A DNA stretch of 64,000 nucleotides, from positions 888,501 through 952,500 of the forward strand of contig NZ_CP061204.1 of NCBI RefSeq assembly GCF_014621775.1, in the 5' to 3' direction. Both the position numbers and the translations under genes were made by a program. Below the pieces are notes generated by a model, which saw only the letters and a program-made list of their open reading frames with translations, did not search any database and was not told the origin of the DNA. Origin of the DNA: Stenotrophomonas sp. 169. GTDB lineage: Bacteria; Pseudomonadota; Gammaproteobacteria; Xanthomonadales; Xanthomonadaceae. This document shows, in pieces, positions 1 to 64,000 of this stretch (positions are counted from its first letter, which is position 1; each line of letters opens with the position of its first letter).

Positions 1-1731
1 GCGGTTGTCGAACATCACGTGGTAAGCCGCCAGGGACGCTTGGTACTTCTCGCCGAAGCGACGGAACCCTGCCTCGAACGTGCGTGACTTCTCCGGCTCC
101 AGGTCATCCACGCTGGCAGCGAAGGACTCCGGGGATACCTGCAGGGGGCCGCCACTGCCGCCGCCGACGAAGGCCGCGATGTTCTCTGCATACGAGGCGA
201 ACACTTCCTGCTGGGGACTCAGCTTGAAGCTGATGCCGGCCTGCGGCAGCACCGATTCCTTTGCGGTCAACGTGCCGGATGCATAGAGCGATTCGTTGCC
301 CGGCTTGGCGCGTGCGGTCATCCGGGTGTTCGGACTCTTGATGCCGACATCGACGGTCATGCGATCGTCCATGAAGCGCATGCGGTCCTGTACGTAGAAC
401 TGCCGCGTGCGGATGTCGAAGTCCTGGTCGAACAGGCGGCGATCCGGATGGTTGAGGTACGTGTCGTCCAGGAACGGGCCATCGATGTAGTAGAAATTGC
501 GTTCGACGTTGTGGTCGTTCTTCTCGTACCACAGGCCGGCCTCCAGCTCATGCAGACCCACGCGCCATGTCAGCGCCGCCGTGAGACCCTGGCGGTTGAT
601 GGTGTAATTGGTACTGCGGATCGAGATCGGCAGCGCGCGATCTGTGCCGGGGTGGGAGGGCTGGCCCGGTGCCCACCAATGGCCTTGGCCGCGGTTCTCG
701 TGGTGGTAGGCCAGCAGCTTCAGTCCGGCTGCGTCGCCCAGTTTGACGTCGGCATCCAGCGCGTACAGGTTGTCGTCGCGCAGCGCACGGCTCTGGTAGT
801 ACGCATCATCGATGCTGTTGACGCCGCCGCTGAAGGCGCAGCGTGCCGGATCGCGTGTGGCCGGTGCGCAGTACGCGGCGGCAACGGCGCGGTCCCAGTC
901 CGGTGCGTAGATGTTCCAGTCATAGCCCAAGCCGCGTTCCAGCATGCTCTTGGACAGGTACGCATAGTTCGCCTGGCTGGCGCGCGAGGTCGCCGCGAAG
1001 GCGCCGAAACGGTTGTCACCGACCTGCCATACGGCTTTCGCATTGAACTGGCGCGTGGTCTGGTTCTGATACGGCGCGGCCCACATGTCGGCGTCCTGGT
1101 GCACACCGGACACATAGGCGGAAAAACCGTTGAGGTCGCCGGTGTCCACGCGCAGATAGCCGCGACGCTGGTTGTCATCGCCGGCAGTGATGCTGGCACG
1201 ACCACCGAACTCGGTGGAGGGGTCCATCGAGAAGTATTGGATGGCGCCGCCCAGGTTGCTGGTGGACGCGACCCCCAGCGAGCCGATGCCCTGCGAGAGC
1301 TCGGCGCCGGCGAGATTCTCGGCGATCAGTGCGCGGGCGATGCTCAGGCCGTTGTAGTTGCCGTAGCTGTTGTCGCCCAGCGGGATGCCGTCCAGCGTGT
1401 AACCGAGGCGGCTCTTGTCGAACCCGCGCAGGCTGATGGTCTGTGATTCCTCATTGGCCCCGAACGCATCGTTGGATTGCACCGACACGCCGGGCAGGCG
1501 ATCCAGGATCTTCTGTCCGCTTGTGCCGGGCGGCAGTACCTGCTTGTCCACGGCCGTGATGCGCTGCACCTGGCGGGTTTCGCCTTGACCGATCACCGAA
1601 ACGGCGTCCAGGGTCTGCGCCGTGACGGCGGTATCGGCGAGGGTTTCGCCGGCGGCGTGGGCATTGGCGGCGCAAAGCGCGATCGCCACGGCAATCGTCA
1701 GGTGTCGGGTCTGCATGTCGGTCCGTTGCAT
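1..1731 (-). CDS. TonB-dependent receptor, 5' part (C-terminus beyond window)
   Basis: Outer-membrane TonB-dependent receptor; 577 codons are visible and the frame runs open through base 1, so the C-terminal barrel strands are missing. The N-terminus has a signal peptide ending near ANAHA (about residue 27), followed directly by a plug domain with typical motifs: ILDRLPGVSV, SLRGFDKSRLGYTLDGIP and NLGGAIQYF. There is no FecA-type signalling extension, so it is probably not a sigma-regulator receptor. Barrel sequence with aromatic-rich strands follows. ATG at 1731 is used; a second ATG lies five codons downstream (1716), and neither has a strong ribosome-binding site. The neighbouring citrate genes hint at a metal-chelate ligand, but nothing in the sequence fixes the substrate. 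Confidence 0.88.
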   Translation of the reverse strand, partial: MQRTDMQTRHLTIAVAIALCAANAHAAGETLADTAVTAQTLDAVSVIGQGETRQVQRITAVDKQVLPPGTSGQKILDRLPGVSVQSNDAFGANEESQTISLRGFDKSRLGYTLDGIPLGDNSYGNYNGLSIARALIAENLAGAELSQGIGSLGVASTSNLGGAIQYFSMDPSTEFGGRASITAGDDNQRRGYLRVDTGDLNGFSAYVSGVHQDADMWAAPYQNQTTRQFNAKAVWQVGDNRFGAFAATSRASQANYAYLSKSMLERGLGYDWNIYAPDWDRAVAAAYCAPATRDPARCAFSGGVNSIDDAYYQSRALRDDNLYALDADVKLGDAAGLKLLAYHHENRGQGHWWAPGQPSHPGTDRALPISIRSTNYTINRQGLTAALTWRVGLHELEAGLWYEKNDHNVERNFYYIDGPFLDDTYLNHPDRRLFDQDFDIRTRQFYVQDRMRFMDDRMTVDVGIKSPNTRMTARAKPGNESLYASGTLTAKESVLPQAGISFKLSPQQEVFASYAENIAAFVGGGSGGPLQVSPESFAASVDDLEPEKSRTFEAGFRRFGEKYQASLAAYHVMFDNR

Positions 1732-1868
1732 GGGGGAAGGCCTGCGTGCTGCAGGTCACCAACCACTATGCAAAGCGGAAATGACGGCTTTTTGACGGTA
1801 AAGCGAACGTTCGTTGTAACTGCGACGCTGTTCGCTTTATGCAACGGGAACGCACGCTGGCACCCAGG

Positions 1869-1891
1869 GTAGCGCCGCGCCATGCCCGGCG
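1869..1891. repeat. SMAG-like GTAG palindrome
   Basis: Starts with GTAGCGCCG and folds as GCCGnGC-cat-GCnCGGC. It resembles the short GTAG-headed palindromes (SMAG class) of Stenotrophomonas. It lies between the receptor and the reductase gene. Confidence 0.6.
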
Positions 1892-1901
1892 AGCGCAGCG
1901 G

Positions 1902-1933
1902 AAAGGGGGTGACGACCACCCGTCGTCACCCCC
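1902..1933 (-). terminator. Terminator of the porin-citM-reductase operon
   Basis: A perfect 12-bp stem (1905-1916 with 1922-1933, arm GGGGGTGACGAC) with a 5-nt loop, followed on the minus strand by TTTCC. It lies 21 bp after the reductase stop codon, so it probably ends transcription of that operon. Confidence 0.65.
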
Positions 1934-1953
1934 CCGCGTGCCACCGCATCGCA

Positions 1954-2694
1954 TCACCCCATGTACAGACCGCCGTTGACCGGATAGTCCGCCCCGGTCA
2001 CGTACGCGGCGTCGTCCGAGGCCAGCCAGCCGCACAACGCGGCCACTTCCTCCGGTTTGCCCAGGCGGCGGATCGGCACCGAGGCCGCCAGCCGGTCCAG
2101 CACATCGGGCGGGAAACTGCTGATCGCCTGGCTGGCGATATAACCGGGCGAGATGGTGTTGACCGTGACCCCGCGCGCTGCGGTCTCTGCAGCGAGTGCA
2201 CGGCTGAAACCGTGCATGGCGGCCTTGGCGGTGGCGAAGTTGACCTGGCCGATCTGCCCCTTGTGCGCGCTGACTGAGCCGATGTTGATGATGCGCCCCC
2301 AGCCACGCGTGGTCATGCCGTCGACGACCTGCTTGGTGATGTTGAACAGTGAGTTGAGGTTGGACGCGATGACCGCGTTCCAGTCATCGGCACTCATCTG
2401 CCGGAACAGCACATCGCGGCTGCCGCCCGAGTTGTTGACCAGCACGTCCACCGCCCCAACATCGGCTCGCACCTTGTCAAACGCCGTAGCGGTGGAGGCC
2501 CAGTCGGTCGCATTGCCTTCCGATGCGATGAAATCGAAGCCGAGGTCGCGCTGTTCACGCAACCAACCGGCCTTGCGCGGCGAGTTCGGCGCGCAGCCTG
2601 CGACCACCGTGTGGCCCGAGCGTGCCAAGGTCTGGCAGATCGCGGTGCCGACACTGCCCATGCCGCTGGTGACGTATGCGATGCGAAGCGTCAT
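1954..2694 (-). CDS. phbB: Acetoacetyl-CoA reductase-like SDR (PhaB family) with catalytic Tyr replaced by Phe
   Basis: 246 aa, the same length as classical PhaB/PhbB, which reduces acetoacetyl-CoA with NADPH. PhaB-like stretches include RIAYVTSGMG, GFDFIASEGN, ITKQVVDGM, RGWGRIINIGSV, VTVNTISPGYIA and the ending NGGLYMG. The nucleotide-binding motif reads TSGMGSVG instead of the usual TGGMGGIG. The active-site motif YxxxK reads FATAK: the codon is TTC, so the catalytic tyrosine is phenylalanine while the serine (IGSV) and lysine remain. ATG at 2694 follows GGAG. It is the last gene of the porin-CitMHS operon, 32 bp after the transporter. No PHA synthase or thiolase is nearby. Family membership is certain; normal reductase activity is doubtful. 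Confidence 0.85.
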   Translation of the reverse strand: MTLRIAYVTSGMGSVGTAICQTLARSGHTVVAGCAPNSPRKAGWLREQRDLGFDFIASEGNATDWASTATAFDKVRADVGAVDVLVNNSGGSRDVLFRQMSADDWNAVIASNLNSLFNITKQVVDGMTTRGWGRIINIGSVSAHKGQIGQVNFATAKAAMHGFSRALAAETAARGVTVNTISPGYIASQAISSFPPDVLDRLAASVPIRRLGKPEEVAALCGWLASDDAAYVTGADYPVNGGLYMG

Positions 2695-2726
2695 TGGTTT
2701 CTCCAGGTTGCGGAATACGGGCCGCC

Positions 2727-4058
2727 TCAGGCGGACAGCGGATACAGCGAGAACAACAGGCCACCCGCCATCAGCAGCAGGGAAATCAACACCGCCCACT
2801 TCAGGGTGAACTTCTGATGGTCGGCGAACTCCACCTTGGCCAGGCCCACCAGCAGGTAGGTCGAGGGCACGAGCGGGCTGAGCAGATGTACGGGTTGGCC
2901 GGCCAGCGAAGCGCGGGCCATTTCGACCGGCGTGATGCCGTAGTTGCCGGCGGCCTCGGACAGGATCGGCAGCACGCCGAAGTAGAAGGCATCGTTGGAC
3001 ATGAAGAACGTGAACGGCATCGAGGCCAGCGCGGTGATCACCGCCAGGTACGGCCCCCAGCTCTCCGGAATGATCGCCAGGAAGCTGTGTGACATCGCTT
3101 CCACCATGCCGGTGTTGTTGAGGATGCCGGTAAAGATGCCGGCCGCGAAGATCAGCGACACCACCGACAGCACGTTGCCTGCGTGGTTGACCACCCGGCG
3201 GCGCTGCTCGGCCAGGTTCGGGTAGTTGATCACCAGGGCGATGGCGAAGCCCACCATGAACAGGATCGGCATCGGCAGCAGGCCCATGATCAGGGCGGCC
3301 ATCAGCGCGGCGGTCAGACCGAAGTTCACCCACAACAGCTTCGGCCGCTTGATGTCTTCGGCGTCTTCAACCGTGGGCAGCGCATCGCCATCATCGGACA
3401 CGCTGGAATCCATCCATGAGCCGCCCTGCGGCAGCGACACCACGCCCAGGCGGCGGCGCTCCTTCATGCCCAGGTACCAGGCCAGCACCAGGATGCCGGC
3501 GCAGGCGATGACCATCGAAGGAATCAGCGGGACGAACACATCGGCCGGGTCGACATGCAGCGCAGTGGCGGCGCGCGCGGTCGGGCCGCCCCACGGGGTG
3601 AGGTTCATGACGCCGCCCGCCAGGATCGTCACGCAGGTCATGTTCAATGCGTTCATGCCCAACCGCCGATACAGCGGCAGCATCGCCGAGACGGTGATCA
3701 TGTAGGTGGTCGAGCCATCACCATCGAGCGAGATCAGCATCGCCAGAACGGCCGTGCCCATGACGATCTTCAGCGGATCACCCTTCACCACGTTGAGGAT
3801 GATGCGGACCAGCGGATCGAACAGGCCGGCGTCGATCATCACCCCGAAGTACAGGATGGCGAACATCAGCATGACGCCGGTGGGCGCGATTTTCTTGATA
3901 CCGTCGAGCATCATTTCATCGATGCCGGCACCGAAGCCACCGAGCAACGCGAAGATGATCGGGACGGTGATCAGGGCGACCAGCGGCGACAGTCGTTTGC
4001 TCATGATCAAATACATGAACGTAATGACCATGCCAAAGCCGAGGATGCTGAGCATCAT
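2727..4058 (-). CDS. citM: CitMHS-family metal-citrate/proton symporter
   Basis: 443-aa inner-membrane transporter with about a dozen hydrophobic segments, matching the usual CitMHS length. The family imports citrate, often complexed with Mg2+ or Ca2+, with protons. Conserved stretches: SLDGDGSTTYMIT (about 110-122), NLTPWGGPTAR (152-162), SNDAFYFGVLP, and DHQKFTLKW near the C-terminus. The central hydrophilic loop (about 200-240) is acidic. ATG at 4058 is preceded by AGGAG; the next codon is also ATG. It is the middle gene of the porin-citM-reductase operon and is divergent from tctDE, whose family controls tricarboxylate uptake. Citrate is the most likely substrate; the metal preference cannot be read. 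Confidence 0.9.
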   Translation of the reverse strand: MMLSILGFGMVITFMYLIMSKRLSPLVALITVPIIFALLGGFGAGIDEMMLDGIKKIAPTGVMLMFAILYFGVMIDAGLFDPLVRIILNVVKGDPLKIVMGTAVLAMLISLDGDGSTTYMITVSAMLPLYRRLGMNALNMTCVTILAGGVMNLTPWGGPTARAATALHVDPADVFVPLIPSMVIACAGILVLAWYLGMKERRRLGVVSLPQGGSWMDSSVSDDGDALPTVEDAEDIKRPKLLWVNFGLTAALMAALIMGLLPMPILFMVGFAIALVINYPNLAEQRRRVVNHAGNVLSVVSLIFAAGIFTGILNNTGMVEAMSHSFLAIIPESWGPYLAVITALASMPFTFFMSNDAFYFGVLPILSEAAGNYGITPVEMARASLAGQPVHLLSPLVPSTYLLVGLAKVEFADHQKFTLKWAVLISLLLMAGGLLFSLYPLSA

Positions 4059-4106
4059 CTGCGGACTCCTTGCGGAAAAGGGCGGGAGGGGAAGGGGAGG
4101 GGGGGG

Positions 4107-5297
4107 TCAGAAGTCGAACTGCAGGCGCCCGGTGACCGCGCGCGTACGGTCGACGGTGACGTCGGCCAGGCGATCGCGGTTGCGGCTCTCGATCAGGTTG
4201 AGCATGAAGCGCAGGTTGTCGCGCAGGTACCAGTTGCCGCCCAGCGTCCATGCCTCGGTGCTGCCATCGCGCAGGTCGGGCAAGCCGATGAGATGCTGGT
4301 CACCCCGCATCTGGTCATAGCGCAGTGCCAGCTCGAACGCGCCGGCCTTGTGCCGGATATCCTGGATGCGCGCGAAGCGCCCGGTCTTGCGGTCGTAGCC
4401 GCGCGACTCACCGGTGACGAACCAGCTCACCATCCCGTAGCCGGCCAGCACCTTGCCGTGCTGCAGGCCGTCGTCGAACGTGGCCCCGCTGAACTCGCCC
4501 TGCCACGACCACGGACCGCGTACCTGCGCATACTCCAGCGACCACTTGTCCACATCGGTATCGCGCCCGGCGGAGAAGTCGACCAGGGTCAACCGGCTTT
4601 CATCGGACAGGTGGCCTGCCGGACGTGGGCGGATGCGCAGCGCCGGGGCGCCGCTGGCACCGGGGTTGTCGTACAGCTCGCGCGCCAGCGAAATACCCAG
4701 GTGCAGCACGTCGCCGGCTGCGGGACTCGGCGCCCACGTGGCACGGCCGCCGGCGGCGCGACCCTTGACCTGCCACGCGTCGATGCTCTCCAGGCTGTAC
4801 AGGCTGGCCGCCCAGGTGAAGTCACCCGGATTGGCCTGCCAGGACGCGCCCAGGCGATACAACGGCGCCAGCGAGGTGCCCGCGTTGCCGCGCTCCAGAA
4901 AGCTGCCGTAGTTGGAGCCGGTGCGGTCATCGAGCGAGAAGTACTGCTTGAACTGACCGACGGTGAGCCGGCCGGCATCGCCGAAGCCGCGGCTCAGGTA
5001 GACATCCTTGGCTTCGACACGGTCGCCGGAGAAGTCGGCTTCCATCTTGTAATCGACGACGAAGAACTTGCCGGACACGTCAATCCACGCGCGCCGCACT
5101 TCGGTGTCGTCCTTGTTCGGCGTGCCGCGCCCATCGTTGTCGAACGTGGCGAAATCCAGGTGCAGACGGCCACCGATTGCAGCGGTGACTGGGCGCTGAT
5201 CATCCGCAGCAAACACCGGTGCAGCAGCAGACAACCACACCGCCCCGACCAGCGCACGACGACCGAAGCCCGCCCAACGAACAGAAAACTCTTCCAC
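4107..5297 (-). CDS. OprO/OprP-type porin
   Basis: 396-aa outer-membrane porin of the phosphate/polyphosphate-selective porin family (OprO/OprP). A GTG start at 5297 is chosen because GGAGGG lies 4 bp upstream and the protein then opens with a normal signal peptide ending PVFA before ADDQRP. Family features include LTGESRGYD, a GGNWYLRDNLRFMLN strand and the terminal phenylalanine (LQFDF) needed for barrel assembly. It is the first gene of the operon with CitMHS, 48 bp away, so it probably admits citrate or another anion through the outer membrane. A paralogue occurs at 12595-13755 beside dctA. A Pho-box-like direct repeat lies 83 bp upstream. Confidence 0.86.
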   Translation of the reverse strand: MEEFSVRWAGFGRRALVGAVWLSAAAPVFAADDQRPVTAAIGGRLHLDFATFDNDGRGTPNKDDTEVRRAWIDVSGKFFVVDYKMEADFSGDRVEAKDVYLSRGFGDAGRLTVGQFKQYFSLDDRTGSNYGSFLERGNAGTSLAPLYRLGASWQANPGDFTWAASLYSLESIDAWQVKGRAAGGRATWAPSPAAGDVLHLGISLARELYDNPGASGAPALRIRPRPAGHLSDESRLTLVDFSAGRDTDVDKWSLEYAQVRGPWSWQGEFSGATFDDGLQHGKVLAGYGMVSWFVTGESRGYDRKTGRFARIQDIRHKAGAFELALRYDQMRGDQHLIGLPDLRDGSTEAWTLGGNWYLRDNLRFMLNLIESRNRDRLADVTVDRTRAVTGRLQFDF

Positions 5298-5379
5298 AAA
5301 CCCTCCCAGGTGCGCGCCCGGCGCGCGGCCAACGTGGGCACCCGAAACAGGTGCGAGGCCGCAGTCTCTTCCCCGCAAG

Positions 5380-5396
5380 CTGTCATGCGCCTGTCA
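5380..5396 (+). promoter_or_regulatory. Pho-box-like direct repeat (OmpR/PhoB-family operator candidate)
   Basis: CTGTCATGCGCCTGTCA: two CTGTCA half-sites exactly 11 bp apart, the spacing at which PhoB/OmpR-family regulators bind and the same half-site as the E. coli Pho box. It lies 83 bp upstream of the porin-citM operon, but in the plus-strand orientation. The binder could be PhoB or the adjacent TctD. Confidence 0.45.
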
Positions 5397-5434
5397 GCGG
5401 TTTGTGCAGTGCAGCGAACTCCCCACATTCCGCC

Positions 5435-5663
5435 CGCCGAGCACGGCTCGGCGCTACCGCTTTTCATCTCCCTTCATACGCGGCAGGCAGCAACCGGGAA
5501 ACCGTCAGGGCGACGGGCGGGGTGGGTATGCGGGGCCTTGAGCGGCAGGAGCCGCGAAGAGCTACATGGACGTACTTGCGCGTGCCCCGCATACCCACCC
5601 CGCCCGTCGCCAACCGGTAGTCCAGCTTCAGGGCAGCCGCGAGGGGGTCTCACCCGTTCGACC
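5435..5663 (-). repeat. Composite structured repeat, copy C (long stem plus SMAG palindrome)
   Basis: Read on the minus strand: a GGTCGAACGGGTGAG head and CCCCCTCGCGG; then a long stem whose 28-nt arms are perfectly complementary (5584-5611 and 5509-5536). Inside the stem are the conserved segment AAGTACGTCCATGTAGC and a small hairpin GCGGC-TCCT-GCCGC (5542-5555). It ends with CTGAC, GCCGCGTA, an A-rich spacer and a SMAG-like palindrome (5435-5457). The same order recurs at 40216-40503 and 52669-52969, with different stem sequence but preserved pairing. Confidence 0.75.
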
Positions 5664-5710
5664 CACTCCCCGTGCGTTAGCATCTCAACTCCCCCGCACC
5701 CGACAACCGC

Positions 5711-6409
5711 ATGCGCCTGCTGCTGGTCGAAGACAACCCGGACCTCGCCGATGCCATCATCCGCCGCATGCGCCGCAACGGGCACGCCGTGGATTGGCAG
5801 GCTGACGGCCTGGCCGCGGCCAGCGTCCTGCGCTACCAGGCCTTCGACCTGGTGGTGCTGGATATCGGCCTGCCCAAGCTGGACGGACTGCGCGTGCTGG
5901 CGGGCATGCGTGAACGCGGCGACAGCACGCCCGTGCTCATGTTGACCGCACGCGATGGCATCGAAGACCGCGTGCAGGCACTGGATGTGGGTGCCGATGA
6001 CTACCTCGGCAAACCGTTCGATTTCCGCGAGTTCGAGGCCCGCTGCCGCGTCCTGCTGCGACGGGGCCGCGGCCAGGCCAGCGAACTGGTGCAGATCGGC
6101 GGCTTCCAGTTCGACAACGCCGCGCACCGGGTGAGTCTGGACGGCGAGCTCATCGAACTGCCGAATCGTGAGTTCCGCCTGCTGGAGATCCTGGTCGGGC
6201 GCAGGGGACAAGTGGTGGGCAAGGACGAAATCGGCAACGGCTTGTTCGGTTTCGACGACGAAGCCGGACCCAACGCCATCGAACTGTACATCGGACGACT
6301 GCGCCGCAAACTGGCGGCCGCGCCGCTGCGGATCGTCACCGTGCGCGGCGTGGGCTACATGCTCGAGGCGGCCCAGTCCGCCACCGGAGACATCGATGCA
6401 GCGCCGTGA
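5711..6409 (+). CDS. tctD: OmpR-family response regulator, TctD-like
   Basis: 232 aa. Receiver domain (1-115) with acidic pocket E7/D8, phospho-acceptor D51 in LVVLDIGLP, T79 and K101 in YLGKPF. The C-terminal winged helix (about 128-222) contains LPNREFRLLEIL, GPNAIELYIGRLRRKL and TVRGVGYML. It is probably phosphorylated by the kinase encoded next, whose start lies inside this gene's end (14-bp overlap), so the pair is co-translated. TctD homologues activate tricarboxylate uptake genes in other proteobacteria; here the divergent porin-CitMHS operon is the obvious target. Start ATG at 5711. Confidence 0.9.
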   Translation: MRLLLVEDNPDLADAIIRRMRRNGHAVDWQADGLAAASVLRYQAFDLVVLDIGLPKLDGLRVLAGMRERGDSTPVLMLTARDGIEDRVQALDVGADDYLGKPFDFREFEARCRVLLRRGRGQASELVQIGGFQFDNAAHRVSLDGELIELPNREFRLLEILVGRRGQVVGKDEIGNGLFGFDDEAGPNAIELYIGRLRRKLAAAPLRIVTVRGVGYMLEAAQSATGDIDAAP

Positions 6410-7790
6410 GCGGACGGCGCCGCCTTCGCTGCGCCGCACGCTGACGCTGTACCTGGGCGTGTTGCTGGGGGTGTTCGCCGTGGCCCTGTTGTTCGCTGCA
6501 CGTGACTACGGCCAACGCGCCGCAAATCGATCCTACGATCACCTGCTGGTGTCCTCGGCGCTGTCCATTGCCGATTCGGTGGCGCTGGTGGACGGCCAGT
6601 GGCAGGTCGACCTGCCCTATGCCGCGCTGGACCTGCTGGCCATGGCACCGGAAGACCGGGTGTTCTATCGGGTGGCCGACAGCCGCGGCAGCCTGATCAC
6701 CGGCTACGGCGACCTGCCACCGGCGCCACGCGCTGCCACGGGCGAAGGTCCTGCGCCGCAGCTGTTCGATGCCCCCTACAGTGGCGAGACCGTGCGCTTC
6801 GCCGTGGTGGCACGCACCCTGTCTTCGCCGTCCGCGCAGGGAGAAGTGCGCGTGCAGGTAGGGCAGACGCGGCGTGCGCGCGAAGCGCTGGCACAGGAAA
6901 TGGTCAACCGCGCCCTGCTGGCCATCAGTGTGCTGTCGCTGCTGTCCCTGGCCCTGGTCGGCGTAGGCGTACACCGTGCATTCCGTCCGCTGGTGCGCGT
7001 GGAGCGCGAACTGTCGCGCCGGGAGCCCTCCGACCTGAGACCGTTGGATGCGCACGTGCCGCGCGAGATGGACCAGATGGTCGCGGCGCTGAATCGCTTC
7101 ATGGAACGCCTGTCCAGCAGCAACGAAACGCTGCGGTCGTTCATGGCCGAGGCCGCCCACCAGATGCGCACCCCGCTGGCCGCCTTGCGCGCGCAGGCGC
7201 AGTTGGCGCTGGACGATGACGACCCGGAAGACATGCGTCGGAGTCTGCAGGCCATCGAGCGCAACGCCAGCCACATGAGCCGCCTGCTCAACCAGCTGCT
7301 GAGTGACGCCAGCGTCATCCACCGGTCGAACCTGCAGCGTTACGCGCCGGTTGATCTCGCCGAGACCGTGCACCAGGCCTTGCATGAGGCAGTGCCACAG
7401 GTGGATCCGATTCCGCGGGTGCAGTTGCTGGTCACCGCGGGACCGGTGTGGGTGCAGGGCGATGCGCTGCTGCTGCGCGAGGCGATCAAGAACCTGATCG
7501 ACAACGCCATCAAGTACAGTGCGGCCGCGCCATTGCAGGTGGCGCTGACGACCGAGGGCGACAGTGCTGTGCTGACGATCGCCGACCATGGCCCCGGCAT
7601 CGCCGCTGCCGATGCAGAGCGGGTGTTCGAGCGCTTCGCCCGCGGGGAGGGCGCCGCCGCGGGGGGTGCCGGGCTGGGGCTGGCCATCGTCAAGCGGGTA
7701 GTCGATGCCCATGGCGGCCACATCGACCTGGCCAACCGCCGCGAAGGCGGGCTGGTCGCCACCATCACCCTGCCCCGGAGTCATGCATGA
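6396..7790 (+). CDS. tctE: Sensor histidine kinase, TctE-like
   Basis: 464-aa inner-membrane sensor kinase. First membrane helix about 15-36, a periplasmic domain of about 130 residues, second helix about 170-190, HAMP-like linker, HisKA with H-box AEAAHQMRTPL, and an ATPase domain with N-box NLIDNAIKYS, G1 DHGPGI and G2 GAGLGLAIV. It fits the TctE family that senses tricarboxylates and phosphorylates TctD. The start ATG at 6396 overlaps the regulator gene by 14 bp, and the stop overlaps the next start by 3 bp, so the three genes form a tight operon. Confidence 0.9.
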   Translation: MQRRERTAPPSLRRTLTLYLGVLLGVFAVALLFAARDYGQRAANRSYDHLLVSSALSIADSVALVDGQWQVDLPYAALDLLAMAPEDRVFYRVADSRGSLITGYGDLPPAPRAATGEGPAPQLFDAPYSGETVRFAVVARTLSSPSAQGEVRVQVGQTRRAREALAQEMVNRALLAISVLSLLSLALVGVGVHRAFRPLVRVERELSRREPSDLRPLDAHVPREMDQMVAALNRFMERLSSSNETLRSFMAEAAHQMRTPLAALRAQAQLALDDDDPEDMRRSLQAIERNASHMSRLLNQLLSDASVIHRSNLQRYAPVDLAETVHQALHEAVPQVDPIPRVQLLVTAGPVWVQGDALLLREAIKNLIDNAIKYSAAAPLQVALTTEGDSAVLTIADHGPGIAAADAERVFERFARGEGAAAGGAGLGLAIVKRVVDAHGGHIDLANRREGGLVATITLPRSHA

Positions 7791-8839
7791 GCCGTCTGTT
7801 GGCCGCCCTGTTGCTGCTGCTCAGCGCCCTTGCCGCGCACGCCGAGCCGGGGGACGTGCAGCGCTTCCCGGCGACCGGGCCTGCCACGGCGGCCCTGCGC
7901 ATCCATGGCAGCACGGACATCGAGGTGTTCGCCGTGGTGATCGCGGATTACCAGCGCCTGCATCCGGGCACGGAGGTGATCTACGAAGACATCATCACCC
8001 AGGACCTGCACGCGCGTTACCTGGGTGAGCGCACGCGCGTGCCGTCCGCCGATCTGCTGATCTCCAGTGGCATGGACCTGCAGGCCAAGCTGGTGAACGA
8101 CGGCCACGCGCTGGTGCATCGTTCGGCGCAGGCCGACACCCTTCCCGCGTGGTCGAAATGGCGCAACGAAGCCTTCGGCATCAGCTACGAGCCGGTGGCG
8201 ATCGTCTACAACACCCGCACGCTGCCTGCTTCGCGCGTGCCGCGCACGCGGCGGCAGTTGCTGGACCTGCTGCGCGCGCCGGATGCGCCACTGCGCGGGC
8301 GGGTAGGCACCTATGACATCAACCGCAGCAGCGTGGGCTATCTGCTGGCCACGCAGGATGCCCAGCGCGGCAGCATCGCCGGTGCGCTGCTGGGTGCGCT
8401 GGGTGACAACCGCGTCGTGCTGGAAGAACGCACCGGTGTGTTGCTGGACAAGGTGAGCAGCGGCGAACTGTCGCTGGTCTACAACGTGCTGGGGTCCTAC
8501 GCGCAAGCGCGCATCGACGATGGCCAGCCGCTGGGCATCGTCGAGCCGGAGGACTACACCCTGGTGATGTTGCGCACCGCGCTGATCCCGCGCACCGCAC
8601 GCAACAGCGCCGAGGCCGGCCGCTTCCTGGACTATCTGCTGTCGCCGCGCGGCCAGCAGGTGCTTTCCCGCGAGGCGCGGCTGATGCCCATCGTGCGCGG
8701 CGGCGGCATCGGCAATGGCAGCCCGGAGCGCAGCCTGCGGCCAATCCAGCTCGGCCCCGGGCTGTTGGTGTACCTGGATGCGCTCAAGCGTCGGCAGTTC
8801 CTTGATGCATGGAACAGCAGCGTGCGTCCGGCGCGGTAG
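7787..8839 (+). CDS. Periplasmic substrate-binding protein (family 1-like) encoded with TctDE
   Basis: 350 aa with a cleavable signal peptide (hydrophobic run from residue 4, cut after AHA) and an extracellular solute-binding fold: LRIHGSTDIEVF at the mature N-terminus, ADLLISSGMDLQAKL, GISYEPVAIVYNTRTLP in the middle, and YLLSPRGQQVLS near the end. These features resemble the iron/anion ABC binding-protein class. No permease or ATPase gene is adjacent. The ATGA overlap with the kinase gene suggests it serves the sensor, for example as a ligand-presenting partner, rather than an ABC importer; that is inference. The ligand is unknown, possibly citrate. Confidence 0.82.
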   Translation: MSRLLAALLLLLSALAAHAEPGDVQRFPATGPATAALRIHGSTDIEVFAVVIADYQRLHPGTEVIYEDIITQDLHARYLGERTRVPSADLLISSGMDLQAKLVNDGHALVHRSAQADTLPAWSKWRNEAFGISYEPVAIVYNTRTLPASRVPRTRRQLLDLLRAPDAPLRGRVGTYDINRSSVGYLLATQDAQRGSIAGALLGALGDNRVVLEERTGVLLDKVSSGELSLVYNVLGSYAQARIDDGQPLGIVEPEDYTLVMLRTALIPRTARNSAEAGRFLDYLLSPRGQQVLSREARLMPIVRGGGIGNGSPERSLRPIQLGPGLLVYLDALKRRQFLDAWNSSVRPAR

Positions 8840-8880
8840 ACGATGCGCTGGGGGCAGTCATTGACTGCAGCCTGTGGAGG

Positions 8881-8903
8881 CAGCCGACTGAAGTCGGCTC
8901 TAC
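8881..8903. repeat. SMAG-like palindrome (GTAGAGCC type)
   Basis: Palindrome AGCCGACTGAAGTCGGCT followed by CTAC, i.e. a GTAGAGCC-type element reading on the minus strand. It sits only 9 bp before the next start codon, so it is within the 5' untranslated region of the response-regulator gene. Confidence 0.7.
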
Positions 8904-8912
8904 AATGGCGGC

Positions 8913-9560
8913 ATGAGCGAACTGAACCTGCTGGTGGCCGATGACCACCCCCTGCTGCGTGCCGCTGTGGTGCATTCGCTGCGGCAGGGGATGCCGCACG
9001 TCAACGTGCGCGAGGTGGCCAGTGCCGAGGCGCTGGAACAGGCGCTGGATCAGCAGCCGGACGTTGACCTGGTGCTGCTGGACCTGACCATGCCGGGGGC
9101 GCACGGTTTCTCGGCGCTGCTGCATGTGCGCGGTTCGCACCCCGACATCCCGGTGGTCATCCTGTCGTCCAACGACCATCCGCGGGTGATCCGGCGGGCG
9201 CAGCAGTTCGGTGCCGCCGGCTTCATTCCCAAGTCGGCGCCGCCGGAAACGATCAGCGAAGCGGTGGTGGCCGTCCTGGATGGCGGCTTGTGGTTTCCGG
9301 CAATGGCCGCTGAGCGCTCCGATGCCGATGCGTTGCTGGCCAGCCGGTTGGCCCAGCTGACGCCGCAGCAGTTCAGGGTGCTGCTGTGCTTGGCCGATGG
9401 CCTGTTGAACAAGCAGATCGCCTACACCCTGGGGCTGGCCGAGAACACCGTGAAGGTACACGTCACCGCGATCCTGAGAAAGCTGGAGTGCCACAGCCGC
9501 ACGCAGGCTGCCGTGCTGGTGAAGGCGCTGGAGCCGGAAGGCGACGCCAGCCTGGTGTAG
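8913..9560 (+). CDS. NarL/LuxR-family response regulator
   Basis: 215 aa. Receiver domain (1-120) with D10/D11 (VADDHP), phospho-acceptor D57 in LVLLDLTMPG, and K105-like IPKSAPP. The C-terminal LuxR-type helix-turn-helix starts near 148: LTPQQFRVLLCLADGLLNKQIAY, then ENTVKVHVTAILRKL. It converges with the hybrid sensor kinase at 9890-12538, and the next genes are a porin and dctA, so it likely controls C4-dicarboxylate uptake; this is context-based. It resembles the AgmR/ErdR-type subgroup, where such regulators pair with hybrid kinases. Start ATG at 8913. Confidence 0.85.
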   Translation: MSELNLLVADDHPLLRAAVVHSLRQGMPHVNVREVASAEALEQALDQQPDVDLVLLDLTMPGAHGFSALLHVRGSHPDIPVVILSSNDHPRVIRRAQQFGAAGFIPKSAPPETISEAVVAVLDGGLWFPAMAAERSDADALLASRLAQLTPQQFRVLLCLADGLLNKQIAYTLGLAENTVKVHVTAILRKLECHSRTQAAVLVKALEPEGDASLV

Positions 9561-9889
9561 AGGCGTGCTGGGTGCAGGTACACGCCGCGCTGCGCGCTCG
9601 CCGAGCGTGGCTCGGCGCTACCGTGGAGCTGATGCCTGATGCCGCGCTGTGCGCTCGCCGAGCGTGGCTCGGCGCTACCGGGGAAGCTGATGCCTGATGC
9701 CGCGCTGCGCGCTCGCCGAGCGTGGCTCGGCGCTACCGGGAAGCTGATGCCTGATGCCGCGCTGCGCGCTCGCCGAGCGTGGCTCGACGCTACCGTGGAG
9801 CTGATGCCTGATGCCCTGGTAGCGCCGAGCCATGCTCGGCGGAAACCGTCCGTTCCCGAGGCAGACATCCGCCGACCATGGTGCGGCGT
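9561..9889. other. Convergent intergenic region holding a SMAG tandem array
   Basis: 329 bp between two convergent genes. Most is occupied by the tandem SMAG array at 9584-9842. No gene or separate terminator is evident in the remainder. Confidence 0.6.
9584..9842. repeat. Tandem array of four 57-58-bp SMAG units plus an inverted copy
   Basis: Units begin at 9584, 9641, 9699 and 9756 (spacings 57, 58, 57). Each has GCCGCGCTG, the palindrome GCCGAGCGTGGCTCGGC, CTACC and the spacer AGCTGATGCCTGATG. The array closes with an oppositely oriented element starting GTAGCGCCGAGC (ending 9842). Units differ at only a few bases, so the expansion is recent. Confidence 0.8.
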
Positions 9890-12538
9890 TTACCGTTGGT
9901 GACGCAGCAGCAGTTGGGTCATCAGGGCGCGCAGCGCAGGGGGGCGCACCGGCTTGGACAGGAACCCCCAGCCATTCGCCGACGCCAGCGCCTTCAGCGC
10001 ATCATCGCGCTCGGCGGTGACCAGTACCACGGGGGGGCGGCTGCCCCACTGCCCACACAGCGCTTCGTACAGGTGCGGCCCATGAAACTCGCCCATGCGC
10101 ACGTCCAGCAGCAGCAGTTCCGGCGCGTGCCCCGCGCGTGCAGCCTCCAGCGCCGCCTGCGGTCCGTCGGACTGTTCCACCTCACAGCCCCACTTCTCCA
10201 GCAGCGCGCGGGTGGCGGCGCTCACATGTGCATCGTCGTCGATGGCCCACACACGGCGTGCGCGCAGAGGGCTGTCCGCGGTGGTTTCCAGCACCACCGG
10301 CGCGCGGGTCACCGCCGATTCCACGACATCGCCTGAGTGGCCCAACGGCACCGCGACTTCGAACATCGTGCCGCTGCCGAGTGCCGAACGCAGCCGGATC
10401 GGATGCCCCAGCAGGCGGCCGATACGCTCCACGATGGCCAGGCCCAGCCCGGTGCCGCGCTCCTGTCCATCATGCAGCCGTCGAAACTCCTCGAAGATCT
10501 CCTTGTGCAGGCTCTCCGGAATACCCGGGCCCTGGTCATGCACCTGTATCCACAGCCGCGCGCCGTCGCGGCGGCATCCCAGCAGCACGCGGCCGCGCGG
10601 TGTATAGCGCAGAGCGTTGGACAGGAAATTCTGCAGGATGCGCCGCAGCAGATCTTCATCACTGACCACCACGGCGCGGGTGGGCACCCAGTGCAGCTGC
10701 AGCCCGCGGCCTTCGGCGGCGATGCCGAACTCGCGTGCCATGGTCTCCAGCAGGGGATTGAGCGCAAAGGAGCGTACCCGCGTCTGCAGGCTTCCCGATT
10801 CCAGCCGGGAGATGTCCAGCAGGCTGACCAGGATCGCATCCTGTGCCGACAACGCGGCTTCAATGTGATCAACGGTCTGGTGTTGCTCGGCGTCCGCCAG
10901 CTTCCCGCGCAGCACCGACACGAACATGCGCGCGGCGTTCAGCGGTTGCAGCAGGTCATGCACGGCAGAGGCCACGAAGCGGGTCTTGTAGCGGTTGGCC
11001 TGTTCCGCCTCGCGGCGCGCCTCGTCCAGGTCGTGCGTGCGCTCGACGATGCGATGCTCCAGGGCGTCGGCCAGCGACCGCAGCTCGCGTGCGGCGTTCT
11101 TGTAGCTGGTGATGTCGGCGTAACTGGTGACAAAGCCGCCGTCGGGCAGCGGGTTGCCGCGGATCTCCAGCACGGTGCCGTCATCCTTTTCACTCTCGCG
11201 CATATGCGGCCGTCCACTGCGCAGGTGGTTGAGCCGGCGTTCGATGGCTTCGTCGATCGGGCCTGGTCCCAGCAGGCCGCGACGCGCGTTGAAGCGGAAT
11301 ATTTCTTCGATGGGGCGACCCACCTGGATCAGCCCGGAAGGAAATCGGAACAGCTCCAGATAGCGCGAGTTCCAGGCGACCAGACGCTGCTCACGGTCGA
11401 TGATCACCACACCCTGCGGCAAGTGCTCCAGGCTGCGGCTCAAGCCGCGGTCGGCATCCTGCGCCGCTTGCAGCAGCCCGTCCTGCGCGCTGCGCAGCTC
11501 CTGCGCATGCTGCTTGAGCAGGGTCTCCAGTTCGCGGCGGCTGCGTTGGCGGTGCGCGGACAGCCGTCGTCGTTGCTGGATGAACAGCGCCAGGAAGCCC
11601 AGCGCCATCCAGGCCGCGCCGCCGCCGATCGCGGCACTGCGGGCCACGGCGCTGGCCGCACTGGCGTCATGCAGCAGGTGCAGGTGCCACTCTTCTTCCG
11701 GCAGGTCGACGGTCTGCCATAGCAGCGAGCGCGGCATGGCCGGGTCGGCCATGCGCACGATGCGGCCGCCGTCGTCCAGCACGCGTTCGGTACGCGCGCG
11801 CAACGGCTGCAGCGCACGGTCGGCATATTGTCGGCTGGCCAGCATTTCGCTGCGCTCACCGCGCCCCAGCTCACGCAGCAGGCGATACCGCCAGGCGTCC
11901 TGGTTGGCGAGGAACACCACATCATGGTTGTCGCTGGCGAGCACGATATCGGAGGTGGTCAGCCACTCCTGTTCCAGCGCGGACAGTTCGATCTTGATCA
12001 CCACCACGCCCAGCCGGATGCCGTCCGCATCGTCGATGGCGTGGGACAGGAAGTAGCCAGGCACCCCGGTGGTCATGCCGATGCCGTAGAACCGGCCGTG
12101 TCCGGTGGCCATGGCCTGCCGGTAATACGGCCGGTAGCTGTAGTCTTCGCCGACATTGCTGGACGGCTGGTCCCAGTTGCTCGCTGCAACCGCCACGCCG
12201 TCACGGCCGACCAAGGTCAACGTCGACGCGCGGGTGACCTGGTTGGCCTGCGAGAGCTTGAGGTTCAGCCGTTGGCGGTCTGCATCGTCGGGCGCGTGGC
12301 GCAGCGCGTCCAGCAGATCCGGGTCCAGCGCCATCACCTGCGGCAGGGTGCCGAAGCGATCGATCCGCTGCTGCAGGCCTTGGGCGTACAACTGCAGCTG
12401 ACGCTGTACCTGCGCGCTTTCGCCCGCGAGCGCGCGCTGGCCTGCGAAATGGCCGGCGGAGACCGCACACAGCACGGTCCCACCGATCAGCACCAGCAGG
12501 GTCATGGCCAGCTTGCGGTAGCGGGTGAGCCGGTACAT
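9890..12538 (-). CDS. Hybrid sensor histidine kinase with DctB-like periplasmic sensor
   Basis: 882 aa. Membrane helix 11-31; periplasmic double-Cache-type domain (about 35-300) with RPYYRQAMATGHGRFYGIG and VPGYFLS, a stretch resembling the C4-dicarboxylate sensor DctB; second helix about 303-321; coiled linker; PAS domain (about 368-480) with QGVVIIDREQRLVAWN; HisKA with H527 in SAVHDLLQPLNA; ATPase with NFLSNALRYT, HDQGPGIP and GTGLGLAIV; and a C-terminal receiver with IDDDAH and LLLLDVRMGE. It likely senses C4-dicarboxylates and passes phosphate to the LuxR-type regulator at 8913-9560, to which it converges. The porin gene ends 57 bp beyond its start on the same strand, so the two could be co-transcribed. 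Confidence 0.88.
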   Translation of the reverse strand: MYRLTRYRKLAMTLLVLIGGTVLCAVSAGHFAGQRALAGESAQVQRQLQLYAQGLQQRIDRFGTLPQVMALDPDLLDALRHAPDDADRQRLNLKLSQANQVTRASTLTLVGRDGVAVAASNWDQPSSNVGEDYSYRPYYRQAMATGHGRFYGIGMTTGVPGYFLSHAIDDADGIRLGVVVIKIELSALEQEWLTTSDIVLASDNHDVVFLANQDAWRYRLLRELGRGERSEMLASRQYADRALQPLRARTERVLDDGGRIVRMADPAMPRSLLWQTVDLPEEEWHLHLLHDASAASAVARSAAIGGGAAWMALGFLALFIQQRRRLSAHRQRSRRELETLLKQHAQELRSAQDGLLQAAQDADRGLSRSLEHLPQGVVIIDREQRLVAWNSRYLELFRFPSGLIQVGRPIEEIFRFNARRGLLGPGPIDEAIERRLNHLRSGRPHMRESEKDDGTVLEIRGNPLPDGGFVTSYADITSYKNAARELRSLADALEHRIVERTHDLDEARREAEQANRYKTRFVASAVHDLLQPLNAARMFVSVLRGKLADAEQHQTVDHIEAALSAQDAILVSLLDISRLESGSLQTRVRSFALNPLLETMAREFGIAAEGRGLQLHWVPTRAVVVSDEDLLRRILQNFLSNALRYTPRGRVLLGCRRDGARLWIQVHDQGPGIPESLHKEIFEEFRRLHDGQERGTGLGLAIVERIGRLLGHPIRLRSALGSGTMFEVAVPLGHSGDVVESAVTRAPVVLETTADSPLRARRVWAIDDDAHVSAATRALLEKWGCEVEQSDGPQAALEAARAGHAPELLLLDVRMGEFHGPHLYEALCGQWGSRPPVVLVTAERDDALKALASANGWGFLSKPVRPPALRALMTQLLLRHQR

Positions 12539-12594
12539 GCGCCGAGTCTACGGGCAGGGCAGGTCGTTGACCCGACCTGCCCGCCGGCATCGGA

Positions 12595-13755
12595 TCAGAA
12601 ATGCATCTGCGCGCGGACTTCGAAGATCTCCGGGGTGGTGTGCACGCCACGGCGGCTGGCATCGGCCTTCACGTAGTTGGCCTGGAACTTGAAGTGGCTG
12701 GTGAGGTACCAGTTCGCACCGATGGTCCAGTTGTGTTCACGGCCACCCAGCACGTCGGCATCGTCCAGGTCCAGCCGGCTGTAACGCGCCAGCAGTTCCA
12801 CCGCGCCGTACTCGCGCGCCGGCTTGATGTTGGACACGCTGCCGGCACTGTACGGGCGCGACTCGCCGGTCAGCACCCAGCTGCCCATCACGTACTGGCC
12901 GTTGCCGGTGTAATCCGGCTTGCCCTCGCGGGTGATCGTGGCCTGCAGCGCCTCGGCCTGCACCGAGAACGGTCCGCGGATCCAGATGCCTTCCAGGCCT
13001 GCACGATTGACCTTGTCCGCGGTGACAAGCGCACCGGAATCCACCAGGCGCAGATCGGTCAGGCCCGCCTCGGGACGCGCGCGGAAACGGGCGGTGGCCT
13101 CATGGTGCACATCACGGCCATCACGCCAGCCGCGCGGGTTTTCCTGCGACAGCGCCAGGCCGAGGTGCAACACGTTGGCTTCGGCCTTCACCGGCGTCCA
13201 CACCGCACGCACGGCCTGCATCGTGCCGGGGTTGTCGCCCTGCAGATCCTTGCCACCGTACACGCCTGCCTGCAGCAGGTAGGCCGGACGTTCCAGCACC
13301 CAGTCGAGACCGGTACGACGGCCGGCGTAGAACGCCTGCACCGGCATCGCGTACTCCATGAAGCTGCCGGCACGCGAGCTGGTCACCGCATCCAGGCCGA
13401 CCGGGGTCTTCATGTAACCGACCCGGAACTTGCCGATATCCTGGCCAGCGAAGGCCTTGCTCTCCACGCGCAGGAACACGTCCAGCCAGGTGTCGGACTG
13501 GAAGTCGTAGTACACCATGGCGTCGTACACGCCCTTCTTCTTCAGCGTGGCGCCGAATTCCTTGCGGCGCACGGCGTCGGCGTTTTCGATGTCGCCGGAA
13601 AAGTTGTTCCAGTCGTAAGCGATGTTGCCGGTGGCGGCCAACTCGGTGCCGTCAGCGAACGCCACCTTGGTCGGCCAGTTGTCAAAGCCGGCCGCGTTGG
13701 CCAGCAGGGGGCTCGCGGCCAGGGACAGGGCAAGCAGGGTAGGGGTCATTCGCAT
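12595..13755 (-). CDS. OprO/OprP-type porin next to dctA
   Basis: 386-aa outer-membrane porin with a signal peptide ending LANA before AGFDNWP. It is paralogous to the porin at 4107-5297: it shares LTGESRPYS, the [16 protein letters not shown] strand and the barrel-ending phenylalanine (AQMHF). It is divergent from dctA (231 bp between starts) and probably lets dicarboxylates through the outer membrane, as inferred from position. ATG at 13755 is chosen because it gives a compact signal peptide ([10 protein letters not shown]); ATG 13749 is also possible. Confidence 0.85.
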
Positions 13756-13869
13756 GGGACGGCGGATCTCTATTCGGGAAGTGGAACAACACGTCATCCG
13801 CGTGGGCGGGTACGTCGCGACCGGCGCAGTGTAGGGGCAGAACCGGCAGGGAATCTTCCTGAACCGGGG

Positions 13870-13878
13870 GGTAGTACC
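13870..13878. promoter_or_regulatory. GGTAGTACC palindrome in porin/dctA divergent region
   Basis: Palindrome GGTA-G-TACC about 110 bp upstream of both starts; a further GCTACC arm follows about 13 bp later, and together GGTAG/CTACC make a wider inverted repeat. It could be an operator for the adjacent LuxR-type regulator. This is pattern only. Confidence 0.3.
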
Positions 13879-13986
13879 AATAGGCTATCTGCTACCGGGC
13901 CCCGGGCGCGTACAAAGAGCGCCATCAGATGCCGCGCCACGCACGCAACGTGCCGGGAGCGCCATTTTCACCTACCGGAGCTCGTC

Positions 13987-15330
13987 ATGCACGTTCCCAC
14001 CGCCACACCGGTGCCCACCAAGCCGCTGCCGTTCTATCGCCAGCTGTATTTCCAGGTGGTGGTCGCCATCGTCCTGGGCGCCGTTCTTGGCCATTACGAG
14101 CCGCTGGTCGGCGAAAAGATGAAGCCGCTCGGTGATGCGTTCATCAACCTGGTGAAGATGATCATCGCGCCGGTCATCTTCCTGACCATCGTGACCGGCA
14201 TCGCCGGCATGACCCACCTGCGCACCGTGGGCCGGGTCTTCGCCAAGGCGATGGCGTACTTCATGTTCTTCTCCACCCTGGCCTTGGTGGTGGGCATGAT
14301 CGTGGCGCACGTGGTGCAGCCCGGTGCCGGCATGAACATCAATCCGGCCGACCTGGACCAGAGCGCGGTCAACAGCTATGTGGAAAAGTCGCACGACCTG
14401 ACCCTGGTCGGCTTTGCGATGGACATCATCCCGAAGACGCTGGTCAGCGCGTTCGTGGATGGCAACATCCTGCAGGTGCTGTTCGTGGCGGTGCTGTTCG
14501 GTATCGCACTGGCCCTGGTCGGTGAGAAGGGCAAGCCGGTGCTGTCCTTCCTGGAAGCGCTGGTCGCCCCGGTGTTCAAGCTGGTGCACATCCTCATGCG
14601 GGCCGCCCCGATCGGTGCGTTTGGCGCCATCGCGTTCACCATCGGCAAGTACGGCGTCGGCTCGCTGATCAACCTTGCCTGGCTGGTCGGTTCGTTCTAC
14701 CTGACCGCGTTCCTGTTCGTAGCGGTGATCCTGGGCGCGGTGGCGCGCCTGTGCGGCTTCTCCGTATTCAAGCTGGCCCGTTACCTGAAGGCCGAGCTGC
14801 TGCTGGTGCTGGGCACGTCTTCTTCCGAGTCGGCGCTGCCGTCGCTGATGGAAAAGATGGAACGTGCAGGCTGCAGCAAGTCGGTGGTCGGCCTGGTGGT
14901 CCCCACGGGCTACTCGTTCAACCTGGACGGCACCAACATCTACATGACCCTGGCGGCGCTGTTCATCGCGCAGGCCACCAATACCGAACTGACCCTGGGC
15001 CACCAGATCGCCCTGCTGCTGGTGGCGATGCTCAGCTCCAAGGGCGCCGCAGGTGTTACCGGCGCCGGCTTCATCACATTGGCGGCCACGCTGGCCGTGG
15101 TGCCGGAAGTGCCAGTGGCCGGCATGGCCCTGATCTTGGGGGTGGACCGCTTCATGAGCGAGTGTCGCTCGCTGACCAATTTCATCGGCAATGCCGTGGC
15201 GACGGTAGTGGTCTCGCGCTGGGAAGGCGCCTTGGACCGCGACCGCCTGAAGCTGGCGCTGGACGGCCGCGAAAGCGAGCTGCCGCCGCCGGTGGATGCG
15301 CCCCTGCCCGCCGTGACCGCGAACATCTGA
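13987..15330 (+). CDS. dctA: C4-dicarboxylate/proton (sodium) symporter DctA
   Basis: 447-aa inner-membrane transporter of the glutamate/dicarboxylate symporter family; it imports succinate, fumarate, malate and often orotate. Hallmarks: [12 protein letters not shown] at the N-terminus, [14 protein letters not shown] (serine-rich re-entrant loop), [27 protein letters not shown] and [16 protein letters not shown]. Length is typical (about 430-450). ATG at 13987 follows GGAG. It has its own terminator (15350-15387). Likely controlled by the hybrid kinase/LuxR regulator pair and partnered by the divergent porin. Confidence 0.96.
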
Positions 15331-15349
15331 CCCCTTCCACGTCAGGAGG

Positions 15350-15387
15350 CGGGGCCCGTCAGTGATGACGTGGCCCCGTCGTTTTTT
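15350..15387 (+). terminator. Terminator after dctA
   Basis: GGGGCC-CGTCA stem, GTGA loop, TGACG-(T)-GGCCCC with one bulged base, then TCGTTTTTTC. Begins 20 bp after the dctA stop codon. Confidence 0.85.
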
Positions 15388-15545
15388 CAGAGCTGACCCG
15401 CCGCGCCGGACCACGCGCGGCATGCGGGCAGAATCCCTCGGGTGGTGCGCTGCAGCATCCGCAGCGACAGCCCAGCGACAGGTCCCCAACGTACAACGGG
15501 GGTATGATCCCCTGTCCCTCTTGCCCATTCATGTGCCCAACGTCG

Positions 15546-17837
15546 ATGTCCAACGAAGATTTCAAGCAGGCCGCCCTCGATTACCACCGCATGTCGCCGC
15601 CGGGCAAGATCAAGGTCACGGCGACCAAGCCGATGCTGACCCAGCGTGATCTGTCGTTGGCTTACTCGCCCGGCGTCGCGTATGCGTGCGAAGCCATCAA
15701 GGCCGATCCGGCGATGGCCAGCGAGTACACCGCGCGCGGCAACCTCGTCGCTGTGATTTCCAACGGCACCGCCGTGCTCGGCCTGGGCAACATCGGCCCG
15801 TTGGCCGGCAAGCCGGTGATGGAAGGAAAGGGCGTGCTGTTCCAGAAGTTCGCCGGCATCGATGTGTTCGACATCGAAGTGGACGAGATGGATCCGGACA
15901 AGCTGGTCGACATCATCGCCTCGCTTGAGCCGACTTTTGGCGGCATCAACCTGGAAGACATCAAGGCGCCGGAGTGCTTCATCGTCGAGCGCAAGCTGCG
16001 CGAGCGGATGAAGATCCCGGTGTTCCACGATGACCAGCACGGCACCGCGATCATTGTCGGTGCAGCGGTGTTGAATGCCATGGCGATCACCGGCAAGAAG
16101 ATCGAAGAAGTGAAGCTGGCGACCACGGGCATGGGCGCGGCTGGCATCTCTTGCGTCAACATGCTGGTGCAGCTCGGCCTGAAGCCGGACAACATCCTGG
16201 CCTTCGACCGTGAGGGCGTGATCCATACCGGTCGTACCGACCTGGATCCGGAAAAGCTGCGTTATGCGCGCGACACGGACAAGCGCACGCTGGCTGAAAT
16301 CGTCGACGGCGCGGATATCTTCCTGGGCCTGTCGGCGCCGGGCATCCTCACCGCCGACATGGTCAAGACGATGGCGCCGGATCCGGTGATCTTCGCGCTG
16401 GCCAACCCGACGCCTGAAATCATGCCGGAAGACGTGCGCGCGGTACGTGCCGACGCGATCATCGGCACCGGCCGTTCGGATTACCCGAACCAGGTCAACA
16501 ACGTTCTCTGCTTCCCGTATCTGTTCCGCGGTGCGCTGGACGTGGGCGCCACCGCGATCAACGAAGAAATGAAGATCGCCTGCGTCCGCGCCATCGCCGC
16601 ATTGGCGCGCCGCGCCGCCACCGACATGGGCTCGGCGTACGGCGGTGAGACGCCGAGTTTTGGCCGTGAGTACCTGATCCCGCGTCCGTTCGACCGCCGC
16701 CTGCTGGTGGAGTTGTCCGCCGCGGTGGCCCAGGCCGCGATGGATTCCGGCGTAGCGTCGCGGCCGATCGCCGACATGTCCGCCTACCGGCAGAAGCTGT
16801 CGGAGTTCGTGTACCGCACCAGCCTGATGATGAAGCCGGTGTACGACCGCGCGCGCACCGACAAGCAGCGCGTGGTGTATGCCGAAGGCGAAGAAGAAGT
16901 CGTGCTGCAGGCCGTGCAGAACGTGGTGGACGAAGACCTGGCGCACCCGATCCTGATCGGCCGCCCGGACGTCATCGAGGCGCGTATCCAGCGCTTGGGC
17001 CTGCGCCTGAAGATCGGCGAGAACATCCAGGTCACCAATATCAATGACGACCCGCGCTTCAACGAGTACTGGCAGTATTACCACGGGCTGACGGGTCGCC
17101 GTGGCGTGACCGTAGCGGCGGCGAAGAACCTGATGCGCTCGCGGCCAACGCTGATCGCTGCGGTGATGGTGGCGCGCGGTGAAGCCGATGCGCTGCTGAC
17201 CGGCGTGGTCGGCCGCTTCCACAAGAAGCTGGGCTATGTGCGCAGCGTGCTGCCGCTGGAAACGAAGGTCACCTCGACCTCGGCGATGACCGGTGTGATC
17301 AACCAGCAGGGCGTGTTCTTCTTCGTGGACACCCACGTGCAGGAAGATCCGACGGCCGAGCAGCTGACCGAAGCCACGCTGCAGGCGGCCTACCGCATGA
17401 AGCTGTTCGGCATCGAGCCGAATGTCGCACTGCTGTCGCACTCCAATTTCGGCAGCCACGATTCGAAGGACGCGCTGAAGATGCGCCAGGTCCGCGAGAT
17501 GCTGCTTAAGCGCAACCCGCGTCTGAACGTGGATGGCGAGATGCAGGGCGACACCGCGTGGGACGAAGCGCTGCGCCAGAAGCTGCTGCCGGGCTCCACC
17601 CTGACCGGTCGTGCGAACCTGTTCGTGCTGCCGAACCTGGAAGCGGCGAACATTGCCTACAACCTGGTTCGCGTATTCACCGACGGCGTAGCGATCGGCC
17701 CGATCCTGATGGGCGTGGCCAAGCCGGCCCACATCCTGACCAGCAGCGCGACCTCGCGCCGCATCCTCAACATGACCGCGATCGCGGCGGTGGATGCACA
17801 GATACGCAAGCAGCTGGAAGCCGAGAAAAAGGCCTGA
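15546..17837 (+). CDS. maeB: NADP-dependent malic enzyme (MaeB type)
   Basis: 763 aa; oxidatively decarboxylates malate to pyruvate. The N-terminal malic domain has [12 protein letters not shown] and [13 protein letters not shown]; the NAD(P)-binding domain carries [13 protein letters not shown]; the C-terminal third (about 430-763) is a phosphate acetyltransferase-like domain ([41 protein letters not shown]). This is the MaeB architecture (E. coli protein about 760 aa). MSNEDFK at 15546 is chosen by family N-terminus; in-frame ATGs at 15504 and 15531 are alternatives. Placed after dctA, it would channel imported malate to pyruvate. Confidence 0.94.
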
Positions 17838-17847
17838 CGGCCTTTTT
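17826..17847 (+). terminator. Terminator overlapping the maeB stop codon
   Basis: AAAAAGGCC-TGAC-GGCCTTTTT: a symmetric hairpin whose loop contains the maeB TGA. The A/T flanks let it work in both directions. Confidence 0.75.
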
Positions 17848-17860
17848 CGCAGCGGAACCG

Positions 17861-18123
17861 GTAGAGCCGACTTCAGTCGGCTGGCTGCAGGTATTCGATC
17901 CGCTGGGCGCAGCCGACTGAAGTCGGCTCTACCAGTCGGCTGGCTTCAGGTATTTGATTTGCTGGACGCAGCCGACTGAAGTCGGCTCTACCGGTCGGCT
18001 GGTTTCAGGTATTCGATCCGCTGGGTGCAGCCGACTGAAGTCGGCTCTACCGGTCGGCTGGTTTCAGGTATTCGATCCGCCGGACGCAGCCGACTGAAGT
18101 CGGCTCTACCGGTCGGCTCTACC
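17861..18123. repeat. SMAG array with exact 59-bp period
   Basis: Opens with a GTAGAGCC-headed element (17861-17882), then four copies of the AGCCGACTGAAGTCGGCT palindrome starting at 17910, 17969, 18028 and 18087, spaced exactly 59 bp. Spacers share TCAGGTATTCGATCCGC and vary slightly. The final GGCTCTACC runs into the end of the convergent peptidase gene and provides its TAG stop codon. Confidence 0.85.
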
Positions 18124-18823
18124 GCGTGGCCGCCTTGGCGTACGCAGTCCACAGGTCCGGCAGGGTGTGGCCGGTGTGCGTCTGCCACAGGGCGGGGGTG
18201 TAGCGCCCGCTGCGCAGGGCGCCGTCCAGGGCCTTCACCAGTCCGGGGTGGGCGGCTTCGCTCCACTTCAGGAAAGCGCCCGTCACCCGGTAACCGGTCT
18301 CGGCGGTCTGTCCTTCCTTCACCGTCAGCGGTAGTGCCCATCCGGCGGCGGCGTTGTCGACCCCGTAGCGGTCACGCGCGTAGTCGGCGATGCCTTCCAC
18401 CAGCCAGCCCGGCACGCGTGCGTTGGCGTATTCCGGGTAGCCTTGCACGATGTGCATGGCTTCATGGGTGACCAGATCAGTGTCACCCGTATGCTTGGCC
18501 AGCCAGGCCGGGTTGATAGTGATTGTTGACGCCTTGGCCTTCTCGCCGACGTAGGCGATGCCGTCGTAAGCCGGATCGATGACGATTGCCACCTCGGAGG
18601 CGGCGTGCGGATGGAAGTCCGCGCGCTGCGGCAGATATGCCTTGAAGAACGTATCGATGATCCGCGTGCGGATGGCCTCCGGAACGGCGTCGCTGGCATC
18701 CCGATAGTGCAGGGTCACACCGTCTTGGCGCTGGGTCGCCTCGAACGCGCACGCAGTCCCAGGGGTAAACAGGGCCAACGTAGCCAGACTGAGCGGTAGC
18801 GCAGCATGCGCGACGCGGATCAC
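18119..18823 (-). CDS. BSP-family secreted metallopeptidase-like protein
   Basis: 234 aa with a signal peptide (hydrophobic run, cut near ACA before FEATQ). Contains the zinc-protease motif HEAMH (120-124), followed by GWLVEGIADYARDRYG, the arrangement of plant and bacterial basic secretory protein peptidases (PF04450), where the downstream glutamate or aspartate helps bind metal. The GTG start at 18823 overlaps the mannosidase stop codon (GTGA) and has GGGAG 8 bp upstream, so translation is coupled to the GH92 gene. Probably acts in the periplasm or outside the cell. The stop codon lies inside a SMAG palindrome. Confidence 0.82.
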   Translation of the reverse strand: MIRVAHAALPLSLATLALFTPGTACAFEATQRQDGVTLHYRDASDAVPEAIRTRIIDTFFKAYLPQRADFHPHAASEVAIVIDPAYDGIAYVGEKAKASTITINPAWLAKHTGDTDLVTHEAMHIVQGYPEYANARVPGWLVEGIADYARDRYGVDNAAAGWALPLTVKEGQTAETGYRVTGAFLKWSEAAHPGLVKALDGALRSGRYTPALWQTHTGHTLPDLWTAYAKAATR

Positions 18824-21800
18824 GGCGTGGCTCCCGGTGCCAGCAGCTCCACCTCGGCCAGTTGCAGGCGACCGGGTGCGTTGATGCGCAGCCGGTACTC
18901 GGCGTACTGACCGGGTTTGGCGATGCGGAATGGCCGCGTCTGCCGAGCCCAGGCGAAATCTTCCGCCTTGCGCGCGTCCAGCGTGGTCCAGCGACCGTTC
19001 GTGGTACGCGCTTCCAGTGTCCACTCACCACCGCGGATCGCGCCGTCACCGCTGGTCAGCGTATACATCGACGGCACACCCGCGGCCGCACCGGTGAAGA
19101 CCACGGACGCCTTCGCACCCAGCGGAACAGCGGTGCCGGCATCATCATCCAGCAGGGCGTCCAGCGCGCGTCCGTCTTCCAGCGCGGCCTTCGCACCACG
19201 TGCCAGCAGGTCGTGCAGCAGGGCAGGGCGGGCACCACGCGGGGTCAGCGAGGGCAGCGCATCGCCCGCGCCGGTTCCCCAGCGTGAGGGCTGCGGGCCC
19301 ATCTGGAAGTCCAGCGTTGCGCCGGCAGCGATGACATCATGCGGCAGCCAGGTCTTCGTCCACGGTTTGCCGTTGACCTTCAGCGACTGCACGTACACGT
19401 TCTCCGGCGAGTTGTCGGCGGCATTCACCGTCAACACCGCGCCATCCTGCAGCGTCACCTTCGCATGGCGGAACAGCGGCGAGCCGATCGCATACTCCGG
19501 CGCGCCCATGCGCAGCGGATACAGGCCGAGCGAGGCGAACAGGTACCACGCGGAGGTTTCGCCGTTATCTTCATCGCCCGGATAGCCCTGGCCGATCTCG
19601 CTACCCACGTACAAGCGTGCAAGGATCTCGCGCACATGCTTCTGCGTCTTCCACGGCTGCCCGGTGTACAGGTACATCCAGGGGATATGGTGCGAAGGCT
19701 GGTTGCTGTGCGCATACATGCCCATGCGTACATCGCGGGCCTCGGTCATCTCGTGGATGACGCCGCCGTACGAGCCGACCAGGGCCGGATCCGCGGTCTC
19801 CGGGGTAGCGAAGAACGCATCCAGCTTCGCTGCAAGAGCTTCGCGCCCACCGTACAACGCAGCCAGTCCTTCGCCATCGTGCGCGGCGGTGAACGCGAAC
19901 GTCCAGCCGTTGGATTCGGTGTAATCGTGGCCCCAGACGCGGGCATCGTAGTCCTTCGATGGCACGCGCCAGCTGCCATCCTCACGGCGGCCCTGGAAGA
20001 AACCTGCGGTGGCATCGAACATCGTCGCGTAGCCTGCCGCGCGGTGGCGGAAATAGTCCGCTTCGGTGGTGAGGCGTTCGCGCTGCGCTGGCGTGCTGGC
20101 AGACGTCGCCAGTGCGCTCGCCATGTTGGCGATGCCGAAATCGTTGAGCGCGCCTTCCATGGTCCATGACATGCCTTCGTGCACATCGCTGCTGGCAAAA
20201 CCGCGGAACGTGGAGCGGTCCATGCCCTTGCGTCCGACATGGCGGTCCGGCGGAACGACGGTCGCGTTCTTCAGCGCCGCCCTATAGGCCTGATCGACGT
20301 CGAAACCGCGTACGCCCTTCAGCCAGGCGTCGGCGAAGGCCACGTCGGAACTGGTGCCGACCATCAGGTCGGCATAGCCCGGAGAAGACCAGCGGGCCAC
20401 CCAGCCGCCAGCGGCATACTGTTCGAGGAACCCCTGCACCAGGTCGCCGGCGTCGTCGGCGCGGAACAGGGCGTAGGCCGGCCACGTGGTGCGGAAGGTA
20501 TCCCAGAAGCCGTTGTTGACGTACACCCGGCCATCGCGGATGGGCGCGAAGCTGCGCACCGCGCTGCCATCGGTGTTGTCTTCCGCAGCGCTGGCCTGGC
20601 TGGCGTAACGCCATTCCGGCGACTGCGCACTGCCCACGTTCTCGTGGCCCGAGTTCGGGTACAGGTACAGCCGGTAGATGTTGGAGTACAGCGTGGTCTT
20701 CTGGTCCGCACTGGCATCGCCGATGTCGAAGGCGCCCAGCCGTGCATCCCACAGATCCTGCGCGCGCCCGGCCACGCGCTCGATGTCATCGTCACTGGCC
20801 AGTTCCAGGGCGAGGTTGTGCCGCGCCTGCTCCACCGAGATCAACGACGTGGCGATGCGCATGTGCACGCGCCGCTCGCCGCCCGGATCGAACTTGATGT
20901 AGCCGGTGGGACGCCCGGTTTCAATCGCCCCACTGCTGCGCCATGGCCGATCGAAGCTGGCCACCACGTACATCCGCGTGGCGCCGTTGGACAGTCCGCT
21001 GCGCACGTCGGTGTAGCCGGTAAGCGTCTGCGTGGCTGGATCCAGCGTCAACCCGCCGCGCGCATCCACATTGTCGAACAACAGATTGGCATCCCCCTCT
21101 GCAGGGAACTCGAAGCGGAACAGGGCCGCGTGGTCGGTCGGCGCGATGGACGCGCCGATGCCATTGTCGAAGCGCACGTCATAGCGATGCGGGCGCGCCG
21201 CTTCATGGTCATGGCTGAAGGCCAGCGCGCGCTTGCGGCGATCTGCCTCCGGCACACCGCGGCTGGCGGACGGCATCACCTGGAACGTCTGGCGGTCACC
21301 CATCCACGGGCTGGGCTGATGGCTCAGCGACAGGGCCTGCAGGCGGGGCCGGTTGTCGGTGTCGTTGTGCTCGTTCCAGCGGTACAGCCAGTTGATCACG
21401 CCGGCATCGGTGGCCGGCGTCCAGAAGTTGAAGCCGTGCGGTACCGCCGTCGCGGGGATGTTGTTGCCGCGCGAGAACCGGCCGTTCGATTGGGTGCCGC
21501 GCGTGGTCAGGACCCAGTCCGACGGGCGCTGCGGGGCCCGCATGGGCTGCGGCGCCAGCTGCACGTCGTCGATCCAGCCCGACACCGGCGCACCTGCGGC
21601 GCTGGCTACTTCCAGCTCCACGGCGACCACGCGGCGCCCCTGCAGGCCGGCCACATCGCCCAACCGCACCGCCTTGCGCGCCCACTGCTGCGGATACAAC
21701 GTCCTGGAGTCGCCCTGTGCACGCGCGCCCAGCGCCACCCCATGCTGGTCCCGCGCTGCGCTTGCCGATACACGCTGGCCATCGTCCAACAGCAGGTCCA

Positions 21801-22167
21801 GCGACGCGTAGGTGGAAGACACCGTATCGCCGTCGACGATCTCCGGCAGCACCAGCCAACTCAGCGTGGTGTCCGCCTCGATCACCTGGTCGGTCTGCAG
21901 CAGTACCTGCCGCGCCGCGCCGCCGGGGCTGGCGTAGTGCACTGCGTGCAGCCCGGTGTAGCCCATTCCGGCCTTGGCCGCGTACGGGTCGCGGGGACCC
22001 GCACCGACACGCAGTTGCAGCGGACCGGCTTGGCCGGACACCAGCGATGGCTGGCCGGGCTCGAACGAGGTCAGCATCGGGGCAGCGTGGGCAACGGGAA
22101 CCAGCACGAGGGCCAGTGCAACGAACAGGGGCGCACGGCGCGCACGGTGGGGCACAGACAGGGGCAT
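18820..22167 (-). CDS. GH92-family alpha-mannosidase
   Basis: 1115 aa, secreted or periplasmic (signal peptide MPLSVPHRARR then a hydrophobic stretch ending AHA). GH92 enzymes are Ca2+-dependent exo-acting alpha-mannosidases on N-glycans and mannans. Family motifs: SNQPSHHIPWMYLY (about 820) and GYPGDEDNGETSAWYLFASLG (about 860, with the catalytic acidic residues). An N-terminal galactose-binding-like domain (about 30-250) precedes it, and a C-terminal discoidin-like segment (about 970-1115) ends RLRINAPGRLQLAEVELL. ATG at 22167 follows GGAGGAGAA. Co-translated with the BSP peptidase, suggesting joint attack on glycoproteins. Confidence 0.93.
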   Translation of the reverse strand: MPLSVPHRARRAPLFVALALVLVPVAHAAPMLTSFEPGQPSLVSGQAGPLQLRVGAGPRDPYAAKAGMGYTGLHAVHYASPGGAARQVLLQTDQVIEADTTLSWLVLPEIVDGDTVSSTYASLDLLLDDGQRVSASAARDQHGVALGARAQGDSRTLYPQQWARKAVRLGDVAGLQGRRVVAVELEVASAAGAPVSGWIDDVQLAPQPMRAPQRPSDWVLTTRGTQSNGRFSRGNNIPATAVPHGFNFWTPATDAGVINWLYRWNEHNDTDNRPRLQALSLSHQPSPWMGDRQTFQVMPSASRGVPEADRRKRALAFSHDHEAARPHRYDVRFDNGIGASIAPTDHAALFRFEFPAEGDANLLFDNVDARGGLTLDPATQTLTGYTDVRSGLSNGATRMYVVASFDRPWRSSGAIETGRPTGYIKFDPGGERRVHMRIATSLISVEQARHNLALELASDDDIERVAGRAQDLWDARLGAFDIGDASADQKTTLYSNIYRLYLYPNSGHENVGSAQSPEWRYASQASAAEDNTDGSAVRSFAPIRDGRVYVNNGFWDTFRTTWPAYALFRADDAGDLVQGFLEQYAAGGWVARWSSPGYADLMVGTSSDVAFADAWLKGVRGFDVDQAYRAALKNATVVPPDRHVGRKGMDRSTFRGFASSDVHEGMSWTMEGALNDFGIANMASALATSASTPAQRERLTTEADYFRHRAAGYATMFDATAGFFQGRREDGSWRVPSKDYDARVWGHDYTESNGWTFAFTAAHDGEGLAALYGGREALAAKLDAFFATPETADPALVGSYGGVIHEMTEARDVRMGMYAHSNQPSHHIPWMYLYTGQPWKTQKHVREILARLYVGSEIGQGYPGDEDNGETSAWYLFASLGLYPLRMGAPEYAIGSPLFRHAKVTLQDGAVLTVNAADNSPENVYVQSLKVNGKPWTKTWLPHDVIAAGATLDFQMGPQPSRWGTGAGDALPSLTPRGARPALLHDLLARGAKAALEDGRALDALLDDDAGTAVPLGAKASVVFTGAAAGVPSMYTLTSGDGAIRGGEWTLEARTTNGRWTTLDARKAEDFAWARQTRPFRIAKPGQYAEYRLRINAPGRLQLAEVELLAPGATP

Positions 22168-22230
22168 TGCGTTCTCCTCCCAGAGCAACGCGGACCATCC
22201 TGCTACAGGCAAGTTGGCGCTGACAAGTGC

Positions 22231-22302
22231 ATTTGGTTCGATCCAAATCGCTGCGTTGCTGTTTCAAGGCGATGCTGCGGCGCGCCATATGGATCGATCC
22301 AT
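22231..22302. promoter_or_regulatory. Two palindromes upstream of the GH92 gene
   Basis: ATTTGG-TTCGAT-CCAAAT (22231-22248) and the perfect 14-bp ATGGATCGATCCAT (22289-22302), 64 and 122 bp upstream of the mannosidase start. Their size and symmetry suit operators for a LacI- or GntR-type sugar regulator, but no such gene is in the window. Confidence 0.4.
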
Positions 22303-22403
22303 GTGTCGATTCGGGGTTGCGCACCGCATGGCAAGCGGGACGGCCTCGCGCCGACGCGGATGCTAGAATCATCGTCCTCGTACTTCCCTTCACGATGCCC
22401 GCC

Positions 22404-22601
22404 ATGAGCCATACCGCCACTGCTCCCGCCAACGCTGAAAAGCGTTACACCGTGCACCGCGGCGACCTGCCGCTGAGCTGCCCGACCCCGGAGATGGCGC
22501 TGTGGAACTCACATCCGCGCGTCTACCTGCCGATCGAAGACGAACCCAACGGCGAGGCCAAGTGCGCTTACTGCGGCGCCGTCTTCGTGCTGGCCGACTG
22601 A
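22404..22601 (+). CDS. Small zinc-finger (zf-CHCC) protein
   Basis: 65 aa. Carries the CHCC zinc-finger pattern: a cysteine in LSCPTPEM, histidine in NSHPRVYLP and C-x2-C in CAYCGAVFVL, as in PF10276 (relatives of mitochondrial NDUFS6). Function in bacteria is not settled. An ATG at 22395 would add MPA. The glycosyltransferase begins 16 bp downstream, so the two are probably co-transcribed. Confidence 0.8.
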   Translation: MSHTATAPANAEKRYTVHRGDLPLSCPTPEMALWNSHPRVYLPIEDEPNGEAKCAYCGAVFVLAD

Positions 22602-22617
22602 GCGGAAGCGCGCACCG

Positions 22618-23733
22618 ATGCGTCGATTGACCGTGGTGCAGTTGCTGCCGGCGCTGCACTCCGGCGGGGTAGAGCGTTCTACGCTGGAAATCGCCGCCGC
22701 GCTGGTCGCCGCCGGCCACCGCGCCGTGGTGGTGTCGGCGGGAGGACGCCTGGTGCAACCGCTGCTGGACAGCGGCGCCGAACATCTCACCCTGGATATC
22801 GGCCGCAAGTCGCTGTTGACGCTGCGGCACATGCCGACCCTGCGGCGGTTGTTCGCCGAAACCGGAGCGGACATCGTCCATGCGCGCTCCAGACTGCCGG
22901 CGTGGCTGGGGCTGCATGCGGTGCGCGGCCTGCCCGTGGACCGTCGCCCGCACTGGGTAACGACGGTGCATGGGCTCAACACGCCGGGACGCTACAGCGC
23001 AGTGATGACCACCGGCGAGCGGGTGATCTGTGTATCGGACACCGTACGCCGCTTCGTCCAGCAGCATTACCCCGCGGTGCCCGCCGAACGCCTGCAGGTG
23101 ATACCGCGCGGTGTGGATACCGCCCAGTTTCCGCGCGTGGCGCGCAACGACCTGCGGCCCCGCCAGGCGCTGGCGAAGGACGTCCCGTGGCTGCTTGAAG
23201 AACAGGGTCCCCTGCTGCTGCTGCCGGGACGGGGTACCCGCCTGAAGGGCCACATCCATGCACTGGCGTTGCTGGCGCGGATCCGCGCGGCCGGCGTGCC
23301 TGCACGGTTGTGGATGCTGGGGACCGATGAACCCGGGCGCGAATCGTATCTGAGCGAACTGCGTGCACAGGCCCAGCAGCTGGGCGTGGACGCCGCGCTG
23401 CACATCAGCCCGCCCACCTCGCGCATCGCCCAGGCCTACGCCGCCTGCGACCTGGTCCTGCAGCTGTCGGACAAGCCAGAAGCGTTCGGTCGCACCGTGG
23501 TGGAAGCCCTGTCAGTGGGCAGGCCCGTGCTGGGCTGGGATCACGGCGGGGTGGGCGAACTCCTGCGTCAGCTCCAGCCCTCGGGCGCGGTCGCGCTGGG
23601 TGACGCGCAGGCATTGGGTGAACGCGCGCTTGCGTTGCTTGCACAGCCCCCGTCGCTGCCGAGCCGCATCCCGTTTACGCTGCAGGCCATGCAACGCGAC
23701 ACGCTCCGACTGTATGCCGACCTCGCCGGTTGA
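22618..23733 (+). CDS. Glycosyltransferase family 4
   Basis: 371-aa GT-B-fold glycosyltransferase. N-terminal half: QLLPALHSGGVERSTLEIA, typical of GT4 acceptor-side glycine loops. C-terminal nucleotide-sugar half: IPRGVDTAQFPR, LLLLPGRGTRLKGH and the E-x7-E motif EAFGRTVVEALS (about 289-300). No signal or membrane helix, so it works on the cytoplasmic face. It is followed by an O-antigen ligase-like gene and LPS genes, so a role in core-oligosaccharide or glycan assembly is likely; sugar and acceptor are unknown. Confidence 0.88.
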   Translation: MRRLTVVQLLPALHSGGVERSTLEIAAALVAAGHRAVVVSAGGRLVQPLLDSGAEHLTLDIGRKSLLTLRHMPTLRRLFAETGADIVHARSRLPAWLGLHAVRGLPVDRRPHWVTTVHGLNTPGRYSAVMTTGERVICVSDTVRRFVQQHYPAVPAERLQVIPRGVDTAQFPRVARNDLRPRQALAKDVPWLLEEQGPLLLLPGRGTRLKGHIHALALLARIRAAGVPARLWMLGTDEPGRESYLSELRAQAQQLGVDAALHISPPTSRIAQAYAACDLVLQLSDKPEAFGRTVVEALSVGRPVLGWDHGGVGELLRQLQPSGAVALGDAQALGERALALLAQPPSLPSRIPFTLQAMQRDTLRLYADLAG

Positions 23734-25045
23734 CTCCCGCTCTGCCCTGATCGACGACCGCGCCGGTCGCTGGGCCCCGTGGGTGGTGCTGGCGTTCGTG
23801 GCCCTGTGGCCGCTGCCTGGCATCGCCGAAGGCGTACTGGCGCTGGGGGCGATCTACGCCGCTACGCGGATGGTGATGCGGCGCCTGCGCGGGCAATCGC
23901 ACCTGCTCAGTACAGCGGCATGGGCCCTGACCAGCATCCTGTTCCTGGGGTACTGGCTGCCGCAGGCGATCTCCGCACCGGATGCCGTGGACCCCGCCGC
24001 CGCCTGGACCAAGGCGGCCGCCGGGCTGCGCTATCTCCCCTTCATGTGGCTGGTGGCGATTGCCGTGGCCAGTCCGCAACGACGCGCGCTGACCCTCGGT
24101 GGCCTCGCCGTGATCACCGCGGCGTGGACGCTGGATGCGTTGGTGCAGGCAATGGCCGGTACCAGCCCGTGGTTCTGGTCGCTGGATCAGGTGAAGCAGC
24201 TGGTCAGCGGGCACGGCTTGTGCAGCCCAGCGGAAGCGGCCTTGGCCGACCGCCTCAGCGGTGCACTGGGTCCCTGCAATCTGAAGTTCGGCCAGGTGCT
24301 GGCCAGTCTGTCCGCCTTCCTGCTGTTGCCGGTCGCTGCGCGTTTCGGGCGTCCTGGCTGGTTGTTGGCCACAGGCGCGGTGGGCATCGTGCTGCTGCTG
24401 GCCGGGTCGCGCGCGTCATGGATCACCTTCGGCCTCGTGGCTGTGTACAGCGGCTGGCGCGTGCTGGGCGGACGACAGCTGTTGTTGCTGGGTGCGCTGG
24501 GGGCGGTGTTGGCCGCGGGGCTGGCGTACAGCGTGCCGCAGCTGCGCGACCGCGTGGTGCGCACCGCGCAGGCCTGGGAAGGCAACGACGATGGCGTGGA
24601 GCAGGCGCTGTCCGGGCGCGGACGGATATGGTCCGCGGCGGGCTGCATGATCCGGGCACATCCGATCAACGGCGTCGGCGCGCGGGGGTTCCGCGATGCC
24701 TATCCCGCCTGCGATCCGCAGGCCGGGACGCAGGGTGTCTGGGGTGAAGGTCCGGCCCTGCACGCCCATCAGATCGTCCTGGAAATCCTTGCCGAAACCG
24801 GTGTGATCGGCCTGCTGCTGTGGCTGGCCGCCTTCGCGCAGGCGTGGCGCGCGTGGCGATTCGCCCCACCGCAGGCGCGCGAACGGGCGCGTCCGGCCAT
24901 GCTGGCCTTGGCGGTTACCGTGTTTCCCTTGAACACCCACCTGGCCTTCCACTCCACGTTCTGGGGCGGCCTGACGGTGCTGCTCGCGGCCCTGTATGCC
25001 GGCAGCCTGCTGGCACGGGACGAAGAGGCGCCGAGCGCCCGGTAG
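23714..25045 (+). CDS. O-antigen ligase / Wzy-like polytopic membrane protein
   Basis: 443 aa with about ten to twelve membrane helices and the Wzy_C/WaaL-type middle section: LLAGSRASWITFGLV, then a large periplasmic loop (about 270-370) with ALSGRGRIWSAAGCMI, HPINGVGARGF and the histidine in LHAHQIVLEILAETG. Such proteins join glycans to lipid A-core or to each other in the inner membrane. The start at ATG 23714 overlaps the glycosyltransferase gene by 20 bp. WaaL, or a protein O-oligosaccharyltransferase, are the alternatives; sequence alone does not decide. Confidence 0.82.
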   Translation: MPTSPVDSRSALIDDRAGRWAPWVVLAFVALWPLPGIAEGVLALGAIYAATRMVMRRLRGQSHLLSTAAWALTSILFLGYWLPQAISAPDAVDPAAAWTKAAAGLRYLPFMWLVAIAVASPQRRALTLGGLAVITAAWTLDALVQAMAGTSPWFWSLDQVKQLVSGHGLCSPAEAALADRLSGALGPCNLKFGQVLASLSAFLLLPVAARFGRPGWLLATGAVGIVLLLAGSRASWITFGLVAVYSGWRVLGGRQLLLLGALGAVLAAGLAYSVPQLRDRVVRTAQAWEGNDDGVEQALSGRGRIWSAAGCMIRAHPINGVGARGFRDAYPACDPQAGTQGVWGEGPALHAHQIVLEILAETGVIGLLLWLAAFAQAWRAWRFAPPQARERARPAMLALAVTVFPLNTHLAFHSTFWGGLTVLLAALYAGSLLARDEEAPSAR

Positions 25046-25065
25046 ATGCGGCGGGCGGGCGGGGG

Positions 25066-25123
25066 GTAGAGCCGACTTCAGTCGGCTGCATTGGCTAAGG
25101 CAGCCGACTGACGTCGGCTCTAC
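25066..25123. repeat. Head-to-head SMAG pair between convergent genes
   Basis: A GTAGAGCCGACTTCAGTCGG element and its inverse (ending CGGCTCTAC) face each other across a 12-bp spacer, giving one 58-bp hairpin. It ends one base before the stop codon of htrB. It probably acts as a terminator for both the O-antigen ligase-like gene and htrB. Confidence 0.8.
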
Positions 25124-26053
25124 CTATGAGCGGTAGTAATCGCTGCGGCCGCCCGGCTGGCGCTTGAAGCGCCGGTGGATCCACAGGTACTGGTCAGGTG
25201 CTTCGCGCACCATCTGTTCGATGGCCTGGTTGACCCGCGCGGTGTCGGCCTCGACGTCCTGGGTCGGGAAATCTTCCAGCGGCGCGCCCACCTTCAGGTA
25301 GTAATCGCCGCCTTCGCGACGGTGGAAGTACGGCACCACGGCGCAGCCGGTCATCCGCGCCAACTGGTGCGTGGCCGTGATGGTGGAGGCGGTATGGCCG
25401 AAGAACGGCACGAATACGGTGTCCTTGCCCCGCATGTCCTGGTCCGGTGCGTACCAGAGGAAGCCACCCTTCTTCAGGTGGCGCACGCTCGCACGGATGT
25501 CTTCGTTGGCGAACATCGCGCTGGCGTAGCGCAGGCGGCCGAACTTCACCGCCCACTCGTACACCGGATTGCGGTGCTTGCGGTACATGCCGGCCAGCTC
25601 GACGTGGTCGCACAGCAGGCGCCCGCACATCTCCAGGGTCATGAAGTGTCCCGACACCAGCAGCACGCCGCGGCCTTCGGCCTTCAGCCGATGCAGGTGT
25701 TCAACCCCTTCCACGTGCACGCGCGGGCGGATCGCATCGATGCTGCCCCACCAGGCGCGGGCGAACTCAAAGATGCCCACGCCCAGCGCATCGAAGCTGT
25801 CGCGCAGCAAGCGCTGGCGCCACGCCGCATCTTTTTCGGGAAAGCACAGGGCGAGGTTCACTTCGGCCGCGCGCCGACGGCTGCCGGCCAGCCGCCAGGC
25901 CACCCAGCCGACGCCGCGGCCCAGCGCACGCTGCAGCAACCACGGCAGCCGCGCGATCGCGAAGGCACCGAACATGGCGGCGAACATGGGCCAGTTGCGC
26001 GGTTCGCGCAGCGACGGACGGGGGGCGGTGGTGGCATCAGACATGACCCGCAT
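25124..26053 (-). CDS. htrB: Lipid A acyltransferase (HtrB/LpxL family)
   Basis: 309 aa; transfers a secondary acyl chain to Kdo-lipid A in the inner membrane. Has an N-terminal membrane anchor (about 22-42) and the HX4E catalytic motif SGHFMTLE (H136, E141). Other family blocks: GMYRKHRNPVYEWAV and WYAPDQDMRGKDTVFVPFFG, with ASTITATHQLARMTG. ATG 26053 and 26044 are both possible; neither has a clear ribosome-binding site. Divergent from waaA, whose product makes the Kdo2 substrate. Which acyl position it modifies cannot be told. Confidence 0.92.
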   Translation of the reverse strand: MRVMSDATTAPRPSLREPRNWPMFAAMFGAFAIARLPWLLQRALGRGVGWVAWRLAGSRRRAAEVNLALCFPEKDAAWRQRLLRDSFDALGVGIFEFARAWWGSIDAIRPRVHVEGVEHLHRLKAEGRGVLLVSGHFMTLEMCGRLLCDHVELAGMYRKHRNPVYEWAVKFGRLRYASAMFANEDIRASVRHLKKGGFLWYAPDQDMRGKDTVFVPFFGHTASTITATHQLARMTGCAVVPYFHRREGGDYYLKVGAPLEDFPTQDVEADTARVNQAIEQMVREAPDQYLWIHRRFKRQPGGRSDYYRS

Positions 26054-26115
26054 TCTAGCAAGGCGCTGCGGGCACGCTGCGTGTCTTTCCGGTAGGGCTC
26101 CCGTATCCTTTGGCG

Positions 26116-27417
26116 ATGCGCAAAGACCCCGTCGAATGGATCCTGCGCGGCCTGTACTCGGCCGTGCTCTACCTGCTGCTGCCGATCACCGTGTACCACC
26201 TGGTCTGGCGCGGCTTCCGGGTCCGCGAGTACTTCCGGCGCTGGGACGAGCGGTATGCCTCCTATCCCCACTCCAGCTGCCAGCCCCGTGTGTGGCTGCA
26301 CGCGGTATCGGTCGGGGAAGTCAACGCGGCGGCGCCGCTGGTCAATGCGCTGCGGGCGCTGCGCCCGGACATCCGCTGGGTGATCACCACTATCACGCCG
26401 ACCGGGTCGGAGCGGGTGCGCTCGCTGTGGGGCGAGGCGGTGGACCACGTCTATCTGCCTTACGACGTGCCGGGCAGCGTGGGCCGCTTCCTCAATCATT
26501 TCCAGCCGAGCCTGGCGCTGATCCTGGAGACCGAGCTGTGGCCGAACATGTTGTTCGGCTGCCGCAGCCGCGACATTCCGGTCTACATCCTCAACGCCCG
26601 GCTGTCGGCGCGTTCGCTGCGCGGGTATCGGGTACTGGCGGCGTTGATCCGCCGCGCGCTGCGCACGGTCACCTGCGTTGCAGCCCAGTCCGATGACGAT
26701 GCCGAGCGTTTCATCCAGCTGGGCGCGTCGCCGGCGCAGGTGCAGGCGCTGGGCAACCTGAAGTTCGATATCGCCACGCCCAACGTGCAGGCATTCGTCG
26801 AACGCTTCCAGCAGTCCGTTGCCGGTGATCGGCCGGTGTGGATCGCGGCAAGCACGCACGAGGGCGAAGAGCAGGCCGTGATCGAACTGCACAGACAGTT
26901 GCGCCTGCAGCATCCCGGGCTGTTGCTGCTTTGGGCCCCGCGCCATCCAGAGCGTTTCGCCCGGGTGGAGGCGCTGGCCCGCGATCAGGGCTGGCAGGTG
27001 ACCACCCGCCGCGTGCAGCAGTGGCCCGGCGGAGGTGACGACGTCTTCGTCATCGACACGCTCGGTGAGCTGATGTCGTTCTATGCGTGCGCGCAGGTGG
27101 CCTTCGTCGGCGGCAGCCTGCAGGCCATCGGCGGCCACAATCTGCTGGAGCCGGCCGCGATGGGCACAGCGGCGGTAACCGGGCCGCACCTGCACAATTT
27201 CGCCGAGATATCGCGGCGCATGCTTGAGGCGGGCGCGCTGCTTGTCGGCAATGACCCGAAGTCGGTGGGTGATCACCTGCATCACCTGTTGGCTGACGCG
27301 GCGGCACGTGAGGACATGGCACAGGCCGGTTGTGCGTTGGTAAGCAATGGACGCGGTGCGTTGAAGCGGACGATCGCGTTGGTGGAACCCCACCTGCCGC
27401 CAGCACTTGAGTCGTAA
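26116..27417 (+). CDS. waaA: 3-deoxy-D-manno-octulosonic acid transferase
   Basis: 433 aa; adds Kdo from CMP-Kdo to lipid IVA on the inner face of the inner membrane. N-terminal membrane anchor (about 9-29), then WLHAVSVGEVNAA with the catalytic-base glutamate (E68), LILETELWPN, AQSDDDAERF, and the CMP-binding half with ASTHEGEEQ, FVGGSLQAIGGHNLLEPAAMG. Length is typical. A TTG two codons upstream (26110) is an alternative start; the ATG is preferred. Only 62 bp separate it from divergent htrB. Confidence 0.94.
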   Translation: MRKDPVEWILRGLYSAVLYLLLPITVYHLVWRGFRVREYFRRWDERYASYPHSSCQPRVWLHAVSVGEVNAAAPLVNALRALRPDIRWVITTITPTGSERVRSLWGEAVDHVYLPYDVPGSVGRFLNHFQPSLALILETELWPNMLFGCRSRDIPVYILNARLSARSLRGYRVLAALIRRALRTVTCVAAQSDDDAERFIQLGASPAQVQALGNLKFDIATPNVQAFVERFQQSVAGDRPVWIAASTHEGEEQAVIELHRQLRLQHPGLLLLWAPRHPERFARVEALARDQGWQVTTRRVQQWPGGGDDVFVIDTLGELMSFYACAQVAFVGGSLQAIGGHNLLEPAAMGTAAVTGPHLHNFAEISRRMLEAGALLVGNDPKSVGDHLHHLLADAAAREDMAQAGCALVSNGRGALKRTIALVEPHLPPALES

Positions 27418-27482
27418 GTGGCTCGATTACCGCGTTTTTAGGCTTTTTCCGATTTTCTGGTCCACGCGTCCTGCCTAGCTTC

Positions 27483-27510
27483 GGGAGAGCAGCCACTGGC
27501 TGCGTCTCCC
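27483..27510 (+). promoter_or_regulatory. Hairpin abutting the ribosome-binding site of an outer-membrane protein gene
   Basis: GGGAGA-GCAGCC-ACT-GGCTGC-(g)-TCTCCC: 12 pairs with one bulge, ending directly at the Shine-Dalgarno GGAGAAG (27511-27517) of the gene starting at 27521. It may stabilise the mRNA or modulate initiation. Confidence 0.5.
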
Positions 27511-27520
27511 GGAGAAGCCG

Positions 27521-28477
27521 ATGTTCCTCTCACCCGTGTCGCACGTCCGTATCGGCGTGCTGTCTGCCCTGCTGCTGCCCGCCTCACTGCTGGCGCAGGA
27601 TCGCAACGACGACGCACACCCCCGATTCCTCGGTCCCTTGGCCAGTGGCGGCCAGCCGGTGCCGAAAGGGATGGTCAACATCGAACCCTATCTGATCAAC
27701 AGCACATCGACGTCCCGCTTCGATGCGGACGGGCATCGGCTCGACAGTGATGCGCCCGCGCAGTGGGACCTGGTCGTGCCGATCAACGTGGGCGTCACCG
27801 ATCGACTGACCATCGGCACCACCCTCGCTGGCCAGTACGATCAGGGCGTTGATGGAGGGCGTGACCTGGTCATCGGCGATACGTCAGTCAAAGCGCAGTA
27901 CGCGGTGTATGCCAGTGCAGGGGTCCACCACACCGCGTGGGCGGTCACCGCGCAGCGCGGCCTGCCCACCGGGCGCCATGATCGCCTGCAGTACACCGAC
28001 CGCGCAGGCAGTGGCAGCGGTGCGCAGACCACGGCACTTTCCGTGCAGGGCCAGGCCTACTTCCTGGACGGCATGCTGCGCGCACGCGCCGTGGCAGGCT
28101 GGCGCCTTCCTGGCAGCCGCGCCGGCATCCGCGGGCAGAGCGTTTACGGTACTGCCGCCGGATTCAGCGGTTCGGCGCGGCTGGGCAGCACCTTCAGCTC
28201 CAGCGTCGCAGCCGAATACAGCGTGCACCCGCACTGGACCCTGGTGGCCGAGGCCCTGTACGAACAGGATCGTGGCGCGCATGTAAGCGGAAGGATGGCC
28301 GAGGGTGAGGCGCTGGACAGGCGGGATCCCGCCTCATGGCGGCTGTCTGTACTGCCTGCGGTGGAGTACCACTTCAGCGACCAGGTCGGCGTCATCGGGG
28401 GCGTCCAAGTGGGCGTTGCCGGGCGCAACACCAGTGCCATCGTGGCGCCGCAGGTTGCGTTGAACGTCGCGTTCTGA
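27521..28477 (+). CDS. Outer-membrane beta-barrel protein (paralogue of 31896-32864)
   Basis: 318 aa with a signal peptide cut near LLAQ. The mature part starts RFLGPLASGG and VNIEPYLINS, then shows alternating amphipathic strands, a LPTGRHDRLQ turn and RAGIRGQSVYGTAAGF, ending in a C-terminal phenylalanine (ALNVAF) as in barrel proteins. It resembles the MetA-pathway/phenol-degradation-type transporter barrels (PF13557-like), though substrate is unknown. The clear paralogue at 31896 shares GQSxFGT and the NIEPYLINS block. It converges with the Mg transport genes. ATG at 27521 follows GGAGAAG. Confidence 0.75.
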   Translation: MFLSPVSHVRIGVLSALLLPASLLAQDRNDDAHPRFLGPLASGGQPVPKGMVNIEPYLINSTSTSRFDADGHRLDSDAPAQWDLVVPINVGVTDRLTIGTTLAGQYDQGVDGGRDLVIGDTSVKAQYAVYASAGVHHTAWAVTAQRGLPTGRHDRLQYTDRAGSGSGAQTTALSVQGQAYFLDGMLRARAVAGWRLPGSRAGIRGQSVYGTAAGFSGSARLGSTFSSSVAAEYSVHPHWTLVAEALYEQDRGAHVSGRMAEGEALDRRDPASWRLSVLPAVEYHFSDQVGVIGGVQVGVAGRNTSAIVAPQVALNVAF

Positions 28478-28529
28478 CTCCGGCCAGACCGGCCGCGCCG
28501 CTGCCATGAGGGTAGCGACGCGGCGCCCA

Positions 28530-29258
28530 TCAGCCACTCGTGCTTGGACTCCAGAATGCCTGGCGCACGCCAGGCAGCGACTGCAACGCATGCACCATGC
28601 CGTCCATGGCATCGGCATCCACGGACGTTGCGGTGAGGACGGCTTCGATCTCCACGTCCTCTTCGCCGAACGCGGTCACCTGCAGATCGGTGACCGGATA
28701 GGCGTGCCGCTCAAGCGCGCTTTCCAGCGCCGCCATCAGTTCGCGCTGGCGGTGGCGTCCCACGATCACATGCACGATGTTGGTCACTTCCACCGTGTCC
28801 GAATCCAGTGGACGGCGGTTGATCGCGTTGACGATCGGCCGCAGCAGGGTGTTCGCGGCGAGCACGAACACCGTTCCCAGCACGGCTTCTGCCAGCATGC
28901 CGGTGCCTGCGGCGACGCCGATCGCGGCCGACCCCCATAACGTGGCGGCGGTGTTGATGCCGCGGATGTTGCCCTCTTCGCGCATGATCACGCCGGCCCC
29001 CAGGAAGCCCACGCCCGATACGACATAGGCCACCACCTGCAGCGGATTCGGCGTACCACCGTAATGCGCGTGGAAACGCATCGCGATGTCGACGAACAGC
29101 GCCGCACCGACAGCAACCAGCACGTTGGTGCGCAGGCCGGCAGTCCGTTGCCGATACTGCCGCTCCAGTCCCACCAGGCCCCCCAGCAGGAAGGCCAGGG
29201 ACAAGCTGGTGAGGGTATCCAGCGTGGCGGCGATGTCCAGGTGCTGCAACAGGCGCAT
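28530..29258 (-). CDS. MgtC/SapB-family membrane protein
   Basis: 242 aa. N-terminal four- to five-helix MgtC domain with FLLGGLVGLERQYRQRTAGLRTN, SGVGFLGAGVI and GINTAATLWGSAAIGVAAGTG, all hallmarks of the family; a C-terminal cytoplasmic ACT-like domain (about 155-242). MgtC proteins are linked to survival at low Mg2+ and to ATP synthase or phosphate control in pathogens. The start overlaps the mgtE stop by one base (TGATG), so it is translationally coupled to the magnesium transporter. Confidence 0.9.
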   Translation of the reverse strand: MRLLQHLDIAATLDTLTSLSLAFLLGGLVGLERQYRQRTAGLRTNVLVAVGAALFVDIAMRFHAHYGGTPNPLQVVAYVVSGVGFLGAGVIMREEGNIRGINTAATLWGSAAIGVAAGTGMLAEAVLGTVFVLAANTLLRPIVNAINRRPLDSDTVEVTNIVHVIVGRHRQRELMAALESALERHAYPVTDLQVTAFGEEDVEIEAVLTATSVDADAMDGMVHALQSLPGVRQAFWSPSTSG

Positions 29259-30643
29259 CAGGCCGCCGCCCCGGTCAGCTGATCACCGAGGAACGCCCAC
29301 GCAAAGCCGAAGTAGACGAACACGCCGATCAGGTCCATGACCGAGGTGATCAGCGGCGAGGACAGCGTCGCCGGATCGGTGCCCAAGCGCCGCGCGAGGA
29401 ACGGCAGCAGTGCACCGATGACACCGCCGAGTGCGGTGCAGACCAGCATGCTCAGGCCCACCACCAGCAATACGTCCGTGCCCACGCCCTTGCTGAAGTA
29501 CGCCAGCACGGCTTCCAGCAGGGCGATGGTGATGCCGAGCATGGCCGCCACCGGCAGTTCACGGCGGATCACGAACCCCACGTGGCGCCAGTTCAATCCC
29601 AGCTCACCCAGCGCCATGCCGCGGATCACCAGCGTGGCGGATTGGCTGCCGGTATTGCCGCCCATGTCGACAATGGGGGCGATGAAGGCGGCCAGCACGA
29701 TGGCCTGGCTCAGCAGTTCCTCCTGGGCGGCGACGAAGGTGCTGGTGATGATGCCGAAGAAGGTCAGCACGGCCAGCCAGAACACGCGCACGCTGAACAT
29801 CCTGCGCAGGGGGGTGGTCATCACATCCAGATCGCCCCCCTTGCCGCTTGACGTGCCACCAAAGCGTGCGAGCTGATTGGCATCCTGTTGCTTGTCGATG
29901 TCCATCGCATCGTCCACGGTCACGATGCCGATCATGCGGTCCTTGTCATCCAGCACGGGTACCGCGAGCAGGTCATAACGGCGGATCAGGTCAGCGGCCT
30001 GCACGCGTGGCCACGCCGCACGCACGAACACCGCATCCGGCCGCAGCAGCTCGGCTACGCGAGTGTCGGGCTTCGCCACCACCAGGTCGCGCAGGGACAC
30101 CGTCCCCTGCAGGTGCCGCTGGGCATCGAGCACGTACAGCACATACACCGTTTCGCTGTCCGGCGCCGTCGCGCGGATATGGTCCAGCGCTGCGCTCACG
30201 GTCACGCTGCTGCCGATGGCCACGAAGTCCGATGTCGTCGCGGAGCCGACGGCGGATTCCGGGTACGCGGACAGTGCCAGGACGTAATCGCGCTCGATGT
30301 CATCCAGGCCGTCCAACAGCCCGGATTTTCCCGGGGCATCCAGCCGGTTGAACAGGTCGGCGCGGTCGTCGGCTGGCATCTGCGCGAACAGCTCCGACAG
30401 CTCCTTGGCCGGCAGCACGGCAACCAGCGCATCCTGCCGTTCGGCGTCGAAGTGCGAGAACAGCATCGCGCGCTGTGGCGTCTCCAGAAGCTGCAGCAAC
30501 GTCGAGGCAGGGCGGACGCCGATCGCCTGCAGGGCATCGGCAAGATCGGACGGGTGGCAGGTGCGGACCAGCTCGGCGAAGCCCGCGCGATCGGGGGCGT
30601 GGGCGAAACGGCGGACGGCGAACATCATCTCTTCGCGGTTCAT
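29258..30643 (-). CDS. mgtE: MgtE magnesium transporter
   Basis: 461 aa. Cytoplasmic N-domain (about 25-130) of helical repeats, with ALVAVLPAKELSELFAQM and AQMPADDRADLF; paired CBS domains (about 140-260) that gate the channel by Mg2+; then five membrane helices from about 290, with FIAPIVDMGGNTGSQSATLVIRG (selectivity loop) and SSPLITSVMDLIGVFVYFG, whose aspartate lines the Mg2+ pore. ATG at 30643 follows AGGAGA. It lies 66 bp after an outer-membrane protein gene and overlaps the MgtC-family gene, forming a three-gene operon. Confidence 0.95.
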   Translation of the reverse strand: MNREEMMFAVRRFAHAPDRAGFAELVRTCHPSDLADALQAIGVRPASTLLQLLETPQRAMLFSHFDAERQDALVAVLPAKELSELFAQMPADDRADLFNRLDAPGKSGLLDGLDDIERDYVLALSAYPESAVGSATTSDFVAIGSSVTVSAALDHIRATAPDSETVYVLYVLDAQRHLQGTVSLRDLVVAKPDTRVAELLRPDAVFVRAAWPRVQAADLIRRYDLLAVPVLDDKDRMIGIVTVDDAMDIDKQQDANQLARFGGTSSGKGGDLDVMTTPLRRMFSVRVFWLAVLTFFGIITSTFVAAQEELLSQAIVLAAFIAPIVDMGGNTGSQSATLVIRGMALGELGLNWRHVGFVIRRELPVAAMLGITIALLEAVLAYFSKGVGTDVLLVVGLSMLVCTALGGVIGALLPFLARRLGTDPATLSSPLITSVMDLIGVFVYFGFAWAFLGDQLTGAAA

Positions 30644-30709
30644 GGGAAGTCTCCTGTACAGGGTGCGATAGGCAGATAGCCGCGAACAGCGGCGGTGACG
30701 GGAAGGGGG

Positions 30710-31378
30710 TTATCGGGTCAGTGGCAGGTTCAGACCCACCGTGAGCCACGAATCAGAGGTCGCGCCGTGCTGGTAGCCGACGAGCAGATCCAGCGAGGCG
30801 TCGTTGCGTAGCAGGCGGCGCACGCCGAGCTGGCTGCTGCGTTGGCGAGCGGCATCGCGGTACTGCTCGGCCAGCACGGACCAGCGCGGTGCGATCCGGA
30901 TTTCAGTGCCGGCGCCGAAGGTCAGCCCGCGCTCGGTGCGTGATCGCACCCAGCCCGTGTTGGCATGGATCAACACGTCGCCTTGCCGATCCACCGCGAT
31001 ACTCAACGGGACGTTGACTGCCCAGCCGCGGGCCCCACCGTGGCGGAGGTCACCCCCGGTCTGGAGGGCACCGGCCAACTGGATGCGGTCGGCGTGCCAA
31101 CCGCGCAGCGTGCGCTTGGCACCAACGGCCCACGGGGTGTCACCGCTACCGTGCAGATGGCTCAGTCCGAAGGACCACTCCGTGCCTGCCACGGTGCACG
31201 CCGGCACGGCGGTGCGTTCGCTATGGCCGGTGGTGTTGCGGATCCAGCTTTCCAACTGGCAGCTGGATTCGGGCGTGGTGCCGGCGTCGTCCACCAGCAG
31301 GCTGGCCGCAGCGTGCGAGGGGCCGCTGACGGTGAGGGTCGCCCACAGCGGGGCAAGGCGTAGAGAGGTGAAGCGCAT
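30710..31378 (-). CDS. Outer-membrane beta-barrel-like protein leading the mgtE operon
   Basis: 222 aa with a signal peptide ending near SHAAA. Contains CQLESWIRNTTGHSERT and then alternating strands typical of small barrels (VNVPLSIAVDRQGDVLIHAN, LTFGAGTEIRIAPRWSVLAEQ). The two cysteines of the mature part (in SSCQLES and VPACTV) could form a disulfide. It ends LPLTR, not phenylalanine. I do not recognise a named family. It is the first gene of a likely operon with mgtE and the MgtC-family gene, so a role in cation entry or envelope response to Mg2+ is possible. ATG at 31378 follows CGGAG. Confidence 0.68.
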   Translation of the reverse strand: MRFTSLRLAPLWATLTVSGPSHAAASLLVDDAGTTPESSCQLESWIRNTTGHSERTAVPACTVAGTEWSFGLSHLHGSGDTPWAVGAKRTLRGWHADRIQLAGALQTGGDLRHGGARGWAVNVPLSIAVDRQGDVLIHANTGWVRSRTERGLTFGAGTEIRIAPRWSVLAEQYRDAARQRSSQLGVRRLLRNDASLDLLVGYQHGATSDSWLTVGLNLPLTR

Positions 31379-31895
31379 GGTCGTACTCCGGAAAACAAAA
31401 CGGATACGCCAGCGGCTCCCACTTGGGCCGAAGGTAAAGAATGCGATGTTCGAAGATCAGGCCGTCGGCAAGGGACGGCGCAGGGCCTCGTCCTGGCGGA
31501 CGCGACCTGCCTGGCAGTGTCGGATCCGCTCAGTAAAAGCAGAATCTACTGTGACTGTCCAAGCAGGGGCCCCCGGGGCGATGAAGTGCGCGCATGGTGG
31601 TCAATTGGACCAGCGCAGGTCAAGCAGAATCCCTGCAAAGCGCGCATATCCGTGCGCTGCGGCACGAATCTGCGTAATGGCAGGCCACTGCCACCTGTCG
31701 CGAGGCGTCATATACGACATGGCAGCGCGATGCCGTCTGCGCTGTGGGATGCCGTCGATAGCGGTGACGTTCGGTTTAGTACCTTTCGATAGAGTTCGTA
31801 TTTTCATATTCCAACTTTCCCCATGTCCGCCCGGCGCCTTGCGCTCTAGCGTCGTCAGCGCAGGCAAAGACGCCTGACTTGGAGAGAGGAACACC
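31379..31895. other. Long divergent intergenic region between two outer-membrane protein genes
   Basis: 517 bp with no gene supported on either strand. It includes a GGGGCCCC-rich palindrome near 31567-31580 and a run of lower GC (31770-31830). Near the right gene is a hairpin with GTCAG/CTGAC arms shortly before the ribosome-binding site. Room exists for long 5' leaders in both directions, but no known riboswitch was recognised. Confidence 0.5.
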
Positions 31896-32864
31896 ATGCA
31901 CGAACCAACCACCCGGCAGCACGTGTCACGCGCCCGCCTGCTGCTGCTGTTGGGCAGCGTCATGACCACGCCTGCCGCTTTCGCCGAATCGTCGCCCCGT
32001 TTCGCCGGCCCTCTGCTGAGTCCTGCGCCCCCACTGCCGGTGGGCATGCTCAACATCGAGCCGTACCTGATCAACAGCCAGCTGCGCGGTGTGTATGACG
32101 GGCAGGGCGATCGACACGATGCGAGTGGCCCCGACGGGTGGTACCTGGCCGTGCCGGTGCAGTACGGCCTGCATGAGCGGGTCACCGTCGCCGCGAGTTT
32201 CAACGCGTCGTACAACCGCGATGGCGATCAGACGCGTGCGTTCGACATCGGCGATACGACCTTGTCGGCGTTGATCGGGCTGTACAAGGGCGACGGCCCG
32301 AACCGCCCGACGTTGACCCTCGCCGTGCGCCAGAGCATCGCCACCGGCCATCACGACCGCCTGGAAGAGCGCCCCATTTCGGTGGCCAGCGGTACCGGCG
32401 TGGGTGCCACCAGTTTCGGTCTGCACGGCCAGGCGTATTTCGTCGATGGCCATCTGCGCCTGCGCGCCAGCACGTTGTGGCGCACGCCAGGTGCCAACGC
32501 CGGTGTGCGAGGGCAGAGCGCCTTCGGTACCCCGAGCGGTTTCGATGGGCGGGTGCGGATGGGTGCGGCGATGACCAGCCTGCTGGCCGCCGAGTACAGC
32601 CTGTCGCGCACCTGGGTGCTGGCGGGCGAACTGCTGCACGAGCGTGAGAGTGAGAGCAGTCTGCATGGCACGCAGCCGGCAGCGGCCGGACGCGACGAAT
32701 TCCATCGGCGTGACCCGTCGAGCTGGCGCTTCTCGGTCGTGCCGGCGGTGCAGTACCACTGGAACGACAATGTCGCCCTGGTGGCCGGCGCGCAGGTGTC
32801 GCTTGCCGGCCGCAACAGCAGTGCGGTGTTCGTGCCGCAGGTCGCGGTGAACATGGTGTGGTGA
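31896..32864 (+). CDS. Outer-membrane beta-barrel protein (paralogue of 27521-28477)
   Basis: 322 aa, signal peptide cut near AFA. Shares with the protein at 27521 the mature start RFAGPLLS, LNIEPYLINS, the ATGHHDRLEERP turn and the GVRGQSAFGTPSGF block. It ends NMVW, an aromatic C-terminus compatible with barrel assembly. Function is unknown; similarity is to MetA/phenol-pathway-type barrels. Its gene is divergent from the operon that contains mgtE. ATG at 31896 follows GGAGAGAGG, and a strong terminator lies just downstream. Confidence 0.74.
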   Translation: MHEPTTRQHVSRARLLLLLGSVMTTPAAFAESSPRFAGPLLSPAPPLPVGMLNIEPYLINSQLRGVYDGQGDRHDASGPDGWYLAVPVQYGLHERVTVAASFNASYNRDGDQTRAFDIGDTTLSALIGLYKGDGPNRPTLTLAVRQSIATGHHDRLEERPISVASGTGVGATSFGLHGQAYFVDGHLRLRASTLWRTPGANAGVRGQSAFGTPSGFDGRVRMGAAMTSLLAAEYSLSRTWVLAGELLHERESESSLHGTQPAAAGRDEFHRRDPSSWRFSVVPAVQYHWNDNVALVAGAQVSLAGRNSSAVFVPQVAVNMVW

Positions 32865-32895
32865 TCGGCTGACGGCCCGCGGCCGTCATGACGAA

Positions 32896-32923
32896 AAAAG
32901 CCACCCGCATGCGGGTGGCTTTT
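32896..32923. terminator. Bidirectional terminator between outer-membrane protein gene and tolC
   Basis: AAAAGCCACCCGC-AT-GCGGGTGGCTTTT: a nearly perfect stem flanked by A and T runs, between two convergent genes. It should stop transcription from both sides. Confidence 0.9.
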
Positions 32924-32946
32924 CTGTGTTCACACCGCAGCGGTGA

Positions 32947-34305
32947 TCAGTTGCCGACGGTCGTGCTCGGGTTGCCGGCATCGACGGTCAGCAGGCGATT
33001 GATCTCCTGCAGTTCGGCAATGTCCAGGCCACCCACGGCCTGGCTCAACAGCAGGCGGTTCTGCAGGAACGTGTAACGCGCGTTCGCGTAGTCCAGCTGC
33101 GCGGAGAACAGGATGCGCTGGTTCTGGATGACGTCCAGCACGGTGCGCGTACCCACTTCCAGGCCGACCTGCGAGGCGTCGTACGCGCTCTGCGCGGACA
33201 CCACGGCAAGACGCCGCGCTTCGACTTCGCTGATGCCGGCCACCAGGGTCTGGTAGGCATTGCGCGTGTTGCGGTCCAACGCGCGCTTCTGCTGCTCGTA
33301 GCCGTCCTGGGCGATGTCACGCTGGGCCAGCGCCTGGCGCACCGCGGACTGCGTGGCGCCGCCGGAGAAGATCGGTACGTTCAAGGTCAGGCCGACACTG
33401 TTGGTGCGCGTGTCCGGGCTCAGGCCACCCGAACCGACGCTGTCACCCCACGTTGCGCCCTTGCCCACGCTGGCGCCCAGCGCGAGCGTCGGCAGGTGGC
33501 CGGCACGTGCGGACTGCACGCTGGCTTCGGAGGCGCTGACCTGCAGTTCCTGCGCCTTCAGCGCCGGATTCTGCGCGACGGCGCTCTGTACCAGCTGGTC
33601 GACGTTGCCGCGGTTGGCCGGCACTTCCGGACGGAAGTCTTCCGGCAGGCCGCGCAGGTTGGTCACCGGCTGGCCGGTCAGTTCGGTCAACGCCTGGTAG
33701 GCATCCGCCAGGGTGTTCTGCGAGACGATGGTGTTGGCACGTGCCTGGTCGTACTGGGCGCGCGCTTCATGCACGTCGGTGATCGGCGCCAGGCCGACTT
33801 CCAGACGCTTGTCGGCGAAGTCGAACTGCTTCTTGGCCGCTTCTTCGTTGGTCTTGGCCGCGTTCAGCGATTCGATCGCCACCAGCACGTTGAAGTAGGC
33901 GGCCGAGGTGCGGACGATCAGGTTGTCGTTGGCCGAATCCAGGGTGAAATCAGCCGCCTTGCTCAGCTCGCGCTGCGCACGCAGCGTGCTGAACTGGCTC
34001 CAGTTGAACAGGGTCTGGCTGCCATCGATGGTGTAGGTGCGGCGACGGCTTTCGAAGGTGCCGGTATTGTTGCCCCGGTCTTCGGTACGCGAGCGGTTCA
34101 ACGAGGCGACGCCGTTGATCTGCGGCAGCAGGGCGGCGCGTGCCTGCACGGCGCCTTCCTTGTCGAACAACCGGGTGGACTCGGCAGCCGAGAGCTGCGG
34201 ATCGCCATTGCGGGCCATTTCGTAGACCTGCAGCAGGTCGGCGGCATGGGCGGACAACGGCAGCAGGACGGTGGCCAGCGCAATAGCGAGGGTTCGGCGG
34301 ATCAT
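32947..34305 (-). CDS. tolC: TolC-family outer-membrane efflux channel
   Basis: 452 aa, signal peptide ending AHA before ADLLQVYEMARNGDPQLSAAE, the characteristic TolC N-terminus. Two internally similar halves of long alpha-helical segments (LDSANDNLIVRTSAAYFNV; RNTRNAYQTLVAGISEVEA), with PVTNLRGLP in the middle and GTRTVLDVIQNQRILFSAQ in the second half. It forms the exit duct for tripartite pumps. Gene order with pcm, a TetR gene, MFP and RND genes matches tolCSm of the SmeOP system in S. maltophilia. ATG at 34305 follows AAGGAAG. pcm ends 16 bp upstream. Confidence 0.94.
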   Translation of the reverse strand: MIRRTLAIALATVLLPLSAHAADLLQVYEMARNGDPQLSAAESTRLFDKEGAVQARAALLPQINGVASLNRSRTEDRGNNTGTFESRRRTYTIDGSQTLFNWSQFSTLRAQRELSKAADFTLDSANDNLIVRTSAAYFNVLVAIESLNAAKTNEEAAKKQFDFADKRLEVGLAPITDVHEARAQYDQARANTIVSQNTLADAYQALTELTGQPVTNLRGLPEDFRPEVPANRGNVDQLVQSAVAQNPALKAQELQVSASEASVQSARAGHLPTLALGASVGKGATWGDSVGSGGLSPDTRTNSVGLTLNVPIFSGGATQSAVRQALAQRDIAQDGYEQQKRALDRNTRNAYQTLVAGISEVEARRLAVVSAQSAYDASQVGLEVGTRTVLDVIQNQRILFSAQLDYANARYTFLQNRLLLSQAVGGLDIAELQEINRLLTVDAGNPSTTVGN

Positions 34306-34321
34306 TGCGGCTTCCTTGGAC

Positions 34322-34969
34322 TCAGAGGTGGAACTGGGGGGCCGGCGCGGCACCGCGCAGGTAATCGATATCGGTTTCGTACAGCGATTCGGTGCTGCCA
34401 TCGGCGTTGACCAGGATCGCTTCCATCACCGGCGAACGGCCGTGGATGATGTACAGGCGACCACCGGGACGCAGCCACGAGGCGAACTGTGACGGCACCT
34501 TGTCCACCGCGCCAGTGACACAGATCACATCAAAGCGGCGCTCGGTCTGCCACGCCAGGGCGTCGGCCACTTCCACGCGCACATTGGTGCCCAGCCCGGT
34601 GCTGTCCAGTCGCGCACGCGCGGTGGCGGCCAGCTCCGGGTCGATCTCCAGGCTCAGTACGTCGCGCGCGAGCGCGCCGAGGCAGGCCGAGAGGTAGCCG
34701 CTGCCGGTGCCGATTTCCAGCACTTCGTCGCCCGGCTGCAGATCCAGCGCCTGCAACGTGCGGCCTTCCACCACCGGCTTCATCATCTTCTGCCCGCCGT
34801 CGAGCGGCAGCTCGATGTCCGCATAAGCCAGCGCGCGGTGCGCTTCAGCCACGAAGGCTTCGCGCGGCAGGCGGGCCAGGACGTCGAGCACCTTGATGTC
34901 CAGCACGTCCCAGGGACGGATCTGCTGTTCCACCATCAGTTCACGGGCGTGTGCGTAGTCAATCGTCAT
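34322..34969 (-). CDS. pcm: Protein-L-isoaspartate O-methyltransferase family protein
   Basis: 215 aa; family methylates isoaspartyl residues in damaged proteins with S-adenosylmethionine. SAM motif I VLEIGTGSGYLSA (about 84-96), post-I acidic residue in LSLEID, and RFDVICVTGAVDKVP. The region before motif I reads ADIELPLDGGQKMMKPVV, where classical Pcm has an YxDxPLxIGxGQTIS-like pattern, so it belongs to the divergent proteobacterial subgroup. Co-transcribed with tolC (16-bp gap) as in the S. maltophilia tolCSm-pcm-smeRo cluster. Confidence 0.88.
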   Translation of the reverse strand: MTIDYAHARELMVEQQIRPWDVLDIKVLDVLARLPREAFVAEAHRALAYADIELPLDGGQKMMKPVVEGRTLQALDLQPGDEVLEIGTGSGYLSACLGALARDVLSLEIDPELAATARARLDSTGLGTNVRVEVADALAWQTERRFDVICVTGAVDKVPSQFASWLRPGGRLYIIHGRSPVMEAILVNADGSTESLYETDIDYLRGAAPAPQFHL

Positions 34970-35108
34970 GAGGTTCCAATCCAGCGCAGTGGGCCGGCCA
35001 TTTTACCGGTGCCGGAGGCCGTCGGCGCGCCCAGAGCATGTATTCAGGGCGGCCGGGGACGCAGTGCCGGAAGTCATCGCGACCTCCGGCTTGTTCAGGT
35101 TGTACGGA

Positions 35109-35798
35109 TCAGCCACCGCCGGGTGCCGCGGCCACGGGGCGCGGCGCGTAGGCACGCAGGAAGAAGTCCACGCTGGCCGCAACATGGGTGCGGGCATCGC
35201 AGGCCGCCAGCGCCGGCCTCAGGCCGCACATCAGGTGCGTATGCAGCTCACCTTTTACCAGCGTCATCAACTGCAGCGCGGCCGTCGGGAAGTCGTCGAT
35301 CTCCAGCTCACCGCCCGTCGCGCGGGCACGCAGGAACTCGGCCAGCGCGTCAGTGGTGCGCTTCGGGCCCGCCTGCCAGAACATTTCGCGCAGCCGGTCG
35401 TCGGTCTCCGGTGCCATCATCACCCGTTGCACGGACACCGCCGCATCGGAGGTGACCATGTCGAAGAAGGCGTGGGCGATCCCCAGCAACTGATCGCGCA
35501 GGGGGCCTTCGGCCTCTGCCACGAACAGGGTATCGGGCAACATCTCGATGCACTTGGACTTCACCGCTTCGGTGAAAAGGGCTTCTTTGTCGCCGAAATG
35601 GCTGTAGACGGTGAGCTTGGAGACACCGGCCTGGGCGGCGATCGTATCCATGCTGACACCGGTGTAGCCCTGCTCGACGAACAGCGCCTTGGCGGCATCA
35701 AGGATCGCGGCGCGCTTGCCCAGGTCCTTGGGACGACCGGGACCGGCCGTCTTGCCAGCAGGTTTCGCGGCACGCTTGGGGGAGAAGGGACACATCAT
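35109..35798 (-). CDS. smeRo: TetR-family repressor, SmeRo-like
   Basis: 229 aa. N-terminal TetR helix-turn-helix (about 30-75): AAILDAAKALFVEQGYTGVSMDTIAAQAGVSKLTVYSHFGDKEALF. The C-terminal ligand and dimer domain is less conserved. Position between pcm and the divergent MFP/RND genes matches smeRo, the regulator gene of the SmeOP-TolCSm cluster. The start is GTG-ATG-ATG (35801, 35798, 35795) with no Shine-Dalgarno; a TAGTAT -10-like box lies immediately upstream, so the mRNA may be leaderless. It probably binds the 117-bp divergent region. Confidence 0.88.
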   Translation of the reverse strand: MMCPFSPKRAAKPAGKTAGPGRPKDLGKRAAILDAAKALFVEQGYTGVSMDTIAAQAGVSKLTVYSHFGDKEALFTEAVKSKCIEMLPDTLFVAEAEGPLRDQLLGIAHAFFDMVTSDAAVSVQRVMMAPETDDRLREMFWQAGPKRTTDALAEFLRARATGGELEIDDFPTAALQLMTLVKGELHTHLMCGLRPALAACDARTHVAASVDFFLRAYAPRPVAAAPGGG

Positions 35799-35806
35799 CA
35801 CGCTAA

Positions 35807-35840
35807 TACTAGACCAATCGGTTCGATATTTATACTATAC
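35807..35840. promoter_or_regulatory. Overlapping divergent promoters and operator candidate of smeRo/smeO
   Basis: AT-rich island in the gap between smeRo and smeO. It contains TAGTAT on the minus strand (35807-35812) next to the smeRo start, TATACT on the plus strand (35831-35836), and the partial palindrome ACCAATCGGT (35813-35822) between them, a plausible TetR-family operator. Confidence 0.45.
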
Positions 35841-35918
35841 CGCCGGGTTTACTAATCGCCCGGCGCCCCGCACCGCGTGGCCGCCACCACTTTGAACGCG
35901 TTATCAGGACGACTACCG

Positions 35919-37061
35919 ATGAAGATCGTGCGCTGGATGGGACTTGTCTTGGGTGTGGCTGTGCTCGCTGCCTGCTCGGGCAACAAGGAGGAGGCGGTGG
36001 CTGCCGTCCCGGTGCTCGTCGTGCATCCTGGCGTGGTGACCGGTCAGGGCGGCACCGTGTTCCCCGGTGAAGTCCGCGCGCGGCAGGAAAGCGCGCTGTC
36101 GTTCCGGGTGGGCGGCAACCTGGTCAAACGCGACGTCGATGCCGGCCAACGCGTCAGCAAAGGCCAGGTCCTGGCCGAGCTCGATGTGGCCGACTTCGCC
36201 CTGCAGGCGCGTGCGTCGCAGGCCCAGCTGGCCGCCGCCCAGGCCGACCTGGTGCGCGCACGCGACGACCACCGGCGCTATGAGGCACTGGCCGCGCAGC
36301 AGCTGGTCAGCCGCTCCGAACTGGATCAGCAGTCCGCTGCGTTGAAAGCGGCGCAGGGCCAGGCGGATGCGGCGCGGGCCAATCTGGATGTGCTGCGCAA
36401 CCAGGCCGGCTATGCGCAGTTGCGCGCGCCGACGGACGGGGTGATTGCCAGCCGCGAGGCCGAAGCCGGGCAGGTCGTGACGGCCGGGCAGACCATCTTC
36501 AACCTGGCCGCCGATGGTGGGCGCGAGGTATTGATCGATCTGCCGGAAGCCACGCTGCGTGACTTTGCCGTGGGCCAGGCCGTGCAGGTGGACCTGTGGA
36601 ACCGTGCCGGGGCGATGTTGCCGGGCACCATCCGCGAGATCGCCGCCGCCGCTGATCCGCAGTCGCGCACCTATGCCACGCGCGTCAGCCTGGCGGCGGA
36701 TGCGCTGGCCGATGTGAGCCTGGGGCAGAGCGCGCGCGTGCATGTGGCGCCTTCGGGCTCCGGTGCCGGCGCCCTGCAGCTGCCGCTGGCCGCGCTGCAG
36801 CGCGGTGCCGACGGTCGTGCCAGCGTGTGGGTGGTGGATCCCGACACCGCCACCTTGAAGGCGGTGAGCGTGACCACCGGTGCCTACGGTAGCGACAGCG
36901 TGCCGGTGTCGAGCGGTATCACCGCGCAGGACTGGGTAGTTGCCGCCGGTGGCCATCTGCTGCGCGCCGGACAACCGGTGGTGGCCGTGGACCGGCAGAA
37001 CCAGCCGGTCCTGAAGCCGGCCGTCCGCGGTCCTGCCCCTGCGCCGAAGGGCAAGGAGTAA
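35919..37061 (+). CDS. smeO: RND periplasmic adaptor (membrane fusion) lipoprotein SmeO
   Basis: 380 aa. Lipoprotein signal with lipobox LAAC (C19), then the MFP layout: beta-barrel/lipoyl strands FRVGGNLVKRDVDAGQRV, a coiled-coil hairpin (about 85-150, LAAAQADLVRARDDHRRYEAL), second lipoyl half LRAPTDGVIASREAEAG and a barrel domain ending near 350. It links the RND pump to TolC. ATG at 35919 follows AGGA. The RND gene starts 4 bp after its stop codon. Confidence 0.92.
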   Translation: MKIVRWMGLVLGVAVLAACSGNKEEAVAAVPVLVVHPGVVTGQGGTVFPGEVRARQESALSFRVGGNLVKRDVDAGQRVSKGQVLAELDVADFALQARASQAQLAAAQADLVRARDDHRRYEALAAQQLVSRSELDQQSAALKAAQGQADAARANLDVLRNQAGYAQLRAPTDGVIASREAEAGQVVTAGQTIFNLAADGGREVLIDLPEATLRDFAVGQAVQVDLWNRAGAMLPGTIREIAAAADPQSRTYATRVSLAADALADVSLGQSARVHVAPSGSGAGALQLPLAALQRGADGRASVWVVDPDTATLKAVSVTTGAYGSDSVPVSSGITAQDWVVAAGGHLLRAGQPVVAVDRQNQPVLKPAVRGPAPAPKGKE

Positions 37062-37065
37062 GCCC

Positions 37066-40000
37066 GTGCGCCGTTTCAATCTTTCCGAATGGGCCTTGGC
37101 CAACCGCCCGCTCGTGCTGTTCGCCATGCTGGCCTTCGCCCTGATCGGGGTGTGGTCCTACAAGCATCTGGGTCAGTCCGAAGATCCGCCCTTCACCTTC
37201 AAGGCGATGGTGGTGCGCACGCTGTGGCCCGGTGCCACGGCCGAGCAGGTGTCGCGGCAGGTGACCGAGCCGATCGAAAAAGCGCTGATGAACACCGGCG
37301 AGTTCGAGTTCATCCGCTCGTATTCGCGCCCCGGCGAATCGCAGGTGATCTTCATGGCCCGCGACGACCTGCGCTCCAAGCAGATTCCAGACCTGTGGTA
37401 CCAGGTACGCAAGCGCGTGGGCGACATCCAGGCCACGCTGCCACGGGAGATCGTCGGTCCGTTCTTCAATGATGAGTTCGGCGATACCTTCGGCAACATC
37501 TACGCACTGACGGGCCAAGGCTTCGATTACGCGGTGATGCGCGACTACGCCGACCGCATCCAGCTGGAGCTGCAGCGCGTGCCCGACGTGGGCAAGGTCG
37601 ACCTGGTTGGGCTGCAGGATGAAAAGGTCTGGATCGAACTGTCCAATGCCAAGCTGGCCACGCTGGGTGTGTCGATGCAGCAGGTGCAGCAGGCGCTGGC
37701 CGACCAGAACGCGATCACCGGCACCAGCTTCTTCGAAACCGCCACCGACCGCGTGCAGCTGCGGGTGAGCGGGCAGTTCGACAGCATCGAGGCGATACGC
37801 GCGTTCCCGATCCGTGCCGGTGAACGTACCGTGCGCCTGGGCGACCTCGCCGAGGTGAAGCGGGGCTTCGCCGATCCGGCATCGCCGAAGATGCGCTTCA
37901 TGGGTGCCGATGCGATCGGTCTGGCGGTGGCGATGAAGGACGGCGGTGACATCCTCGCCCTCGGTGCGCATCTGGATGCGGAGTTCGAACGACTGCAGAA
38001 GACCCTGCCGGCGGGCATGCAGCTGCGCAAGGTGTCCGACCAGCCCAAGGCAGTGGAAGAGTCGGTGGGTGAGTTCGTGCAGGTGCTGACCGAAGCAGTG
38101 GTGATCGTGCTGCTGGTCAGTTTCTTCTCGCTGGGCCTGCGCACCGGGCTGGTGGTGGGCGTGACCATTCCACTGGTGCTGGCGATGACCTTTTTCGTCA
38201 TGCATTACTTCGGCATCGGCCTGCACAAGATTTCGCTGGGTGCGCTGGTGCTGGCGCTCGGCCTGCTGGTGGACGATGCGATCATCGCGGTGGAGATGAT
38301 GGCCACCAAGATGGAGCAGGGCTACGATCGCCTGCGTGCGGCCAGCTTTGCGTGGGAGTCCACCGCCTTCCCGATGCTGACCGGGACGCTGATTACCGCG
38401 GCCGGCTTCCTGCCGATCGCGACGGCGGCCTCCAGCACCGGCGAGTACACCCGTTCGCTGTTCCAGGTGGTGACCATCGCGCTGGTGGTGTCGTGGATCG
38501 CAGCGGTGCTGTTCATTCCCTACCTCGGCGACAAGATGCTGCCGGACCTGTTCAACCGCCAGCCGCCGAAACCGGGCAGTTTCACCGCGCGCTGGCATGC
38601 ACGCCGGCAGGCGTGGGCGGACCGCTGGCCGGCCGTGTCGAACCTGGTCGCGCCGCCGCAGCACGGCCACGACCACGATCCCTACCAGCGGCCGTTCTAT
38701 GTGCGCTTCCGTGGCTTCCTCGACGCTTGCCTGCGCCACCGCTGGTGGGTCATCGCCGCCACCGCGCTGCTGTTCGTCGGCTCGCTGGTGCTGTTCCGCT
38801 TCGTGCCGCAGCAGTTCTTCCCGGATTCCACCCGGCCGGAGCTGATGGTGGACATCGAGCTGGCCGAAGGCGCGTCGTTGAACGCTACCCGCGACCAGGC
38901 CATCAAGCTGGAGAAACTGCTGGCGGGTCGCGAGGGCATCCGCAACTACGTGGCCTATGTCGGCACCGGTTCACCGCGCTTCTACCTGCCGCTGGACCAG
39001 CAACTGCCGGCCACCAACTTCGCCCAGTTCGTCGTGCTGGCCAACGACACCAACGCGCGCGAAAGCACCCGGGACTGGTTGATGGACGAGGTGATCCCGC
39101 AGTTCCCGGACGTGCAGATGCGGGTGACGCGGCTGGAGAACGGTCCGCCGGTCGGGTACCCGGTGCAGTTCCGTGTGTCGGGCGAACATGTGGCCCAGGT
39201 ACAAGCGCTGGCCCGTCAGGTCGAGGCAAAGGTGCGCGCCAATCCGCATACGATCAACGTCAACCTGGACTGGAGCGAGCCGAGCAAGGTGGTGCGGCTG
39301 GTGATCGATCAGGACCGCGCCCGCGCGTTGGGGGTGAACAGTGCGCAGGTCAGCCAGTTCTTGGCCAGTTCACTGGCCGGGCAGAGCGTGAGCGTGTACC
39401 GCGAGGGCAACCGGCAGATCGAAATGCTGGTACGCGGCCCGGCCGACGAGCGTGCCCATCTGGCGCTGCTGGCCAGCCTGTCGATGCCGACCGCCAGTGG
39501 TGGCAGCATCAGCCTGTCGCAGGTGGCCACGCTGGAGCAGGGTTTTGAGGACGGCATCATCTGGCACCGCGATCGCCTGCCGACCGTGACGGTGCGCGCC
39601 GACATCGGCGATGGCATGCAACCGCTGGACGTGGTGCAGCAGATCCTGCCGAGCCTGGATGACGTGCGCAGCGAGCTGCCCAGTGGGTATCTGCTGGAAA
39701 CCGGCGGTACGGTGGAAGATTCGGCACGCGGCCAGGACTCGATCAAGGCCGGCATGCCGTTGTTCCTGGTGGTGGTGGCGACGTTGCTGATGCTGCAGTT
39801 GCGGAGCTTTTCCCGCGCGGCGATGGTGCTGGTCACCGCACCGCTGGGCATCATCGGCGCGACGTTGTTCCTGCTGATCTTCCGGGTGCCGTTCGGGTTC
39901 GTCGCGCTGCTCGGCACGATCGCGCTGGCGGGCATGATCATGCGCAACTCGGTGATCCTGATCGACCAGATCCAGCAGGACATCGACGCTGGGCATGACC

Positions 40001-40230
40001 GCTGGGATGCGATCCTGGATGCGACGGTACGCCGTTTCCGGCCGATCGTATTGACCGCGCTGGCGGCGGTGCTGGCGATGATTCCGCTGTCACGCAGCGC
40101 GTTCTACGGATCGATGGCGATTTCGATCATGGGCGGGTTGATCGTCGGCACGGTGCTGACGCTGGTGTTCCTGCCGGCGTTGTACGCGGCGTGGTTCCGG
40201 GTGCGGAAGGAAGACGGTCGAACGGGCTGA
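37066..40230 (+). CDS. smeP: RND multidrug efflux transporter SmeP
   Basis: 1054-aa inner-membrane RND pump. First helix about 14-32 (PLVLFAMLAFALIGVW), two large periplasmic domains, and the helix-4 stretch ALVLALGLLVDDAIIAVEMM containing the proton-relay aspartates. Helices 5-6 follow (FPMLTGTLITAAGFLPIA), then the second half with ALLGTIALAGMIMRNSVILID. GTG start at 37066 with AAGGAG upstream. Together with smeO and tolC it forms the SmeOP-TolC pump, which in S. maltophilia contributes to multidrug resistance. The stop codon lies within the start of composite repeat A. Confidence 0.93.
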   Translation: MRRFNLSEWALANRPLVLFAMLAFALIGVWSYKHLGQSEDPPFTFKAMVVRTLWPGATAEQVSRQVTEPIEKALMNTGEFEFIRSYSRPGESQVIFMARDDLRSKQIPDLWYQVRKRVGDIQATLPREIVGPFFNDEFGDTFGNIYALTGQGFDYAVMRDYADRIQLELQRVPDVGKVDLVGLQDEKVWIELSNAKLATLGVSMQQVQQALADQNAITGTSFFETATDRVQLRVSGQFDSIEAIRAFPIRAGERTVRLGDLAEVKRGFADPASPKMRFMGADAIGLAVAMKDGGDILALGAHLDAEFERLQKTLPAGMQLRKVSDQPKAVEESVGEFVQVLTEAVVIVLLVSFFSLGLRTGLVVGVTIPLVLAMTFFVMHYFGIGLHKISLGALVLALGLLVDDAIIAVEMMATKMEQGYDRLRAASFAWESTAFPMLTGTLITAAGFLPIATAASSTGEYTRSLFQVVTIALVVSWIAAVLFIPYLGDKMLPDLFNRQPPKPGSFTARWHARRQAWADRWPAVSNLVAPPQHGHDHDPYQRPFYVRFRGFLDACLRHRWWVIAATALLFVGSLVLFRFVPQQFFPDSTRPELMVDIELAEGASLNATRDQAIKLEKLLAGREGIRNYVAYVGTGSPRFYLPLDQQLPATNFAQFVVLANDTNARESTRDWLMDEVIPQFPDVQMRVTRLENGPPVGYPVQFRVSGEHVAQVQALARQVEAKVRANPHTINVNLDWSEPSKVVRLVIDQDRARALGVNSAQVSQFLASSLAGQSVSVYREGNRQIEMLVRGPADERAHLALLASLSMPTASGGSISLSQVATLEQGFEDGIIWHRDRLPTVTVRADIGDGMQPLDVVQQILPSLDDVRSELPSGYLLETGGTVEDSARGQDSIKAGMPLFLVVVATLLMLQLRSFSRAAMVLVTAPLGIIGATLFLLIFRVPFGFVALLGTIALAGMIMRNSVILIDQIQQDIDAGHDRWDAILDATVRRFRPIVLTALAAVLAMIPLSRSAFYGSMAISIMGGLIVGTVLTLVFLPALYAAWFRVRKEDGRTG

Positions 40231-40503
40231 GCCCCCTCGCGGCTGGCTTTCGAGCTGGAGCCTCGGCTGGGCCGGGCGGTGAGGCTGGTCGGGGGACGCG
40301 CACAAGTACGTCCATGTAGCGCTCGTTTCGCGCCATCCATGGCGCTCAACGCCCCCGCCCAGCCCCACCGCCCGACCCCTGACAGGTTCCGTGGCCGCCC
40401 GCCGCGTAATAAAGAAAAAGAAAAAGCGGTAGCGCCGACCCATGGTCGGCGAGCGAAGCGGGCCGTTGGCGGGAATATTCCGCCGACCATGGGTCGGCGC
40501 TAC
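40216..40503 (+). repeat. Composite structured repeat, copy A
   Basis: Order: GGTCGAACGGGCTGAG, CCCCCTCGCGG, left stem arm (40269-40295), conserved AAGTACGTCCATGTAGC (40304-40320), apical hairpin GCGCCATCCATGGCGC (40330-40345), right arm (40352-40379), CTGACAGGTTCCG, GCCGCGTAA, an A-rich spacer, then a SMAG-like pair (40429-40503). The arms pair over about 27 bp with three mismatches. The smeP stop codon is within its first 15 bp. Confidence 0.75.
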
Positions 40504-40769
40504 CGCGGACCTCGTTGACCCGTCTGGTGGAGGGAGCCCCTGAGTCAGGGGCGGCCGCGAAGCGGCGGGGTGTGGGTGCTGGTGAGACGGGGCCCGCGGT
40601 TTGCGAAGCAAAGCGTGGGAGCGGCAGCGCGAATGCGATGACGTGGACCCGTGCCGCGAAGCGGCGGGGTGTGGGTGCTGATGAGACGGGGCCCATGGTT
40701 TGCGAAGCAAAGCGTGGGAGCGGCAGCGCGAATGCGATGACGTGGACCCCGGGCGCAGCCCGGCAACCC
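40231..40769. other. Convergent intergenic region smeP/leuB, wholly repeats
   Basis: 539 bp between convergent genes, without a coding gene. Left half: composite element A. Right half (40526-40749): GCCCCTGAGTCAGGGGC hairpin and two 94-bp units. It ends with a CCGGGC-GCA-GCCCGG hairpin (40749-40763) that borders the leuB stop codon and may terminate that operon. Confidence 0.7.
40557..40749 (+). repeat. Tandem pair of 94-bp units
   Basis: Unit 1 at 40557-40650 and unit 2 at 40656-40749, separated by GTGCC. Each starts GCGAAGCGGCGGGGTGTG and ends GATGACGTGGACCC, with TTTGCGAAGCAAA inside. They differ at about three positions. A third copy lies at 53022-53115. Confidence 0.85.
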
Positions 40770-41834
40770 TTACCCCTGCAGTCGTGCGACCACCGCTGCC
40801 GTAGCCTGCTGCGTCGACACCGCCGCACCGGCCGCAGCCAGGTCTGCCGTGAACACACCAGCATCCAGCGCCGCGTGCACCGCCGCTTCCACCGCAGCGG
40901 CCTCCGCGTCCAGCCCCAACGAGTGGCGCAGCAGCATCGCCGTGCTGAAGATCGTCGCGTAGGGATTGGCGATGCCCTTGCCGGCAATGTCCGGTGCCGA
41001 GCCGTGGATCGGCTCGTAGATGCCGACCGCGCCGGGTTCACCCAGCGATGCGGACGGCAGCAGGCCCAGTGAGCCGGCCAGCATCGACGCTTCGTCCGTC
41101 AGGATGTCGCCGAACATGTTCTCGGTCACGATCACGTCGTACTCGCGCGGCTTGGCCAGCAGGTGCATGGCCATCGAATCGACCAGCTGGTGCTCCAGCG
41201 ACACGTCGGCGAATTCGTCGCGGCCCAGACGGGTGGCGACGTCGCGCCACAGGCGGGAGGTTTCCAGCACGTTGGCCTTGTCCACCGACGTGACCTTGCC
41301 GCGACGCTGGCGTGCCAGCTGGAACGCGCTGCGCAGCACGCGCTCGATCTCCACCACGCTGTAGCTGCACAGGTCGCTGGCCGCATCCGCGGTGCGGGTC
41401 TTTTCACCGAAATAGATGCCGCCGGTCAGCTCGCGTACCACCACGAAGTCGACGCCGCGCAGCAGCTCGGGCTTGATCGGCGAAGCGTGCAGCGCGGCTT
41501 CGTGCGTGCGAACCGGGCGCAGGTTCGCATACAGCCCCAGCGCCCTGCGGATTGCCAACAGGCCCTGCTCGGGTCGCACGGTGGCGTTGGGATCGGACCA
41601 CTTCGGGCCGCCGACGGCGCCCAGCAGGATCGCGTCGGCCGCACGGCAGGCATCCAGGGTGCTGGCCGGCAGCGGCGCGCCATGGCGATCAATGGCGATG
41701 CCGCCGATGTCGTGTTCCTTGAAGCTGAAGCTGTGATGGAAACGGGTGGCAATGGCTTCCAGCACGGCGACACCGGCAGCAGCTACTTCCGGGCCGATGC
41801 CATCACCGGGCAATACGACGATCTCAGCGTGCAT
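40770..41834 (-). CDS. leuB: 3-isopropylmalate dehydrogenase
   Basis: 354 aa; oxidises 3-isopropylmalate to 2-ketoisocaproate with NAD+ in leucine synthesis. [10 protein letters not shown] at the N-terminus; [23 protein letters not shown] substrate loop; [25 protein letters not shown]; and the metal/NAD region [26 protein letters not shown] and [18 protein letters not shown]. Length is typical. ATG at 41834 is chosen; the start lies 11 bp inside leuD, and a GTG two codons earlier is possible. Last gene of the ilv-leu operon. Confidence 0.96.
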
Positions 41835-42402
41835 GTTCACTCTCGTAACGTTCAATGTCGGGGACACGGCCCAGCAGGTAGCCCAACTGGTCGACACCTT
41901 CCAGCAGACAGGTCTGCGAGAAGCCGTCCAGCGGGAACGTGTAGACGCGACCATCGGGGGTGCGGACCTCGCGCGCGGCGATGTCCAGGGTCAGGATATC
42001 GTCCGGGCGCTGCATCAGCGCCTGCACGTCGGCCTCGTCCAACACCACCGGCAGCAGGCCGTTCTTCAGCGCGTTGCCCCGGAAGATATCCGCGATCTCG
42101 CTGCTGATGATCGCGCGCAGGCCGAGATCGGTGAGGGCCCACGGCGCATGCTCGCGCGAGGAGCCGCAGCCGAAGTTGCGGCCGGCCAGCAGGATGCTGC
42201 GGCCTGCATTCTCTGGCTGGTTGAAGGCGAAATCCGGATTGGGCGTGCCGTCGGCGGCCCAGCGCCAGTCATTGAAGGCATTGCGGCCCAGGCCGGCACG
42301 CTCGGTCGTGGACAGGAAGCGCGCCGGGATGATCTGGTCGGTATCGATGTTGGTCTGGCGCAGCACCACGCTGGCCGAGCTCAGGGTACGGAAGCCGGGC
42401 AT
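41824..42402 (-). CDS. leuD: 3-isopropylmalate dehydratase small subunit
   Basis: 192 aa; pairs with LeuC to isomerise isopropylmalate. Motifs: [14 protein letters not shown] near residue 18-31, [17 protein letters not shown] (the swivel-domain substrate loop, about 75-91), and [16 protein letters not shown] at 42402 shares one base with the leuC stop (TGATG) and has GGAGG about 8 bp upstream; GTG one codon earlier is possible. Co-translated with leuC; overlaps leuB by 11 bp. Confidence 0.96.
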
Positions 42403-43820
42403 CACGCCACCTCCTGGGTGAACAGGTCACGGACGTCGGCAACGTGGCCGTTCACCGCCGCCCACGCGGCGGTCATCGGCGAAGCCAGCAGGGTGCGCGA
42501 GCCGGGCCCTTGGCGCCCCTCGAAATTGCGGTTGCTGGTACTCACCGCCAGTTGGCCCGGCGCGACCAGATCGCCGTTCATGGCGATGCACATCGAACAG
42601 CCCGGTTCGCGCCACTCGGCCCCGGCCGCACGCACGATCGCGTCGATGCCTTCGGCTTCGGCCTGGCGCTTGACGATCTCCGAACCGGGGACCACCAGCA
42701 TGCGCACGCGGTCGGCCACGCGACGGCCCTGCAGCACGTGCGCGACTTCGCGCATGTCGCTCAGGCGGCCATTGGTGCAGGAGCCGACGAAGACCACGTC
42801 CACCGGCGTGTCTTCGAGGGTGTCTCCGGCATGAAACTGCATGTAGTCCAGACCCTTCTGCGCGGCGGCATCGTGGGCGGCGGGAATCGGTGCATCCACG
42901 GCGATGGCCGTGCCGGGATGCGTGCCCCAGGTCAATGTGGGGCGGATGTCCGCCGCATCGATCGACACCTCGGCATCGAAACGTGCGCCGTCATCGCTGC
43001 GTAACTGCGACCAGCGCGCCACGGCGGCATCGAAATCAGCCCCCTTGGGCCCGCGCGGGGTGGCGGCGACCCAGTCGAAGGTGATCTGGTCCGGGGCCAC
43101 CATGCCGGCGCGTGCACCGGCTTCGATGGACATGTTGCACAGGGTCATGCGCTGTTCCATGTCCATGGCGGCGATGGTGCTGCCGCGGAACTCCAGCACG
43201 TGGCCGGTGCCACCGTTGACGCCGATCACGCCGATGATGTGCAGGACCACGTCCTTGGCACCTACGCCGGGGGGGAGGGCGCCCTCGACGGTGATCGCCA
43301 TCGTTTTGGCCTTGCGCTGCAGCAGGCACTGCGTAGCGAGCACGTGGCCGACTTCGCTGGTGCCGATGCCGAAGGCCAGCGCACCGAAGGCGCCGTGCGT
43401 GGAGGTATGGCTGTCGCCGCAGACGATGGTCATGCCGGGCTGGGTGAAGCCCTGCTCCGGCGCGATGACATGCACGATGCCGCGGCTGGCCGAGGCCATG
43501 TCGAACAGTTCAACCCCGTACTCGGCGCAGTTGCGCGCCAGCATCGCCACCTGGGCTTCGGAGGCGGCGCTGGCGTAGGGCAGGGAGCCATCGGCGCGCG
43601 CGGGCAGCGTCGGCGTGGAGTGGTCCATGGTGCCCTTGGTGAGGTCGGGCCGGCGCGGCGACAGACCGCGTTCGCGCAGCTCGGTGAACGCCTGCGGCGA
43701 GGTGACCTCGTGGATCAGGTGCAGGTCGATGTACAGCACGGCAGGTGCGCTGTCGGATTCGGGTACGACCACGTGGGTGTCCCACAGTTTGTCGTACAGG
43801 GTGCGGGGTGCGGGGGTCAT
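42402..43820 (-). CDS. leuC: 3-isopropylmalate dehydratase large subunit
   Basis: 472 aa, aconitase-family protein binding a [4Fe-4S] cluster. Cluster cysteines are in VGSCTNGR (near residue 346) and [11 protein letters not shown] (near 407-410). Other blocks: [11 protein letters not shown] at the start, [36 protein letters not shown] and [16 protein letters not shown]. Length is close to E. coli LeuC (466 aa). ATG at 43820 fits the family N-terminus. Lies 61 bp after the methyltransferase gene in the operon. Confidence 0.96.
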
Positions 43821-43881
43821 GCGATGGCCTGGCAGGTTGATACGGTGGTGAACATCAAGGCAGAACGGGAAACGGTCAAGG

Positions 43882-44661
43882 TCAGCGGCGACGCGCGAGC
43901 ACCCGCAGGCGCACATAGTCGGCCAACGGCTGTCCGGACGCATCCCGGGGCAGTTCGCTGAGCAGTGCGGCGGCGCCCTCGCGCACGCGCGCGGCTGCGC
44001 CAGGCGGCAGGTCATCCAGGAAGGGGCTGGCGAACACGCGCAGCCAGCCTTCGATGCCGGTGGGCAGGGGCGTGGGGCGCTCGATCAGTTCGGCGAACTG
44101 CACATGGAATCCATGCTGGCGCAGGCGGTCGCTGTAGGTGTCAGCGGTAGGGAAGTACCAGGCGAACGGGCTTTCGCCATGACCATGGGCCACGCGTGCG
44201 GCCTGGATGGCACCGACGATGGTGGCCACGTTGCCCTGTCCCCCGAATTCGGCGACGAAGCGTCCGCCGGGCTTCAACGCGCGGCGCACGCCGGCCAGAA
44301 CGCGGTCCGGCTCGCGCATCCAGTGCAGTGCTGCATTGCTGAACACCGCATCGAACTCTCCGTCGAATGTCAGGGCATGGCCGTCCATCACCTGCGCGTC
44401 CAGGCCACGTGCACGGGAGGCGATCACCAGTTCGGGTGATGCGTCGACGCCGGTGATCCGGGCGCCGGTCAGCGCCAGTTCGGTACTGAGCACGCCGTCC
44501 CCGCAGCCCAGGTCGAGCACGCGTTCGCCGCTGCGCGCGTCGAGCAGGCGTGCCACGGCACCGCCGAGCACCGGAACGAACCCGGCATCGATGGCGTAGT
44601 CCTGCGCGTTCCAGCGCTGGCCGGCATCCACAGGTGGCGCGGCGGTGTCGAAAGCGTTCAT
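43882..44661 (-). CDS. Class I SAM-dependent methyltransferase (Tam-like) inside the leu operon
   Basis: 259 aa. SAM-binding motif [17 protein letters not shown] (about 49-64), acidic loop [11 protein letters not shown], and [13 protein letters not shown], the pattern seen in trans-aconitate methyltransferase (Tam), whose corresponding block reads LIFANASLQW. The C-terminal part is divergent. ATG at 44661 follows GAGGAC. It sits 10 bp after leuA and 61 bp before leuC, so it is part of the operon. Substrate is unknown; trans-aconitate or an isopropylmalate-pathway acid is a reasonable guess from fold and position. Confidence 0.82.
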
Positions 44662-44671
44662 CGAAGTGTCC

Positions 44672-46255
44672 TCAGGCCGTGGCGGGGTGGGGGGCTTCGT
44701 TGCTGGCCGCAACGGCATCGCGCTGGCGCAGCAGTCGATTGGCGACGTCCAGCCACGCCAGGGCGGAGGCTTCGATGATGTCGCGGCTGGTGCCGGTCCC
44801 CTCGAAGACCTCATCGCCGTTGCGCACACTCAGGTTGGCCTCGCCGCGCGCATCGGCACCGATGCCCACGCTGTGTACCTGGTAGCTGTCCAGCTGCAGG
44901 CTGACGCCGGTGGCCGAGGACAGCGCGCCGAACAGCGCATCCACCGGTCCGTCGCCCTGGGCGGTCTCGGCCACGCGGTTGCCATCGGCGTCGGACAGTT
45001 CGACCAGCGCATTGGCACGGCTGCCGACATCGCTGATGGTCATCGAGGCCAGGCGATAGCCGGGGGCGCTGGCACCGCCCTGCATCAGCGTCTGCAGGTC
45101 CGGGTCGGTGACCACGCGCTGCTGCTCGCACAACGCCTTGAACTGCTCGAACACCAGCTTCAGCTCGTCTTCTTCCAGCCAGAAGCCCAGTGCGCGCAGA
45201 CGCTGCTCGACGGCCGCGCGGCCGCTGTGGCGACCCAGCACCATCTGCGAATCCTCCCAGCCCACGTCTTCGGGCCGCATGATTTCGTACGTGCCGCGAT
45301 GACGCAGCATGCCGTGCTGGTGGATGCCCGATTCATGCGCGAACGCGTTGGCGCCGACGATGGCCTTGTTGCGCTGCACCGGCATGCCGACCAGCCGCTG
45401 CAGCAGCTGCGAGGTGGATACGATGCGCTGGGTGTTGATCGCGGTGTCCTGCTCGTAGAAGGCCTGTCGCACCTTCAGCGCCATGGCGATTTCTTCCACG
45501 GCACAATTGCCGGCGCGCTCGCCGATGCCGTTCACCGTGCACTCCACCTGGCGTGCGCCGCCTTCGATGGCGGCCAGCGAGTTGGCCACGGCCAGTCCCA
45601 GGTCGTTGTGACAGTGGGTGCTGAACACCACGCGGTCGGCGCCGGCGACGTCGGCTACACCGGCGATGACCTGCTGGAACATCGCGCGGATCTCTTCCGG
45701 GGTGGTGAAGCCCACGGTGTCGGGCAGGTTGATGGTGGTGGCCCCGGCGGCGATGGCGACGCGTGATACCTCGATCAGGTAATCCAGTTCGGTGCGGGTT
45801 GCATCCTCAGCGGAGAACTCGACATCGTCGATGTACGAGCGCGCCAGCGCCACGTGCTTGCGCACCGACTCCAGCACCTGTTCGCGGGTCATGCGCAGCT
45901 TGTGCTCACGGTGCAGCGGGCTGGTGGACAGGAACACGTGCAGGCGCGGATGCGCCGCCGAGTCCAGCGAGCGTACCGAGGTTTCGATGTCAGCGGCCAG
46001 GCAGCGCGACAGCACGGCCAGGATGGGGCGTTGCACATCACGGCCGATCATCGTCATTGCTTCGCGGTCGGACTGCGAACTGGCCGGGAAACCGGTTTCG
46101 ATCACATCCACGCCCAGCTCGTCCAGCGCGCGCGCCATCACCAGCTTCTGCTGCGGGCTCATGCTGCAGCCCGGGGACTGTTCACCGTCGCGCAGGGTGG
46201 TGTCGAAGATGCGGATGCGCGGCGGGGTAATTCGTTCGATGGTCGGCGTGTTCAT
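44672..46255 (-). CDS. leuA: 2-isopropylmalate synthase
   Basis: 527 aa; condenses acetyl-CoA with 2-ketoisovalerate, the first committed step to leucine. TIM-barrel domain with [12 protein letters not shown] (18-29), [34 protein letters not shown] (metal histidines) and [15 protein letters not shown]; then HESGIHQHG; and a C-terminal regulatory domain (about 390-510) where leucine normally binds. Its start overlaps the ilvA stop (ATGA), so the two are coupled. Confidence 0.96.
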
Positions 46256-47352
46256 GGGGAGGTCTCCTCGACAACGGGCAGTGCGGCGTTCAAATGGGAA
46301 GGGGAAGCAGCAGGTTTCAAAGGGGGAAGGGCGACCGCCATGGCGGGCGCTCGCAGGGTTTCAGGGCGACGGCGGCGCGGCTTGCGCGGCGCGCGCGGGC
46401 GCACGTCGGTCAGCAGGCCGGCCAGCACGGAGGCATCGATGTTGCCGCCGGAGACGACGGCAAATTTCCGGCGGCCGGCGACGCGGCGGCCAGCAGCCAG
46501 CGCGAGCGCACCGGCGCCTTCGGCGATCAGGTTCTCTTCCAGGGCCAGCCGCACCAAGGTCTCGCGCAGTTCGGCTTCGCGCACGATCACCACGTCGTCC
46601 AGCAGGGAGGCACACAGGCGACGGGTCAGGAAGCCGGGGATCTTCACCCGCACGCCGTCAGCCAGTGACGCAACGGGTGCGATGGGGCGGATGTCACCGC
46701 GCATGGCGCGGGCCATCGAATCGACGCCCTCGACCTGTGCGCCGACGATGCGAACGCCCTGCGACTTCAGCGCCAGTGCGACGCCGGAGGCCAGGCCGCC
46801 GCCGCCAATGGGGACGATCACCACGTCCGGTGCATAGGGGGCCAGTTCAATGCCGACCGTGCCCTGGCCGGCGATGACATCGGCGTCGTCGAACGCAGAC
46901 AGGAAGCGATAGTCGTGCTGCTTGGCCAGCTCCACGGCGAATGCCCACGCATCGTCGTAGCTGTCGCCGTGCTGGCGGACGGTGGCGCCCCAATGGGCCA
47001 CGCCCGCGATCTTGTTGGCCGGTGCGCCATGGGGCATCACGGTGATCGCCTTTACGCCCAGCCGGTGTGCGGCCCACGCCACGCCCTGGGCATGGTTGCC
47101 CGCCGAAGCGCAGATCACCGGCCGCGCGTCGCCGCGCTCGCGCCCGGCCAGCAGCGCGTTCAGTGCGCCGCGCACCTTGTAGGAGCCGGTGCGCTGCAGG
47201 TTCTCCAGCTTCAGCCAGGTGCCGAAGCGCTCTGCATGGTGCAGCGGCGTCGGCGGCAGGAAGCGGCGCAGGCGGGCCTGCGCGGCCAGCACGTCGGCGA
47301 CGGTTACATCGCCTACGTCGGGCTCGCTGGCAGCGCGGTCAGGGGCGGGCAT
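46252..47352 (-). CDS. ilvA: Threonine ammonia-lyase, short form without regulatory domain
   Basis: 366 aa; PLP enzyme making 2-ketobutyrate for isoleucine. PLP lysine K59 in [35 protein letters not shown], and the phosphate-binding IGGGGLASG. The catalytic domain ends near 315; the tail is a basic/proline-rich stretch ([10 protein letters not shown] and on) with no ACT-like regulatory domain, unlike the 514-aa E. coli IlvA. Catabolic TdcB shares the short form. Start ATG at 47352; an upstream ATG at 47424 would add 24 unusual arginine-rich residues. Overlaps leuA; 87 bp after ilvM. Confidence 0.92.
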
Positions 47353-47439
47353 GACGATCCACGCGCGGCGCGAACGGTGACGGCGGCGGGCGGCGAAGAA
47401 GACGCCCCCGTGCCAGCACCCCATTGGAGGTGCGGGCGT

Positions 47440-47688
47440 TCATGCGGCGACTCCCAGTGCGGTGACCTGCACCGAGACGCAGTCGTAGATCTTTTCGATC
47501 TGGCGGCACAGCGTCTCCGGCGGGCGCGTACCGTCCACCACCAACTGCAGGTGCCAGCGGCCCTGGTCCTGCGCATCGGGGGCGCCATGGATGGCGCGCG
47601 GTGCGAAGCCACGGCGCTCGGCCATGCCGATCACCCGCAGCAGGGCACCTTCGGCCGGGTGCAGCACCAGATCAAGCCGGTATTGCAT
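47440..47688 (-). CDS. ilvM: Acetolactate synthase small subunit, IlvM type
   Basis: 82 aa, one ACT domain: MQYRLDLVLHPAEGALLRVIGMAERRGF, ending VSVQVTALGVAA. IlvM stabilises and tunes the IlvG catalytic subunit. ATG at 47688 follows GGAGA and lies 17 bp inside the end of ilvG, so it is co-translated. Its small size and single ACT domain distinguish it from the longer IlvH/IlvN type. Confidence 0.9.
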   Translation of the reverse strand: MQYRLDLVLHPAEGALLRVIGMAERRGFAPRAIHGAPDAQDQGRWHLQLVVDGTRPPETLCRQIEKIYDCVSVQVTALGVAA

Positions 47689-49408
47689 TGGGGGTCTCCT
47701 GGCTGACATGGGCGGGGTTGGATTCCAGCATCGTGCTGTTGGCGGTGTTCGGTGGCACCAGTGGCCAGACATTCGCCCGCGCATCAATGCCGACATGCAG
47801 CAGCGCCGGGCCCGGCTCGGCGAGCAGCGCGGCCAGGCCGCCTTCGACATCGTCACGCGCATCGATGCGTGTGGCGGCAATGCCGAACACCTTGGCCAAG
47901 GCGACGAAATCGGGATTGTCGGACAGGTCGATCTCGCTGTAGCGCTCGGCGAAGAACAGCTCCTGCCACTGCCGGACCATGCCCAGCGAGCTGTTGTCCA
48001 GCAGCACGATCTTCACCGGCAGGCGGCAGCGGGCGATGGTGGTCAGCTCCTGGACGTTCATCATGAAGCTGCCATCGCCGGACACCAGCACCACGGTGCG
48101 GTCGGGGCAGGCGAACTGCGCGCCCATCGCCGCCGGCAGGCCGAAGCCCATCGTGCCCAGGGCGCCGCTGGTCAGGTGGTTGCGCGGATGGTTGAAGCGG
48201 CAATGCTGGGCGACCCACATCTGGTGCTGGCCGACATCGCAGGCGATCACGGCATCGGCCGGCGCCAGTTCACTCAGCCGCTTCAGCAGCGCCGGAGCGT
48301 AGATGTGCTTGCCAGGGGCGTCGTAGCGCGCAATGAATTTCTCGCGGTTCTGCGCGCAGCGCGCACGCCATGCGGCGTGGTTGGCCAGCGGCGCCGGGAA
48401 GGCCGCGTGCAGGGCACGGATGGCATGGGCCACGTTGCCGGGCACGGCGATGTCAGCCGTGCGCAGCTTCGAGATTTCATAGGCGTCCGCGTCGATGTGC
48501 ACGACCCGGGCGAACGGTGCGAACTCCGCCAGCTTGCCGGTGGCGCGGTCATCGAAACGTGCGCCCAGCACCAGCAGCAGATCGGCTTCCTGGGTGGCCA
48601 TGTTGGCCGCCCGGGTGCCGTGCATGCCCAGCATGCCCAGCGACTGCGGATGGCCGGCGGGCAGGGCGCCCAGGCCGCGCAGGGTCAGCACGGCAGGGAT
48701 GCCGCTGGCCTCGGCGAAATCGCGCAGCGCCTGCACCGCATCACCCAGGGCGATGCCGCCGCCGGCATAGATCACCGGCTTTTCCGCCGCGGCGATCGCG
48801 GCGATGGCGTCGGCGATGGCCTGCTCGGCGGGAGCCGGCGGCGGCTCCACGGCGGCCGGCACGTGCGCCGGCAGATGGCTGGCGTCGGCGACCTGCACAT
48901 CCTTGGGCAGGTCGATCAGCACCGGCCCGGGGCGACCCTCACGGGCGATGCGGAAGGCATCGGCGACCACGCGCGGCAGATCATCGACGCTGCGGACCAG
49001 CCAGCTGTGCTTGACGATCGGCAGGGTCAGCCCGAACACGTCCAGTTCCTGGAACGCGTCGGTGCCCAGCAGCGGCGTGGCGACCTGGCCGGTGATGCAG
49101 ACCATCGGGACCGAATCCAGCATCGCATCGGCGATGCCGGTAATCAGGTTGGAGGCACCCGGTCCGGAGGTGGCGATGCACACCCCGACGCGGCCGCTGG
49201 CACGGGCGAAGCCATTGGCAGCCAGCGCAGCGCCCTGTTCGTGGCGGACCAGCACGTGTTTCAGCTGCGAATCCACCAGTGCATCGTAGAACGGCATGAT
49301 GGTGCCACCGGGGTAGCCGAACAGCGTCTGCACGCCTTCGGCCTCCAGGGCCTGGGTCAGCCAGCGCGCGCCGTTGGGCGGCGCGCTGCGTGGTGCGGGG
49401 TTGTTCAT
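47672..49408 (-). CDS. ilvG: Acetolactate synthase large subunit
   Basis: 578 aa; ThDP enzyme joining pyruvate with pyruvate or 2-ketobutyrate, the shared first step for valine, leucine and isoleucine. Catalytic glutamate E57 in VRHEQGAALAANGFARA; CIATSGPGASNLITG; DLLLVLGARFDDR; ThDP/Mg motif from VSGDGSFMMNVQEL to NNSSLGM-type DNSSLGMVRQWQ; terminal HVGIDARANVWPLVPP. Paired with ilvM in an IlvGM arrangement. 39 bp separates it from ilvC. Confidence 0.95.
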   Translation of the reverse strand: MNNPAPRSAPPNGARWLTQALEAEGVQTLFGYPGGTIMPFYDALVDSQLKHVLVRHEQGAALAANGFARASGRVGVCIATSGPGASNLITGIADAMLDSVPMVCITGQVATPLLGTDAFQELDVFGLTLPIVKHSWLVRSVDDLPRVVADAFRIAREGRPGPVLIDLPKDVQVADASHLPAHVPAAVEPPPAPAEQAIADAIAAIAAAEKPVIYAGGGIALGDAVQALRDFAEASGIPAVLTLRGLGALPAGHPQSLGMLGMHGTRAANMATQEADLLLVLGARFDDRATGKLAEFAPFARVVHIDADAYEISKLRTADIAVPGNVAHAIRALHAAFPAPLANHAAWRARCAQNREKFIARYDAPGKHIYAPALLKRLSELAPADAVIACDVGQHQMWVAQHCRFNHPRNHLTSGALGTMGFGLPAAMGAQFACPDRTVVLVSGDGSFMMNVQELTTIARCRLPVKIVLLDNSSLGMVRQWQELFFAERYSEIDLSDNPDFVALAKVFGIAATRIDARDDVEGGLAALLAEPGPALLHVGIDARANVWPLVPPNTANSTMLESNPAHVSQETPNAIPA

Positions 49409-49447
49409 GGGAAACCTTGCAGAGCGGGTGGGGGAGGGCCGCGCGGG

Positions 49448-50422
49448 TTACGCGGCCTGACCTTGCAACCAGACCATCTTGGCGCGCAGTTCCTTGCCTA
49501 CCTTCTCGATGGGGTGATCCAGGTCGGCCTGCTTGAACTTGTTGTAGTTCGGCAGGCCCGCTTCGTACTCGGCCACCCAGTTCTTGGTGAAGGTGCCATC
49601 CTGGATGTCCTTCAGGACTTCCTTCATGCGCTCCTTGGTGCCGGCATCGATCACCCGCGGGCCACTGACGTAGTCGCCGTACTGCGCCGTCTCGGAGATG
49701 AACTCGAGCATCCGCGAGATACCGCCTTCGTAGAACAGGTCGACGATCAGCTTCAGCTCGTGCAGCACCTCGTAGTAGGCGATCTCCGGCTGGTAGCCGG
49801 CTTCGACCAGCGTCTCGAATCCTGCCTGCACCAACGCCGAGGCACCGCCGCACAGCACGGCCTGCTCGCCGAACAGATCCGTCTCGGTCTCTTCCTTGAA
49901 CGTGGTCTGGATCAGGTTGGCGCGCGCGCCACCCAGGCCGGTGGCATAGGCCAACGCATGCGTGGCGGCGTTACCGCTGCGGTCCTGGTGGACGGCCCAG
50001 ATGCACGGTACGCCGCGGCCGATCTCGTATTCGCGACGGACCAGCGCACCCGGTCCCTTGGGCGCGACCAGCACCACGTCCAGGTCATCGCGTGGGGTGA
50101 TCATGTCGAAATGCACGTTCAGGCCATGCGCGAACAGCAGTACCGCGCCCTGTTTCATGTTCGGCGCCAGCACGTCCTCGTAGAGCTTCTTCTGCACCAT
50201 GTCCGGGGTCAGCACGGCGACCAGGTCCGCGTCCTTGACGGCCTCCGCCGGTGCCTTGACGGTGAAACCATCGGCCTGTGCCTTTACTTCGGTCGGACCG
50301 CCGGGGCGCAGGCCCACCACCACGTCGAAGCCGGATTCGCGCAGGTTCAGCGCATGCGCGCGGCCCTGGCTGCCGTAGCCGACGACAGCGATCTTGGTCT
50401 GGGGCAGGTCGTTGGTGCTCAT
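49448..50422 (-). CDS. ilvC: Ketol-acid reductoisomerase, short class I form
   Basis: 324 aa; NADPH-dependent isomeroreduction of acetolactate and acetohydroxybutyrate. Rossmann motif [18 protein letters not shown] (about 14-31); [10 protein letters not shown]; the knotted domain with [47 protein letters not shown] and RRM-type metal residues; ends [10 protein letters not shown]. Length is at the short class I size rather than the 491-aa E. coli form. ATG at 50422 with AAGGAA upstream. First structural gene behind the attenuator. Confidence 0.96.
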
Positions 50423-50483
50423 CGTGGTGGTTCCTTGCAGAGGTGTTGGGTGAGGAGGGAGGGTGTTGCCATGTTCTGAAACG

Positions 50484-50513
50484 AAAAAACCCGCGCCGGG
50501 ACCGGTGCGGGTT
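50484..50513 (-). terminator. Rho-independent attenuator before ilvC
   Basis: Minus-strand AACCCGC-A-CCGG-TC-CCGG-C-GCGGGTT hairpin (50488-50513) followed by TTTTTT (50484-50489), 62 bp before the ilvC start and 28 bp after the leader-peptide stop. Its 5' arm (50502-50511, CCCGCACCGG) can instead pair with 50557-50566 (CCGGAGCGGG; nine of ten), the antiterminator. Confidence 0.85.
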
Positions 50514-50540
50514 CTGATCGAGTACCTGTGTGTCTGTTGC

Positions 50541-50669
50541 TTACACGCTGGCTCGTCCCGCTCCGGTGGGCTGGCTAATAAGTACGAGTACGAGGAGCGA
50601 ACGCAGCGAGGCGGCGCCGGTGATGGCGGGCTCGGAGTTCGTCGGCGGTGGCGTGTGGCGCTGCAACAT
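50541..50669 (-). CDS. ilvL: ilv leader peptide (branched-chain amino acid attenuation)
   Basis: 42 codons plus stop, reading [24 protein letters not shown], then LLVLVLI, then [11 protein letters not shown]. Seven consecutive Leu/Val/Ile codons (50597-50577) are the signature of ilv-type attenuator peptides. The stop codon is 28 bp before the attenuator. Segment 50594-50599 (CGCTCC on the minus strand) can pair with GGAGCG at 50558-50563, so stalling at the control codons would free the antiterminator. No Shine-Dalgarno is visible before the ATG; a leaderless or very short 5' UTR is possible. Confidence 0.82.
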
Positions 50670-50704
50670 GGGTTCGAGGAAAACATGCGCAACGGGGTCT
50701 GTCA
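50669..50704 (-). promoter_or_regulatory. Candidate promoter of the ilv-leu operon
   Basis: Minus-strand TTGACA (50704-50699) is a consensus -35 box. About 17 bp downstream there is only a weak -10 (TTTCCT), which would place the transcription start near the leader ATG at 50669, consistent with the absent ribosome-binding site. Confidence 0.45.
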
Positions 50705-50915
50705 ACCCTTCGCGGAACATGCGGATTGGTTACCCGTGCATCCATGCGAAACCCTTGTCTGGCCTGCATTGTTGCGCCTGAAACGACCTGCCGGCCATGG
50801 TCGCGCAGGCGTCGATCGCCTCATCCGCGCGATATCCCCAGCACCCACCTTCCCAGGGTGACCTATGCCGCATAGGCAGCAGCACGCAGACGCGCGACTA
50901 TCGATCATCTTCCTC

Positions 50916-52652
50916 ATGGATGCCCTCGACGTGACCCGACGAATTGCCCGCGGCCTGCTCGCCGCCGCCCTGCTTGCTGCCTTGCCGACACTGTCCTTGG
51001 CGGCTGATCGCATTACCGGCCAGGGGTTTGCCACCCGCTCGGAGGTGATCGCCCCGCACGCGATGGCCGCCACCTCGCAGCCGCTTGCGACGCAGATTGC
51101 GTTGGATGTGATGAAGAACGGCGGCAGCGCCGTTGATGCGGCCATTGCGGCCAATGCCGCGCTGGGCCTGATGGAGCCCACCGGCAATGGGGTAGGCGGT
51201 GATCTGTTTGCGATCGTGTGGGATCCGAAAACGCAGAAACTGCATGGTTATAACGGCTCGGGGCGTTCACCCCGTTCGCTTACCCTGGCGGAGTTCAAGC
51301 GCCGTGGACTGAAGGAAATTCCGGCCACGGGTCCGTTGCCGGTGTCGGTCCCGGGTGCGGTGGATGGCTGGTTCGCGCTGCACGAACGGTTCGGCCGCAA
51401 GCCGATGGCGGACAACCTGGCGCCGGCGATCCGCTACGCGCGCGAAGGCCATCCAGTCGCTGAAGTGATCGCCTACTACTGGGATCGCTCCGTGCCGCGC
51501 CTGTCCGTGTATCCGGGATTCAAGGAGCAGTTCACGGTGGACGGCCATGCCCCGCGCAAGGGCGACATGTGGAAGAACCCCAACCTGGCCGACACGCTGC
51601 AGAAGATCGCCGACGGCGGGCGTGATGCGTTCTACAAGGGCGACATCGCGCGCACCATCGATACCTATTTCAAGGCCAACGGCGGCTACCTGAGCTTCGA
51701 TGACATGGCCGCGCACCACGGGGAATGGATCGAGCCGGTCAGCAGCAACTATCGCGGCTTCGATGTCTGGGAGCTGCCGCCCAACAGCCAGGGCATCGCC
51801 GCGCTGCAGATCCTCAACGTGCTGGAAGGGTACGATTTCTCGAAGATTCCGTTTGGCTCGCCCGAGCATGTGCACCTGTTCGTCGAGGCGAAGAAACTGG
51901 CGTTCGCCGATCGCGCGCGCTTCTATGCCGACATGGCATTCCAGCCCGCCGCACCGGTGGCCAGGCTGATTTCCAAGGAGTACGCGGCCCACCGACGCGC
52001 GCTGATTTCGATGGACAAGGCATTGAAGGAAGTACAGCCGGGCACGCCGAAGCAACTGGAGGAAGGCGATACGATCTATCTGACCGTCGCCGATGCGGAC
52101 GGGATGATGGTCTCGCTGATCCAGTCGAATTACCGCGGAATGGGCAGCGGCATGGCCCCGCCGGGGCTGGGGTTCATCCTGCAGGACCGTGGCGAAATGT
52201 TCGTGCTGCAGAAGGATCATCCCAACGGGTATGCGCCGGGCAAGCGGCCCTTCCAGACGATCATCCCGGGCTTCATCACCAAGGACGGCAAGCCGTATGC
52301 CAGTTTCGGGGTGATGGGCGGTGCGATGCAGCCGCAAGGCCATGCGCAGATCGTGATGAACCTGGTGGACTTCGGCATGAACCTGCAGGAAGCCGGCGAT
52401 GCGCCGCGGATCCAGCACGAAGGGTCAACCGAGCCGACGGGCCAGGCGACGGCGATGATCGACGGGGGCGAGGTGAACCTGGAGACCGGATTCGCGTATG
52501 ACACGATCCGGGCGTTGATGCGCAAGGGCCATCGGGTCGTGTTCGCGGACGGTCCGTACGGTGGCTACCAGGCGATCATGCGCGACCCCGATACCGGCGT
52601 GTATTACGGCGCGTCGGAGAGCCGCAAGGACGGGCAGGCGGCGGGCTACTGA
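50916..52652 (+). CDS. ggt: Gamma-glutamyltransferase family protein
   Basis: 578-aa secreted precursor; the signal peptide (RRIARGLLAAALLAALPTLS, cut near SLA) is followed by the large-subunit start GQGFATRSEVIAPHAMAATS. GGT enzymes self-cleave and then hydrolyse or transfer gamma-glutamyl groups, e.g. from glutathione, in the periplasm. The catalytic threonine is T386 in GDTIYLTVADADG. Other motifs: GGSAVDAAIAANAALGLMEP, GNGVGGDLFAI, and small-subunit GVMGGAMQPQGHAQ. An ATG at 50865 (with AGGG upstream) would add 17 residues ahead of the signal; 50916 gives the more normal signal peptide. Confidence 0.9.
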   Translation: MDALDVTRRIARGLLAAALLAALPTLSLAADRITGQGFATRSEVIAPHAMAATSQPLATQIALDVMKNGGSAVDAAIAANAALGLMEPTGNGVGGDLFAIVWDPKTQKLHGYNGSGRSPRSLTLAEFKRRGLKEIPATGPLPVSVPGAVDGWFALHERFGRKPMADNLAPAIRYAREGHPVAEVIAYYWDRSVPRLSVYPGFKEQFTVDGHAPRKGDMWKNPNLADTLQKIADGGRDAFYKGDIARTIDTYFKANGGYLSFDDMAAHHGEWIEPVSSNYRGFDVWELPPNSQGIAALQILNVLEGYDFSKIPFGSPEHVHLFVEAKKLAFADRARFYADMAFQPAAPVARLISKEYAAHRRALISMDKALKEVQPGTPKQLEEGDTIYLTVADADGMMVSLIQSNYRGMGSGMAPPGLGFILQDRGEMFVLQKDHPNGYAPGKRPFQTIIPGFITKDGKPYASFGVMGGAMQPQGHAQIVMNLVDFGMNLQEAGDAPRIQHEGSTEPTGQATAMIDGGEVNLETGFAYDTIRALMRKGHRVVFADGPYGGYQAIMRDPDTGVYYGASESRKDGQAAGY

Positions 52653-52668
52653 CGTCGAACGGTCGGGC

Positions 52669-52969
52669 GGTCGAACGGGTGAGACCCCCCTCGCGGTGGG
52701 CGCTGACAGCGGGCTGCTTGCTTGGGGCCGGGCGGTGAGGCTGGGCGGTGAGGCTGGGCGGGGTCCGGCAAAAGCCGCTCCTGCGTGCCTCGTTTCGCGC
52801 CATCCATGGCGCTCAACGCCCCCGCCCAGCCCCACCGCCCGGCCCCCTGACAGGTTCCGTGGCCGCCCGCCGCGTATGAAAAAAGAGAAAAGCGGTAGCG
52901 CTGACCCATGGTCGGCGAGCGCAGCGGGCCGTTGGCGGAAACATTCCGCCGAGCACGGCTCGGCGCTAC
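52669..52969 (+). repeat. Composite structured repeat, copy B
   Basis: Same order as copies A and C: GGTCGAACGGGTGAG, CCCCCTCGCGG, left stem arm (52724-52763, with an internal 13-bp duplication), hairpin GCGCCATCCATGGCGC (52797-52812), right arm (52819-52847), CTGACAGGTTCCG, GCCGCGTATG, A-rich spacer and a SMAG-like pair (52895-52969). The AAGTACGTCC core of A and C is replaced by a different sequence containing CGGCAAAAGCCG. Confidence 0.75.
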
Positions 52970-53021
52970 CGCGATGACGGTATACCGTCGGGTGGAGGGA
53001 GCCCCTGAGTCAGGGGCGGCC

Positions 53022-53115
53022 GCGAAGCGGCGGGGTGTGGGTGCTGGTGAGACGGGGCCCACGGTTTGCGAAGCAAAGCGTGGGAGCGGCAGCGCGAATG
53101 CGATGACGTGGACCC
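53022..53115 (+). repeat. Third copy of the 94-bp unit
   Basis: Matches the units at 40557-40650 and 40656-40749 nearly base for base and is preceded by the same GGTGGAGGGAGCCCCTGAG sequence, so the shared block is about 125 bp. Confidence 0.85.
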
Positions 53116-53211
53116 GCGCCATGGATGGCGCGAAACGAGGCACGCATGGATGCAGCTCTTGCCGTCCCCCGCCAATCCACCCCGCCCCACCAGCACGCAG
53201 CACTGCAGCCG

Positions 53212-53247
53212 TTGCAGTTGAAGTTGCACTTGCACTTGCAGTTGAAG
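53212..53247. repeat. Hexanucleotide repeat
   Basis: Six 6-bp units: TTGCAG TTGAAG TTGCAC, then TTGCAC TTGCAG TTGAAG. A short imperfect microsatellite in the noncoding gap. Confidence 0.75.
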
Positions 53248-53296
53248 TGGCTTCAAGCGGGCCGCCGGGCTGCAAGCCCGGCCACCCATCCACAGG

Positions 53297-54874
53297 TCAG
53301 TCGCGCGCTGCGGCCCGTGCCGACTCCTCGCGGGTCTCTTCCTGTGCCGCCATCTCGCGTTCGATCCAGGACTCGATCATGTGCCGCGCGCGCTGCGCCT
53401 TGCGCCGCTCACGTGTCCATTCCTCGTCCAGTACGCGGTACAGCGACACCATCACCAGCACCATCAGGAAGGCAAATGGCAATGCGGTGATGGTGATCAT
53501 TCCCTGCAAGGCTGACAGGCCACCCGCGAGCAGCAGCGCAGCGGCGATGAGCGCCACGGCAACACCCCAGGCAAGCTTGCGCTTCTGCGGTGGGTCGCCG
53601 GGCTCGTCCGTGGACATGCTGGCCAGGACCAGCACCGCCGAATCCGCCGAGGTCACGAAGAAGATCATCAGCAGCACCAATGCGACGCTGGAAAGGACCA
53701 GTGGCATCGGCAAGCTGTCGAACATGGTGAACAAAACCGTCTCGTACCCGTTGCCCAGTGCTGCCACCAGATCGACATGGCCGAACAGCTGTGACCACAA
53801 CGCCGTGCCGCCGAATACGGAGAACCAGACAAAGCCGAGCACGGTCGGCGCGATCACTACGCCGATGACGAACTCGCGCACGCTGCGGCCGCGCGAAATG
53901 CGTGCGATGAAGGAGCCGACAAAGGGGGCCCAGGCGATCCACCACGCCCAGTAGAAGATGGTCCAGTCCGCCACCCAGGTGCTGCCCGAGAACGGCGACA
54001 TGCGCAGGCTCATCGTCACCAATTGGTTGAGGTAAGAACCCAACGTGGTGGTGAAGGTGTCGAAGATGAAGCCGGTCGGCCCAAGCACAAGCACCATCGC
54101 CAACAACAGCGCGGCCAGGCACAGGTTGAAATTGGACAGCCATTTCACCCCACGGCCCACGCCGCTGAGGGTAGAGGCCATGTACAACACGAACGCCACG
54201 GCGATGATGACCATCTGCGTGGGAATGCTGGCGGGGATCCCGAACACCCGCTCCAACCCTGCCGCGATCTGTACGGTGCCGAAGCCCAACGTGGTGGCAA
54301 CGCCGATGGCGGTGGCGACCACGGCGGCGATGTTGACGACATGACCTATCCAGCCACGATGGTGCCGGCCGATGATGGGCTGCAGCATGTCGCTGACCAG
54401 CCCACGTCCATTCCGGTTGAACTGGAACCACGCCATCGCCAGGCCGATCAGCGCGTAGATCGCCCAGGGGTGCAGGCCCCAATGGAAGAAGGCATAGCGC
54501 ATGGATGCGCGCGCGGCCTCCATCCCCATCGGCTCCAGTCCCTCCGGGGGCTTGGCGAAATGCGAGATGGGTTCTGCAGCGCCCCAGAACACCAGGCCGA
54601 TACCCATGCCGGCGGCAAACAGCATCGACAACCAGCTGGCCCGGGAAAAATCCGGTTCAGCGTCTTCTCCGCCGATGCGCAGGCTGGCGAAGCGGCCGAA
54701 TGCGAGATACATGAGAAACGTCAGAGACAGGAACACGACCAGCAGATACAGCCAGCCAACACCGCGGACGACCTCGGCCAGCATGACCTGGACCACTGAA
54801 TTGAAAGGGCCCGGCATCAAGCCGGCGAGCAGCACCAGTACGGCGACCAGTGCGATGGAAATTCGAAACACCAT
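53297..54874 (-). CDS. BCCT-family betaine/choline/carnitine transporter
   Basis: 525-aa inner-membrane transporter with twelve expected helices. Family motifs: GMGIGLVFWGAAEPISHF (about 85-103, the MGIGxxxWGxxEP signature) and the tryptophan-rich WTIFYWAWWIAWAPFVGSF followed by ARISRGRSVREF. Members import compatible solutes with Na+ or H+. The C-terminal cytoplasmic tail (about 475-525) is rich in charged residues, ending RARHMIESWIEREM and an alanine/glutamate-rich stretch. ATG at 54874 follows GGAGAAG. Substrate cannot be read; glycine betaine or choline are usual. Confidence 0.93.
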   Translation of the reverse strand: MVFRISIALVAVLVLLAGLMPGPFNSVVQVMLAEVVRGVGWLYLLVVFLSLTFLMYLAFGRFASLRIGGEDAEPDFSRASWLSMLFAAGMGIGLVFWGAAEPISHFAKPPEGLEPMGMEAARASMRYAFFHWGLHPWAIYALIGLAMAWFQFNRNGRGLVSDMLQPIIGRHHRGWIGHVVNIAAVVATAIGVATTLGFGTVQIAAGLERVFGIPASIPTQMVIIAVAFVLYMASTLSGVGRGVKWLSNFNLCLAALLLAMVLVLGPTGFIFDTFTTTLGSYLNQLVTMSLRMSPFSGSTWVADWTIFYWAWWIAWAPFVGSFIARISRGRSVREFVIGVVIAPTVLGFVWFSVFGGTALWSQLFGHVDLVAALGNGYETVLFTMFDSLPMPLVLSSVALVLLMIFFVTSADSAVLVLASMSTDEPGDPPQKRKLAWGVAVALIAAALLLAGGLSALQGMITITALPFAFLMVLVMVSLYRVLDEEWTRERRKAQRARHMIESWIEREMAAQEETREESARAAARD

Positions 54875-55075
54875 GAAGGGGCTTCTCCGTTCAGGATATG
54901 AGGGAGCGAGCAGAAGCTTGCAGCGCATTGCCAGCGAAAAGCCAGCAATGCAGACGGATTGCCAGCGGTTGGAACCAGAGGGCAGGCGCAGGAACGCGCG
55001 GCCGCAGTGTACGTGCTGCATCGTCACGGCGCTGTCAGTGTCGTCGGCGACAACGCTTGTGTGCTGTAATGCGCG
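54875..55075. other. Divergent gap between BCCT gene and thiC leader
   Basis: About 200 bp with no gene; it must hold the promoters of the BCCT transporter (minus strand) and of the TPP riboswitch-thiC transcript (plus strand). No convincing hexamers were picked out. Confidence 0.4.
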
Positions 55076-57040
<1,965 letters not shown>

Positions 57041-57094
57041 CCCCATCACGCCCTTCATGGGTATGCTGCCGCGATCGCTCCGAGAGGCCCGCCC

Positions 57095-57772
57095 ATGCCC
57101 ATTCCGCCCACCCTTCGCTGGCTGGCCATTGCCCGTCGCCACCCCTCTGCGTGGCTGCTCGGCGTGCAACTGCTCGGCGTGCTGATGTATCCGGCGATGG
57201 ACGAGACAGCCGCAGGGCGTGCGGCGGTGGGCACCTTCGGCATCGCGGTGCTTGGCCTTGCCCTGTGGGTGGTGCAGCGCAGCCCGCTGGGAACCTGGCT
57301 GGCGCTGTTGCTGGCGGTGCCGTCGGTGGTGTTTTCCATCGCCGCGGTGCTGCTGGGCAATACAGGCCTGGGCACGGCGGCGCAGTTGCTGGAGAGCCTG
57401 CTGTATTTCTATACGGCAGGCGCCTTGATCGCCTACATGCTGCAGGACCATAAAGTCACGCGCGATGAACTGTTCGCCGCAGGCGCCACGTTCACTCTGT
57501 TGGCGTGGGCGTTCGCGTTTGCATTTTCCGTGTGCCAGCAGTGGTACCCCGGCAGTTTCCTGGCGGCGAGCAGCACGGATTTCCGCACGTGGATGGAGCT
57601 GCTTTATCTCAGCTTCAGTTTATTGTCCGGGGTCGGACTGAGTGACGTGGTTCCCGTGCACCCGCAGGCGCGCGCATTGGTAATGCTGGCGCAGTTTTCC
57701 GGGGTGATGTACGTGGCATTGGTGGTATCCCGGCTGGTGGGATTGACCATGCTGCAGCACCCTCGAAAATGA
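57095..57772 (+). CDS. Membrane protein with ion-channel-like pore segment
   Basis: 225 aa with five to six hydrophobic segments (about 20-33, 46-60, 66-88, 100-115, 128-147, 193-217). Before the last helix is FRTWMELLYLSFSLLSGVGLSDVVPVHPQ, which has the layout of a two-TM potassium-channel pore loop followed by the inner helix. The usual TVGYGD filter reads SGVGLSD (178-184). Such channel-like proteins are widespread, mostly uncharacterised. ATG at 57095. It lies 55 bp after thiC and could be co-transcribed with it. Ion specificity is not predictable from the altered filter. Confidence 0.72.
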   Translation: MPIPPTLRWLAIARRHPSAWLLGVQLLGVLMYPAMDETAAGRAAVGTFGIAVLGLALWVVQRSPLGTWLALLLAVPSVVFSIAAVLLGNTGLGTAAQLLESLLYFYTAGALIAYMLQDHKVTRDELFAAGATFTLLAWAFAFAFSVCQQWYPGSFLAASSTDFRTWMELLYLSFSLLSGVGLSDVVPVHPQARALVMLAQFSGVMYVALVVSRLVGLTMLQHPRK

Positions 57773-57781
57773 ATGCCAGAT

Positions 57782-57809
57782 AAAAAAATCGCGCCCCGGA
57801 GAGCGCGAA
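57782..57809 (-). terminator. Terminator-like hairpin reading on the minus strand
   Basis: Stem TCGCGC/GCGCGA (57789-57794 with 57803-57808), with TTTTTTT on the minus strand after it. No annotated minus-strand gene lies upstream in this orientation, so it could act on antisense transcripts or simply protect the 3' end of the plus-strand mRNA. Confidence 0.5.
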
Positions 57810-58020
57810 TGATGAAACTTATTATCTGAATACGTAGGCGAGAGAGTGCCGGATGTTTGACGCTGCATGTGCGGTCAACCTGCATAGGCTAGTATTCGCG
57901 CGCTCCAGTTTTTTTGCGGTTTGCGTCCATGGTGTGTGCAGAGTCTGGCCGTTCGGTTTCCACGTCCTGGAATGACTGCACGGCTGTACCGCGACCCGTG
58001 CGCCCCTACGTTCGAGATAC

Positions 58021-60357
58021 ATGAACATCAGCAACAGCTCCCTGCGTGACGCGGACATCCTGCGCATAGGCGAATGCACCGTGACCTTCTCGTCGCGTGA
58101 AGTGCAGGTCCCGGGCGTGCGTCGTCTGCGCAGGCTCACGCCGAAGGCAGCAGGGGTGTTGCGTGTGCTGGTGACCAGCGGTGGCCGCGTGGTCACCCGC
58201 GATGAGCTGTTTGCCGAAGTGTGGCCCGATACGCTGCCGACCAACGATGTGCTGACGCAGGCGGTGACCCAGCTGCGCAAGGCCTTCAGTGGTGATGAGG
58301 ACGGCGCCACCACCTATATCGAGACCATCGCCAAAAGCGGGTATCGCCTGCTGGCCGCCGTGAGCGTGGTCGAGGCCGAAGAACCCGCCGCGATCATCGA
58401 TGACGCGTCATCCGAATTACGCGCCGTCGGCTTGGAAGGTGCCGCGGTAGGCGAGCCCGTCGCTGCAACGCGCCCGAATGCCGATCTGCCGCCGCGGGTC
58501 CCCGCTTCACGGCGTGGTACCTGGCGGCGCGTGCGCCGGTGGGTGCTGCTGGCGATCGGGGTAGCGATGCTGGTGGCTCTGTGTGTGATGGCGTGGCTGC
58601 TGCAGCGCACTTCGCAGCAGTCACCCGTCGATGCGGCCGTGGAGAACGGGACGCGTGTCATCGGCAGCCCGCAGCGGCCCTATCGACTGATCACCGCTAC
58701 GGCCGGGTTTGAGACCTATCCGACCTTGTCGCCGGACGGATCGCAGGTGGCCTACGAGGCCAGCGATGAGGAGGAGGGCGGCCAGATCAAGGTGCAGACC
58801 TCGGGCAATGCCCCGGCGCGTGACCTGGTCGAGCGTCCGCCAGGGGCAACGGACCGGTTCCCGAGCTGGTCGCCGGACGGTCGCGAGATCGCCTTCGCCC
58901 GCTTCTTCGACGACGGCCGCTGCGAAGTCCTGATTTCCAGCGCAACCGGTGGCAACCTGCGCCAGGCCACGCGCTGCGATGGCACCGAGTTGCTCAGCTT
59001 CGACTGGGCACCGGATGGCCGTTCGCTGGTCTTCGGCAGCATGATCGGCGCCTACGCGCATCGCGGCATCCGCCTGTTGGACCTTGCCACCGGTGCGTGG
59101 AAGCCGCTGGCGTACGCCGCCCGGGACGATGACTTCGACTATGCGCCACGGATTTCGCCGGATGGTCGTTGGCTGGTGTTCGTGCGCAATCCGCAGGTCG
59201 GTGATTTGTGGCGGATGCCGGCCGGCGGAGGACCACTGGAGCAGTTGACCGATGATTCCGCCGAGATCCGCGGCTGGGCCTGGCTCAGCGACAGCCGGGA
59301 GATCGTGTTCGGACGGCGCGTGGACAGTGAAGTCCGCTTGTACCGCCTGGATACTGAAAGCCGCCTGCTGCGCGATGTCGGCCTGGACGATGCACAGTGG
59401 CCCGCCGTGGCGCGTAACGGCAACATGCTGGCTTTCGTCCATCGCAAGGCCCAGTTCGCCCTTTACAAAGTGCCTTTGCAGGATGTGAGCAAGGCCGAGC
59501 GGATCTTCGCCTCCAATGGCCGTGACAGCCAGCCGATGCTGGCGCCGGACGGCAGGCATCTGGTGTTCGCCTCCGATCGCTCCGGCAGTTATGCGTTGTG
59601 GTGGGCAGACAAAGAGCACCCACAGTCGCTGCGCCCGATCGAAGGCCTGCGGCCGGAGGCGCGCCAGCCACCGGACTGGTCGCCGGACAGCCGCCACCTG
59701 TTGGCCTTGGGGCGTGACGACCACGGCGAACCGCATGTGTACGAAATCACCCCGCGGGACGAGCAGGTCACCCAACTGCCTGTTCCCGCGTCGCGCCCCC
59801 TGCAGGCGTTGTATACGGCCGATCCTAGCCGGGTACTGGTGATCGAGCGCGATGACGAGCAGCGCACGCGACTCATCCTGTACGACCGGCGCAGTACGCC
59901 GTGGCAGCGGCTGGCCACTCTGGATGGGGTGTCGCAGGCGCGGTTCGACGCGGCACGTCGACGTGTGCTGTTCACCCGCTTCGGGGCGGGCGGTTTGTGG
60001 TCGGTGGACGATGCTCTGACGGCCGCCAGCGTGCAGCAGATCAGTGCCGACAGGCCATCGCGTTGGCGCTACCGCACGTGGAGCGTGGCCGGCAATGGCA
60101 GCATCGATTATGTGGACGCATGGGCGGGATGCAGTACCGGCCTGCAGCGCCTCACCGCGGGCGCCGAGCCGCTTACCCGCTGCCTGGATGCCCGCCGCCT
60201 GAGTTCAGGCACCGGATTCAGTACCAGCGATGACGGACGTGACCTGTACGTGGCGCTGGCGATATCTGACGGCGCGGATGTCGGCGTGATGCAGCTGCCC
60301 GAATCGACTGGCGAGGTGTTCCCGGCGTTCATCAAGCCATTGATTCTGAAAGACTAG
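58021..60357 (+). CDS. CadC-like transmembrane regulator with TolB-type beta-propeller
   Basis: 778 aa. N-terminal OmpR-type winged helix (about 12-113; RLTPKAAGVLRVLVTSGGRVVTRDELF, SGYRLLA) without a receiver domain; a linker; one membrane helix (about 173-196, RWVLLAIGVAMLVALCVMAW); then a large periplasmic domain with repeated TolB/WD40-like blades (LSPDGSQVAYE, WSPDGREIAFARF, WAPDGRSLVFGS, ISPDGRWLVFV, LAPDGRHLVFASD, WSPDSRHLLALG). This is the membrane-anchored one-component design in which an outside signal alters DNA binding. Upstream of an AraC regulator and a TonB receptor, its probable target, but that is inference. Confidence 0.88.
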   Translation: MNISNSSLRDADILRIGECTVTFSSREVQVPGVRRLRRLTPKAAGVLRVLVTSGGRVVTRDELFAEVWPDTLPTNDVLTQAVTQLRKAFSGDEDGATTYIETIAKSGYRLLAAVSVVEAEEPAAIIDDASSELRAVGLEGAAVGEPVAATRPNADLPPRVPASRRGTWRRVRRWVLLAIGVAMLVALCVMAWLLQRTSQQSPVDAAVENGTRVIGSPQRPYRLITATAGFETYPTLSPDGSQVAYEASDEEEGGQIKVQTSGNAPARDLVERPPGATDRFPSWSPDGREIAFARFFDDGRCEVLISSATGGNLRQATRCDGTELLSFDWAPDGRSLVFGSMIGAYAHRGIRLLDLATGAWKPLAYAARDDDFDYAPRISPDGRWLVFVRNPQVGDLWRMPAGGGPLEQLTDDSAEIRGWAWLSDSREIVFGRRVDSEVRLYRLDTESRLLRDVGLDDAQWPAVARNGNMLAFVHRKAQFALYKVPLQDVSKAERIFASNGRDSQPMLAPDGRHLVFASDRSGSYALWWADKEHPQSLRPIEGLRPEARQPPDWSPDSRHLLALGRDDHGEPHVYEITPRDEQVTQLPVPASRPLQALYTADPSRVLVIERDDEQRTRLILYDRRSTPWQRLATLDGVSQARFDAARRRVLFTRFGAGGLWSVDDALTAASVQQISADRPSRWRYRTWSVAGNGSIDYVDAWAGCSTGLQRLTAGAEPLTRCLDARRLSSGTGFSTSDDGRDLYVALAISDGADVGVMQLPESTGEVFPAFIKPLILKD

Positions 60358-60483
60358 TTTCTTTCGTAAGTTTTTCGTCGGCCCCTCGTGTCGATTTCGT
60401 GGCGAAGTCGTCGCAACGTCCTGACCGCTGGCAGCTCATTTGGCAAAACGGATGCCCTGTATTGGCAAACCCGTGGTGCCCCT

Positions 60484-61383
60484 ATGCGTCAGCTCGCCCT
60501 CGCCGATCGCGGCCAGTCCCTCTCCCTCGACAAGTCGCTCGACGACGCCACGCCGATCTGCCTGAGCGTCGCCCGATTGGGCAGCCTGCAGACGGCCGGC
60601 AGCTGCTTCACGGTCTGGATCCAGGTGCGGGGCAGTGCATGGGTGGAGGCCAAGGAAGGGCGTTTCCGCCTGCGGCGCGGCGAGTGGATCGCCTTCGAGA
60701 AGGAATCGCGGCCGTTGGTCCAGGCCGGACGCGATGGCCTGTGCGTCGGCCTTGCGCTCAATACCGATGCCCTGCGCATGCTGATGGAACTGGCCGATTG
60801 CGGGCTGTATGCCGGACGTGGGCAGATGAACCGCTCGGAGCTGCGGGTCGCCTTGCGCTTGTGGCGCGACGCACTGGACAGCGGCCTGCCAGCGCAGGCC
60901 CTGCGCCCGATGCTGCTGCATCTGGCTTCACTGCAGCGCACGATGGCCGGTACCGTACAGCGCTGCCCTGGCCGTTCGCGCAGTCGCAAACGCCAGGTAT
61001 TCGGCCGCATGCAGCGCGCGCGCCTGTACCTGGAAGGCAACAGCCACCGCGTGGTGCGGATCGGTGAACTGGCCGAGCTGACCAACTTCTCCAGCTGGTA
61101 CCTCTCCAAGACCTTCCAGAGTCTGTACGAAGAAAGCCCGCAGTCGCTTTCCGCACGCCTGCGGCTGGAACGCGCGGCTGACCTGCTGCGTGATACCGAC
61201 ATGATGATCGGCGAAGTGGCTGCAGCCAGCGGTTTTGACAACTGTTGCAGCTTTGCGCGGGCCTTTCGTGCCCGTTTTGGTACGTCAGCGTCCCACTTCC
61301 GTGTGAACGCAGACAAGCTGTCGCCACAGTCGGCAAAGTCTCTCGCTGCCTCACGCAAACCAAGGACCGCAACACAATCGTAA
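60484..61383 (+). CDS. AraC-family transcriptional regulator
   Basis: 299 aa. The N-terminal half (about 1-180) is a divergent ligand/dimer domain with no clear family match; the C-terminal AraC-type double helix-turn-helix (about 200-290) includes RIGELAELTNFSSWYLSKTFQSLYEESPQSL and IGEVAAASGFDNCCSFARAFRARFGTSASHFR. ATG at 60484 (MRQLALAD) is preferred; an in-frame ATG at 60388 would add 32 residues. It ends 47 bp before the TonB-dependent receptor gene, so control of that receptor is likely. Confidence 0.86.
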   Translation: MRQLALADRGQSLSLDKSLDDATPICLSVARLGSLQTAGSCFTVWIQVRGSAWVEAKEGRFRLRRGEWIAFEKESRPLVQAGRDGLCVGLALNTDALRMLMELADCGLYAGRGQMNRSELRVALRLWRDALDSGLPAQALRPMLLHLASLQRTMAGTVQRCPGRSRSRKRQVFGRMQRARLYLEGNSHRVVRIGELAELTNFSSWYLSKTFQSLYEESPQSLSARLRLERAADLLRDTDMMIGEVAAASGFDNCCSFARAFRARFGTSASHFRVNADKLSPQSAKSLAASRKPRTATQS

Positions 61384-61430
61384 CGTTTGGGGGCGCTTTA
61401 ACACGCCACTAACGTACCTTGGAGAGAGAC

Positions 61431-64000
61431 ATGAATTTTCGTAACCCCGCCGTGCGGCTGGGCATGCTGCCTGCCGGCATTGCGCTGGCGCTGAGCCCGA
61501 GCTTTGCCTCGGCGCAGGAAGCCGCAGCAGGCACCACCGACCTGGACCGCATCTCGGTTACCGGCTCGCGCATCCGCGCAGCCAACGTCGAAACGCAGCA
61601 GCCGGTGCTGACCCTGAGCCGCGAAAGCCTGGAAAAGCAGGGCTTCTCCTCGGTCGCCGAAGTGCTGAACAACCTGACATCGGCCGGCTCGCCGGCGATC
61701 TCGCGTTCGGACACCTTGTCTTCGGGCGAGAACGTCGGCGGCTACTACGTCGATATCCGTAACCTGGGCGCCGAGCGCACCCTGGTGCTGATGAACGGCA
61801 AGCGCCTGGGTGCCAGCACCTCGGGTCTGCAGGATCTGAGCCAGATTCCGATCGGCGCCGTGGAGCGCATCGAAGTCCTGAAGGATGGCGCTTCGGCCAT
61901 CTACGGTTCGGACGCGATTGCCGCCGTGGTCAACGTGATCACCCGCAAGAATGTTGAAGGTGGCGAAGCCACCGCGTACTTCGGCCAGTACGGCGAAGGC
62001 GACGGCGACACCAGCCAGTACTCCATGACCCTGGGCTCCACCGGCGAGCGCGGCAGCGTGACCCTGGCGGCTGAGTATTCCAAGGCCGATCCGGTGTGGG
62101 CGAAGAACCGCTGGTACAGCCGTGACGGCAACCGTGGTCCGAACTCGACCCCGGCTTCCTGGAGCGCACTGAGCCAGAACGGCAGCTTCTGCAACCCGCT
62201 GGTCTATGACTGCTCGCCGACCTCCACCACCTCGGTGTGGCAGACCCTCAATGCGGGCGGCGATCCGAGGAACCCGGCGGATTACCACGTCATCACGCCG
62301 AGCGAGTTCGCCAACTCCAACGAGCAGATGACCGTACTGACCGGTGTCGAACGTAAGTCCGTCTACATCAACGGCACCTACGACTTCACCGATTCGATCA
62401 GCCTGAACACCGATTTCCTGTACAACGAGCGCAACACCTTCGGTCAGCTGGCCGGTTATCCGTACCAGTCGCAGGCCTTCGACACCCCACTGTCGGCTGA
62501 CAGTGCGTTCAACCCGGTCGGCCAGAACGTCGAGTTCCGTCGCCGCCTGTGGGAAGTGCCGCGCACCACCGACAGCCAGCTGAAGACCACGCGCTTTGCG
62601 CCGACCGTCAGCGGCTTCTTCGACTTCGCCGGCAAGACCTTCGATTGGGACGTCGGTGCGCTGTACAACCGCAACGAAACCATCGTCACCAGCCGTGGCG
62701 ATGCCAGCCTGATCTCCACCGCACAGGCCCTGGGCCCGTCGTACATCAACGGCGCCGGCGTGGCGACCTGTGGTGTTGCCGGCGGCCCGGTGATCGCCGA
62801 CTGCGTGCCGTGGAACCCGCTGCTGCCGTTCGGCGTGGCGGGTCAGGGTTCGCTGTCTGACCCGGCGCTGCAGGAATACCTGTTCCCGACCTTCACCACC
62901 CGTGGTGAGACCAAGACCACCAGCTTCACCGCCAACCTGGCCGGCTCCATCGTGACCCTGCCGGCCGGTGACCTCGGCTTCGCCGTGGGCGTGGAGCACC
63001 GCGAGGAAGAAGGCAGCTACGTGCCGGACGCGTTCGCACAGTCGGGTCAGTCGACCGGCCTGGGCCAGAAGCCGACCCGCGGTGAGTACGATCTGGACGA
63101 GGTCTACCTCGAACTGAACGTGCCGATCCTGTCGGACATGCCGTTCGCCAAGGAACTGAGCCTGAACCTGGCCAGCCGTTACTCGGACTACAGCAACTTC
63201 GGCGACACGGTCAACAGCAAGTTCGGCATCACCTGGCGTCCGCTGGATGAACTGCTGGTCCGTGGTACGTACGCCGAAGGCTTCCGTGCCCCGACCATCA
63301 GCGATCTGTACGGTGGCCTGAGCTCCAGCTTCGAAAGCTACACCGATCCGTGCGGCGTCGGCGCTCCGGGCAGCGTTGCAGGCAACGCCGCCTGCCTCGC
63401 CGCTGGCGTGCCGGCCAACTACGCGCAGCTCGGCCAGGGCAACCAGCCCTGCCTGACCCTGCCGTGCGCCACCAACGACCAGTTCATCTCCGGCGCCAAC
63501 CCGGAACTGAACCCGGAAACGTCGAAGAGCACGACCGCCGGCCTGGTCTGGAGCCCGCGTTGGGTGCAGGGCCTGGACGTGTCGCTGGATTGGTACAAGT
63601 ACGAAATCAGCGACATGATCATCGCTGACAGCGTCGACCGCATCCTGCGTGACTGCTACGTGCTGGGTGATTCCGCACGTTGCGCCAGCGTCGTCCGCGG
63701 TCCGGCCGGCAACATCACCGCACTGACCTACGGCACTGCCAATCTCGGCAAGCTGGAAACGCAGGGCTGGGATCTGGGCGTGAAGTACCGTCTGCCGGAA
63801 TTCGCGGTCGGCAACTTCGCCATCGACTGGCAGACCAGCTACCTGTCGTCGTATGACGAAGAAGGCCAGAACAGCGCCGGTGACACCATCACCATCGGTC
63901 GCGTGGGCGAAGCGGGCCTGTTCCGCGTGCGTTCCAACGCCACCCTGAGCTGGACCAAGGGTGACCTGGGCGTCAACTGGACTGCGCGTTACTACTCGGG
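61431..64000 (+). CDS. TonB-dependent receptor, 5' part (runs off the window)
   Basis: About 856 codons visible, open at base 64000. Signal peptide ending near ASAQ, then LDRISVTGSRIRAANVETQQPVLTLSRESLEKQGFSS, the N-terminus typical of Xanthomonadaceae receptors; a plug with IRNLGAERTLVLMNGKRLGA and EVLKDGASAIYGSDAIAAVVNVIT; then barrel strands with TFVPTxSG-like and EGFRAPTISDLYGG motifs, the latter near 63280. There is no N-terminal signalling domain. ATG at 61431 follows GGAGAGAG. The ligand is unknown; the two regulators directly upstream suggest substrate-induced expression. Confidence 0.92.
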   Translation, partial: MNFRNPAVRLGMLPAGIALALSPSFASAQEAAAGTTDLDRISVTGSRIRAANVETQQPVLTLSRESLEKQGFSSVAEVLNNLTSAGSPAISRSDTLSSGENVGGYYVDIRNLGAERTLVLMNGKRLGASTSGLQDLSQIPIGAVERIEVLKDGASAIYGSDAIAAVVNVITRKNVEGGEATAYFGQYGEGDGDTSQYSMTLGSTGERGSVTLAAEYSKADPVWAKNRWYSRDGNRGPNSTPASWSALSQNGSFCNPLVYDCSPTSTTSVWQTLNAGGDPRNPADYHVITPSEFANSNEQMTVLTGVERKSVYINGTYDFTDSISLNTDFLYNERNTFGQLAGYPYQSQAFDTPLSADSAFNPVGQNVEFRRRLWEVPRTTDSQLKTTRFAPTVSGFFDFAGKTFDWDVGALYNRNETIVTSRGDASLISTAQALGPSYINGAGVATCGVAGGPVIADCVPWNPLLPFGVAGQGSLSDPALQEYLFPTFTTRGETKTTSFTANLAGSIVTLPAGDLGFAVGVEHREEEGSYVPDAFAQSGQSTGLGQKPTRGEYDLDEVYLELNVPILSDMPFAKELSLNLASRYSDYSNFGDTVNSKFGITWRPLDELLVRGTYAEGFRAPTISDLYGGLSSSFESYTDPCGVGAPGSVAGNAACLAAGVPANYAQLGQGNQPCLTLPCATNDQFISGANPELNPETSKSTTAGLVWSPRWVQGLDVSLDWYKYEISDMIIADSVDRILRDCYVLGDSARCASVVRGPAGNITALTYGTANLGKLETQGWDLGVKYRLPEFAVGNFAIDWQTSYLSSYDEEGQNSAGDTITIGRVGEAGLFRVRSNATLSWTKGDLGVNWTARYYS

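Follow-up and report, generated by a model that had tools for sequence, protein, structure and literature searches.

CsrA/RsmA is a global RNA regulator. The high-affinity Csr/Rsm site is described as ANGGAX placed directly on a stem (PMC4005645; for this and all other sources cited by PMC number, the statements are those of excerpts). Repeated GGA hairpin loops characterise the Csr/Rsm sponge RNAs, namely RsmX/Y/Z, CsrB/C and RsmU of Xanthomonas (PMC4333381, PMC7694677). The TwoAYGGAY RNA (RF01731), which is predicted to bind CsrA, has two hairpins with AYGGAY loops and a tandem G-A in one stem (PMC4333381). The YPAL elements of Yersinia are described as mobile, insertion producing target duplications of 3-26 bp, and are said to be expressed together with the genes upstream of them, perhaps with an effect on RNA stability (PMC2229807). 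Ysr224 is among the most prevalent annotated sRNAs (PMC9029176), and Yersinia ruckeri has several copies of it that differ in expression (PMC12112432).

The window analysed here is the whole stretch of 64,000 nucleotides from Stenotrophomonas sp. 169. It contains three repeats that are real and strongly structured and that form a new branch within a known type of element: they are MITE-like, non-coding and mobile, and share a family with Yersinia YPAL/RU-2 (Rfam Ysr224). A preliminary description of the window had recognised no named family, which is not supported, as the core is common to Rfam Ysr224 and Yersinia YPAL/RU-2.

Copies in the window and in the Stenotrophomonas sp. 169 genome

Three copies of a composite element with a shared order of blocks are present in the window, as had been described (Table 1); the nhmmer matches span 5449-5662 (-), 40217-40437 (+) and 52670-52903 (+). 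The stems and hairpins reported for them also exist, with letters swapped between the copies: the 28-pair stem and the apical hairpin GCGGC-TCCT-GCCGC, attributed to copy C, are those of the copy at 5435 (copy A), and the apical hairpin GCGCCA-TCCA-TGGCGC is common to the copies at 40216 (copy B) and 52669 (copy C). The change of stem among the copies is real; the window alone has two stem types, not three, because the copies at 40216 and 52669 are near-identical in the 3' arm and the apical hairpin. The 5' arm of copy C contains a partial tandem duplication, and a shorter AGGA loop takes the place of the hexaloop in P3 of copy A and P4 of copy C. Copies A, B and C fold better than shuffled sequence (z of -6.7, -6.5 and -6.2), and no shuffle folded as well (0/200, 0/200 and 0/100, respectively). 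The tail, already noted as SMAG-like, is the known SMAG/GTAG REP, a name taken from PMC3733652 and not from a family search.

Table 1 Coordinates of the three elements in the window and their parts
Feature	Position	Strand	Basis
Copy A, full element, TCC strand (head, outer stem, long stem, inner hairpins, tail as far as SMAG REP)	5449..5663	-	nhmmer hmm 1-221; sequence
Copy A core, GGA strand	5510..5611	+	R1 80.1 bits; R2 72.8 bits at 5514-5606; fold
Copy A long-stem arms	~5509-5536 and ~5584-5611		
Copy A loops, GGA strand	P3 AGGA 5547-5550; P4 ATGGAC 5566-5571		
Copy B, full element, TCC strand	40216..40437	+	nhmmer; sequence
Copy B core, GGA strand	40268..40378	-	R1 116.2 bits; R2 72.6 bits at 40273-40374
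Copy B loops, GGA strand	P3 ATGGAT 40335-40340; P4 ATGGAC 40310-40315		
SMAG/GTAG-type REP dimer after copy B	40429..40503	.	sequence; fold
Copy C, full element, TCC strand	52669..52903	+	nhmmer; sequence
Copy C core, GGA strand	52737..52845	-	R1 101.4 bits; R2 60.0 bits at 52742-52841
Copy C loops, GGA strand	P3 ATGGAT 52802-52807; P4 AGGA 52779-52782		
Inverted partner of copy C, left half of second core	53082..53193	+	R1 39 bits; nhmmer hmm 54-145

The gene upstream of copy B (37066-40230) takes its stop codon from the head of the element, giving the protein end FRVRKEDGRTG*; bases 40216-40232 of the head encode the final residues of this transporter-like gene along with its stop. At the Rfam gathering threshold the sole match in the window was a TPP riboswitch at 55073-55174 (65.5 bits). 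MicroRNA models that appeared in a permissive Rfam scan of copy B were rejected as chance matches, since such models fit any long stem.

A blastn search with copy B gave 97 matches in the genome, and nhmmer with 27 seeds gave 111 matches, 40 of them full-length copies, in 39 genome blocks. Covariance model R1 gave 108 matches, or at least 87 distinct places after the removal of 21 antisense self-matches, a lower bound because 150 of 3561 candidates were scored; 82 of these places outscored the best antisense self-match. Sixty-six cores were extracted, of which 9 were broken by another repeat, and the 57 uninterrupted cores, chosen by sequence search, were aligned to a hand-written structure (alignment A1). 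Along the GGA strand a pyrimidine tract comes first, then (full copies only) an outer stem, then a short GGAA..CTGTC stretch; next are one arm of the long stem, the small hairpins P3 and P4, the other arm and the head. Many loci also have a second copy, inverted, within a few hundred bases.

Many copies have a third repeat module behind them (GGAGGGAGCCCCTGAGTCAGGGGC..., bearing GCGAAGC mini-hairpins); its positions in the window are ~40528-40720 and ~52990-53110. It breaks the apical hairpin of the inverted partner of copy C and, across the genome, interrupts 9 of the 66 cores just inside the apical hairpin. Arrays of GTTGCT/GTTGCC hexamers stand beside the outer side of many elements (L112, L122, L130), and some copies lie directly behind an apparent intrinsic terminator (L022, L013, L032; ~1501-1730).

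According to a home-made gene caller, convergent genes flank 24 of the 57 copies, genes in line flank 29 and divergent genes 3, and one copy lacks a gene on one side. The head side is near a gene end, often ~50 nt away, in 39/57 copies, and in the other 18/57 the head-side gene points away. By position, the TCC strand is downstream of the near gene (39/57 copies) no less often than the GGA strand is downstream of the far one (39/56), which counts against the GGA-strand reading.

Covariation, GGA loops and strand

Genome-wide collection of copies, a check called for in the preliminary description, revealed strong covariation that is not confined to the three copies, and its claim that the fold is conserved while the stems change was borne out. 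In A1, 95.0% of cells pair and 29 of 43 pairs are changed on both sides, with a covariation score of 0.281, compared with 0.104 for shuffled and at most 0.057 for slid alignments. Among 50 elements from other genomes (alignment A3; at most 82% alike, from 114 of 277 extracted), 34 of 38 pairs are doubly changed and the score is 0.883, compared with 0.195 shuffled and at most 0.144 slid, although pairing and loop invariance in A3 are partly by construction, since paired arms and two CANGGANG loops were conditions for inclusion. Helix 1 of A3 contains 28 G-U cells out of 1150. Such near-perfect stems suggest that DNA-level repair may help to maintain the arms. CsrA aside, the repeats offer a strong example from nature of a fold that survives near-total replacement of its stems.

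The element consists of a long stem of free sequence carrying two small hairpins on top, with GGA loops that are mostly ANGGAY closed by C-G. GGA is present in both loop regions of all 57 own-genome copies; 39 have two C-ANGGAN-G hexaloops (CANGGANG) and 18 have one. A search of 140 loci from relatives, made without a loop rule, yielded 167 long inverted repeats, 2 of which are not family members. An orientation could be assigned to 165: 156 contain two CANGGANG loops, 8 contain one and a single repeat, from outside the family, contains none; the 140 loci had been found with R1, so these counts are partly dependent on the loops. The loops have the sequence of the high-affinity Csr/Rsm site, an ANGGAX hexaloop on a stem, and their degenerate position in relatives is the N of ANGGAX (T 216, G 66, A 22, C 16).

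The strand read in the preliminary description is the TCC strand, and the GGA loops are on the opposite one. The GGA strand gives the better fold in 55 of 57 own-genome copies. On this strand the long stem has 46 G-U against 8 A-C cells (20 against 7 sites) in the own-genome set and 49 against 7 cells in relatives, the latter ratio being biased because the model used to select the loci favours G-U. The inner hairpins of the own-genome set show the opposite wobble trend (19 A-C against 6 G-U cells), with 11 of the A-C cells coming from one column pair. C-to-T changes exceed G-to-A changes in the 5' flank (37/636 and 13/562), and there is no such excess in the 3' flank (20/463 and 24/420). The inner-hairpin trend, the 5'-flank excess and the fact that Rfam models Ysr224, which takes its name from a Yersinia sRNA, on the TCC strand all argue against the GGA-strand reading. 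Taking these sequence features together, we infer that the GGA strand is probably the transcribed one.

Distribution and turnover in related genomes

Matches to R1 were found in 31 of 61 genomes: 28 of the 37 in the genus, Stenotrophomonas sp. 169 included, and 3 of the 24 outside it, all three from one family. A second model, R2, matched 51 of 276 sampled gammaproteobacterial genomes and 45 of 215 genera, with up to 15 candidates scored per genome. The core pattern occurs in at least 119 stretches, from Stenotrophomonas, Xanthomonas, Arenimonas, Marinobacter, Rheinheimera, Microbulbifer, Yersinia proxima, Sodalis and others.

The Stenotrophomonas sp. 169 genome has a CsrA gene, and CsrA (PF02599) is found in 242 of the 276 gammaproteobacterial genomes. 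It is present in 50/51 element-bearing genomes compared with 192/225 element-free ones (Fisher p 0.009, phylogeny ignored); the sole exception among the 51 is one genome (G234) that bears the element and gave no PF02599 match.

Comparison of the insertion sites revealed positions that are filled in one genome and empty in related ones, as for MITE-like elements. Site A is empty in 13 of 14 relatives and filled in one (G029). Site B is empty in 19 of 20 and filled in the same genome, where the contig ends inside an element with the same head; R1 itself matches in 0/20. The gene upstream of site B ends differently in other relatives. At site C, 9 of 15 relatives have the element, ~70-140 bases from the gene and in one orientation throughout, with stems that differ between species. 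The occupancy of the three sites shows that gains or losses are frequent, with some copies persisting.

The site-C element of one relative (G036, L210:1240-1425) has ~80 extra bases inside the first GGA loop, at the apex. In two relatives' loci the sX15 sRNA lies near elements (L053:1098-1255, L055:270-429).

Explanations and comparison with known systems

On balance, we consider it somewhat probable that the repeats are MITE-like mobile elements that conserve, as their product, a double hairpin of the CsrA/RsmA type, with predicted binding of CsrA/RsmA. On the GGA strand, both tips match the best-bound hairpin loop, and the repeats may therefore be mobile CsrA/RsmA decoys. In a transcript of the GGA strand, the two loops would bind one CsrA/RsmA dimer, with the long stem presenting and protecting them; transcripts bearing the element could then titrate CsrA/RsmA or bring it to a neighbouring mRNA.

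More tentatively, a class-wide superfamily of mobile repeats, now filed under unconnected names, may be a distributed CsrA/RsmA decoy that spreads while titrating the regulator. Stray transcription of dozens of intergenic copies per genome would titrate CsrA/RsmA, and since copies are often head to head, transcription from either side would yield one GGA-strand copy. If this is true, YPAL and the often-annotated Ysr224 gain a testable function and a tie to TwoAYGGAY-like RNA, and in many gammaproteobacteria a global regulator is tuned by how many copies of a mobile repeat are present.

The conserved object could instead be DNA, with a transposase (for example of the REP/RAYT HuH type) recognising single-stranded hairpins and their loops, and with the match to the CsrA site a coincidence. 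The multi-copy, intergenic, species-specific occurrence of the repeats and their fusion to SMAG/GTAG REPs fit this explanation, as does the description of YPAL as mobile with target duplications (PMC2229807). We regard it as rather unlikely, because the loop degeneracy falls exactly at the N of ANGGAX, the core is kept throughout the class despite the changing stems, and the long stem tolerates G-U but not A-C on the GGA strand, whereas DNA strands should be equal. Between RNA and cruciform DNA, both named in the preliminary description, the evidence leans towards RNA.

An ordinary 3' mRNA element (a stabiliser, terminator or RNase III site), in which the loops are incidental, has no need of fixed loop letters. 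This explanation agrees with the position of the head side near a gene end and with the suggestion that YPAL is co-expressed with upstream genes and perhaps has a role in RNA stability (PMC2229807), but the 18 copies whose head-side gene points away make it improbable. The near-perfect, sequence-unrelated stems with few G-U steps in other genomes could also reflect template switching or gene conversion between the arms (quasipalindrome correction) rather than RNA selection, but as a source of the covariation this is very improbable, leaving unexplained both the fixed loops between covarying small stems and the one-strand G-U excess; such correction and the CsrA/RsmA-hairpin reading are compatible.

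R2 was built without Yersinia and without Stenotrophomonas sp. 169. It recovers copies A, B and C (Table 1) together with a Yersinia proxima locus (L239, 59.1 bits) that Rfam identifies as Ysr224 (RF02770, 94 bits), so that the repeats share the core and fold of the YPAL/RU-2/Ysr224 family. The Rfam Ysr224 model itself scored 13.7 bits on copy B and 34.8 bits on L063, below its gathering score of 70. The idea of a nameless Stenotrophomonas repeat was dropped in view of the class-wide core pattern, the Rfam Ysr224 locus and the printed RU-2 core. Membership of TwoAYGGAY was also rejected: the best score, at one locus (L063), was 32.7 bits against a threshold of 43, with no match in a stretch of L063, none at the gathering threshold and none in the permissive scan of copy B. 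In the literature searched, no paper joined CsrA with YPAL and none treated RsmA, Stenotrophomonas, sRNA and repetitive elements together. Joining YPAL, Ysr224 and TwoAYGGAY with the Xanthomonadaceae repeats and a conserved double ANGGAY loop appears to be new.

The likeness to TwoAYGGAY extends to P3 in the own-genome copies, which also has a GA/GA internal loop. The Csr/Rsm sponges are the products of one or a few dedicated sRNA genes, whereas the present element is a dispersed repeat with two putative sites per copy. The tail, and a dimer beside most full copies, resemble GTAG REPs, but the long hairpin with its two inner hairpins is no part of a REP. Compared with YPAL/RU-2, the stem and flank sequences are unrelated, and the present repeats are joined to SMAG REPs and frequently occur as head-to-head pairs. 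Like YPAL/RU-2/Ysr224, they are multi-copy, intergenic and mobile, and the window copies have the two-hairpin core with GGA loops within a stem that is seen in RU-2 as printed in PMC2759123.
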